DNA from: Acidobacteriota bacterium
Lineage (GTDB): Bacteria > Acidobacteriota > Thermoanaerobaculia > Multivoradales > JAGPDF01
Length of the DNA: 40,632 nucleotides
NCBI GenBank assembly: GCA_012521815.1
Contig: JAAYLR010000200.1
Coordinates: forward strand, 1-40,632
Reading direction: 5' to 3'
The notes beneath the pieces were generated by a model. That model saw only the letters and a list, made by a program, of their open reading frames with translations, made no database searches and was not told where the DNA came from. Positions 1 to 40,632 of the stretch are shown here, piece after piece. Every line of letters begins with the position of its first letter. The stretch's first letter is position 1. A program made the position numbers and the translations under genes.

Positions 1-633
1 CACCGTGCGCACGGTGCGGGTGAGCCGCTCCTCACGGACCTCGGCGGTGCGCACCCCGGCGAGCCGCAGCCCCTCTCCGGAGAGCGTCACCGCGGCGTGC
101 GCCGGCAGCTCGCCCGGCCGCAAATCGCCTGGCACTTCGCCGTGCGCCTCGTGCGGAGGCAACTCGGCTGGCACCTCGTCCTGGCGGGGCACGAGGTCCA
201 TCCGGCAGAGCGGACAGCGGCCGGGGGCGTCGGAGACGACCTCCGGGTGCATCGGGCAGGTCCAGGGCGTGGCGGGGAGGGTCGCACCCGGAGCGGGGAC
301 GAGCGCCATGTTGCACTTCGCGCAGATCCCCGGTCCGGGGGCGGCGACCGACGGGTGCATCGGGCAGGCGTAGACGGTGCCGCCAGGAACCTCGGCCGCC
401 TCTCTGTGTAGATGGCCGGCGTCGTGGACGGCCGGCGCCGTCTCTCCCTCCACCGGACGCAGCACGAGGTCCATGTTGCAGATCGGACAGGTCCCCGGGC
501 GGTCGGAGACGTAGGTCGGGTGCATCGGACAGTAGTAGGTGCCAGCCGCCTTGCCGCCGCCGCAGGCGGTGGCGAGCAGCACGAGGGCGGCGAGCAGGAC
601 GAGGAGGGAAAGGGGAACACTCTGCGATCTCAT
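1..633 (-). CDS. RND efflux periplasmic adaptor (CusB-like) with three heavy-metal-binding modules, partial
   Basis: This is the N-terminal 211 codons of a periplasmic adaptor linking an inner-membrane RND pump to a TolC channel; the gene runs off the left edge. It opens with a lipoprotein-type signal (LLATACGGG near residue 30), so the Cys may be lipidated. Three heavy-metal-binding domains follow, each with a CPMHP motif and a CxxC/CxxCxM partner (CPICNMDLV, CAKCNMALV, CPLCRMDLV), at roughly residues 35-60, 85-110 and 120-145. The adaptor fold proper starts near residue 180 (GLRLAGVRTAEV). The ATG at 633 overlaps the upstream TolC stop by four bases (ATGA), so the two are translationally coupled. 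Such HMBD-adaptors belong to Cu/Ag efflux systems; the pump gene should follow beyond base 1. Metal specificity is inferred. Confidence 0.88.
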   Translation of the reverse strand, partial: MRSQSVPLSLLVLLAALVLLATACGGGKAAGTYYCPMHPTYVSDRPGTCPICNMDLVLRPVEGETAPAVHDAGHLHREAAEVPGGTVYACPMHPSVAAPGPGICAKCNMALVPAPGATLPATPWTCPMHPEVVSDAPGRCPLCRMDLVPRQDEVPAELPPHEAHGEVPGDLRPGELPAHAAVTLSGEGLRLAGVRTAEVREERLTRTVRTV

Positions 634-1946
634 GGCCGGTCTCCTGCTCCGGTTGCCGGGAGGGTCGGTTCGTCGAGGAGCGCCGCGAGGGCGGCGCGGA
701 GGGTGAGCCGCTCGGCCACGAGGCCGGCGCGGCGGACCCGGAGGTCGAGCCAGCGGCGGGCGCTCTCGACGACCGGGGAGAAGTCGCCACGGGTGGCGAG
801 GTAGGAGGCGCGGGCGGCGTCGAACGCCGCCGCGCTCTGCGGCAGGAGCGCCTCGTCGAAGAGCCGGAGCTGCGCCGCCGTCCGCTCCCAGGCGGCGAGC
901 AGCCGCTCGGCCTCGGCGCGGGCGGTGAGCGCCGCCGCCCGGTGCGCCTCGCCGGCGGCCGCCACCCGCTCGGCAGCGGCACGCCGGAGGGGCTCCTGCC
1001 GGTGCCGCCGGCCGATCGGCAGCTCGACCCCGAGGCCGAGGAGCAGCGCCGGGTCGTCGCTGCCGCGCCAGCCGATCCCGCCCGCGAGCGCGAAGTCGGG
1101 GCGCAGGTCGAGGCGGGCGACCTCCTCGCGCCGGGCGGCACCCGCCAGCTCCGCCCGCCGGAGCGCCACCTCGGGGGCGCGTTCGGCGGCGGTGGCGACG
1201 AGATCGCCCGCGAGCGGCGCCGGTTCGGGCAGGCTCTCGACCCGGCCGAACGGCTCGCCGGGAGGCAGATCGGCGAGCCCGCGCAGCTCGGCGGCGACCG
1301 CGGCCCGCTCGCCGGCGAGCGCCACCCGCCGCTCGGCGAGCTCGGAGATCGCGAGCTGCACGGCGAGCAGCGCCGCCTGGTCTCCTTCCCCCGCGGCGTA
1401 GCGCGCCGCGGCGGTGGCGGCGAGCAGGGCGTAGAGCTCCTCGGCCTGCGCGAGCAGCGGCGCCTCCGCGTCGAGCGCCCAGAGCCGGGCGTAGAGCGCG
1501 GTGAGGTCGCGCGCGAGCGCCTGCGCGGCCGCGTGGTACTCGGCGGCGAGCGTCTCCGCCGCGGCCGCCGCCACCGCCCGCCGCGCTGCCCGCTTGCCGG
1601 GGTACGGCAGCTCCTGGCGCACGCCGGTCTCGATCATCGACATCGGATCGGAGCCGACGAGCCAGCGACCGAGGCTCATGTTCACGAGGCGGACCTCGGC
1701 CATCGGCGCGGCGAGCGCGCCCGCGGGGGCGATCTCCTCGCGCGCGGCGGCGAGCCGCCGGGCGAGCTCGCCCAGCCGCGGCGAGCGCTCCCGCGCCCGC
1801 TCCTGGAGCGCCGCGAGCGGCGGCGCCACGCCGCTTCCGGCGCCTTCGGCGAGAGGTTCCTGAGCCGCCGCCGCTACGGCGGCGAGGGCGATCCCGGCGG
1901 CGAACGCCAGGAGCACGGAGTTGGTTCGAATGGTTTGCACGCCCAT
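630..1946 (-). CDS. TolC/CusC-family outer-membrane efflux protein
   Basis: A 438-residue outer-membrane channel of a tripartite metal efflux system. The chosen ATG at 1946 gives a normal Sec signal peptide (MGVQTIRTNS, then a hydrophobic stretch ending in AAAAQ). The in-frame start 54 bases upstream would put 18 charged residues before the signal and is less likely. The rest is Ala/Leu/Glu-rich long helices in two repeats, with the family pattern LPYPGKR near residue 120 and VELPIGRRHRQEP near residue 310, as in OEP/TolC proteins of CusC type. It sits 73 bp after the Cys-rich gene and overlaps the adaptor gene by 4 bp, forming one operon. Family assignment is strong; copper/silver as substrate is inferred from the neighbours. 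Confidence 0.88.
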   Translation of the reverse strand: MGVQTIRTNSVLLAFAAGIALAAVAAAAQEPLAEGAGSGVAPPLAALQERARERSPRLGELARRLAAAREEIAPAGALAAPMAEVRLVNMSLGRWLVGSDPMSMIETGVRQELPYPGKRAARRAVAAAAAETLAAEYHAAAQALARDLTALYARLWALDAEAPLLAQAEELYALLAATAAARYAAGEGDQAALLAVQLAISELAERRVALAGERAAVAAELRGLADLPPGEPFGRVESLPEPAPLAGDLVATAAERAPEVALRRAELAGAARREEVARLDLRPDFALAGGIGWRGSDDPALLLGLGVELPIGRRHRQEPLRRAAAERVAAAGEAHRAAALTARAEAERLLAAWERTAAQLRLFDEALLPQSAAAFDAARASYLATRGDFSPVVESARRWLDLRVRRAGLVAERLTLRAALAALLDEPTLPATGAGDRP

Positions 1947-2019
1947 CTCCCGGAAAGGTCGGACTCCTCCCGCCGCGCCACGCGCGCGGCCGGGAGGCAC
2001 ACCTCACCCGGAGGGCGTC

Positions 2020-2439
2020 TCAGATCAGCAGGACGGCGAAGAGCGTGAAGAGGCCGAGCCCGTGGAGGGCGGCGGTGCGCGGCGCCTCGGGGCCCGGAAC
2101 CGGGCAGCGCGCGGGGGAGCCGACGGCAGCCGGGAGCTCACGCACCACCGCGGGAGTGTCGGCATCGCCGCTCGGCAGCGGCCCGCCGACCGCCGGCGCG
2201 GGCGCCGCAGGGGCCGCCGGCACCGGCTGGCAGCAGCCGAGCGTAACGCTCCAGGCCGGGCTCGCCGGGCAGCTGCCGGCACCGTGCGCGGCATCCGGAC
2301 CGGTGCGCGGACAGCAGGCGTCCCCCAGAGGGCAGCAGGCGCCGGGGCTGCCGGCGGCGTGCGCCGCGAGCACGAACGACGCCGCTCCCGCTCCGGCGAG
2401 GGCGGCGACGAGCGCGAACGCGAAGAGACGGCGGGCCAT
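2020..2439 (-). CDS. small exported Cys-rich protein, first gene of the metal efflux operon
   Basis: A 139-residue protein with a signal peptide (MARRLFAFALVAALAG) and a mature part containing clustered cysteines (GACCPLGDACCP, GSCPAS, LGCCQPV) followed by a Pro/Ala-rich region and a hydrophobic C-terminus (LGLFTLFAVLLI). The paired cysteines suggest metal or disulfide chemistry in the periplasm. It is the first gene of the operon leading to the TolC and HMBD-adaptor genes, so a periplasmic metal-binding role is plausible, but I do not recognise a named family. A near-consensus promoter ends nine bases before the ATG and there is no ribosome binding site, so translation is probably leaderless. 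The C-terminal hydrophobic stretch may be a membrane anchor. Confidence 0.72.
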   Translation of the reverse strand: MARRLFAFALVAALAGAGAASFVLAAHAAGSPGACCPLGDACCPRTGPDAAHGAGSCPASPAWSVTLGCCQPVPAAPAAPAPAVGGPLPSGDADTPAVVRELPAAVGSPARCPVPGPEAPRTAALHGLGLFTLFAVLLI

Positions 2440-2448
2440 GGGGGCGGG

Positions 2449-2481
2449 AGTATACCGGATCCGTTCTCTCCGGCTTGTCAA
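2449..2481 (-). promoter_or_regulatory. promoter with overlong 21-bp spacer for the metal efflux operon
   Basis: On the minus strand a perfect TTGACA (2476-2481) and TATACT (2449-2454) are separated by 21 bp rather than 17. The spacer carries the inverted repeat CCGGA/TCCGG (2455-2459 and 2469-2473). Long spacers with a dyad are typical of promoters twisted open by MerR-family metal sensors (normally 19-20 bp). The -10 lies nine bases from the ATG at 2439. Confidence 0.6.
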
Positions 2482-2550
2482 CCCCCGCTCCGTGTGCGAG
2501 CCTCCCGGAGCAACGGACGAGATCACGGATACGGAAGAGGAGGGATCGGG

Positions 2551-3279
2551 ATGGCGGCAGCGGAGAACGGGAGGCAGGTCGCGCTCGTCACCGGGGGGAG
2601 CCGTGGCGTCGGTCGCGCCGTGGTGGAGCTCCTCGCCGCGCGCGGCTGGACCGTCGACTTCTGCAGCCGTGACCCGGAGCGAGTGGCGGCGGCGGTGGGC
2701 GAGCTCACGCTCCGTTATGGCGAGCGGGTTCGCGGGCGGGTCGCCGACGTCCGGCGCGAGGAGGAGGTCACGGCGCTCGTCGCCTGGACGCTCGCCGCCC
2801 ACGGCCAGCTCGACCTGCTCGTCAACAACGCCGGCATCGGCCGCTTCGGCTCCGTCGAGACGCTCTCGGGCGAGACGTTCCGGGAGGTGGTCGAGACGAA
2901 CCTCAACGCCTGCTTCTACGCGATCCGCGCCGCCGCTCCGGTGATGATCGCCCGCGGGAGCGGCTGGATCGTGAACATCGCCTCGCTCCAGGGGCGGCAT
3001 CCGTCGCCGGGCGGCGCCGCCTACAACGCGAGCAAGTTCGGCCTCGTCGGGCTCTCGGAGGCGGCGATGCTCGACCTGCGCCCCCACGGCGTGCGGGTGG
3101 CCGCGATCCTGCCCGGCTCGATCGCCACCGGCTTCGGCGCCGGCCGCGGCGGCGACGACTCCTGGCGGCTCGCCCCGGAGGACGTCGCCCGCGCCGTCGT
3201 CGACCTGCTCGCCTATCCGGAGCGCGCCCTCCCCTCCCTCGTCGAGCTGCGGCCGACCCGGCCGCCGGCCCGGCGCTGA
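2551..3279 (+). CDS. SDR-family NAD(P)-dependent oxidoreductase
   Basis: A 242-residue classical short-chain dehydrogenase/reductase. Visible motifs in order: cofactor-binding TGGSRGVG (about residues 14-21), NNAG (about 92-95), the catalytic Ser in IVNIASLQG, and the catalytic YNASK (Tyr and Lys). The C-terminal PGSIATG loop follows. The length fits the family. The ATG at 2551 is preceded by a GAGGAGGG ribosome binding site. Substrate cannot be read from sequence; many relatives act on 3-oxoacyl or sugar-derived alcohols. It is divergent from the metal operon and heads a plus-strand run with the LOG-like and thioesterase genes (17 bp and 7 bp gaps), so the three are likely co-transcribed. 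Confidence 0.9.
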   Translation: MAAAENGRQVALVTGGSRGVGRAVVELLAARGWTVDFCSRDPERVAAAVGELTLRYGERVRGRVADVRREEEVTALVAWTLAAHGQLDLLVNNAGIGRFGSVETLSGETFREVVETNLNACFYAIRAAAPVMIARGSGWIVNIASLQGRHPSPGGAAYNASKFGLVGLSEAAMLDLRPHGVRVAAILPGSIATGFGAGRGGDDSWRLAPEDVARAVVDLLAYPERALPSLVELRPTRPPARR

Positions 3280-3296
3280 GACGCTCCACGCCCGGG

Positions 3297-3833
3297 ATGA
3301 CGAACGTCGAGGCCCCACCTCCGGCTCCCTCCGGCGGCATCCAGATCGCCGTGGTCGGCCCCGCCGTCTGTGACGAGCGGACGGGCGCGCTCGCCCGCGA
3401 GCTCGGCGCCGAGCTGGCGCGCGCCGGGGCGACGGTGCTGACCGGCGGACGCGGGGGAGCGATGGCGGCGGCGAGCGAGGGCGCCCGCGCGGCGGGCGGG
3501 CTCGCGGTCGGCATCCTGCCGGGCGCGAACGCCGAGCAGTCCCCGCCGAATCCGCACCTCGCCGTCGCGCTCTTCACCGGCCTCGGTCAGGCGCGCAACC
3601 AGGTCCTCGTGCTCTCGGCCGGCGCGGTGGTGGCGGTCGGCGGCGGCTGGGGAACGCTTTCGGAGATCGCGCTCGCTCTCAAGCACCGGATCCCGGTGAT
3701 CCTGCTCGAGAGCTGGCGCCTGCAACGCCCGGACGGGCTGCTCGACCCGCTGCTCGCGGTCGCGCTCTCGCCGGCCGACGCCGCGGAGATCGCGGTGCGC
3801 CAGGCCCGGCACGGCCGGCGCGAAGAGAGATGA
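3297..3833 (+). CDS. TIGR00725-type Rossmann-fold nucleotide-binding protein (LOG/DprA-like superfamily)
   Basis: A 178-residue cytosolic protein with the nucleotide-binding fold shared with LOG cytokinin-activating phosphoribohydrolases. IAVVGPAVCD opens the fold. The signature GGRGGAMAAASEGA (about residues 50-63) and GGGWGTLSEIALAL (about 113-126) match the TIGR00725 family, in which the second motif resembles the PGGxGTxxE motif of LOG enzymes. Actual function is unknown for most members; a nucleotide-phosphate hydrolase or carrier role is inferred from the fold. It lies 17 bp after the SDR gene. A clear Shine-Dalgarno is not obvious, so translation may be coupled to the preceding gene. 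Confidence 0.82.
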   Translation: MTNVEAPPPAPSGGIQIAVVGPAVCDERTGALARELGAELARAGATVLTGGRGGAMAAASEGARAAGGLAVGILPGANAEQSPPNPHLAVALFTGLGQARNQVLVLSAGAVVAVGGGWGTLSEIALALKHRIPVILLESWRLQRPDGLLDPLLAVALSPADAAEIAVRQARHGRREER

Positions 3834-3840
3834 GGGCAAG

Positions 3841-4206
3841 ATGAGAGAGCCGGCGATCCGCGTGATGCTGCTGCCAAAGGACACCAACGCCAACGGCACG
3901 ATCTTCGGCGGGATCATCCTCTCCCACATCGATCTCGCGGCGGCCGTCGAGGCGCACAAGAGCGTTCCGGGGCGGATCGTCACCGTGGCGATGCGCGAGG
4001 TCGTCTTCCACCAGCCGGTCTTCGTGGGCGACCTCGTGAGCTTCTACACCTCGACGAAGAAGCTCGGCAACACCTCGGTCACCATCCACGTCTCGGTCGA
4101 AGCCGAGCGCAGCAACCCGCGCGGCGAGCGCGTCCAGGTCACCGAGGCCGAGGTCGTCTACGTCCACGTCGACGATCAGGGCCGGCCGCAGCCGATCCCC
4201 CGCTGA
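3841..4206 (+). CDS. acyl-CoA thioesterase, YciA/BACH hotdog family
   Basis: A 121-residue single-hotdog thioesterase hydrolysing acyl-CoA to acid and CoA. The diagnostic PKDTNANGTIFGGIILSHID segment (residues 12-31) contains the Asn/Asp and Gly-Gly residues of the YciA/BACH active site. VAMREVVFHQPVFVGDLVSFY is the conserved second half. It starts 7 bp after the previous stop with GAGGG upstream. Substrate range is broad in the family (short to medium acyl-CoA) and cannot be resolved here. It ends the SDR/LOG-like/thioesterase run and faces the convergent beta-helix gene. Confidence 0.9.
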   Translation: MREPAIRVMLLPKDTNANGTIFGGIILSHIDLAAAVEAHKSVPGRIVTVAMREVVFHQPVFVGDLVSFYTSTKKLGNTSVTIHVSVEAERSNPRGERVQVTEAEVVYVHVDDQGRPQPIPR

Positions 4207-4256
4207 CGCGAACGGCTCCGCTCGGCAGCCGGAGCGAACGGGGCCTCTCTCCCGGC

Positions 4257-5375
4257 TCAGAGACCCAGCGCGGCCACCAGGGCCCGGGGATCGACGACCG
4301 CCGCCCGCCGGGCACCCTCGGTGAGAGGCGAGCGCTCGCCGGGCCGGGGCCAGGCCTCACCCCGGGTGCACGCCTCCGCCGCGATCCCTTCCGGTTCCCC
4401 GACGCTTCCCTGACGCAGCTCACACTTCCGGGCCACGACCGGCGGGAAGTCGCCGAGCGCCACGTCGGGACCGCTCACGAGCCGCACGAGCGGCGTCGTG
4501 CTGCTGAGCAGGCTCCCGGCGAGCTCCACGCGGACGAGCGGGCTCACGAGCCGCAGCCAGCCGTGGGCGAGCCGGTCTTCGATGACGAGGGTGCGTTCGA
4601 CCGTGAGGCTCCGGGTGAACCAGGGCTCGATCCCGTATGCCGCCTCGTTGCGCGCGAAGACCACCCCGTCGAGCCGGAGGCTGGCCAGATGGGAGCGGCC
4701 GGTCCGCGGCGTCGCGAGCAGTGGCGAGCCACCCTGAACCCGGTTGCCGACGAACCAGCAGTCGCGCAGCGTGGCGGTGGCGGTGGTGCCGCGCGGCCCC
4801 GCGGCCGAGATCGAGACGAGCGGTTCGTGGATCTGGGGCTCGAACCGTAGGCTGTCGAGGATGGCGAACCGCTCGGCGACGAAGCTCTCGACCGCGCCGA
4901 CCGTGAGCACCGCCACCGGCGCCTCCGCCCGGCGCAGGATCAGGTTGCGGAGCGTCACCGTCCGCCCTTCGAGCGCGAGGGAGAGCCCCTCGATCACCGC
5001 CGGGTCGTCCCCTTCCCCTTCGAGCAGGAGGTCGAGCGCTCCCGCTCCCTCCACGTCGCGCAGGCTGAGCGCGAAGCGCCCGTAATCGCCCGGCGCGAAG
5101 CGCACCCGGAAACGCCCCCCTTTCTCCAGCGCTGCCGCGTACGCCTGCTGCACCGGCAGCATCAGGTCGCTCCGCGAGCGGATGTGAAAGATGGTCTCGC
5201 TCTCCACGCTCACCTCCTCGCTCCGTACCGTTCGGTTCCCACCCGGACCGGCGGCGCCGGGCTCCACACGCTCCGGTGCCCACGGCGCACCCTTTCCGGC
5301 GGACATCCCCGAGAGCGCGCCCAGGACGAGCGCGAGGGCGGCGAGCCGCGGGGTTCCGGCGCGAAGCGGGCTCAC
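4257..5375 (-). CDS. exported beta-helix-like protein of unknown function
   Basis: A 372-residue protein starting with GTG at 5375, four bases into the adenine deaminase stop (GTGA overlap), so it is translationally coupled to that gene. An N-terminal hydrophobic segment (LAALALVLGALSGMSAG) looks like a signal peptide. The body has repeated short strands such as VTLRNLILRRAE, ATLRDCWFVGN, LRLDGVVFARNEA and LTVERTLVIEDR, spaced like the rungs of a right-handed parallel beta-helix (pectate-lyase-like or NosD-like). No catalytic residues can be assigned. It may bind or modify a polysaccharide, but that is fold-based inference. Its link to adenine deaminase has no obvious biochemical explanation. 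Confidence 0.65.
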   Translation of the reverse strand: MSPLRAGTPRLAALALVLGALSGMSAGKGAPWAPERVEPGAAGPGGNRTVRSEEVSVESETIFHIRSRSDLMLPVQQAYAAALEKGGRFRVRFAPGDYGRFALSLRDVEGAGALDLLLEGEGDDPAVIEGLSLALEGRTVTLRNLILRRAEAPVAVLTVGAVESFVAERFAILDSLRFEPQIHEPLVSISAAGPRGTTATATLRDCWFVGNRVQGGSPLLATPRTGRSHLASLRLDGVVFARNEAAYGIEPWFTRSLTVERTLVIEDRLAHGWLRLVSPLVRVELAGSLLSSTTPLVRLVSGPDVALGDFPPVVARKCELRQGSVGEPEGIAAEACTRGEAWPRPGERSPLTEGARRAAVVDPRALVAALGL

Positions 5376-7081
5376 GCCACCCAGAGCGGCACCGGCTCGA
5401 ACCGATCGACGTCGACGAGCCCCTGATCGGTCAGCTTGAGGCTCGGGATCACGCCGAGGGCGAGGAAGCTCATCGCCATGAACGGATCGTGGAGCGGCGA
5501 GCCGAGCTCGTGGGCGGCGGCGAGCGTCCGGTCGAGCTCCTGACGGACGCTTTCGATCGGGTGGTCGCTCATCAGCCCGGCGAGCGGGAGCGGCAGCTCG
5601 GCGAGCACCCGCTCACCGGCGGCCACCACCAGCCCGCCGCCGATCGCCGCCGCCCGGCGCGCCGCGGTGGTCATCGAGCGGTCGTCGGCGCCGATGAGGA
5701 CGAGGTTGTGGTGGTCGTGGGCGACCGACGAGGCGAGCGCGCCCGCGCGCAGACCGAGCCCGCGCACGAACCCCTTCCCCACCGCGCCGCTGGCACGATG
5801 GCGCTCGATCACCGCCATCTTGAGCAGATCCCGCTCGGGGTCGGCCACGGCCTCCCCGTCGCGCACGGTGACCTCCTCGACGAGATGGTCGGTCAGGAGC
5901 TGGTTGGGGATGACGCCGATCACCCGCGCCCGGGTTCCCTCGGCGGGGATCGCGAGATCGACCGCCTCCCAGTCGACGCTCATCGTCGGCCGCAGCCGGG
6001 GGATCGACGGCAGCCGGCGGCGCACGAGGAGCTCGCCGTCGCGGGCCACCAGCTCGCCGCGGCGCCAGACGAGCCGGGGGCGAGGCGCCCGGAGGTCGTC
6101 GAAGGCGACCAGATCGGCGCGCCGGCCGGGGGTGATGGCGCCGCGGTCGTCGAGACGGAAATGCCGGGCGGTGCTCCAGGTGGCCATCCGGATCGCCACC
6201 ACCGGTGCCACGCCGCCGGCGATCGCGAGCCGCACGAGGTGGTCGATGTGCCCCTGGTCGAGGAGATCAGCCGGCTGCCGGTCGTCGGTGCAGAGGCAGA
6301 GGCGGCCAGCGTTGTACGGCGTGACGAGCGGCAGGAGCGCCACGAGGTTGTGGGCGTTGGTCGCCTCGCGCAGGAAGACGACCATCCCGCGCCGGAGCTT
6401 CTCGCGCGCCTCCTCCACCGTCGTGCACTCGTGGTCGGAGGAGATGCCGGCGGCGACGTAGGCGTTGAGATCCCGGCCGGAGAGCCCGGGCGCATGTCCG
6501 TCGATCACCCGGTCGGCGAAGCGCTCGAGCTTGGCGAGCACCCCGGGCTCGCCGCCGAGCACGCCGGGGAAGTTCATCACCTCGGCGAGGCCGAGGACGA
6601 ACGGGCTCGACTTGAACGAGACGAGGTCGACCGCGTCGAGCTCCGCCCCGGTGGTCTCCATCGGCGTCGCCGGCACGCAGGAGGAGGCCATCACGAACAT
6701 CGCGAGCGGCGAGCCCTTCGCGCATTCGAGCATGAAGCGGATCCCCTCGAGACCGAGGACGTTGGCGATCTCGTGCGGATCGGTGACCACCGTCGTGGTG
6801 CCGCGCGGCACGACCGCCCGGGCGAACTCCCGGGGGGTGACCATCGCGCTCTCGATGTGAACGTGGGCGTCGAGGAAGCCGGGAGCGAGGCAGGCGCCCT
6901 CGAGGTCGACCACCTCCCGGGCGCGGTAGCCGGAGCCGATCCCGACGATCAGGCCACCGGCGATCGCCACCTCGGCCGGGTAGACCTCCCCGGCGAGCAC
7001 GTCCACGAGCTTCAGGTTCGTCAGCAGCAGGTCCGCGGGCTCGTGGCCGGCGGCATGGCGGATCAGCGTTGCGAGCTCCAC
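5372..7081 (-). CDS. ade: adenine deaminase
   Basis: A 569-residue amidohydrolase converting adenine to hypoxanthine and ammonia in purine salvage; E. coli Ade is of similar size. Metal-site motif GFLDAHVHIESAM follows the N-terminal composite beta-domain (GHEPADLLLTN, VDVLAGEVYPAEVAI). Further conserved segments are TTTVVTDPHEIANV, ISSDHECTT, LCTDDRQPADL and the C-terminal SVAHDHHNLVLIGA typical of Ade. The GTG at 7081 is chosen because it has an AGGAGA site six bases upstream and gives the family's N-terminus; an ATG just upstream is out of frame. A possible extended -10 is at 7120-7128. The next gene overlaps its stop. Confidence 0.93.
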   Translation of the reverse strand: MELATLIRHAAGHEPADLLLTNLKLVDVLAGEVYPAEVAIAGGLIVGIGSGYRAREVVDLEGACLAPGFLDAHVHIESAMVTPREFARAVVPRGTTTVVTDPHEIANVLGLEGIRFMLECAKGSPLAMFVMASSCVPATPMETTGAELDAVDLVSFKSSPFVLGLAEVMNFPGVLGGEPGVLAKLERFADRVIDGHAPGLSGRDLNAYVAAGISSDHECTTVEEAREKLRRGMVVFLREATNAHNLVALLPLVTPYNAGRLCLCTDDRQPADLLDQGHIDHLVRLAIAGGVAPVVAIRMATWSTARHFRLDDRGAITPGRRADLVAFDDLRAPRPRLVWRRGELVARDGELLVRRRLPSIPRLRPTMSVDWEAVDLAIPAEGTRARVIGVIPNQLLTDHLVEEVTVRDGEAVADPERDLLKMAVIERHRASGAVGKGFVRGLGLRAGALASSVAHDHHNLVLIGADDRSMTTAARRAAAIGGGLVVAAGERVLAELPLPLAGLMSDHPIESVRQELDRTLAAAHELGSPLHDPFMAMSFLALGVIPSLKLTDQGLVDVDRFEPVPLWVA

Positions 7082-7119
7082 GGCATCTCTCCTGGCAACC
7101 GGGTCTTCCGGAGGCCGGC

Positions 7120-7128
7120 AATGTACCA
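7120..7128 (-). promoter_or_regulatory. extended -10 promoter element for ade
   Basis: The minus strand reads TGG then TACATT, a TGn-extended -10 box. It places the start of transcription about 30 nt before the GTG at 7081, leaving room for the AGGAGA ribosome binding site. No convincing -35 is seen. Confidence 0.4.
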
Positions 7129-7233
7129 GACACCACCCGTCTTCCCGACGAGAGGCTCTGATACCGTCCCGGGAATGTCCGGCTTCCGTGCCCCCCGGCT
7201 CCCGCTCTCGACCACCCTCCGGGGAGGGCACCG

Positions 7234-9375
7234 ATGAGCCGGCCGCCGCTCGCCTTCCGGGTCTCGGGGCTCGACTGCGCGGAGGAGGTCATGCTGCTCA
7301 AGCGGGCGGTCGGACCGCTCGCCGGCGGCGAGGAACGGCTCGGCTTCGATCTGCTCGCCGGGCGGATGACGGTGCCGGCCGGCACCGATCCGGAGGCGGT
7401 GATCGCGGCGGTCGCGGCCGCCGGCCTCGCGGCCGAGCCGTGGCGGGAGCGCGCGGCCGACCACCGGGCTCCGGAGCGGCGGCTGCGCACCCTCCTCACC
7501 ACGGTGAGCGGCCTCGCCACCGGCGCGGGTTTCCTGCTCCATCTCTTCCTCGGCGGCGGCTTCGCGGCGGCGTTCGGCCACGGCGAGGGGCTGCCGCCGT
7601 GGCCGGCACGCCTCGCCTATCTCCTGGCGATCGCCGCCGGCGGCTGGTTCGTCGCCCCCCGCGCCTGGGCGGCGCTGCGCGCCCGGCGGCCGGACATGCA
7701 CCTGCTGATGACCCTCGCGGTAGCCGGCGCACTCGCCCTCGGCGACTGGTTCGAGGCCGCCACCGTCACCTTCCTCTTCGCCCTCTCCCTCGCGCTCGAG
7801 GCGTGGAGCGTGGGGCGGGCCCGCCGGGCGGTCACCTCGCTCCTCGAGCTCGCCCCGCCCACCGTGCGGCGGCGGCTCGCGGACGGCACGGAGGAGGAGA
7901 TCCCCGCCGCCGAAGCGCCCATCGGGCTCCGTTTCGTGGTGCGACCGGGGGAGCGGATCCCGCTCGACGGCGAGGTCGCCGCCGGCGAGAGCGAGGTCGA
8001 TCAGGCGCCGATCACCGGCGAGAGCGTTCCGGTGCTGAAGGCTCCGGGCGCCGAGGTCTTCGCCGGCACGATCAACGGCCGGGGGGCGCTCGAGATCGTC
8101 GCCACCCGCACCGGGGGAGACACCACCCTGGCGCGGATCCTGCGGAGCGTCGAGGAGGCCCGCTCGCGCCGCTCCCCCGCCGAGCAGTGGGTGGAGCGCT
8201 TCGCCCGCGTCTACACCCCGGCGGTCTTCGCCGCGGCGCTCACCGTCGCCGCCGCCTCGCCGCTCCTCTTCGGTCTCGCCTGGGGGGATGCGCTCTACCG
8301 CGCCCTCGTCCTCCTCGTCATCGCCTGCCCCTGCGCGCTCGTGATCTCGACCCCGGTGGCCGTGGTCGCGGCGCTCGCCGCCGCCGCACACCGCGGGGTG
8401 CTGATCAAGGGCGGGGCGCATCTGGAGGCGCCGGCCCGGCTCCGGGCGATCGCCTTCGACAAGACCGGCACGCTCACCGCCGGGCACCCGGAGGTGGTCG
8501 AGATCGTCCCCCTCTCCGGCCACGACGAGCGCGAGCTGCTCGAGCGGGCGGCGGCGCTCGAAGCCGACAGCGAGCATCCGCTGGCACGGGCGATCCGCGC
8601 CGCGGCGGCCGAGCGGGGGGTGAGCCCCGCCGCCGTGGAGCGGTTCGAGAGCCACCCCGGCAAGGGGGCGACCGGCCTTTTCGGCGGCCAGCGCTTCTGG
8701 ATCGGCTCGCACCGCTACCTCGAAGAGCGCGGGCAGGAGACCCCCGAGGTGCACGACCGGCTCGAGGCGATCGCCGCCGCCGGCCAGACCGCGGTGGTCG
8801 TCGGCAACGACGTCCACGTCTGCGGCTTCCTCGCCCTGGCCGACACCCTGCGTCCGGAGGCCCGGGAGGCGCTCGCCGGCCTCCGGGCGGCCGGCGTGCG
8901 GCAGCTCGTGATGCTCACCGGCGACCACGCCGCCACCGCCACGGCGGTGGCGGCCGAGGTGGGGCTCGACGCGGTCCGGGCCGAGCTGCTCCCGGACGAG
9001 AAGCTCGCCGCGATCGAGGCGCTCGTCCGGACCCACGGCACGGTGGCGATGGTCGGCGACGGGGTCAACGACGCTCCCGCGATGGCCCGGGCCACCCTCG
9101 GGATCGCGATGGGTACGGCCGGCACCGACGCGGCGATCGAGACCGCCGACATCGCGCTGATGGCCGACGATCTCGGCATGCTCCCCTGGCTCGTGGGGCT
9201 CTCCCGCCGCACGCTCGGCGTGATCCGCCAGAACATCGTCTTCGCGCTTGGCGTGAAGGCGGCGTTCGTGCTCCTCACCCTCCTGGGCACCGCCAGCCTC
9301 TGGGCGGCGATCGCGGCCGACACCGGCGCCTCGCTCCTCGTGGTCGCCAACGCGCTCCGCCTGCTGCGGAGCTGA
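7234..9375 (+). CDS. heavy-metal P1B-type ATPase, Zn/Cd/Pb class
   Basis: A 713-residue inner-membrane efflux ATPase. The N-terminal metal-binding domain has GLDCAEEV (residues 12-19), a Cys-Glu-Glu variant rather than GMxCxxC. The transport motif CPCALVISTP (365-374) and the late-helix DTGASLLVVANALRL are those of the Zn2+/Cd2+/Pb2+ class (ZntA/CadA), not copper. Catalytic motifs are complete: TGES (261-264, actuator), DKTGTLT with phosphorylated Asp 409, SEHPLARAI (the HP locus), TGDHAATA and GDGVNDAPAMARA. The ATG at 7234 follows GGGGAGGG. It exports divalent soft metals from the cytosol. A DUF481 outer-membrane gene follows but has its own -10-like box. Confidence 0.92.
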   Translation: MSRPPLAFRVSGLDCAEEVMLLKRAVGPLAGGEERLGFDLLAGRMTVPAGTDPEAVIAAVAAAGLAAEPWRERAADHRAPERRLRTLLTTVSGLATGAGFLLHLFLGGGFAAAFGHGEGLPPWPARLAYLLAIAAGGWFVAPRAWAALRARRPDMHLLMTLAVAGALALGDWFEAATVTFLFALSLALEAWSVGRARRAVTSLLELAPPTVRRRLADGTEEEIPAAEAPIGLRFVVRPGERIPLDGEVAAGESEVDQAPITGESVPVLKAPGAEVFAGTINGRGALEIVATRTGGDTTLARILRSVEEARSRRSPAEQWVERFARVYTPAVFAAALTVAAASPLLFGLAWGDALYRALVLLVIACPCALVISTPVAVVAALAAAAHRGVLIKGGAHLEAPARLRAIAFDKTGTLTAGHPEVVEIVPLSGHDERELLERAAALEADSEHPLARAIRAAAAERGVSPAAVERFESHPGKGATGLFGGQRFWIGSHRYLEERGQETPEVHDRLEAIAAAGQTAVVVGNDVHVCGFLALADTLRPEAREALAGLRAAGVRQLVMLTGDHAATATAVAAEVGLDAVRAELLPDEKLAAIEALVRTHGTVAMVGDGVNDAPAMARATLGIAMGTAGTDAAIETADIALMADDLGMLPWLVGLSRRTLGVIRQNIVFALGVKAAFVLLTLLGTASLWAAIAADTGASLLVVANALRLLRS

Positions 9376-9409
9376 ACGTCGCGGCGTCGCCCTCTTCACC
9401 GCGATCGGG

Positions 9410-9415
9410 TAGACT
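9410..9415 (+). promoter_or_regulatory. putative -10 box for the DUF481 gene
   Basis: TAGACT in the 99-bp gap after the ATPase gene. It would give a 5' leader of about 50 nt. The same TAGACT hexamer occurs before maeB and the CsgG-family gene. No clear -35. Confidence 0.35.
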
Positions 9416-9474
9416 CCCGCGCCGGCCCGCGTGTGCAGGGCCACTCCATCCCCGTCACGATGATGAGGAAACCG

Positions 9475-10251
9475 ATGTCGCGATACCTGTTCCTTGCCCT
9501 GCTCTCTTCTCTCCTTCTCGCGGCCCCGCTGGCCGCCGACACCCCTGCCGCCGACTGCCCGCCCTGCCCGGACGCCGCGGTCGAAGAGACACCGCCCCCG
9601 CCACCACTCTGGAGTGGCGGGCTCGGCCTCTCGCTGGTCACCACCTCGGGCAACTCCGACGTCCGGAGCTTCGGCTTCGATCTCTCCCTGAAGCGCCTCC
9701 CCGATCCGTGGGGGCTCGAAGCGGGTCTGATCGCGACCCGCGTGGACGAGGATGGCGAGCGGCGCGCCGAGCGCCTCTTCGCCCGTGCCCGGGCCGCGCG
9801 CGCGCTCACCGAGCGCTGGGAGCTCTTCGGCGGCCTCGCGGCGGAGCGGGACGAGTTCGCCGGCCTCGACCACCGCTCGCTCGTCGAGACCGGCGCGCTC
9901 TGGCACCTGCTCGCCGGCGATCGCCAGACGCTCGATCTCGACTTCGGCCTCACCTGGACCGACGAGAGCTTCGTCGCCGGCGGCAGCGAGAGCGGCTTCG
10001 GGGGCCTCGCCGGACTCGCCTGGAGCTACCGTTTCGGCGAAACCGCCACCCTCCGCGAACGCGCGCTCTGGTACCCGAACTTCGAAAGCGGCGGCGACTG
10101 GCGCCTCACCTCCGAAACCGCGCTCGAGGCGGGCCTGACCGCTCGCTGGGCGCTCAAGCTCGGGCTGCTGGTGCGCTACGACCACCACCCGGTGCCGGGC
10201 TTCGAGACGACCGACACCACGACCACGGCATCGCTCGTCTGGAAGCTCTGA
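9475..10251 (+). CDS. DUF481 (YdiY-like) outer-membrane beta-barrel protein
   Basis: A 258-residue exported protein. The signal peptide MSRYLFLALLSSLLLAAPLA ends at AADT, followed by a short Cys/Pro-rich linker (DCPPCPDAAVEE, PPPPPLW). The rest alternates in beta-hairpins beginning with GGLGLSLVTTSGNSDVRS, the characteristic opening of DUF481 proteins ('trained on T-S-G-N-T-D' pattern), and ends in the aromatic/hydrophobic strand ASLVWKL expected of an outer-membrane protein recognised by Bam. The ATG at 9475 has GAGGAA five bases upstream; an in-frame ATG at 9460 would only lengthen the n-region. E. coli YdiY is described as salt-induced; the role here is unknown. Confidence 0.85.
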   Translation: MSRYLFLALLSSLLLAAPLAADTPAADCPPCPDAAVEETPPPPPLWSGGLGLSLVTTSGNSDVRSFGFDLSLKRLPDPWGLEAGLIATRVDEDGERRAERLFARARAARALTERWELFGGLAAERDEFAGLDHRSLVETGALWHLLAGDRQTLDLDFGLTWTDESFVAGGSESGFGGLAGLAWSYRFGETATLRERALWYPNFESGGDWRLTSETALEAGLTARWALKLGLLVRYDHHPVPGFETTDTTTTASLVWKL

Positions 10252-10255
10252 CGGC

Positions 10256-11356
10256 TCAGGCGCGGTCGGGCCGCGTCTCCGGAGGCGAGGCGAGAGCGAG
10301 CGGCTGCGCGCCGGGCTCGAGGTAGAGGGTCCGGGTCGGGAAGGCGAATTCGATCCCCCGCGTCTCGAAGGCGCGGCAGAGCGCGAGGTTGATCGCCTGC
10401 TGCACGTCCATGTAGACGCCGTAGTCCGGCGACAGCACGTAGTAGACGACCTCGTACTCCAGAGAGCTCGCGCCGATGCGCAGGAGGTGGGCGCGATCGA
10501 AACGCGCGCGCTCCGTTCCCGTGACGATCTCGCGCACCAGGCCGGGGATCTCCTCGAGCCGCGCCACCGGGGTGGCGAAGGTGACTCCGAAGCCGAAGAG
10601 GATCCGCCGCTCGCTCATCCGTTTGTAGTTGCGCACCCGGCTGCCCAGCAGATCGTTGTTCGGAAAGACCAGCTGTTCGCCCGAGATGCTGCGCATCCGG
10701 GTGGTCTTCAGCCCGACCCGCTCGACCGTGCCGCTCAGGTCGCCGACCGCGATGAAGTCGCCGACGACGAACGGCTGGTCGAGGGCGATGGCGATCGAGG
10801 CGATGAGGTCGCCGAGGAAGTTCTGCGCCGCGAGCGCGACCGCGATGCCGCCCACACCGAGGCCGGCGACGAGCGCGGTGACGTCGACCCCGAGGTTGCC
10901 GAGCGCGAGCAGCACGACCAGCGACCAGAGGGCCACCCGCCCGAGGTAGGCGAGGACCTGCAGGCTCGTGGCGCGGCCGGTGGCCCCGGCCTCGGCTTCC
11001 CGCTTCGCCCGGCCGAGCATGCCGGCAATCCATCGCTCCCCCCAGAGACCGACCTGGAGGAGGGCCACCACCGCCATGATCGCGTGGACGGCGAGGACGC
11101 CCTTCGTGGGGAGGACGATCACCGAAGCGGCGAAGAAGAGCGCGAGCGCGGCGAGCACCCACCAGCGGGTGGCGCGCAGCACTTCCACCAGGACGTCGTC
11201 GACGCGGGTCACGGTCCGCGCCGCGAGGCGGCCCACGATCGCGACGAGTAGGAAACGCAGCAGCAGGAAGACTGCGAAGAGACCGCCCGCGATCGTTCCG
11301 GCGAGGATCCACGCCTCCACCGGGTTGCCCAGGATCGTCCGTTCGAACACCTCCAT
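10256..11356 (-). CDS. MscS-family small mechanosensitive channel
   Basis: A 366-residue inner-membrane channel that releases solutes on membrane tension. Four hydrophobic segments precede the pore helix GLGVGGIAVALAAQNFLGDL, followed directly by the MscS beta-domain (IALDQPFVVGDFIAVGDLSG, VERVGLKTTRMRSISGEQLV, FPNNDLLGSRVRNY). The C-terminal alpha/beta domain includes the typical GIEFAFPTRTLYLEPG. The ATG at 11356 has GAGGAGG upstream. It is the last gene of a minus-strand run (thioesterase, EamA, acetyltransferase, MscS) but has its own promoter-like element. It is convergent with the DUF481 gene with only four bases between stops. Confidence 0.92.
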   Translation of the reverse strand: MEVFERTILGNPVEAWILAGTIAGGLFAVFLLLRFLLVAIVGRLAARTVTRVDDVLVEVLRATRWWVLAALALFFAASVIVLPTKGVLAVHAIMAVVALLQVGLWGERWIAGMLGRAKREAEAGATGRATSLQVLAYLGRVALWSLVVLLALGNLGVDVTALVAGLGVGGIAVALAAQNFLGDLIASIAIALDQPFVVGDFIAVGDLSGTVERVGLKTTRMRSISGEQLVFPNNDLLGSRVRNYKRMSERRILFGFGVTFATPVARLEEIPGLVREIVTGTERARFDRAHLLRIGASSLEYEVVYYVLSPDYGVYMDVQQAINLALCRAFETRGIEFAFPTRTLYLEPGAQPLALASPPETRPDRA

Positions 11357-11381
11357 GCCTCCTCGCCTCCTCGCTGCGGCG

Positions 11382-11390
11382 AGGCTACCA
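11382..11390 (-). promoter_or_regulatory. extended -10 element for the MscS gene
   Basis: Minus strand TGG-TAGCCT. A small hairpin (CCTCGC-CGCA-GCGAGG) overlaps the predicted start of the leader before the ribosome binding site. The -10 match is 4 of 6. Confidence 0.35.
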
Positions 11391-11419
11391 GAGGGGAGAT
11401 GGTCGCGGGGCGGCAGGGC

Positions 11420-11959
11420 TCAGGCGCAGGGCGGGCGCTGGCGGGGACGCAGCTCGATTCCGCCGCGCGGCAGGACCCTGGTGTCGGCCGGCACGCTCTC
11501 CGTCACCAGCACGTGCGCGGCGACGAGCACGCGGTCGCCGATGCTCACCCCGCCGATCACCGCGGCGTAGGCGCCGAGCACCACGTCGTCGCCGAGCGTC
11601 GGCATCTCGGCGCGGCGCGCCGTCGTCGGCGCGCCGAGGGTCACCCCCTGCATGAGCAGGGCGTTCGCCCCCGCCCGCACGGCGTTGCCGACGACGATTC
11701 CCACCCCGTGGCTGATCCTGAGCCCGGGGCCGAACTCGGCCGCCGGGGCGATGTCCACCCCGGTGAGGAAGAGGTTCAGTCGCGCGATCGCCGGCCCGAA
11801 GAAGGGGATCCGCCGGCGGCGGAACCAGTGCGCGAGCCGGTGGAGGAGCACCGCCTGATAGCCGTTGTCGAAGAGGAGCGACTCGAGGACGTACCAGGGG
11901 AAGCCCCGGGCGTGGGTCTCCCGCAGGCGACGGGTGTCCGCGCGGAGGTTCCGGCTCAT
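11420..11959 (-). CDS. hexapeptide-repeat acetyltransferase, serine O-acetyltransferase-like
   Basis: A 179-residue left-handed beta-helix acyltransferase. After a helical N-terminus (YQAVLLHRLAHWF) the hexapeptide rungs begin at TGVDIAPAAEFGPGLRISHG. The His of ISHGVGIVVG is at the position of the SAT catalytic His, and the second-half motif MQGVTLGAP with GDDVVLGAYAAVIGGVSIGD completes the fold. Such short SAT-like enzymes either make O-acetylserine for cysteine or acetylate sugars in polysaccharide clusters; context does not decide. Its start is uncertain: ATG 11959 or ATG 11983, both without a Shine-Dalgarno; a TACCCT box at 11970-11975 supports a leaderless start at 11959. It lies 50 bp after the EamA gene. 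Confidence 0.83.
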   Translation of the reverse strand: MSRNLRADTRRLRETHARGFPWYVLESLLFDNGYQAVLLHRLAHWFRRRRIPFFGPAIARLNLFLTGVDIAPAAEFGPGLRISHGVGIVVGNAVRAGANALLMQGVTLGAPTTARRAEMPTLGDDVVLGAYAAVIGGVSIGDRVLVAAHVLVTESVPADTRVLPRGGIELRPRQRPPCA

Positions 11960-12009
11960 CGCGAGGGGAAGGGTAGACCGCATGGGGCCGGGGGGCAAGC
12001 CGCCCGGCC

Positions 12010-12900
12010 TCAGCTCCCGCCGACCGGAGGCGCCGGGCGCGCTCCGTCCATCACCGTCGCCACCACCCCGGCCAGCGCCAGCGCGGTGCCGAGCAGGCTC
12101 CACACGGTCACCGGTTCGCCCAGGATCACCGCTCCGAGCAGCAGCGCCACCACCGGCGAGATCGGCGTGAAGACTCCGGCCCGCAGGTTGTCCACCCAGC
12201 GATAGGCGTGGGTCATGAGCAGCTGCGCCGCGACCGAAGAGACCCCCACGATGACCAGATAGACCCAGGCGCGCAGGCTCGGGGTCCGCCACTGCCAGAG
12301 GCCCAGCGGCGCGGTGGCGAGGAGCCCGAAGAGGCTGAACGAGCCGTAGACCGCCCAGCTCCCCTCGGTCCGCCGCGCCGCCCGGATGGCGGCCACCGCC
12401 GCGCCCGAGAGCATCGCCGAGACGAACCCCACCCCTGCCCAGAATCCGAGCCGTGGCCCGCCGTTTCCCTGCAGGTGAGAGGAGACCACCAGGGCGAGGC
12501 CGCTCAGCGCCATCCCGAGCGGCAGGAGCCGGCGCCAGGTGAGCCGCTCGCCGAGGAAGAGAGTGGCGAAGAGCACCGCCCAGACGGGAGAGGAGTGGTT
12601 GAGCAGCGACGCCAGACCGACCGGCACGTGCTCGATCGCGAGGAAGTAGAGCAGCACCGCGAGGCCGCCGAAGACACCCCGGTAGAGCAGCAGGTCGAGG
12701 CGTTCGAACACGAGGGCGCGCCGCAAGAGCGAAGGCACGAGGGCCAGCGGCAGGAGCATCAGGATGAAACGCAGGAACGCCACCTCGGCCCCGGAGAGCT
12801 CGGCGGTCGCCAGCTTGGTGGCGAACGCCATCACCCCGAAGCTGATCGCCGCGAGCGTGAAGTAGAGGAAGGCCCGCCGTTCGGGGGCGCGCGCGGTCAC
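12010..12900 (-). CDS. EamA/DMT-family drug/metabolite transporter
   Basis: A 296-residue inner-membrane protein with about ten hydrophobic segments in two EamA repeats, each ending with the family pattern around LGERLTWRRLLPLGMALSGLAL and LGEPVTVWSLLGTALALAG. The N-terminal AAISFGVMAFATKLA and LRFILMLLPLAL are characteristic. It starts with GTG at 12900, eight bases after GGGAG, and 16 bp after the thioesterase stop, so the two are co-transcribed. Substrate is unknown; family members export amino acids, nucleotides or drugs. Confidence 0.9.
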   Translation of the reverse strand: MTARAPERRAFLYFTLAAISFGVMAFATKLATAELSGAEVAFLRFILMLLPLALVPSLLRRALVFERLDLLLYRGVFGGLAVLLYFLAIEHVPVGLASLLNHSSPVWAVLFATLFLGERLTWRRLLPLGMALSGLALVVSSHLQGNGGPRLGFWAGVGFVSAMLSGAAVAAIRAARRTEGSWAVYGSFSLFGLLATAPLGLWQWRTPSLRAWVYLVIVGVSSVAAQLLMTHAYRWVDNLRAGVFTPISPVVALLLGAVILGEPVTVWSLLGTALALAGVVATVMDGARPAPPVGGS

Positions 12901-12916
12901 GGAAAGGCTCCCGGTT

Positions 12917-13339
12917 TCAGCCGGCCGGCTCGACCGCCGCGGTGAGCCGCTCGCGCAGCCAGGCCGGGAGCGGCCGCTTCGCGCGGCTCTCCAGGTCGAT
13001 GCAGACCGTCACGATGCCGCCGGTGGCCCGGGCCTCCTCCTCCCCTTCGCCGCGGATGGCGAAACGGAAGGTGCAGGAGCTCTCCCCCACCCGCACGAGC
13101 CGTGCTTCGACCTCCAGCCGCGCGCCCAGGGGGAGCGTCTGCCGGAAATCGGCCTCCACGTGCACCGAGGGAAAACCGAGCCGCTCGCTCGCCATCACCT
13201 CGGCATACGGCTTGCCGGTCACGGCGGCGAAGAGCTCCTCGGAAGCCACGTGGAAGTAGTGGAGGATGCGGGGCATGTAGACGATCCCGGCGGGATCGCA
13301 CTCCCCGAAACGGACGGTGAGAGGGTGACGGCAGACCAT
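12917..13339 (-). CDS. acyl-CoA thioesterase, 4-hydroxybenzoyl-CoA thioesterase/YbgC-FadM type
   Basis: A 140-residue hotdog thioesterase. The N-terminal VRFGECDPAGIVYMPRILHYF contains the catalytic Asp of the Y/F-x-x-x-D-xxG-xVxxxxY motif of this class. FRQTLPLGARLEVEARLVRVGESS and a C-terminal KRPLPAWLRERL match FadM/YbgC proteins. It is distinct from the YciA-type enzyme at 3841. The gene leads the minus-strand operon with the EamA transporter. There is no ribosome binding site; a TACGCT box six bases upstream of the ATG suggests a leaderless start. Confidence 0.9.
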   Translation of the reverse strand: MVCRHPLTVRFGECDPAGIVYMPRILHYFHVASEELFAAVTGKPYAEVMASERLGFPSVHVEADFRQTLPLGARLEVEARLVRVGESSCTFRFAIRGEGEEEARATGGIVTVCIDLESRAKRPLPAWLRERLTAAVEPAG

Positions 13340-13345
13340 GATGCA

Positions 13346-13351
13346 AGCGTA
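13346..13351 (-). promoter_or_regulatory. -10 box adjacent to the thioesterase start codon
   Basis: TACGCT on the minus strand, six bases before the ATG at 13339, with no Shine-Dalgarno between; consistent with a leaderless transcript. No clear -35. Confidence 0.35.
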
Positions 13352-13430
13352 TCGCTCTCGCCCGGCTCCGGCCTAGACCGCGCTGGCCCGCAGCCGACCC
13401 GGACGGGACCGGGCGCGGACGCGCTCGCGG

Positions 13431-13436
13431 TATCCT
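13431..13436 (+). promoter_or_regulatory. -10 box adjacent to the membrane-protein start codon
   Basis: TATCCT nine bases before the ATG at 13446 with no purine-rich ribosome binding site; consistent with a leaderless transcript. No clear -35. Confidence 0.38.
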
Positions 13437-13445
13437 CGACCAGTC

Positions 13446-15074
13446 ATGGAGCCGATTCCACCCTCGGGCGCCTCCCGCTGGCCGCAGGCACGCCGTCGCT
13501 TCCTCCTCTGGGCCGTCTGCACCGCCGTGGTCGCCACGCCGATGCTCTTCGTGGCGCGCCCCCCGATCCTCGATCTGGCTCAGCAGCTCCACCAGATCCC
13601 GCTGCTGCAGAAGCAGCTCGGCGGCGGAGATCCCGGGCTCATGGTCACCTGGTTCGGGCCCAACAAGCTCGGCTATCTACCCCTGGGGCTCGCCTGGCTC
13701 CTCGGCGGCACAGCTTGGGCGCCGCGCCTCGCGGCGATCTTCACGGTAGCGATCTGGATCGGCGCGATCCACTGGCTCGGGACCCGTCTCCGCCGGCCCG
13801 CCGCCAACCTGATCCTGGCCTCGGCCTTCGTGCTCTCGGCGCCGTTTTACGCGGGCTTTTTCAACTTCATGTGCGGGGTCGTGGCCTTCGCCTTCTGGCT
13901 GGTGGATCTCGACCGGCCCGCAGCGACCCGACGCCCGGCCGACCTCCTGCTCTCCTCCCTGTTCGGCTCGCTGCTGCTCTACTGGAGCCATGCGATCTGG
14001 TTCGTGGTCGGGCTCTTCGTGGTCGTGAGCCTCGTGCTCCTCCGGGAGTTCAGCTGGCGGCACGCGCTCCTGCGGGCGGCGGGCATCGCACCCGTCCTCC
14101 TCCTGGCCGCCACCTGGTCGCGCTGGTTCAGCCAGACCGGCTGGCAGAGCCGCCTTCTCACGGAGCTCAGTCCGTGGGAGCGTCTCCAATCCCTGGAATT
14201 CATCGCGATCCAGCTCTTCGGTGGGGTCCGGCACCCGGTCGAAACCCTCCTCGCCCTGCTCGTCGGAGCCTGGATCGTCGGCGGGCTCCTCGTCGCCTGG
14301 CGGCGGCGCGGGCAGGGGCTCGACCTGCGCCTGCTCGCCATCGGCGCTTTCTTCTTTGCACTGCTGCTTTTCCTACCCGGAAACGTCGACGACATGGGGC
14401 TCTTCGAGCGCCGCTGGGGGCACCTCGCCGGGGCGTTCCTGGTGCTCGCCGTCCCCGCGCCGCCCGTACGTCCCCGGCTCGCCCAGGCGGTGGCGCTCAC
14501 CGCGCTGCTGGCTCTCGGCTCCACGACCCTGCGCGCCTGGCAGCTCTACCGACAGCATGAGATGTCGGGTTTCGACGAGAGCCTCGCCGCACTTCCTCGG
14601 GACAGATCGGTTGTCGGCCTCGACCTCGTGAGAGGGAGCCAGTTCCTCCGGATCGGTCCGTTCTTCCAGATGCACGCCTACACCGCTCTCGAGAAGGATG
14701 CCAGGATCGATTTCAGCTTCACTCAGCATCCGAGCTCGCTCGTGTTGCGCCGGGACCCCGCCTGGGCCCCTCCCTGGACCCCTCACCTCGAGGCCGTGCC
14801 GGAATGGGTCTGCGCCGCGGACCTCGCCTGGTTCGACTACGCCCTGCTCAACGCCACGGAGGTCCAGCGGCAGCACTTCCTCCGGTCTTTCCCGGGAGTC
14901 CGGGCCGTAGCCGGCCAGGGCCGGTGGCACCTCATCGCCATCGATCGAGAGGCTATGCGCGCCCTGCCCCCGGCGACGCGGATGTTCGCTCCGGAGGTCT
15001 ACCGGCAGGCCGACGAACAGATTCGCGTTCGCGTGGTCGGGAAGCCTCGAAGCAGCCCGCCGACACCCCCTTAG
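13446..15074 (+). CDS. polytopic membrane protein, GT-C glycosyltransferase-like topology, function unknown
   Basis: A 542-residue protein with about ten hydrophobic segments over its first 370 residues (for example FLLWAVCTAVVATPMLFVA, LILASAFVLSAPFYAGFF, AIWFVVGLFVVVSLVLL) and a hydrophilic C-terminal domain of about 170 residues. The first extramembrane loop (PPILDLAQQLHQIPLLQKQL) sits where GT-C enzymes carry an acidic motif, but here only one Asp is seen, so enzymatic assignment is not secure. The C-terminal part includes FFQMHAYTALEKDARIDF, reminiscent of periplasmic domains of such proteins. It stands alone, divergent from the thioesterase operon and 60 bp before DUF1015. A leaderless start at 13446 is suggested by TATCCT. 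Confidence 0.75.
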   Translation: MEPIPPSGASRWPQARRRFLLWAVCTAVVATPMLFVARPPILDLAQQLHQIPLLQKQLGGGDPGLMVTWFGPNKLGYLPLGLAWLLGGTAWAPRLAAIFTVAIWIGAIHWLGTRLRRPAANLILASAFVLSAPFYAGFFNFMCGVVAFAFWLVDLDRPAATRRPADLLLSSLFGSLLLYWSHAIWFVVGLFVVVSLVLLREFSWRHALLRAAGIAPVLLLAATWSRWFSQTGWQSRLLTELSPWERLQSLEFIAIQLFGGVRHPVETLLALLVGAWIVGGLLVAWRRRGQGLDLRLLAIGAFFFALLLFLPGNVDDMGLFERRWGHLAGAFLVLAVPAPPVRPRLAQAVALTALLALGSTTLRAWQLYRQHEMSGFDESLAALPRDRSVVGLDLVRGSQFLRIGPFFQMHAYTALEKDARIDFSFTQHPSSLVLRRDPAWAPPWTPHLEAVPEWVCAADLAWFDYALLNATEVQRQHFLRSFPGVRAVAGQGRWHLIAIDREAMRALPPATRMFAPEVYRQADEQIRVRVVGKPRSSPPTPP

Positions 15075-15122
15075 CCCCCCCGCCCCACCCTTCGGCGCGG
15101 GGCCCGGTCCGAAGGGCGTGGA

Positions 15123-15128
15123 TAGAAT
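15123..15128 (+). promoter_or_regulatory. -10 box adjacent to the DUF1015 start codon
   Basis: TAGAAT (5 of 6 to TATAAT) six bases before the ATG at 15135, no Shine-Dalgarno between; leaderless start for the DUF1015-serA-serC operon is likely. Confidence 0.45.
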
Positions 15129-15134
15129 CCGCCC

Positions 15135-16364
15135 ATGGCCAAGCTCCGTCCTTTCCGGGCCCTCAGGCCCTCAGCAGAGTGCGCCCCGAAGGTCTCTTCG
15201 GTGCCGTACGACGTCATCTCCACCGCCGAGGCCCGCGAGCTCGCGGCGGGCAACCCGCTCTCCTTCCTTCGCGTCACCCGCTCCGAGCTCGAGCTGCCGG
15301 AGGGGACCGATCCGTACGCCCCCGAGGTCTACGCCCACGCGGCGGAGAACCTCGAGAAGCTGCGCGCTGCCGCCCCGCTGGTGCGGGAGGCCGAGCCGTC
15401 GCTCTACCTCTACCGGCAGGTGATGGGACAGCACGCCCAGGTCGGTCTCGCGGGCTGCTTCTCGGTCGACGAGTACGAGGCCGATCTGGTCAAGAAGCAC
15501 GAGAAGACCCGGCGCGACAAGGAGGACGACCGCACCCGCCACATCTCGACGCTGCGGGCCCAGACCGGGCTGGTCTTCCTGACCTACCGCGCCTCGCGCG
15601 AGGTGGATGCGATCGTGGAGACGGTCACGGCCGGCGAGCCGATCTACGACTTCACCGCCGACGACGGGATCCGGCACACGATCTGGCGTGCCGGTGGCGA
15701 GCTGCGCGACCAGCTCGTCGCGGCGTTCGACCGCCTGCCGCTCCTCTACATCGCCGACGGCCATCACCGCGCCGCTTCGGCCGCCCGCACCCGGGCGAAG
15801 CTGCGCGCCGAGGGGGCGAGCCTCGACCCCGAGAAGGGGGATTGGAACTGGTTCCTGGCCGTCGCCTTCCCGCACGACCAGATGCAGGTCCTCCCCTACC
15901 ACCGGGTGGTCCGCGACCTCTCCGGCCGCACCCCCGAGGCGTTCCTCGCCGCCCTCGGCGAGCGTTTCCGGGTGCTCCCCGGACCTCCGATCCCGTCCCG
16001 GAAGGGGCTGGTCGGGGTCTACCTCGCCGGCCGCTGGCACACGCTCGAGCTGCCCGCCACTCCGGCCGGCAGCTCGACGATCGCCGGCCTCGACGTCTCG
16101 AAGCTGCAGGAAGGGGTGCTCGCCCCGCTGCTCGGCATCGAGGACCCGCGCACCGACAAGCGGATCGACTTCGTCGGCGGCATCCGGGGTACGCGCGAGC
16201 TCGAACGGCGCGTCGACTCCGGCGAGATGGCCGTCGCCTTCGCTTTCTACCCCGTCACCGTCGAGGAGCTCATGGCCATCGCCGACGAGGGCGGCATCAT
16301 GCCGCCGAAGTCGACCTGGTTCGAGCCGAAGCTGCGCGACGGTCTCCTGATCCACGAGTTCTGA
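15135..16364 (+). CDS. DUF1015 family protein, first gene of a serine-biosynthesis operon
   Basis: A 409-residue cytosolic protein. Its N-terminus (PFRALRP, APKVSSVPYDVIS, NPLSFLRVTR) and the central YIADGHHRAASA (Asp 208, Gly 209, His 210, His 211, Arg 212) are hallmarks of DUF1015. The charged KKHEKTRRDKEDDR (120-133) is another conserved block. Biochemical role is not established to my knowledge. It stands 44 bp before serA and serC, and no serB is present in the window, so a part in phosphoserine/serine metabolism is a reasonable guess. The GHHR motif resembles the Gly-x-x-Arg motif of Srx/ParB/SerK-fold enzymes, which is inference from pattern only. Confidence 0.88.
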   Translation: MAKLRPFRALRPSAECAPKVSSVPYDVISTAEARELAAGNPLSFLRVTRSELELPEGTDPYAPEVYAHAAENLEKLRAAAPLVREAEPSLYLYRQVMGQHAQVGLAGCFSVDEYEADLVKKHEKTRRDKEDDRTRHISTLRAQTGLVFLTYRASREVDAIVETVTAGEPIYDFTADDGIRHTIWRAGGELRDQLVAAFDRLPLLYIADGHHRAASAARTRAKLRAEGASLDPEKGDWNWFLAVAFPHDQMQVLPYHRVVRDLSGRTPEAFLAALGERFRVLPGPPIPSRKGLVGVYLAGRWHTLELPATPAGSSTIAGLDVSKLQEGVLAPLLGIEDPRTDKRIDFVGGIRGTRELERRVDSGEMAVAFAFYPVTVEELMAIADEGGIMPPKSTWFEPKLRDGLLIHEF

Positions 16365-16408
16365 TCGCCCGGGCGCCGGCCGGCGCCTTCCGGGTCGGAG
16401 GTGAAACG

Positions 16409-17716
16409 ATGAAAGTACTGGTAGCGGACAAGTTCGAGAAGAGCGGTCTCGAGGGCCTGAAGGCCGCCGGCTGCGAGGTGATCTTCGAGCCGGATCTCAA
16501 GGAGGAGAGCCTCCGCGAGGCGATCGGCCGCACCGCCTGCGACGTGCTCGTGGTGCGCTCGACGAAGGTGCCCGAACCGATGCTCGACGCCGGTCAGCTC
16601 TCGCTGGTCGTGCGGGCCGGGGCCGGAGTCGACAACATCGACGTGAAGGCCGCCTCGGCGCGCGGCATCTTCGTCGCCAACTGCCCGGGCAAGAACTCGG
16701 TGGCGGTGGCCGAGCTCGCCTTCGGCCTCATCCTCGCGCTCGACCGCCGGATCCCGGACAACGTCGCCGAGCTGCGCGCCGGCAAGTGGAACAAGAAGGA
16801 GTTCTCGAAGGCGCGCGGCCTCCAGGGACGCACGCTCGGGCTGCTCGGCTTCGGTTCCATCGGCCAGGAGATGGCCAAGCGGGCGCAGGCGTTCGGGATG
16901 AACATCGCGGTCTGGAGCGAGATCGGGGTGGAGGTCGACCGCAGCGGCCTGCCGATCGACCTGCCGCTGCTGGTCCGGCTGCGTCCGATCTCGGGCTCGC
17001 CGATCGAGCCGCTGATCCACGTCTGCCAGACCCCCGAGGAGGTGGCCGAGCGCGCCGACGTGCTCTCCGTGCACCTCGCGCTCAACGACCGCACCCGCGG
17101 GCTCGTCAACGCCGACCTGCTCGGGCGCCTCAAGCCCGGCGCGTTCTTCATCAACACCGCGCGCGCCGCGGTGGTCGACTACGAAGCGCTGGCGAAGGCG
17201 GTGCAGGAGAAGGGGCTTCGCGTCGGGCTCGACGTCTACGCCAAGGAGCCGGCGACCGGCCAGGCCGACTTCGCCGAGCCGCTCGCGCAGCTGCCCGGCG
17301 TCTACGGCACCCACCACATCGGCGCCTCGACCGACGAGGCGCAGGAGGCGATCGCCGCCGAGGTCGTGCGGATCGTCAAGAACTACGTCGACACCGGCCG
17401 GGTGATCAACACCGTGAACCTCTCCCGCCAGACCAAGGCGACGCACGTGCTCGTGGTGCGCTACCGGGATCAGCCGGGCGTGCTCGCGGGCATCTTCGAC
17501 GTCTTCGGCCGCGGCGGCGTCAACGTCTGGGAGACCGAGAACATCGTGTTCAACGGCACCGAGGCGTGCGTGGCGCGGATGAACCTCGACCAGCCGCCGT
17601 CGGAAGAGGCGCTGAGCAAGGCGATGGCCGCCAACCCCGCGATCCTCGACATCCAGATCGTGCCGCTCTCCGCACCCGCGTCGTCGTATCACCTCGCCCG
17701 CAACCTGAACGCCTGA
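16409..17716 (+). CDS. serA: D-3-phosphoglycerate dehydrogenase
   Basis: A 435-residue enzyme oxidising 3-phosphoglycerate to 3-phosphohydroxypyruvate with NAD, first step of serine synthesis. RAGAGVDNID (69-78) marks the substrate domain, LLGFGSIG (145-152) the NAD site. Catalytic residues are Arg 252 (NTARAAVVD), Glu 280 (VYAKEP) and a His of GTHHIGAST (302-303). A C-terminal ACT-like regulatory domain begins near 343 (ATHVLVVRYRDQPGVLAGIF), allowing serine feedback. An unusual stretch after AVWSE (about residues 172-205, PIDLPLLVRLRPISGS) is longer than in typical SerA. ATG 16409 has GGAGG upstream. The next gene is serC. Confidence 0.95.
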   Translation: MKVLVADKFEKSGLEGLKAAGCEVIFEPDLKEESLREAIGRTACDVLVVRSTKVPEPMLDAGQLSLVVRAGAGVDNIDVKAASARGIFVANCPGKNSVAVAELAFGLILALDRRIPDNVAELRAGKWNKKEFSKARGLQGRTLGLLGFGSIGQEMAKRAQAFGMNIAVWSEIGVEVDRSGLPIDLPLLVRLRPISGSPIEPLIHVCQTPEEVAERADVLSVHLALNDRTRGLVNADLLGRLKPGAFFINTARAAVVDYEALAKAVQEKGLRVGLDVYAKEPATGQADFAEPLAQLPGVYGTHHIGASTDEAQEAIAAEVVRIVKNYVDTGRVINTVNLSRQTKATHVLVVRYRDQPGVLAGIFDVFGRGGVNVWETENIVFNGTEACVARMNLDQPPSEEALSKAMAANPAILDIQIVPLSAPASSYHLARNLNA

Positions 17717-17741
17717 GACGGAGCCGTCCAAGGAGATCCCG

Positions 17742-18836
17742 ATGACCACCCAGGTACACCGCATCTACAACTTCTCCGCCGGCCCGGCGACCATGCCGCT
17801 GCCGGTGCTCGAGCAGATCCAGCGCGACCTGCTCGCGCTGCCGGGCGTGGGCATGTCCGTGCTCGAGATCAGCCACCGCTCGAAGCCGTTCCAGGCGATC
17901 ATCGACGAGGCGGTCGCCGACGCCCGCGAGCTCGCCGGCATCCCCGAGAACTACAAGATCCTCTTCCTCCAGGGCGGCGCCTCGACGCAGTTCTCGATGG
18001 TGCCGATGAACCTCCACACCACCGGCATGCCGGCCGACTACATCGTCACCGGCGCCTGGGGGAAGAAGGCGGTCAAGGAGGCGAAGCGGGTCGGCGAGGT
18101 GAACGTGGCCGCGACCACGGAGGCCGACAACTACTCCCGCCTGCCCCGGCGGGAGGAGCTGAAGCTCACCCGCGGCGCCGCCTACGTCCATTTCACCTCG
18201 AACGAGACGATCCAGGGCGTCCAGTACCCCGGCGAGCCGGAGGGGGTCGAGGGAACGCTGGTCTGCGACGCCTCCTCGGACATCTTCAGCCGGCCGCTCG
18301 ACGTCGGCAAGTACGGTCTGATCTACGCCGGCGCCCAGAAGAACCTCGGCCCTGCCGGGGTGACGCTGGTGATCCTCCGCGAGGATCTGCTGATGCGCTC
18401 GCCCGAGGGGCTGGCGACGATGTTCAACTACAACACCCACGCCAAGGAGAACTCTCTCTACAACACGCCCCCCAGCTTCGCGATCTACGCCGTCGGCCTC
18501 GTCTTCAAGTGGCTGAAGGGCCTCGGCGGCCTGGCGGCGGTGGAGGAGACGAACAAGCGCAAGGCGGGCAAGCTCTACGCCGAGATCGATCGCACCGGCT
18601 TCTACCGCGGCCACGCCGCCAAGGAGTGCCGCTCGCTGATGAACGTCACCTTCCGGCTCCCCACCGAGGAGCTGGAGGCGAAGCTCGTCGCCGAGGCCAA
18701 GGCGGCCGGCTTCGACGGCCTGAAGGGGCACCGTTCGGTCGGTGGCCTGCGCGCCTCGATCTACAACGCCTTCCCCGAGGCCGGCATCGACGCCCTCGTC
18801 GAGTTCATGCGCGAGTTCGAGCGCAAGAACGGCTGA
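17742..18836 (+). CDS. serC: phosphoserine aminotransferase
   Basis: A 364-residue PLP enzyme converting phosphohydroxypyruvate and glutamate to O-phosphoserine, second step of serine synthesis. IYNFSAGPATMP opens the protein as in all SerC. FLQGGASTQFSMVPMNL binds cofactor phosphate, and the PLP lysine is Lys 200 in YAGAQKNLGPAG. GHRSVGGLRASIYNA near the C-terminus holds substrate-binding Arg/His. The ATG at 17742 follows AAGGAGAT, 25 bp after serA. A strong hairpin terminator closes the operon. Confidence 0.96.
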   Translation: MTTQVHRIYNFSAGPATMPLPVLEQIQRDLLALPGVGMSVLEISHRSKPFQAIIDEAVADARELAGIPENYKILFLQGGASTQFSMVPMNLHTTGMPADYIVTGAWGKKAVKEAKRVGEVNVAATTEADNYSRLPRREELKLTRGAAYVHFTSNETIQGVQYPGEPEGVEGTLVCDASSDIFSRPLDVGKYGLIYAGAQKNLGPAGVTLVILREDLLMRSPEGLATMFNYNTHAKENSLYNTPPSFAIYAVGLVFKWLKGLGGLAAVEETNKRKAGKLYAEIDRTGFYRGHAAKECRSLMNVTFRLPTEELEAKLVAEAKAAGFDGLKGHRSVGGLRASIYNAFPEAGIDALVEFMREFERKNG

Positions 18837-18861
18837 CGCCCCGATCTCCCCGCAGCACCCC

Positions 18862-18895
18862 GCGCCCCGTCCGGTCCCGCCGGGCGGGGCGCTTT
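18862..18895 (+). terminator. rho-independent terminator after serC
   Basis: GCGCCCCG (18862-18869) pairs with CGGGGCGC (18885-18892). An inner CCGG/CCGG stem closes a five-base loop, joined by one T:G pair, and TTTGT follows. The symmetric arms could also stop the minus-strand pseudogene transcript. Confidence 0.75.
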
Positions 18896-18949
18896 GTCGT
18901 CGGCCCGGATCAGTACAAACACCGGGGGTTCTCGCCCCCGGCACTCATC

Positions 18950-19597
18950 TCATTCGGCGAGGATCTCCACCACCCCTCCCAACGGACGCGGAAGCGGCCG
19001 GAAGACGGGCTCTCCCTCGTCTGCATCGGCATCGGGCAGAATCGCCCACTCCAGGTCCCCCCAGGCGAAACAGGGCGGCAGAGCGATCTCCCCGCTCGCG
19101 TCCGAGACGAGCTCCGGGAGCGAGACGACGTCCGCCAGGATCTCTCGCAGCTCCCGATCGAGCTGGAGGCCCGAGACCGCGAGGGCGAGCTGCCGGCCCT
19201 CGAGGCGGGCCCCCTCGGCGTCCACCAGGCGCACGACGAGGGGACGCTCCGGGGCGCGCTCCGCCTCGTGGCTGCGGGGTGTACCGAAGATCTCGTTGGG
19301 CTGCGCCAGCAAGCGCGCCGTCTTGCACCACCACCTCGCCGACCGCGGCAGACCCGTCGAAGCACAGCTCTCTCTCAATCAGATGATCCTTGCTTCGGAG
19401 CGCGCCGCCCCCTCCTCGCCCTCTTCCTGCAGGACGAGCCACGCCTCCGGGAGCGGCTCCGCCGCGGCCGGCGACGTCTCCTCGCCGGCGACGAACCGAA
19501 CCGGGAACGTCTCCCCGCGCGCCGGGGTCGCCCACGACCCGGCCACAACGACGATCACCGCCAGCGAGAGCAACACCCGGCGGCCACGTCCTGTCAA
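18950..19597 (-). pseudogene. decayed gene for an exported protein with two compensating frameshifts
   Basis: A signal-peptide-like start (LLSLAVIVVVAGSWATPARG, translation from a TTG at 19597 or a nearby GTG) leads into FPVRFVAGEETSPAAAEPLP and stops at 19379. The reading frame is then best continued in another frame (ERELCFDGSAAVGEVVVQDG) and returns to the first frame near 19310 with AQPNEIFGTP, running to 18950 (PLVVRLVDAEG, ALAVSGLQLDRELREILADV). One-base shifts of opposite sign near 19381 and 19310 would restore a single protein of about 215 residues. VVRLVDAEGARLEGRQL resembles carboxypeptidase-regulatory-like beta-sandwich modules of exported proteins. Sequencing error is an alternative to decay. 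Its 5' end abuts a 266-bp repeat. Confidence 0.5.
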
Positions 19598-19847
19598 GTG
19601 GTGTACGAGAGCCGAGAAGGCCGCGTCCAGCCAGATCGCGTTCGTCGAAGACGTCGAGAGGCCTCCTCACCGGGCTCCGCTCGCCAGTTGCCAGGCGGCA
19701 GCAGGCGTGACGGCACGCGCTCCCGCCGCAGCGCGAGCCCGTTCGTCGCCGGTCACGAGGCGGGCGCCGGGGGCGCCGGCAAGGAGAGATTCGAGGTGAC
19801 CGTCACCGCGCGGGAAGACAGGGTGGGCAACCGGCCGGGCCTCGACG
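19582..19847. repeat. 266-bp direct repeat, copy 1
   Basis: Aligns without gaps to 24029-24294 in the same orientation, with about 28 mismatches by my count (about 89% identity). It covers the last 60 codons of the PIN toxin and 85 bp beyond its stop, from GGCCACGTCCTGTCAAG to CTCGACG. The downstream non-coding part and the toxin's last 26 codons are more similar than the rest. Confidence 0.85.
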
Positions 19848-20092
19848 ACATGGCCGTTCGCGGCGAGGTCGACCAGGATCTCGTCGATCTCGGCGGGCGA
19901 AAGAGCGTGGTGCGCTGCGATCTGCGGCCGCAGGAGGGCCTGGCGGTACTCGGCGAGGAGCTCGACGGAGAGGAGGAAAGGCAGCCGTCCGGCGAGCAGC
20001 GCGTCGAGGAGGCGGGCGGTAGGAGCCTCGGCCTCGGCGGTGAGCAGACCCGCCACCACGACGTTCGGGTCGATCACGAACGGACCGGTCAC
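19667..20092 (-). CDS. PIN-domain toxin of a toxin-antitoxin pair (TIGR00305-like)
   Basis: A 141-residue PIN-fold ribonuclease-type toxin. FVIDPNVVVAGLL carries the first acidic residue (with Pro in the usual D-T-N position). LLAEYRQALLRP holds the conserved Glu. GDGHLESLL and the terminal LVTGDERAR provide the remaining acidic residues of the metal site. It starts with GTG at 20092, overlapping the antitoxin stop by four bases (GTGA), the normal coupled arrangement. RNA target is unknown. The last 60 codons lie in a repeat whose second copy at 24114 is a truncated toxin. Confidence 0.85.
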   Translation of the reverse strand: MTGPFVIDPNVVVAGLLTAEAEAPTARLLDALLAGRLPFLLSVELLAEYRQALLRPQIAAHHALSPAEIDEILVDLAANGHVVEARPVAHPVFPRGDGHLESLLAGAPGARLVTGDERARAAAGARAVTPAAAWQLASGAR

Positions 20093-20328
20093 GACCGGCG
20101 TCGCGCCGCTCGCGTCTCGCGTTGCGCGAGCGCGTCCGCCGCCGCCGCGGAGAGGCCGGAAGCCGCCCGCGCCCGCCGCACCAGCTCCTCGGCAGCTACC
20201 CGTGTCTTCACTCCGCAGGCGACCAGGCTCTCGGCCACGAGCTCGCCGAGCCCCATGCGGCGTCGGGCGGCAGTCTCCTTGAGCGCCTGGTGGAGATCGT
20301 CGGGGAGCGAGATCGTGAGGCGGGCCAT
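20089..20328 (-). CDS. ribbon-helix-helix antitoxin (CopG-like)
   Basis: A 79-residue protein whose N-terminus MARLTISLPDDLHQALKETA is a ribbon-helix-helix DNA-binding domain (ARLTISLP forms the beta-ribbon). RRRMGLGELVAESL continues the helices, and the Ala/Arg-rich tail probably wraps the PIN toxin. The ATG at 20328 is preferred over an upstream one because the -10 box TACCAT ends six bases before it; no Shine-Dalgarno exists, so the mRNA is probably leaderless. It is expected to repress its own promoter through the four 8-bp repeats at 20341-20372. Confidence 0.85.
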   Translation of the reverse strand: MARLTISLPDDLHQALKETAARRRMGLGELVAESLVACGVKTRVAAEELVRRARAASGLSAAAADALAQRETRAARRRS

Positions 20329-20334
20329 GAACGA

Positions 20335-20363
20335 ATGGTAGCATCGATGCATCAACGCATCAA
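20335..20363 (-). promoter_or_regulatory. promoter of the toxin-antitoxin operon
   Basis: Minus strand -35 TTGATG (20358-20363), exactly 17 bp, then -10 TACCAT (20335-20340), six bases before the antitoxin ATG. The -35 and spacer lie inside the 8-bp repeat array. Confidence 0.65.
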
Positions 20364-20372
20364 TGCATCAAA
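20341..20372. promoter_or_regulatory. four tandem 8-bp operator repeats (GCATCRAN)
   Basis: GCATCGAT, GCATCAAC, GCATCAAT and GCATCAAA follow each other with no gap. RHH repressors such as MetJ bind arrays of 8-bp boxes, one dimer per box. The array covers the -35 and spacer of the antitoxin promoter, so bound antitoxin would block polymerase. Confidence 0.7.
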
Positions 20373-20517
20373 ATGCACTCAGAAACTACGGACCCGCCGG
20401 AGATCGGGCGCCTTCACCACGGGCTCTCGGCTGGCTCGGGCTCGGGGAGAGGGAGATCGCCAGCCGGCTCGTAACCGAGGCCGGCGTGAGATGGCGAGAA
20501 GGGAGTCTCTGCTGGGC

Positions 20518-20523
20518 TACACT
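20518..20523 (+). promoter_or_regulatory. -10 box adjacent to the sensor kinase start codon
   Basis: TACACT eight bases before the ATG at 20532, without a Shine-Dalgarno; consistent with a leaderless transcript of the kinase-regulator operon. Confidence 0.35.
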
Positions 20524-20531
20524 CGGCGCCG

Positions 20532-21799
20532 ATGCGAGACCCCGCGCCGCGCCGCTGGTCGTTCCTCCTGCCGCTCCTCTTCACCGCTGCTGCGCTGCTG
20601 CTCCTCGCCTTCGGACGGACGACCGCCACCGCGCTCGCCGAGCGGCGCGAGCTCGCCATCGAAGGGGCGGCCTCCCGCCTCGCGCACGAGGTCGAGCGGA
20701 CATTGCGCGACGCCGAGGGGCCGATCGATCCGGGAGCGTTGCTCGCGGAAGCTCTGGCCTCGGCACCCGAGCTCGCCGTCGGCCTCGCACTGCTCGACGC
20801 CACCGGCGCCGAAGAGACCCGTGCGGGTCAGCTGCCGGATGGAGGCGCCACACTGCAGTTCGACCTCGTGATTCCGCGCGCCGGCTGGGGAGGAGCACGA
20901 GGTCCGGCAGGCCCCGGCTCCGCGGCTGCGGGGATCGTCGCACCCGGAGCCACCGCAGGGATCTGGGAGCCTGGCGGTTGGCGCGGCGGCTGGACTCGCC
21001 GCGGTCCCGGGCGCCGCACGCTGGTCGTGATGCTCGCACCCGGAGCGGCGGCTCCCTCTCGCGTCGAGCGCGCCGCGCTGCCAGTGGCGGCAGTAGCGGC
21101 CGGCGCGCTGGTGGCGCTCGCTCTCCTCGCCGGGCTGCTCCTCGACCGTCAGGCGCGCGCCCTTCGCCTCGCGGCGGAGCGCGAACGGCTCGATGGCCTC
21201 GCCCGCGCCGGCGCCGGCCTCGCCCACCAGCTGCGCAATCCGCTCGCGACGATCCGCGGCTCCGCCCAGCTCCTCCTCGAGAGTTGCTCCGGGCCCGAGG
21301 CGGCGCGTCTCGGCGCCATCGTCTCGGAGTCCGACCGCCTCGGGCGGCTGGTCGACGGGCTCCTCGACTACGCCCGGCCACCGCTGGCTCAGCCCGAGCC
21401 GATCGATCTCGCCGGTTTCCGCCCCGATCGCGATCCAGCGCGCGTCGACTGGCAGGTGGGCGTGGGGGCGACGGTGCTCGCCGATCCCGAGCATCTGCGA
21501 TTGATCCTCGACAACCTTCTCGACAACGCCCTCGAGGCCGACTCCGAGCGGATCGAAGTACGGGCGCGGCGCCGGCGCAACGGCATCGAGCTCTCGATCC
21601 TCGACCGCGGGCCGGGACCCGGACCCGATCCCGAGCAGCTCTTCGAACCGTATGTGACCTCCAAGGCCTCGGGCACCGGGCTCGGCCTCCCGCTCGCACG
21701 GAGCCTCGCCGTCGCCAACGGCGGCAGCCTTCGCCTCGTCCCTCGCGCCGGCAGCGGCACGGAGGCGCTCCTCTGGCTTCCCGCCGCCGAGGAGTCGGG

Positions 21800-21803
<4 letters not shown>
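20532..21803 (+). CDS. membrane sensor histidine kinase (NtrB/ZraS class)
   Basis: A 423-residue two-component sensor. Membrane segments at about 10-28 and 181-204 enclose a periplasmic domain of about 150 residues, Gly/Pro-rich in its second half and without a family I recognise. The H-box is GLAHQLRNPLATIRGSAQ with phospho-acceptor His 232. The ATPase domain shows the N-box LILDNLLDNALEA (Asn 328/332), G1 DRGPGPG (358-364) and G2 GTGLGLPLA (381-389). The dimerisation helix form HQLRNPL is that of kinases paired with sigma54 activators. The stop overlaps the regulator start by four bases. Confidence 0.92.
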
Positions 21804-23098
<1,295 letters not shown>

Positions 23099-23104
23099 AC
23101 GCGA

Positions 23105-23136
23105 CGAGGGGCGAAGCCGCACGGCTCCGCCCCTCG
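23105..23136. terminator. hairpin between the convergent regulator and exported-protein genes
   Basis: CGAGGGGCG (23105-23113) pairs with CGCCCCTCG (23128-23136), with an inner AGCC/GGCT stem and a GCAC loop. It begins seven bases after the regulator stop. The T-tract is weak (GATCTTCC), so termination strength is uncertain. Confidence 0.55.
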
Positions 23137-23159
23137 GATCTTCCCTGCCGGGGTCGAGC

Positions 23160-23807
23160 TCAGTCGCCGGAACCGAAGAGACTGCTGAAATTCCGGTACT
23201 GGATCTCCCAGCGGTCGAGCTGCCTCTCGAGCTCGCGGCTCGCGCGTGCGATCCGCTTCGCGTCCGGATCGTTCGCATCGAGGGCACGATCGAGGGTGCG
23301 CATCTCTGCTTCGATCAGGCTGCGCGTCTGCTCGAGGCGTCCGAGTGGACGCTCGAGCTGGTCCCGCTCGGTCTTCGCAAGACCGGCCACGAACTCGTCG
23401 TGCTGCCGGAAGATCGTCTCGCTGTGAATGCGCAGCTGGTCGCGCTCCATCGCGGCGAACGCCGGGTTCCCGGCGTTGGCACCGATCTCCTGCGCGCGCT
23501 GGCGCAGGCGCTGGGCTCCCTCGTTGCAGTCCTGCAGACGCTGCCGCTGGGTTCCGTCCACGTGGATTCGGTCACGCTGCCGCAGCTGGTCGCCGGCGCC
23601 CCGGCCGTAACCACCGCCCTGGCCCCGGCCGTAGCCGCCACCCTGGCCCGGGCCGTAGCCGCCCTGGTCCCCACCGCGACCCTGGCCCCCGCCACGTCCC
23701 TGCCCCCCACCGCGCCCCTGCGCGAACGCCTCGCCGGCGAGGCCCGCCGCGCCGACCAGGAGCGCCATCGCCACCAGGCTGCCGTATCGCTTCGTGCTCT
23801 TCCGCAT
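23160..23807 (-). CDS. exported Gly-rich, helical stress protein, candidate target of the adjacent two-component system
   Basis: A 215-residue protein with a signal peptide (SLVAMALLVGAAGLAGEAFA) and then about 50 residues of Gly/Gln/Arg/Tyr repeats (QGRGGGQGRGG, GGYGRGQGG). The C-terminal 130 residues are strongly helical and charged (LQDCNEGAQRLRQRAQEIG, ERPLGRLEQTRSLIEAEM, RASRELERQLDRWEIQY) with a single Cys. Size, export and helical character recall periplasmic Spy/CpxP/ZraP chaperones, but no family motif is certain. ATG 23807 has AAGGAGG upstream. A sigma54-type promoter at 23871-23886 and paired upstream sites make it the likely output of the neighbouring kinase and activator, as zraP is of ZraSR. 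Confidence 0.7.
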   Translation of the reverse strand: MRKSTKRYGSLVAMALLVGAAGLAGEAFAQGRGGGQGRGGGQGRGGDQGGYGPGQGGGYGRGQGGGYGRGAGDQLRQRDRIHVDGTQRQRLQDCNEGAQRLRQRAQEIGANAGNPAFAAMERDQLRIHSETIFRQHDEFVAGLAKTERDQLERPLGRLEQTRSLIEAEMRTLDRALDANDPDAKRIARASRELERQLDRWEIQYRNFSSLFGSGD

Positions 23808-23870
23808 GATCGCCTCCTTCTTTCATCTCTCCCGGGCCATCGCTCCGGGATCGGGTTCGCAGGCCGATGG

Positions 23871-23886
23871 AGCACGGCTGATGCCA
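23871..23886 (-). promoter_or_regulatory. sigma54 (-24/-12) promoter of the exported-protein gene
   Basis: Minus strand TGGCAT-CAGCC-GTGCT against consensus TGGCAC-N5-TTGCT. The invariant GG (23884-23885) and GC (23872-23873) are exactly 10 bp apart. Transcription would start near 23860, about 52 nt before the ATG. Confidence 0.65.
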
Positions 23887-23961
23887 GCTCGCCTGGCACG
23901 CCGATCCACTTTCTTTTCAGATACTTGAATGCTCTCGAGACGTGACCGAAGAGAAAGCGCA

Positions 23962-23997
23962 TGCATACGATGCAGCGAATACTGCAACTTCTGCAGT
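23962..23997. promoter_or_regulatory. paired upstream activator-like sites, TGCA-N5-TGCAG twice
   Basis: TGCATACGATGCAG (23962-23975) and TGCAACTTCTGCAG (23983-23996) share TGCA-N5-TGCAG and start 21 bp apart, two helical turns. The second lies in the perfect inverted repeat ACTGCA-N5-TGCAGT (23981-23997). Their centre is about 120 bp before the predicted sigma54 start, the usual enhancer distance. Confidence 0.6.
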
Positions 23998-24028
23998 CTT
24001 CCGGGATGCGTGAAGAGACTTCGCGGAG

Positions 24029-24294
24029 GGCCACGTCCTGTCAAGTGGTGTACGAGATCGGAGAAGGCCGCGTCCAGCCAGATCGCATTCGTCGAAGACG
24101 TCTAAGGGCCTCCTCACCGGGCTCCGCTCGCCAGTTGCCAGGCGGCAGCAGGCGTGACGGCACGCGCCCCCGCCGCAGCGCGAGCCCGTTCGTCGCCATT
24201 CGCGAAGAGGACGCCAGGGACGACGGCAAGGAGTGATACGAGCTGGCGGTCACCGCGTGGGCAGATGGGACGGGCAACCGGCCGGGTCTCGACG
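24029..24294. repeat. 266-bp direct repeat, copy 2
   Basis: Gap-free counterpart of 19582-19847, same orientation, about 89% identical. It contains the 3' part of a PIN toxin gene without its 5' half or antitoxin. Homology ends seven bases before the nitroreductase stop codon. Confidence 0.85.
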
Positions 24295-24300
24295 CGGTTG
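24114..24300 (-). pseudogene. 3' remnant of a PIN-domain toxin gene
   Basis: The frame reads VETRPVARPICPRGD then LFANGDERAR and ends VTPAAAWQLASGAR at the TGA of 24114-24116, matching the last 60 residues of the toxin at 19667. It has no start, no first acidic motif and no antitoxin. The usual LVTGD is changed to FANGD. The 5' side is cut at 24300, where lower-GC sequence with the nitroreductase gene begins. It is therefore a broken paralogue and not expected to be active. Confidence 0.75.
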
Positions 24301-24924
24301 TCAGGAGATGTACTTCACATAGGGTTCGAGATCAAGGGGCTTCTTGGGGGTTGCCTTACCTTCAGGAAAACCAAGAGCAATCATGGTTACAAGATGCATG
24401 CCGGGCTCACCAATGATTGTCTCGAGCTCGTTTCTTGCGACCAGCGCACCGGAAACCCAGCAGGAGCCCAATCCTTCGTTGGTCGCAGCAAGCAGTATGT
24501 TCTGTACCAAGGCGCCAGTAGCCTGTATATCAGGGTAACGGCGCATTTCGTTGATCTGTTCAGCTGAATAATCCGAGTCAGCGAGCAGCTCGAACACCGG
24601 CGCCTCATAGGGACGACTGAAAACCGCCAGCACCAGCGGGGCATCGGCAAACACCGTCGAGAAAACCTTGATTGTCTCGAGCGTTTGCCTGTTCTTCTGC
24701 CCGGCTGCAGCAAACATCTGTTCCAGTCTGTTTTCGACCGCCTCACGCATTCTCTGAATGGTTTCACCATTGGTAATGACGCTGATCATCCAGGGGGTCG
24801 AATCATTTGGGCTCGGTGCTGCCAATCCTGCCCTGAGCAGATTTTCAACTACCGACTGGCTGATCGGCTCCCGGGTGAAGCTTCTGACACTTCGACGCGC
24901 AAATACCAGTTCGTTGAAATCCAT
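24301..24924 (-). CDS. nitroreductase-family protein, probably acquired
   Basis: A 207-residue FMN-dependent nitroreductase-fold protein. FARRSVRSFTREPIS at the N-terminus is the classic FMN-phosphate-binding RRSxRxF motif. LAAPSPNDSTPWMISVIT, ILLAATNEGLGSCWVSG and the C-terminal IALGFPEGKATPKKPLDL complete the family. Reduction of nitro compounds or quinones with NAD(P)H is the general chemistry; the true substrate is unknown. The ATG at 24924 is six bases after GGAGG; the ATG at 24927 is possible. GC content is near 50% by eye against about 70% around it, and codons include many A/T third positions, so recent transfer is likely. Its stop abuts the PIN remnant. Confidence 0.9.
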   Translation of the reverse strand: MDFNELVFARRSVRSFTREPISQSVVENLLRAGLAAPSPNDSTPWMISVITNGETIQRMREAVENRLEQMFAAAGQKNRQTLETIKVFSTVFADAPLVLAVFSRPYEAPVFELLADSDYSAEQINEMRRYPDIQATGALVQNILLAATNEGLGSCWVSGALVARNELETIIGEPGMHLVTMIALGFPEGKATPKKPLDLEPYVKYIS

Positions 24925-24927
24925 CAT

Positions 24928-25260
24928 GACCCTCCATGTTCAATTCTCTGCCAAGATCGTAACAGATCGGGACTCAGCGTTACCCGCATGACCGTAGCGT
25001 CCGCTTGACCGGGCGTCGCCCACCAGTACGGTCGCTCCTCGAGTTGCTTGTTCGCCGTACCGCTGGTGATACCAACTTCCTTCCGGGGGCCGCATCGATC
25101 TCCGGTAAGGACCTGACCGCACCCCGTCCAGCACGAACGCATCGGCGCCCTCCTCCCCACGCTGGACGAGTCGTTCGGGCCGACCGTTGCGCCGACTTTC
25201 ACTCGCCTTAGGAGGTCTGGACGGAGTAGGCGGGCGGCTCCCCGGGCTGATCGGCTCGAC
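24928..25260. other. 333-bp gap of intermediate composition
   Basis: Apart from the nitroreductase ribosome binding site (GGAGGG at 24928-24937) I see no supported gene, RNA or repeat. Composition moves from the low GC of the nitroreductase toward the high GC of the chromosome. Short open frames on both strands have no recognisable protein character. It may be the far edge of the acquired segment. Confidence 0.4.
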
Positions 25261-26706
25261 CTACAGGCCATCATCTGACTCGGGTTCGGCGACCAACTGG
25301 CCGCTCCAGAGGCCGCGGCCGAGGTCTTCGACGAGCACGGCGAGACGGCGGGTACCCGCCGGGAGCGTCAGCTCGCGACGCCACGGGACCGCCTCTTCGG
25401 GCAGCGGGACGATCAGGTGCTGGGCCGCCTCCGGCCCGAAGACGAGCGAGAGGCGGAGCGGTCCGCCCTCCCGGGAGGAGAGCGGTACCCCCGTGAGCCG
25501 CAGGCGAGGAGGCTCTGCGCCGCCGACCCACTCCGCCGTGAGCGGCAGATCGCTCGGCGCCCGGCCGCCGGCAAGGAGCCGCAGCCCGCGGGCTTCTGCA
25601 AGTTGCTCGGGGCTCCCCGACTGGCGCCAGCGCGGCACCCGCAGCGGGAGGTCGCCCGCGAGCAGCCGCATCTCGAGCGCCCGTGGCCTGCCGTCGATCT
25701 GCGCCGGGGTCCGATAGGCGACGAGGAGCCGCCGCCCGAGCCCCGCGAGCGCCGCGTCGAGCTGCGGCTCGGTCGCGACGAGGTGACCGGCGCCCTCCCG
25801 CAGCAGCGCCCGCAGGAGTGCGGTGCCCGGCTCCAGATACGGATCGAGGGCTCCGGGAGTGTTGAGCCGGGAGGGCCGGCCGGCTTCGAGCGGCGCGAAA
25901 TGATCGATCCCCCGGCCGCCGCGCACGAGCTGCTGCAGCCGCCCCATCTCGCTCAGCTCCTCGGCGGGCCGCTTCACCTCCTCCGCGGTGAGCCCCACCG
26001 CCACCGTCACCCAGCCGAACGCCGCGAGCGCCTGCCCGATCTCGGGGAAAGCGGCGAGCAGGCGCGGCGACGGTGCCGCTTCCTCTCCGGCCGGCGCTGG
26101 AGAGGGTGTCAGCATGAAATCGGTCAGCAGGATCAGGGCCTTGGCACCGCCCACCGAATGGGTGCCCACACACTCGAGGAGCCGCCGGGCCCGCGCCTGC
26201 ACCGCGGCGAGATCGAGCGCGGCCGGCGCCTCCTCCGCGCGGGCCCGCGCCGTGGCAGCGAGGTCGGCGAGGGCCGTGGCGATCGCCGCTGGCTGCCGCG
26301 TGCCGGCGAGCAGACGGCGCGGCTCGGGGTCGGCCACGATCAGCTCCACCTCGCCGAGCGCCGCGAGTCGTCCGGCGCGCCGCGCGAGCGCGAGCGCCGA
26401 ACGGGCTAGCGTCTCCCGGCCGCTCTGGCCCGTATCGACGTAGACGAGCAGGCTCCAGCTGCCGCCGTCGGGAGTGAGCGGCCGCACCGCGGTGATCTCG
26501 CGAAAGGCGCCATCCTCGAGGAGCAGGAGGGAGGAGGGACCGAGCGCCTGCCGCTGCGACTCGGACATCCCTTCGGGCGGCTCGACCACGACCTCCGCCT
26601 CGCGCACCACGAGCTCCTCCTCGTAGCTCGGCGGTGGCTCCTGGGCGGCGGCCGGCAACGTCACCGTCAGACCAAGGATCGAGACCAGAACCGGGAGCGC
26701 GCGCAT
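25261..26706 (-). CDS. exported VWFA-related protein (TIGR03436-like)
   Basis: A 481-residue protein with signal peptide (LPVLVSILGLTVTLPAAAQ) and a von Willebrand A-like fold. VEPPEGMSESQRQALGPSSL and LLLLEDGAFREITAVRP lead into the first strand WSLLVYVDTGQSG, a MIDAS-like DxGxS variant of DxSxS. ALILLTDFMLTP and FGWVTVAVGLTAEEV are later core strands. The C-terminal 200 residues are beta-rich. VWFA-related exported proteins of this kind are abundant in Acidobacteriota; their role is unknown. ATG 26706 is preceded by GGAGGTGAGAG and a TATAGA box at 26733-26738. Confidence 0.8.
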   Translation of the reverse strand: MRALPVLVSILGLTVTLPAAAQEPPPSYEEELVVREAEVVVEPPEGMSESQRQALGPSSLLLLEDGAFREITAVRPLTPDGGSWSLLVYVDTGQSGRETLARSALALARRAGRLAALGEVELIVADPEPRRLLAGTRQPAAIATALADLAATARARAEEAPAALDLAAVQARARRLLECVGTHSVGGAKALILLTDFMLTPSPAPAGEEAAPSPRLLAAFPEIGQALAAFGWVTVAVGLTAEEVKRPAEELSEMGRLQQLVRGGRGIDHFAPLEAGRPSRLNTPGALDPYLEPGTALLRALLREGAGHLVATEPQLDAALAGLGRRLLVAYRTPAQIDGRPRALEMRLLAGDLPLRVPRWRQSGSPEQLAEARGLRLLAGGRAPSDLPLTAEWVGGAEPPRLRLTGVPLSSREGGPLRLSLVFGPEAAQHLIVPLPEEAVPWRRELTLPAGTRRLAVLVEDLGRGLWSGQLVAEPESDDGL

Positions 26707-26732
26707 CTCTCACCTCCGTTTCCGGTCTCCAA

Positions 26733-26738
26733 TCTATA
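26733..26738 (-). promoter_or_regulatory. -10 box for the VWFA-related gene
   Basis: Minus strand TATAGA, about 27 bases before the ATG at 26706, leaving a short leader with GGAGG. No clear -35. Confidence 0.4.
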
Positions 26739-26786
26739 CCCGCGCCGGCCGGAAGCGGGCGCTACCGGCGTGGGAGAATGCCGTCG

Positions 26787-29366
26787 ATGACGTCCGAGCC
26801 CGACTCGCCCGAAGCGGCTTCCCGCCCGCTCCTCGCCTCGTTTCTGCCCGGCCCGGAGGGGTGCCCGCCCGACGAGGCGCTCGACCGCTTCCTCGCCTGG
26901 GCTGCCGCCGCCGGCTTCGCTCTCTACCCGGCCCAGGAAGAGGCGCTCCTCGAGCTCTGGGCCGGCCGTCACGTGGTGCTCAACACCCCCACCGGCTCGG
27001 GCAAGTCGCTCGTCGCCCTCGGCCTCCATTTCAAGGGGCTCTGCGCCGGCGAGGTCTCCTACTACACGAGCCCGATCAAGGCGCTCGCGAGCGAGAAGTT
27101 CTTCGCCCTCTGCGACGAGCTCGGCGCCGAGCGGGTGGGAATGCTCACCGGCGACGCCGCGATCAACCCGGAGGCGAAGGTCGTCTGCTGCACCGCCGAG
27201 GTGCTCGCGAACATGGCGCTGCGCACCGGCTCCGGCCTCGACGCGCCGGCGGTGGTGATGGACGAGTTCCACTACTACTCCGACGCCGAGCGGGGCTGGG
27301 CCTGGCAGGTGCCGCTGATCCTGCTCCCCCGCAGCCGCTTCCTGCTGATGTCGGCCACCCTCGGCGACATGAGCCGGATCGTCGAGCGCCTCGAGCAGCG
27401 GACCGGCACCCCGGTCGCGCGCGTCACCTCCGCCGAGCGGCCGGTGCCGCTCGACTACGAGTGGCGCGAGACGCCGCTCCAGCAGACGATCGAGTCGCTC
27501 CTCGCCGAGGGGAAGGCGCCGATCTACGTCGTCAACTTCACGCAGCGCGAGTGCGCCGAGCTCGCCCAGGGTCTCACCAGCATCCAGATCGCGACCCGGG
27601 AGGAGCGGGAGCGGATCCGGGAGGCAATGGCCGAGGTGCGCCTCGACACCCCGTACGGCAAGGAGTTCCGCCGCTTCCTCTCCTTCGGCATCGGCGTCCA
27701 TCACGCCGGCCTCCTGCCGAAGTACCGGCTGCTCGTCGAGCAGCTCGCCCAGCAGGGGCTGCTGCGGGTGATCGCCGGCACCGACACCCTCGGCGTCGGG
27801 GTGAACATCCCGATCCGCACCGTGCTCTTCACCAGGCTCGCGAAGTTCGACGGCCGGAAGGTCGCCCTCCTCTCGGTGCGCGACTTCCAGCAGATCGCGG
27901 GGCGCGCCGGGCGAAAGGGGTTCGATACCCGGGGGAGCGTGGTGGCGCAGGCGCCGGAGGAGGTCATCGCGCGGCGGATCGCGCAGCAGAAAGGAAAGCG
28001 CCTCCGGCCGCCGGCCCGCCCCGCCGAGAAGGGGGAGGTCTCCTGGACGGAGGAGACGTTCCAGCGTCTGATCACGCGGCCGCCGGAGACGCTCCGCTCC
28101 CGCTTCCGGATCACCCACGGGATGGTCCTCAACCTGCTGCAGCGCGACGCGGAGGAGAACGACCCGACGCGGCGCAACTTCACCTCGCTGCGCGAGCTCG
28201 TCGCCCTCTGCCACGAGGACGACGCGAGCAAGCGGCGGCTCCTTGCCTTCGCCGCCTCCCTGGTCCGCTCGCTCGCCCGGGCCGGGGTGCTCGAGATGGA
28301 GCGCGACCGCACGAGCCCCTACTACTGGGTCGTCGTGGCCGCCGACCTGCAGTGGGACTTCTCCCTCTTCCACGCCCTCTCGCTCTTCCTCGTCGAGACC
28401 CTCACCCATCTCGAACCGGAGAGCGAGGCGTATCCGCTCGACCTCCTCTCGCTCGTCGAGGCGATCCTCGAGAACCCGGAGATCGTGCTGCGCAAGCAGG
28501 TCGACCGGCTCAAGGGGGAGCTCGTCGCCGAGCTCAAGGCGCAGGGGCTCTCGTACGAGGAGCGGATGGAGCGGCTCGCCGAGGTGACCCACCCGCAGCC
28601 GCTCGCCGACTTCCTCCACGGGCAGTTCGCCCGCTTCCGGCGCTCGCACCCATGGGTGGGTGGCAACGACGTCGCGCCGAAGTCGATCGGCCGCGAGATG
28701 CTCGAGTCGTACTGGGGCTTCTCCGACTACGTGAAGCAGTACGGCCTCCAGCGCAGCGAGGGGGTGCTGCTGCGCTACCTCTCGCAGCTCTACAAGACGC
28801 TCGACCTGAACGTGCCCGCGTGGGCCAAGACCGCGCCGGTCTGGGACGCCCTCTCCTACTTCCGGACGCTCGTCCAGGTCACCGACTCGAGCCTCCTCGA
28901 GGAGTGGGAGAGCCTCCTCCACCCCGAGCTCGCGCGCACCCGCGGCCGGGAGCGGGAGCGGGCGGTCGAGGCGCTCTGGATCCGCGAGCTCGTCGAGAGC
29001 GCCCCGGCGTTCGCCGCCCGGGTTCGCGCCGAGATGCATCTGCTCCTGCGGGCGCTCTCCCTCGGCGACTGGGAGGAGGCGGCGAGCCGCGTGCGCCAGG
29101 ATCCGGACGACCCGTGGGACGCCGACCGCCTCGCCAACGCGCTCCTCCCCTACCTCGCCGACTACGGGAGCCTGCCGTTCACCCCGGCCGCGCGCCGCCA
29201 CGACCTGACCCGGATCGAACGGCTCACCGAACGCCGCTGGCGGATCCGCCAGACCCTCCTCGACCCCCGCGAGGATGGCTTCTGGGCGATCGAAGCCGAG
29301 GTCGACCTCACCTCCCCCCACGCCGTCGACGGCCCCCTCCTCCGGCTCACGGCGATCACCGGCTGA
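26787..29366 (+). CDS. Ski2-like DEAD/DEAH-box helicase with DUF3516
   Basis: An 859-residue superfamily 2 helicase, probably acting on RNA. Q-motif region YPAQEEALLEL, Walker A NTPTGSGKS (66-74), TSPIKALASEKF (Ia), Walker B VVMDEFHYYSD with DEFH, SATLGDMSRIV (III), GVHHAGLLPKYR and the motif VI QIAGRAGRKGFDTRG are all present. The C-terminal half (THGMVLNLLQRDAEENDPTRRNF onward) is the DUF3516 region found in actinobacterial and related helicases. The start at 26787 is supported by a GAGAAT box seven bases upstream; the ATG at 26778 is an alternative. It is divergent from the VWFA gene and convergent with pntB. Confidence 0.9.
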   Translation: MTSEPDSPEAASRPLLASFLPGPEGCPPDEALDRFLAWAAAAGFALYPAQEEALLELWAGRHVVLNTPTGSGKSLVALGLHFKGLCAGEVSYYTSPIKALASEKFFALCDELGAERVGMLTGDAAINPEAKVVCCTAEVLANMALRTGSGLDAPAVVMDEFHYYSDAERGWAWQVPLILLPRSRFLLMSATLGDMSRIVERLEQRTGTPVARVTSAERPVPLDYEWRETPLQQTIESLLAEGKAPIYVVNFTQRECAELAQGLTSIQIATREERERIREAMAEVRLDTPYGKEFRRFLSFGIGVHHAGLLPKYRLLVEQLAQQGLLRVIAGTDTLGVGVNIPIRTVLFTRLAKFDGRKVALLSVRDFQQIAGRAGRKGFDTRGSVVAQAPEEVIARRIAQQKGKRLRPPARPAEKGEVSWTEETFQRLITRPPETLRSRFRITHGMVLNLLQRDAEENDPTRRNFTSLRELVALCHEDDASKRRLLAFAASLVRSLARAGVLEMERDRTSPYYWVVVAADLQWDFSLFHALSLFLVETLTHLEPESEAYPLDLLSLVEAILENPEIVLRKQVDRLKGELVAELKAQGLSYEERMERLAEVTHPQPLADFLHGQFARFRRSHPWVGGNDVAPKSIGREMLESYWGFSDYVKQYGLQRSEGVLLRYLSQLYKTLDLNVPAWAKTAPVWDALSYFRTLVQVTDSSLLEEWESLLHPELARTRGRERERAVEALWIRELVESAPAFAARVRAEMHLLLRALSLGDWEEAASRVRQDPDDPWDADRLANALLPYLADYGSLPFTPAARRHDLTRIERLTERRWRIRQTLLDPREDGFWAIEAEVDLTSPHAVDGPLLRLTAITG

Positions 29367-29389
29367 GCGGGGCAACCCGAAAACGAAGA

Positions 29390-29420
29390 AGGGGGAGAGG
29401 CCACCGGGCCATCTCCCCCT
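29390..29420. terminator. hairpin terminator between helicase and pntB
   Basis: AGGGGGAGA (29390-29398) pairs with TCTCCCCCT (29412-29420), with an inner GGCC/GGCC stem and ACCG loop. T-rich sequence follows on the minus strand (TTCTTCGTTTTC), so it mainly terminates pntB. Confidence 0.7.
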
Positions 29421-29458
29421 CGGACCGGGACGCTCCGTCCGGCGCGTCCGGCCGGTTT

Positions 29459-31039
29459 TCAGCTTGCTTCCTTGACCGCCTGGATGATCTCGTTGATCGC
29501 CTTCTTGCCGTCGGAGAAGAACATCTGGCAGTTCGCGGCGGCGAAGAGGGGGTTGGGGATCCCCGCGAAGCCGGGCGAGAGGCTCCGCTTGATCATGATC
29601 ACGTTGCGGGCGCGGCTGACGTCGATGATCGGCATCCCGGCGATCGGGCTCTTCGGGTCGGTGATCGCCACCGGGTTGACGACGTCGTTGGCGCCGAGGA
29701 CGATCGCCACGTCAACCTGCTCCATCTCTGCGTTCACGTCGTCCATCTCGCGCAGCTTCTCGTAGGCCACGTTCGCCTCGGCGAGGAGCACGTTCATGTG
29801 CCCGGGCATCCGGCCGGCCACCGGATGGATCGCGAACTCGACCTGGCTGCCATGCTGCTCGAGCAGCGCCGCGAGCGCCTGGACCGCGTGCTGCGCCTGC
29901 GCCACCGCCATGCCGTAGCCGGGGACGATGATCACCCGCTGCGCGCCGTCGAGGGTCATCGCGATCTCCTCCGGCGAGGTCGCCTTGACCGTCCGGTAGA
30001 CCTCGTCGGCGTCGGGCGTGTCGCTCGTCGGCCCGAGGGTGCCGAAGAGGACGTTCGTGAGCGAGCGGTTCATCGCCTTGCACATGATCCGGGTGAGGAT
30101 GATCCCCGAAGCCCCGACCAGCGAGCCGGCGACGATCAGCACGTTGTTGTTGATCACGAACCCGGTCGCCGCGCCGGCGAGGCCGGAGTAGGAGTTGAGC
30201 AGCGCGATCGTCACCGGCATGTCGGCGCCGCCGATCGAGATCGTCAGCAGCACGCCGAGCACCGACGAGACCGCGGCGAGCAGCCAGAAGAGGGCGCCGT
30301 TCTCCGGCTGCACCACCAGCATCGCGCCGAGCGCGAGGCTCGCCGCCGCGGCGACCCACTTGAGCGCGTCCATGCCGGGGAAGCGGCTGCGGCGCAGCAG
30401 CAGGAGGCCGCCGACCGCAGCGAAGCAGAGGAAGGTGCCCCAGACGAGCGGCGCCGCCCCTTCCGGGAGCCCGCCACCGCCGAAAGTCGCCACCAGCGCA
30501 TAGGCGAGGCCGCCGAGCGCGGTCACCGCGGCGAAACCGTACTTGATCGCGCTCTGCCACGGCTTGAGATCCCACTTCACGGCGAGGAACTCGGCGAGCT
30601 TGCCGAAGGCCACGTAGCTGCCGAAGAAGGTCACCGCGCCGATGATCGCCGAGGCCGCGGTCGCCACCCGCTCCTGCATGCCGAACGGGGTGCCCGCGGC
30701 GAGCGCCCGCTGGGCCATCACCAGCGCGGCCCCGGCCACCAGCACCGAGGCGCCGCCGCCGAAGCCGTTGAGGATGCCGACCATCTCCGGCATCGCCGTC
30801 ATCTTCACCCGCGTCGCCATGACCACGCCGATGACGGTCCCGATCACGGCGCCGGTCAGGATGTACTGCCAGGTCATCGGCTCGCCAACGAGCGTGGCGA
30901 CGATGGCGATCGCCATGCCGAAGACGCCGGCCCAGTTGCCGCGCACCGCGGTGCGCGGATGCGACATCCACTTCAGATCGAAGATGAAGAGAACGGCCGC
31001 GAGCAGATAGGCAAGGTCGCGCAGATCCTGAGTGTGCAT
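29459..31039 (-). CDS. pntB: NAD(P) transhydrogenase subunit beta
   Basis: A 526-residue subunit of proton-translocating transhydrogenase, which makes NADPH from NADH using the proton gradient. The N-terminal two-thirds is membrane domain II (LAYLLAAVLFIFDLK, HPRTAVRGNWAGVFGM, GILNGFGGGASVLVAG, INNNVLIVAGSLVGASG). The C-terminal NADP-binding domain III has VIIVPGYGMAVAQAQHAVQ, HPVAGRMPGHMNVLLAEA and VLGANDVVNPVA. Length is a little above the usual 460 residues. It follows pntAB by 10 bp with GAGGG before the ATG. The catalytic NAD-binding domain I subunit is not adjacent. Confidence 0.95.
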   Translation of the reverse strand: MHTQDLRDLAYLLAAVLFIFDLKWMSHPRTAVRGNWAGVFGMAIAIVATLVGEPMTWQYILTGAVIGTVIGVVMATRVKMTAMPEMVGILNGFGGGASVLVAGAALVMAQRALAAGTPFGMQERVATAASAIIGAVTFFGSYVAFGKLAEFLAVKWDLKPWQSAIKYGFAAVTALGGLAYALVATFGGGGLPEGAAPLVWGTFLCFAAVGGLLLLRRSRFPGMDALKWVAAAASLALGAMLVVQPENGALFWLLAAVSSVLGVLLTISIGGADMPVTIALLNSYSGLAGAATGFVINNNVLIVAGSLVGASGIILTRIMCKAMNRSLTNVLFGTLGPTSDTPDADEVYRTVKATSPEEIAMTLDGAQRVIIVPGYGMAVAQAQHAVQALAALLEQHGSQVEFAIHPVAGRMPGHMNVLLAEANVAYEKLREMDDVNAEMEQVDVAIVLGANDVVNPVAITDPKSPIAGMPIIDVSRARNVIMIKRSLSPGFAGIPNPLFAAANCQMFFSDGKKAINEIIQAVKEAS

Positions 31040-31049
31040 CGCCGTTCCC

Positions 31050-31334
31050 TCAGCGCTTCCGGCGGAACATGCCGAGCATGCGGTGGGTGACGAGGTAGCC
31101 GCCGACGACGTTGATCGTGGCGAAGACGACCGCCACCCCGGCGAGGAGATGGACGATCCGCGGCGTGTCCGGCTGCCCGGCGAGGATCAGGGCGCCGACG
31201 ATCGTGATCCCGGAGATCGCGTTCGAACCCGACATCAGGGGGGTGTGGAGGGTCGAGGGGACCTTCGAGATCACCTCGAACCCGATGAACACCGCCAGGA
31301 CGAAGACGGTGAACGCTGCGACGAAGGTACCCAT
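31050..31334 (-). CDS. pntAB: NAD(P) transhydrogenase alpha subunit, membrane part (alpha-2)
   Basis: A 94-residue small membrane subunit corresponding to the C-terminal hydrophobic part of PntA. FVAAFTVFVLAVFIGFEVIS, VPSTLHTPLMSGSNAISGI and IVHLLAGVAVVFATINVVGGYLV are highly conserved and help form the proton channel with PntB. The ATG at 31334 has GGAGGGAAC just upstream and gives the usual short N-terminus. It leads a two-gene operon with pntB. In many bacteria a separate alpha-1 gene precedes it; here the next upstream gene is a dehydrogenase of other family. Confidence 0.93.
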   Translation of the reverse strand: MGTFVAAFTVFVLAVFIGFEVISKVPSTLHTPLMSGSNAISGITIVGALILAGQPDTPRIVHLLAGVAVVFATINVVGGYLVTHRMLGMFRRKR

Positions 31335-31517
31335 GTTCCCTCCGGCTTCTACAGGAAGATGGCGGTACGGCTCGAGCCGCTCCGGCCGCACGGCAACGGC
31401 GGGGCCGAGGCGGCCGGCAGGCCCGGATTCCCGCCGAGGCTACCACCGATGCCGCGCCGCCCGCGACCCTCCACGGGGCCTACCCGAACGGGTGAGGCGG
31501 TCCCGGGCGAGCGCGCC

Positions 31518-32882
31518 TCAGCCGATCCAGACGGTCTTCGCGTTGACGAACTCCCGCAAGCCGAACGCCGCGAGCTCGCGCCCGAAGCCGGAGCGCTTGA
31601 TGCCGCCGAACGGCAGCCGGGGATCGCTCTTCACGAGCCCGTTGCAGAAGACCGAGCCGGCATCGAGCTCGGCGGCGAGCCGCTCCTGCTCGGCCGGGTC
31701 GGTGGTGAAGGCCGCGGCGCCGAGCCCGAAGTCGGTGGCGTTGGCGAGCGCGATCGCCTCGTCGAGCGAATCGACCCGGAAGAGCGGGGCGACCGGCCCG
31801 AAGAGCTCCTCCCGGGCGGCCGGAGCGTCGAGCGGGACCTCGGCGAGCACCGTCGGCGGGTAGAAGCAGCCCGGCCCGGCCGGCACGCTCCCGCCGAGCA
31901 GGAGGTGGGCTCCGGCGGCGACGCTCCGCTCCACCTGGGCCTGGAGCTCGGCGCGGATCGCCGGCGTGGCGAGGGGACCCAGGTCGGTCTCGGGGGCGAG
32001 CGGATCCCCCATCCGAAGGGCGCCCATGGCGGCCACGAAACGGGCCGTGAACGGCTCGTAGACGTCGCGATGGACCAGGAACCGCTTGGCGGCGATGCAC
32101 GACTGGCCGTTGTTGAGCACCCGGGCGGTGACCGCCGTGGCGACCGCCCGGTCGAGGTCGGCGCTCGGCAGGACGAGGAACGGGTCGCTCCCGCCGAGCT
32201 CGAGGACGACCTTCTTGAGGCTCTCGCCGGCGGCGCGGGCGACGCTGGCCCCGGCCGGCTCCGAGCCGGTGAGCGTCGCGGCGGCGATTCGCGGGTCGGC
32301 GAGCAGCGGCGCCACCCGCGCCCCGCCGACGAGCAGCGCTCCGAAGAGTCCCGCCGGAGCCCCGGCATCGCGCCAGATCGCCTCGATCGCGAGCGCGCAC
32401 TGCGGAACGTTCGAGGCGTGCTTGAGCAGCGCGGCGTTGCCCGCCGCGAGCGCCGGGGCGGCGAAGCGGAAGACCTGCCAGTAGGGGAAATTCCACGGCA
32501 TGACCGCGAGCACCACCCCGAGCGGGTCGAAGCGGACGAACGAACGGCGGGCGTCGGTCGCCACCTCCTCGGTGGCGAGCATCCCCGCCGCCTCGGCGGC
32601 GTAGTGCCGGCAGACCCAGGCGCACTTCTCCACCTCGGCCCGGGCGGCGGCGAGCGTCTTGCCCATCTCCAGGGTGGCGAGCCGGGCGAGGGCCTCCCGC
32701 CGTTCGTCGAGCAGCTCCGCGGCCCGGGCGACGAGCGCGGTCCGCTCGGCAACCGGCGTCCGTCGCCAGCCGGCGGCCGCGGCCGCGGCGGCGGCCAGGC
32801 GGGCCTCGATCTCGGCGTCGCCGTGCGGGGTGAACGTGGCGAGGGTCTCGCCCGTGGCGGGGTTGACGGATGCGATCGTCAT
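31518..32882 (-). CDS. NAD(P)-dependent succinate-semialdehyde-type dehydrogenase
   Basis: A 454-residue aldehyde dehydrogenase. VNPATGETLATFTPH opens the protein. MPWNFPYWQVFRFAAPALAAGN, LTGSEPAGASVARAAG, catalytic Glu in KKVVLELGGSDPFLVLPSAD and catalytic Cys in LNNGQSCIAAKRF are all intact. PFGGIKRSGFGRELAAFGLREFVN closes it. The pattern MPWNFPYWQ and FCNGLVKSDPRLPFGG is that of the short SSADH group (GabD1/Sad-like), converting succinate semialdehyde to succinate. Substrate is inferred. ATG 32882 follows GGGAGG, with a TGC-TACCTT box at 32901-32909. It is co-oriented with pntAB but 183 bp upstream of it. Confidence 0.92.
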   Translation of the reverse strand: MTIASVNPATGETLATFTPHGDAEIEARLAAAAAAAAGWRRTPVAERTALVARAAELLDERREALARLATLEMGKTLAAARAEVEKCAWVCRHYAAEAAGMLATEEVATDARRSFVRFDPLGVVLAVMPWNFPYWQVFRFAAPALAAGNAALLKHASNVPQCALAIEAIWRDAGAPAGLFGALLVGGARVAPLLADPRIAAATLTGSEPAGASVARAAGESLKKVVLELGGSDPFLVLPSADLDRAVATAVTARVLNNGQSCIAAKRFLVHRDVYEPFTARFVAAMGALRMGDPLAPETDLGPLATPAIRAELQAQVERSVAAGAHLLLGGSVPAGPGCFYPPTVLAEVPLDAPAAREELFGPVAPLFRVDSLDEAIALANATDFGLGAAAFTTDPAEQERLAAELDAGSVFCNGLVKSDPRLPFGGIKRSGFGRELAAFGLREFVNAKTVWIG

Positions 32883-32900
32883 GTCCGGCCTCCCGCCGGG

Positions 32901-32909
32901 AAGGTAGCA
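32901..32909 (-). promoter_or_regulatory. extended -10 element for the dehydrogenase gene
   Basis: Minus strand TGC-TACCTT, a TGn-extended -10 about 18 bases before the ATG at 32882. No clear -35. Confidence 0.35.
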
Positions 32910-32945
32910 CGGGCGGGTGCCGGGGAGCTCGAGGAGCCCGGCCGC

Positions 32946-32973
32946 TTGCTTTCTGATTTCGAAGTGATATCAT
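32946..32973 (+). promoter_or_regulatory. promoter of the SPFH operon
   Basis: TTGCTT (32946-32951), 16 bp, then TATCAT (32968-32973) with a TGA extension (32965-32967). It gives a short leader containing AAAGGAGAT before the ATG at 32998. Confidence 0.5.
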
Positions 32974-32997
32974 CCGCTCCCGAAAGGAGATCTCGCC

Positions 32998-33873
32998 ATG
33001 CTGCGTGAACGGTCCGCCTTCTCCCTCCCCGGCCTCCTCACCTTCCCGCTCCTGCTCGTCGCGATCGCTCTCTTCGTGCGGCAGTTCTCGCGGGCCGCCA
33101 CGAGCGGTGCCGCCGGCTCGGCGCTCTTCGGCATCGTCGGCGCCGCCATCGCCTTCTTCCTCCTCTTCGGGCATTTCCGGGTCGAGCCGAACCAGGGGAA
33201 GGTCCTCCTGCTCTTCGGCGCCTACCGGGGAACGGTCCGCCAGGCCGGGCTCCGCTGGGCGAACCCGCTGCTCTCGAAGCGCTCCCTCTCGCTGCGGGTG
33301 CGCAACTTCGAGACCGAGCGGCTGAAGGTCAACGACCACGACGGCAACCCGATCGAGATCGCGACGGTGGTCGTCTGGCAGGTCGTCGACACCGCCGAGG
33401 CGGCGTTCCAGGTCGACAACTACGAGAACTTCGTCGAAGTCCAGAGCGAGGCGGCGCTGCGCAACCTCGCGACCCGCTACGCCTACGACAGCCACGCCGG
33501 GGAGGAGGTCATGTCGCTGCGCGGCAACACCGGCGAGGTGGCCGCGCACCTGCGCGAGGAGATCCAGGAGCGGCTCGAGCAGGCCGGGGTCCGGGTCATC
33601 GAGGCGCGGATCAGCCACCTCGCTTACGCCCCGGAGATCGCCCAGGCGATGCTCCAGCGCCAGCAGGCGAGCGCGATCATCGCGGCGCGCCAGCGGATCG
33701 TCGACGGCGCGGTGGGGATGGTCGAGATGGCGCTCGACAAGCTCTCGGAGAAGAACGTCGTCCGGCTCGACGAGGAGCGGAAGGCGGCGATGGTCTCCAA
33801 CCTGCTCGTCGTCCTCTGCAGCGACCGGGCGGCGAGCCCGGTGGTCAACGCCGGCTCGCTCTACACGGGCTGA
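32998..33873 (+). CDS. SPFH-domain membrane protein
   Basis: A 291-residue protein with two N-terminal membrane segments ([33 protein letters not shown]) and then an SPFH/band-7 domain: [98 protein letters not shown] and [24 protein letters not shown] proteins form membrane-associated ring oligomers and scaffold proteases or lipids. The ATG at 32998 follows AAAGGAGAT. Two small genes follow in the same operon: an RHH protein 9 bp later and a zinc-ribbon protein overlapping that. Confidence 0.9.
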
Positions 33874-33882
33874 CGCGAGGGG

Positions 33883-34098
33883 ATGGCGGAGCGCAAGGCG
33901 TTCCTGCTGCGGCTCGATCCGCGGATCCACGACGCCCTCCAGCGCTGGGCCGCGGACGAGCTGCGGAGCGTGAACGCCCAGATCGAGTTCCTGCTGCGCC
34001 GGGCGCTCGCCGAACGGGGGCGGCTGCGGCAGGCGGACGAAGAGGACGATCGCCGGACGCCGGCACGGCCCGGCGCCGAAGGGAGGGGAGATGGCTGA
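33883..34098 (+). CDS. Arc-like ribbon-helix-helix protein
   Basis: A 71-residue protein whose first 45 residues (KAFLLRLDPRIHDALQRWAA, ELRSVNAQIEFLLRRAL) match Arc/MetJ ribbon-helix-helix DNA-binding domains; LLRLDP is the beta-ribbon and NAQIEFLLR the second helix. The tail is charged and disordered. RHH proteins are usually repressors or antitoxins, but no toxin gene is adjacent. It lies between an SPFH membrane protein and a zinc-ribbon gene, overlapping the latter by eight bases. It may regulate the operon or pair with the SPFH protein. Confidence 0.82.
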   Translation: MAERKAFLLRLDPRIHDALQRWAADELRSVNAQIEFLLRRALAERGRLRQADEEDDRRTPARPGAEGRGDG

Positions 34099-34336
34099 AC
34101 CGCGTTGCGCCAAGTGCGGCGCCAAGACCGAGGAGGGGTTCCTGCTCCTTCAGGCACGGCATTCGATTCCGCGAAATCCAGGGCTCTCCTCGGCGGTCGG
34201 CACCTGGGTGGAGGGCCCGGTGAAGTATGGCTTCTTCGGTCTGGTCCTGCGAAAGCGCCGCCGGTACAGGGTGACGCTGCGCCGCTGCACCCGCTGCGGT
34301 TACGTCGAGACCTGGGCGACCGACCCGGTCTCCTGA
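34091..34336 (+). CDS. small zinc-ribbon protein
   Basis: An 81-residue protein with two CxxC knuckles, CAKC (residues 6-9) and CTRC (residues 66-69), separated by a basic, aromatic centre (YGFFGLVLRKRRRYRV). This is a four-Cys zinc ribbon. It could bind nucleic acid or protein; no family name is certain. The ATG at 34091 has GGGAGG-type sequence upstream and overlaps the RHH stop by eight bases. It ends the SPFH operon. Confidence 0.75.
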   Translation: MAEPRCAKCGAKTEEGFLLLQARHSIPRNPGLSSAVGTWVEGPVKYGFFGLVLRKRRRYRVTLRRCTRCGYVETWATDPVS

Positions 34337-34366
34337 AGGGCGCTCCCGGTCGCGCGGCGAATCGCA

Positions 34367-34390
34367 CCGTTCCCTACCGGAACGGGTAGG
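34367..34390. promoter_or_regulatory. two overlapping inverted repeats upstream of maeB
   Basis: CCGTTCC-CTACC-GGAACGG (34367-34385) and CCTACC-GGAACG-GGTAGG (34373-34390) share bases and exclude each other as hairpins. They end 21 bp before the maeB -10 box, a place for an operator. No T-tract follows, so a terminator is unlikely. Confidence 0.45.
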
Positions 34391-34411
34391 TTCCCCCTCC
34401 CGCGACGGGTC

Positions 34412-34417
34412 TAGACT
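34412..34417 (+). promoter_or_regulatory. -10 box adjacent to the maeB start codon
   Basis: TAGACT six bases before the ATG at 34424 with CTTTTC between, so no Shine-Dalgarno; a leaderless transcript is likely. No clear -35. Confidence 0.42.
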
Positions 34418-34423
34418 CTTTTC

Positions 34424-36700
34424 ATGACCAAGATCACGAAAGAGTTGGCGCTCGCCTACCACGCGAGCGAACCGAAAGGCAAAGTCTCCGTCGTCCCCAC
34501 CAAGGCCACCGCCACCCAGCTCGACCTCTCTCTCGCCTACACCCCCGGCGTCGCCGAGCCGTGCCTCGAGATCGCCCGGGACCCCCTCCTCGCCTACGAG
34601 TACACCTCGAAGGGAAACCTCGTCGCGGTGATCAGCAACGGCACCGCGGTGCTCGGCCTCGGCGACATCGGCGCCATCGCCGGCAAGCCGGTGATGGAGG
34701 GCAAGGGCGTCCTCTTCAAGCGGTTCGCGGGGATCGACGTCTTCGACATCGAGCTCGACACCCACGACCCGGAGGAGATCATCCGCACGGTGAAGCTCCT
34801 CGAGCCGACCTTCGGCGGCATCAACCTCGAGGACATCAAGGCGCCGGAGTGCTTCGAGATCGAGCAGCGGCTCAAGAAGATGATGGCGATCCCGGTCTTC
34901 CACGACGACCAGCACGGGACCGCGATCATCTCCGGCGCCGCGCTCCTCAACGCCTGCGAGCTCGCCGGCAAGAAGATCGACGAGCTCAAGGTCGTCTTCC
35001 TCGGTGCCGGCGCCGCGGCCTTCGGCTGCGTCTGGCTCTATCTCCTCCTCGGGGTGAAGAAGGAAAACATCGTCCTCTGCGATCGCCGGGGCGTCATCTA
35101 CAAGGGACGGGAAGGGGACAAGGACCGCTACAAGATCGAATACGCGGCCGAGACCGAGGCGCGCACCATCGCCGACGCGCTGCGCGGCGCCGACGTCCTC
35201 GTCGGCCTCTCCGGGCCGAACCTCGTCACCGCCGAGATGCTCCGCTCGATGGCCGCGAACCCGATCGTCTTCGCGATGGCCAACCCGGTGCCGGAGATCT
35301 CCTACGACGACGCGATGGCCGCCCGCCCCGACGTGATCATGGCCACCGGGCGCAGCGACTACCCGAACCAGGTCAACAACGTGCTCGGCTTCCCGTTCAT
35401 CTTCCGCGGGGCGCTCGACGTGCGCGCCACCGACATCAACGACGAGATGAAGCTGGCCGCCGCGCAGGCGCTCGCCGCCCTCGCCCGCGAGGACGTCCCC
35501 GACTCCGTGCTCAAGGCGTACGGCCTGACGAGCCTCCGCTTCGGGCGCGACTACCTGATCCCGAAGCCGTTCGACTACCGGGTGCTGCTCACCGTCGCCC
35601 CGGCGGTCGCCGAGGCGGCGATGCGCACCGGCGTCGCCCGGCAGCCGATCGCCAGCCGCGAGGAGTACATCCGGCAGCTCGAGCACCTGATCTCCCGGCG
35701 CATGGAGCTGATGCAGCGCCTCGTCGACCGGGCGAAGCAGTCCCCGAAGCGGATCGTCTTCCCCGAGGGGGATCAGGAGAAGATCGTCCGCGCCGCGAAG
35801 ATCCTGGTCGACCAGGAGGTGGCGCACCCGGTGCTCCTCGCCCGCTACGACGAGGTCCACACCCGCCTCGCCGAGCTCGGGGTGCCCGAGGGCAGCGTCA
35901 CGGTCATCCGCCCGACGGCCTTCCCCGACCGGGAGCGGTACGCCCAGGCGCTGCACGAACGGCGGCGCCGCGAGGGCCTCACCCTGGAGGACGCCCGCGA
36001 GCAGCTGCGCCAGCCCAACACCTTCGGCGCCACGATGGTCGCGCTCGGGGAGGCCGACGGGCTCGTCTCCGGCCTGACCGGCGAGTATTCGGACACGATC
36101 CGGCCGGCGCTGCAGGCGGTCGGTACCGCCAAGGGAGTGAAGCGGGTCTGCGGCTGCTACATCCTCGTGCTCAAGGACCGCCTCTTCTTCCTCGCCGACA
36201 CCACGGTCAACATCGATCCCGACGCCGAGACGCTGGCCGACATCGCGCTGCTCACCGCCCGGTTCGCCCGTCGGTTCGACATCGTGCCGCGGGTGGCGAT
36301 GCTCTCCTTCTCCAACTTCGGCGCCCACAAGCATCCGTCTGCGGTCAAGATGCGCCGGGCCACCGAGATCCTCCACCGCGACCATCCCGATCTGATCGCC
36401 GACGGCGAGATGCAGGCCGACACCGCGGTCGTGGAGTCGATCCTGCGCGGCACCTACCCCTGGTCGCGTCTCGATCAGCCCGCCAACATCCTCGTCTTCC
36501 CGGAGCTGCAGTCGGCCAACATCGCCTACAAGCTGATCTGGCGCCTGGCCGACGCCGAGGCGATCGGTCCGGTGCTGCTCGGCATGGGCCGGCCGGTCCA
36601 CGTGCTGCAGCGCGGCGTGGAGGTTTCCGACATCGTCAACATGGCGACCCTCTGCGTCCTCGACGCCCAGGTGCTCGAGCGGAGCCGCCTCCAGGGCTGA
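34424..36700 (+). CDS. maeB: NADP-dependent malic enzyme fused to phosphotransacetylase-like domain
   Basis: A 758-residue MaeB protein decarboxylating malate to pyruvate with NADP reduction. The malic domain shows [47 protein letters not shown] and the metal site [14 protein letters not shown]. The NADP fold [17 protein letters not shown] follows. From about residue 430 a phosphate acetyltransferase-like domain begins ([71 protein letters not shown]). In known MaeB this domain does not make acetyl phosphate but mediates acetyl-CoA control and oligomerisation. Length matches the family. Leaderless start suggested. Confidence 0.95.
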
Positions 36701-36716
36701 CGGTCCCACCCTCATT

Positions 36717-36748
36717 CGGACTGCTGGTAGACTCCTCCCAGCAGTCCG
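36717..36748. promoter_or_regulatory. 11-bp inverted repeat embracing a -10 box upstream of the CsgG-family gene
   Basis: CGGACTGCTGG (36717-36727) pairs perfectly with CCAGCAGTCCG (36738-36748). The ten-base loop begins with TAGACT (36728-36733), which with TGG at 36725-36727 forms an extended -10. No T-tract follows, so an operator or cruciform is as likely as a maeB terminator. Confidence 0.5.
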
Positions 36749-36774
36749 GCACGGGTGTTGCTTTGTCTCGTATC

Positions 36775-36807
36775 CCGTCGCCGCCCGGACGAACCGGACG
36801 GCGACGG
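36775..36807 (+). promoter_or_regulatory. stable hairpin in the CsgG-family gene 5' leader
   Basis: CCGTCGCCG (36775-36783) pairs with CGGCGACGG (36799-36807), with an inner CCGG/CCGG stem and ACGAA loop. It sits about 57 nt before the ATG in a predicted 124-nt leader, without a following T-tract. Confidence 0.5.
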
Positions 36808-36863
36808 CAGCGAGCAGGCCAAACGACGAACGACGACCCGGAAGGGTCCCACGGAGGTAGGAG

Positions 36864-37484
36864 ATGAGAAGGCTGGCTATCCTCGGACTCGGCATCCTGC
36901 TGCTCGGCGCGACGGTTGCGACCGTCGCCTCGGCCCAGAGCACGAAGCCGCGCATCGCGGTGCTCGAGTTCAAGAACAAGGCGGACAACCAGTGGTGGTA
37001 CCACGGTGGTGCGGCAGCGATGCAGGACGTCTTCGTCACCGAGCTGGTCAAGAGCGGCAAGTTCCGCGTCATCGACCGCGAACAGCTGGCCGCTCTGATG
37101 CAGGAGAAGAACCTCTCGCTCGCCGGCGACATCGACCCGGCCACCGCCATCAAGGCCGGCAAACTGCTCGGCTGTCAGTACTTCCTCACCGGCGCGGTGA
37201 CCGAGTACGGGATGGAAGGGGCGGACGTCAATACGCCAGGGTTTCGCGGGCTCCCCAGCGTGTCGGTGCGCAAGAAGAAGTTCACCGCAGCCGCCAACGC
37301 CCGCATCATCGACACCACGACGGGCGAGATCGTCTGGGCCGACGAGGGTCGCGCCGAAGAGGGAACGGCCAACGTGAGAGTCGGCGGGGCCGGCGGCGGC
37401 GTGGACGACCAGCGAATGTTCGACAAGGTGATGAAGCCGATCATCCAGCAGCTGGTCGCCAGCATCAAGAACGCCGACATCTGA
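36864..37484 (+). CDS. CsgG-family exported protein
   Basis: A 206-residue protein with signal peptide (LAILGLGILLLGATVATVASA, cleaved near AQS). The mature part has the CsgG-type alpha/beta core: RIAVLEFKNKADNQWWYHGG, MQDVFVTELVKSGKFRVIDREQLAALMQEKNL, AIKAGKLLGCQYFLTGAVTEY and ANARIIDTTTGEIVWADEGRA. CsgG of E. coli forms the curli secretion pore, but most homologues, including those with no Cys at the signal cleavage site as here, are periplasmic or envelope proteins of unknown role. ATG 36864 follows GGAGGTAGGAG. It is convergent with the pseudokinase-TonB gene. Confidence 0.88.
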   Translation: MRRLAILGLGILLLGATVATVASAQSTKPRIAVLEFKNKADNQWWYHGGAAAMQDVFVTELVKSGKFRVIDREQLAALMQEKNLSLAGDIDPATAIKAGKLLGCQYFLTGAVTEYGMEGADVNTPGFRGLPSVSVRKKKFTAAANARIIDTTTGEIVWADEGRAEEGTANVRVGGAGGGVDDQRMFDKVMKPIIQQLVASIKNADI

Positions 37485-37533
37485 GGCGTTTCCGCCCGCG
37501 CCGCTCCCACTTCCGGAGCGACACCAGAAAAAC

Positions 37534-37561
37534 GAGGGCCGGGGCAATCGCCCCGGCCCTC
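37534..37561. terminator. bidirectional terminator between the CsgG-family and pseudokinase-TonB genes
   Basis: GAGGGCCGGGGC (37534-37545), loop AATC, GCCCCGGCCCTC (37550-37561), a perfect 12-bp stem. AAAAAAC precedes it, giving a T-run on the minus strand, and TTCATAT follows on the plus strand. It can end both convergent transcripts. Confidence 0.85.
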
Positions 37562-37602
37562 TTCATATCCGCCAGACCGTCAGGCGGCGTACCGGCGGCG
37601 CC

Positions 37603-39510
37603 TCAGCGCAGCTTGAAGACCACCTTCATATCGGTCCACATCCTGCCCGGGACGCCATCCTTCGTCGCCGGTGCGAAGACGGTCGCCTTGGCCGCAGCGA
37701 TCGCTGCCTCGTCGAACCCGAGACCGGCCTTCTCCGGCACCGTCGCATCGATCACCTGGCCGCGCTCGTCGACCAGCACGCGCACCGTCACCACGGCCTC
37801 GCGACTCATCCGCTTGGCCGCCGGCGGATAGACGGCCTGTGCAGAACGGGTCACCCGGGGCGCCACGACTCCCGGACCGGCGGTCAGGATCCCGCCACCG
37901 CCACGCGCTGGCGCCGCGGGGGCCGGGGTGGGTGCCACGACCGGCGCGGCGGCCGTGGGCGCCGGGGTCGGGGCGGCCGTGGGCGCCGGGGCCGGGGTTG
38001 CAGCCGCTGCCGCCGCCGGGGTCACCGGGGTGACCGGGGTCGGGGTGACGGCCGGCGGCGCAGCCGGCTCCACCGGGGCCGGAGCCGCGGGGGTCACCGC
38101 CGCGACCGGCGCGGGGGCCGAAGCCGGGGCGCTGGGAGCTGCCGCGGCAGCGCGGGCCTTCTGCGCCTCCTCCAGTTGCCGCTGGAGCGCCTTGATCTCG
38201 TCGGCCTGCTTGTCCGAGGCCGCCTTGAGACCCTCCTGCATCTGGATGCGCTGCTGCTCGAGCGCCTGATCGAGCAGCTCCTGGATCTGCTCCGGAGTCA
38301 TCCCCGGAGCCGCCGGTTCCGCCGCCGCGGGAGCCTCCGGCGGCGGCTTGGTGCCACCCCGCCCGAGGAGGAAGAAGCCACCGAGGGCGAGGAGCACCAC
38401 GGCGGCCGCGACCCCGCCGATCAGACCGATCGGGAGCGGCTTCTTCGCCGCCCCCCCCGCGGGAAGGCCGTACTCCTCCTCGAGCGACCGCGCCGGCGCC
38501 GGCGGCGCCGCCGCCGGGACGGCGGGTGCCGGCGTGGGAGCGGCGACCGGCCGCAGCTCCTCGGGCGTGACCCGGATCGTCTTCTCCGATTCGATCTCCT
38601 GGCTCTCCCGGTCGATCTCCTCGCGGAAGAGCGAATGCATGTAGAAGGCGAGGTTGAAGGTGGTCGGGTTGTAGTGGCCGTCGGCCATCAGGCCCGAGAT
38701 CGCCTTGTGCCAGGCGGCCGCGTCGGGGAGGCGCTGATCGCGCGGCGCCAGGCTCTGCTGGAGGAGGTCGGCGAGCGGCGGCGGCAGCGGCGTACCCTCC
38801 ACCGCCAGCGTCGCCTGGCCGAGCAGAGCGCCCGCCCCCTGCGGACCGGCGGCGAACCGCTCGCCGGTGAGCAGCTCGTAGAGCAGCACCCCGAGGCTGT
38901 AAACGTCGTCGGCCTTGTGCGGCGGCTGTCCGGCGAGCGTCTCGGGCGGCAGGTAGCGGGCGAAAGCGTCCTTGAGGAGGGGATGTCCCGCCGAGCTCCG
39001 CAGGCCCCCCGCCACCTCGAAGCCGAGCAGCCGCGTCTCTCCCTCGTTGGAGACCATGATCAGGTGCGGCACGAGGAAGCCGTGCAGCACCCGCCCGCTC
39101 TGGGTCCGGGTCTCGTAGGCCACCGCGAGCCCCATCGCGGTGCGCTCGGCGATCAGCAGCCCGTGATCGAAGGAGATCGGACTGTTCCGTTTGCGCGCCT
39201 GATCGATCAGGGCTCCGAGATGGCGGCCGGAGATGTAGTCGTAGGCGACGAACGGCACCCGGCCGACCTGACCGAGATCGACGCAGAGCCCCAGGTTCGG
39301 GCTGCGCAGCGCCTGCGCGAGCGGCCCCTGTGCCTCGAGGTGGTCGGCGAGACGGCCGCCGTCGACTCCCTGGCCGTTGAAGACGCGCAGCAGCAGGACC
39401 CGCTCGAGCCCGCTCTTGCCCACCTTGCCAGCCCGGAAGGTCTCCCCGAGCGCATCTTCCCCGAGCTTCTTCAGCAACAGATAGCTGCCGAACTGCTCCC
39501 TCGTGTTCAT
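37603..39510 (-). CDS. pseudokinase - transmembrane - coiled coil - TonB C-terminal fusion protein
   Basis: A 635-residue membrane protein. Residues 1-275 have a Ser/Thr-kinase fold: FGSYLLLKKLGEDALGETF (Gly-loop region), RYLPPETLAG (APE) and ADDVYSLGVLLYELLTGERF. Catalytic residues are gone: the VAIK Lys is Arg 42, HRD reads HGF (143-145), the DLKPxN segment is degenerate, and DFG reads GFE (163-165), so it should not phosphorylate. A single membrane segment (about 359-383, PIGLIGGVAAAVVLLALGGFFLL) follows. A coiled coil (405-455), an Ala/Pro linker (456-535) and a TonB C-terminal domain (545-635, VYPPAAKRMSREAVVTVRVLVDERG, ATKDGVPGRMWTDMKVVFKL) would lie in the periplasm. ATG 39510 follows GGAGGAGAGG. 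The architecture is unusual. Confidence 0.85.
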   Translation of the reverse strand: MNTREQFGSYLLLKKLGEDALGETFRAGKVGKSGLERVLLLRVFNGQGVDGGRLADHLEAQGPLAQALRSPNLGLCVDLGQVGRVPFVAYDYISGRHLGALIDQARKRNSPISFDHGLLIAERTAMGLAVAYETRTQSGRVLHGFLVPHLIMVSNEGETRLLGFEVAGGLRSSAGHPLLKDAFARYLPPETLAGQPPHKADDVYSLGVLLYELLTGERFAAGPQGAGALLGQATLAVEGTPLPPPLADLLQQSLAPRDQRLPDAAAWHKAISGLMADGHYNPTTFNLAFYMHSLFREEIDRESQEIESEKTIRVTPEELRPVAAPTPAPAVPAAAPPAPARSLEEEYGLPAGGAAKKPLPIGLIGGVAAAVVLLALGGFFLLGRGGTKPPPEAPAAAEPAAPGMTPEQIQELLDQALEQQRIQMQEGLKAASDKQADEIKALQRQLEEAQKARAAAAAPSAPASAPAPVAAVTPAAPAPVEPAAPPAVTPTPVTPVTPAAAAAATPAPAPTAAPTPAPTAAAPVVAPTPAPAAPARGGGGILTAGPGVVAPRVTRSAQAVYPPAAKRMSREAVVTVRVLVDERGQVIDATVPEKAGLGFDEAAIAAAKATVFAPATKDGVPGRMWTDMKVVFKLR

Positions 39511-39584
39511 CCTCTCCTCCTCCAGCCAGCTGATCGTGGGCCCTTCGCCACGTGGGCCCTGCAGGGTCGGGATCACCTGCGGCC

Positions 39585-39614
39585 TGAATACGGCCGCCCG
39601 CCCGGCTCTGTAAA
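39585..39614 (-). promoter_or_regulatory. promoter of the pseudokinase-TonB gene
   Basis: Minus strand TTTACA (39609-39614), 18 bp, TATTCA (39585-39590). It predicts a leader of about 65 nt containing a 9-bp direct repeat GGGCCCACG (39535-39543, 39551-39559) before the ribosome binding site. Confidence 0.45.
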
Positions 39615-40632
39615 CTATCTCACACCGCCCCGGGCGGCGAGCGCCTCTTCCCGCTCCCGGCGCCACCGCTCCCGCCAGTACTGCCGCTGCCAGCGCTCCA
39701 CCGCCCGGGAGTGCTCGGCGAGCGTGCGGGAGAAGACGTGGGAGCCGTCGTTCCGGCTCACGAAATAGAGGGCGTCGGTCGCCGCCGGCCGCATCGCCGC
39801 CTGCAGGCTCCCGAGCCCCGGCGAGCAGATCGGGGTCGGAGGGAGGCCCGGGCGCCGGTAGGTGTTGTACGGGGAGTCTTCGGTCAGGTGATGGCGCTTC
39901 AGGTTCCCGTCCCAGGTGCCGGCGAGCTTCAGGCCGTAGATGATCGTCGGATCGGCGCCGAGCGTCATCCCGATCCGCAGCCGGTTGGCGTAGACGCCGG
40001 CGATGAGCGGCCGCTCCTCGTCGAGCCGGGCCTCCTTCTCCACGAGGCTCGCCAGCGTCACGAGGGTGCGCAGCGGCGGGGCCTCGGCCGGCGCCAGGGG
40101 TTCGACGTCCGCGGCGAAACGGCGGCGGAAGTTGCCGACCATCTCCGCGGCCACCGCCTCGGCTCCCGGAGCACGGGGAAAGTGGTAGGTATCGGGGAAG
40201 AGATACCCCTCGAGGTTCGTGGCCTCCGGGTCGAGATCGGCCACCAGCCCGGGCCGGGAGAAGGCCGCGAGGAGCTCTTCGCTCCCGGCGACCCCGGCCG
40301 TCGCGAGCGCCTCGGCGGTCTCGGTGAGGGTGAGCCCTTCGACCACCGTGACCCGGTGGAGGGCGACCTCCCCGCGCTGCAGCTTGGCGATGATGTCGAG
40401 AGGCGCGGCCGGCCCGGCGAAGCGGTACTCCCCCGCATGAAGGGGAGGATCGCCGAGACGGTGGACCAGCCAGAGCCGCGCCCAGCGGGTCTCGGGCAGC
40501 ACGCCGGCGGCGGCGAGTCGCGAAAGGATCGCGCTCCCGCTCGATCCCGGTGGGATCGTGACGAAGATCTCCTCGCCCGCGAACCCCTGATACGGGGTCG
40601 TGAGGAGACGCCAGCCGCGCCAGAAGGCGTAC
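39615..40632 (-). CDS. mltG: endolytic transglycosylase MltG, partial
   Basis: The C-terminal 338 residues of MltG; the 5' end, with the membrane anchor, is beyond the right edge. MltG cuts nascent peptidoglycan strands. FVTIPPGSSGSAILSRLAAAGVL begins the LysM-like part. VVEGLTLTETAEALA, TNLEGYLFPDTYHFPR, LASLVEKEARLDEERPLIAGVYANRL (with the catalytic Glu), GADPTIIYGL and SPYNTYRRPGLPPTPICSPG are the family signatures. It ends in a basic tail. A TAG stop at 39615 is followed within a few bases by the promoter of the pseudokinase-TonB gene. Confidence 0.94.
   Translation of the reverse strand, partial: YAFWRGWRLLTTPYQGFAGEEIFVTIPPGSSGSAILSRLAAAGVLPETRWARLWLVHRLGDPPLHAGEYRFAGPAAPLDIIAKLQRGEVALHRVTVVEGLTLTETAEALATAGVAGSEELLAAFSRPGLVADLDPEATNLEGYLFPDTYHFPRAPGAEAVAAEMVGNFRRRFAADVEPLAPAEAPPLRTLVTLASLVEKEARLDEERPLIAGVYANRLRIGMTLGADPTIIYGLKLAGTWDGNLKRHHLTEDSPYNTYRRPGLPPTPICSPGLGSLQAAMRPAATDALYFVSRNDGSHVFSRTLAEHSRAVERWQRQYWRERWRREREEALAARGGVR

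Follow-up and report, generated by a model that had tools for sequence, protein, structure and literature searches.

A gene of an Acidobacteriota bacterium encodes a 635-residue protein in which a kinase domain devoid of its catalytic residues is joined through a single membrane helix and a long, flexible arm to a TonB C-terminal domain (TonB_C), a type of domain that in known proteins holds on to the outer membrane. This architecture is real, the loss of the catalytic residues is fixed, the pseudokinase is under purifying selection and the protein is conserved at the level of the phylum. It belongs to an ancient, strongly conserved and seemingly undescribed family of Acidobacteriota proteins that probably connects signalling in the cytoplasm with the cell envelope. 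With about even chances, it serves as a trans-envelope scaffold or sensor without catalytic activity, laid out like GltG/GltJ or TolA and probably lacking proton-motor coupling of its own. The gene and its neighbours occupy the following positions in the window, the whole stretch of 40,632 nucleotides that was analysed:

37603..39510, minus strand: whole gene for pseudokinase, membrane helix and TonB_C, 635 aa (translation; 12 homologues of full or partial length)
38677..39510, minus strand: pseudokinase domain, residues 1-278 (Pfam Pkinase, PDB profile search, Foldseek, dN/dS)
39385..39387, minus strand: Arg42 replacing the ATP-binding beta3 Lys (alignment with active paralogues, which have VAIK there)
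39076..39084, minus strand: His-Gly-Phe (143-145) replacing HRD (catalytic Asp missing from every aligned orthologue)
39016..39024, minus strand: Gly-Phe-Glu (163-165) replacing DFG (metal-binding Asp missing from aligned orthologues)
38581..38676, minus strand: post-kinase motif, residues 279-310 (HYNPTTFNLAFYMHSLFREEIDRESQEIESEK) (top column conservation in the protein; kept in other classes)
38362..38436, minus strand: single membrane helix, residues 359-383, without His (hydropathy 2.45)
38143..38298, minus strand: predicted periplasmic coiled-coil helix, residues 405-456 (AlphaFold2 helix 406-456, pLDDT ~60-86)
37900..38142, minus strand: Ala/Pro-rich spacer, residues 457-537 (composition; low conservation, 0.44)
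37609..37839, minus strand: TonB C-terminal domain, residues 558-634 (PF03544, TIGR01352, pLDDT ~85-95)
39615..40502, minus strand: mltG (YceG), upstream neighbour, whose 5' end may exceed the contig end (PF02618, 252 bits)
36864..37484, plus strand: convergent CsgG/LpoB-like gene (PF03783, 95.6 bits)

The reading frame starts with an ATG at 39510, ends with a stop codon at 37603-37605 on the minus strand and contains no internal stop codons, and a GGAGGAG ribosome-binding site lies just 5' of the ATG. The pseudokinase and the conserved motif are followed by a linker, the membrane helix, the coiled coil, the Ala/Pro spacer up to residue 537 and TonB_C. Residues 558-634 match TonB_C in Pfam (PF03544, 54.6 bits against a cut-off of 24.6), the NCBIfam model TIGR01352 tonB_Cterm scores 48.4 bits against a cut-off of 27.1, and AlphaFold2 models this part well, with a pLDDT of ~85-95. 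The domain reading of the earlier note, from the kinase fold to TonB_C, is thus borne out by Pfam, NCBIfam, hydropathy, composition and AlphaFold2, the predicted structure of the C-terminus included, and so is its placing of the gene between mltG and a convergent CsgG-family gene (252 and 95.6 bits). The membrane helix and TonB_C are 164 residues apart in the window protein. Across orthologues this spacer measures 115-281 residues, mostly ~165, and together with a helix of 51 residues it could span the periplasm. Because the protein is conserved in more than 100 genomes, chance or error is ruled out.

The assignment of the N-terminal part to the kinase fold is based mainly on sequence, because the structural models of this part are weak. 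Pfam Pkinase matches residues 88-221 of the window protein with 34.0 bits against a cut-off of 31.7, and a profile of 13 family members has matches to 959 PDB chains (E<=1e-3), headed by PknB-type kinases (1.4e-17). The two AlphaFold2 models were built with 12-13 sequences, and their confidence is poor over the kinase part. With both models, all Foldseek matches listed are kinases. VIA-align, which covers residues 1-282 and leaves TonB_C outside the comparison, superposes the low-confidence model on 3f69_A with Z 9.3 and an rmsd of 9.7 over 179 residues, and on 2fum_A with Z 9.2 and an rmsd of 2.0 over 88 residues of the C-lobe.

The window protein has LLLR for VAIK, HGF for HRD and GFE for DFG, and the catalytic-loop Asn is lost as well. 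The claim that all catalytic residues are replaced and APE is kept therefore stands for Arg42, HGF and GFE but not for APE, in place of which the protein has PPE. Every orthologue aligned lacks the Asp of both HRD and DFG. At the HRD position, orthologues of the class carry HG[F/C/M/L/A/Y], and those of other classes likewise lack the catalytic Asp; H143 and G144 are invariant among 40 diverse class members. The beta3 position is Arg in most orthologues and Lys in a few. Structural kinase residues are kept, namely Glu190 of the APE-like motif, Asp202 and Arg260. A sequence error or frameshift behind the lost motifs is ruled out, since the orthologues share the loss. The kinase domain of the window protein is, as judged from its motifs, catalytically dead, a pseudokinase by descent and not by error. 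Three further proteins (L064, L066 and L095) are classed as pseudokinases by the HGF aligned at the HRD position. A quick tree was built from 49 kinase domains; four rows have long branches and details are unsure, but all eleven active kinases are set apart by a branch with an SH-aLRT of 99; L104, labelled 'other' in this tree, is inactive too by its motifs. Because one strongly supported branch separates active from inactive kinases, a single ancient inactivation at the origin of the pseudokinases fits best.

The family is widespread. Twelve relatives in public genomes carry titles that are nearly all Acidobacteriota or Thermoanaerobaculia, in agreement with the phylum suggested in the earlier note, and more than 60 further loci share the loss of catalytic residues. 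Searching with a profile built from diverse members detects the pseudokinase (E<=1e-60) in 115 of 148 sampled genomes and 62 of 70 genera of the class, and additional members occur in other families of the phylum among 297 genomes spread over it, so that the combination of Pkinase and TonB_C recurs in Acidobacteriota in this and further classes. Twenty loci read from the phylum-wide set all lack the HRD and DFG Asp, and nearly all of them have TonB_C and the motif SPTTFNxAFxM. Since the gene comes close to being core in one class and also extends to several others, it must have a role that the majority of these bacteria retain. The ~20 near-complete genomes of genus g5 (family f3; e.g. G041, G013, G021) lack both this protein and the active kinase-TonB_C protein described below, but they retain mltG and several TonB_C proteins. 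One class genome has tandem pseudokinase-TonB_C genes behind mltG (L065, 1528-3642 and 3636-5603). In the literature covered, which leaves out most subscription papers, no kinase or pseudokinase fused to TonB_C was found described; this is no proof of novelty.

Compared with the nearest relative (L007), dN/dS is 0.147 for the pseudokinase, indicating purifying selection, and 0.138 for the post-kinase motif. No other stretch of the protein is as conserved as this motif (TTFNLAFxMHxLFRxEI), which has a mean column conservation of 0.87, compared with 0.71-0.76 for the kinase lobes, 0.65 for TonB_C and 0.44 for the spacer. Selection therefore appears to act mostly on the pseudokinase and the post-kinase motif, and we infer that the motif is a docking site. 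In the proposed mechanism, a docking surface facing the cytoplasm would be made up of the dead kinase and the conserved motif C-terminal to it. A single helix would pass through the inner membrane, the periplasm would be bridged by the coiled coil with the Pro/Ala arm, and TonB_C would use strand addition to hold a ligand in the outer membrane or periplasm. The ligand or the state of the envelope would then be relayed to a partner in the cytoplasm, or signals would run in the opposite direction. We infer the orientation, ligand, partner, signalling direction and lack of motor coupling in this scheme. Sensing or scaffolding in the cytosol that is passed on to the envelope had been suggested before; the layout and the fixed 'pseudo' state fit that suggestion, although as to function it is still a best guess.

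The genome encodes other proteins of the same layout. One of them (L027, contig C220, 3357-6131, minus strand) combines a receiver-like domain, an intact Ser/Thr kinase, a membrane helix and TonB_C. Its kinase retains VAIK, HRDVSPQN and DFG and scores 136.8 bits, and the receiver-like domain lacks the usual phospho-acceptor Asp in the members read. This active form is present in 104 of the 148 class genomes. Another (L028, contig C28, 3842-5140, plus strand) has a GGDEF diguanylate cyclase domain, a membrane helix, a coiled coil and TonB_C. L033 (contig C201, 708-1538, minus strand) is a short protein whose start resembles a signal sequence; its TonB_C is weak (32.7 bits), and it has no obvious arm. 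A GDLV-like preamble precedes TonB_C in 34 of 75 pseudokinase proteins and 4 of 6 active ones; being present in many but not all, it was dropped as a shared mark of the two. The pseudokinase may pair with the active kinase-TonB_C protein at the membrane and switch it, like kinase-pseudokinase pairs elsewhere. No other kinase of the genome is as close to the pseudokinase as the active protein (89 bits versus 56 for the next). The two forms occur together in 96 class genomes, whereas 19 have only the pseudokinase, 8 only the active form and 25 neither. However, kinship confounds these counts, most of the genomes with neither belonging to genus g5; either protein stands alone in some lineages (e.g. 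f7 genera), which rejects a strict pairing, and the two genes lie on different contigs. Such an allosteric partnership is unlikely. The same low probability applies to a broader idea, in which the TonB_C arms of Acidobacteriota would be envelope-reading receptors, with the pseudokinase, the receiver-like domain plus active kinase, or GGDEF reading the state or tension of the outer membrane or cell wall.

The earlier reading of the TonB domain had implied a drive by ExbB/ExbD. TonB and TolA bind their motors through an SHLS motif in the membrane helix (PMC12204202). His, as in the SHLS-type motif, is found in 0 of 74 orthologous membrane helices, and the TonB and TolA helices of the same genome do contain a His. 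ExbB-ExbD-ExbD-TonB genes, the last a classical tonB, lie on contig C220, TolR-TolA-TolB-Pal genes lie elsewhere in the genome, and no exbB/exbD linkage exists at the pseudokinase-TonB_C locus. Motor genes thus co-occur with the protein in the genome, but on another contig and beside the classical tonB, and the ExbB/ExbD-driven reading finds little support. Replacement of TolA or TonB by the pseudokinase-TonB_C protein is rejected as well, the genome having both. The true TonB_C, the motor genes in the genome and a Pro-rich, helical spacer about as long as in transducers would fit an energy transducer of the Ton/Tol type in which the pseudokinase gates the coupling to ExbB/ExbD or TolQ/TolR. 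Moreover, GltG binds AglR, a TolQ-like motor protein, despite a cytosolic domain ahead of its helix (PMC3169522), so that a missing SHLS motif is insufficient to exclude motor use. Nevertheless, the lack of His in all 74 helices, the locus without exbB/exbD, and the classical TonB and TolA that already serve both motors make motor coupling unlikely, and we regard the gated transducer as quite improbable.

The gene neighbourhood bears on a second role in the envelope. Of the 58 class loci with enough upstream sequence for the count, 51 have mltG as the immediate upstream neighbour in the same orientation, and this adjacency persists over sequence divergence down to ~31-35% identity. The CsgG/LpoB-like gene is a conserved neighbour in part of the class. 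In other classes, where neighbours were identified by reading translations, mltG is not beside the gene; groES/groEL, ATP synthase genes, genes for FHA and TPR proteins or a transaminase gene occur there instead. In family f17 (L070, L071) the pseudokinase gene directly follows ruvX, and mltG, usually between both, is missing there. In family f22 (L149, L150) FHA-domain-like and TPR-like proteins, read from translations, are encoded upstream; FHA is the type of the cytosolic domain of GltG. The envelope link drawn from these neighbours thus holds as synteny in one class but not in other classes, nor in g5, where mltG occurs without the gene. A phylum-wide mltG operon is rejected. Pairing with mltG is a long-standing feature of local reach that may be functional, not a rule across the phylum. 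The protein might regulate or localise MltG and thereby control the release of glycan strands during envelope growth, as the 51 of 58 same-strand pairs, kept down to ~31-35% identity, would allow; against this stand the different neighbours outside the class (groES/groEL, ATP synthase, FHA-TPR genes), the ruvX that f17 genomes carry in that place and the mltG that g5 keeps without the protein. Because the link is class-specific and mltG persists without the protein, control of envelope growth is weakly supported, and such a role is quite improbable. A decayed kinase or annotation artefact without function has practically no probability: the catalytic residues are gone and Pkinase is barely above the Pfam cut-off, but this is refuted by the conservation of an identical state across the phylum, together with a dN/dS of 0.147, the lack of stop codons and the invariant structural residues.

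If the scaffold or sensor reading is true, the TonB_C arm, known from import and gliding motors, would also serve as an input or output of eukaryote-like kinase signalling, and bacterial pseudokinases, mostly of unknown function, would gain a clear place in the cell. This reading can be tested directly through the outer-membrane ligand of the TonB_C arm and the cytoplasmic partner of the dead kinase.

Among known pseudokinases, MviN resembles the window protein in being membrane-linked and in its setting of envelope growth; unlike the window protein, it is fused to a flippase, has FhaA as its partner and lacks TonB_C. MviN (ActPs3) of Mycobacterium tuberculosis is one of the families listed in a review of bacterial pseudokinases, which makes no mention of TonB or Acidobacteria (PMC12599244). 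The bacterial Ser/Thr pseudokinases GLW, ActPs1-3, CP1, DYD and DLHK likewise have a kinase fold with degraded motifs, and in the GLW family the kinase is also followed by a membrane helix (PMC12599244). However, GLW pseudokinases have GLW for HRD and LLLL/W at beta3 (PMC12599244), whereas the family described here has HG[FCMLAY] and mostly LLR; HGF and LLLR place the window protein outside GLW.

TonB and TolA share the TonB_C fold and a long Pro-rich or helical periplasmic arm with the window protein. Their SHLS-bearing helix is N-terminal, and they generally lack a cytoplasmic domain (PMC12204202; PMC8262864), whereas a 300-residue pseudokinase precedes a His-free helix in the window protein. 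The connector layout of GltG and GltJ, with a cytosolic domain, an internal membrane helix, a periplasmic helix and TonB_C, is found in the window protein. GltJ (AgmX) has a single membrane helix, a periplasmic helical part and a TonB_C motif (PMC5349195), but its cytosolic part is different and it is described only in the myxobacterial gliding complex. GltG (PglI), which acts in the gliding of Myxococcus xanthus, consists of ~640 residues with a cytosolic FHA domain, a membrane helix, a periplasmic region and a C-terminal TonB_C (PMC3169522). It differs in having FHA instead of a pseudokinase, in being encoded in glt clusters and in binding AglR; a Pfam scan gives no FHA match in the window protein, and no glt-like genes are recognised beside its gene at this locus. 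In domain order, GltG of Myxococcus, with FHA, membrane helix and TonB_C, is the closest known design to the pseudokinase-TonB_C protein.
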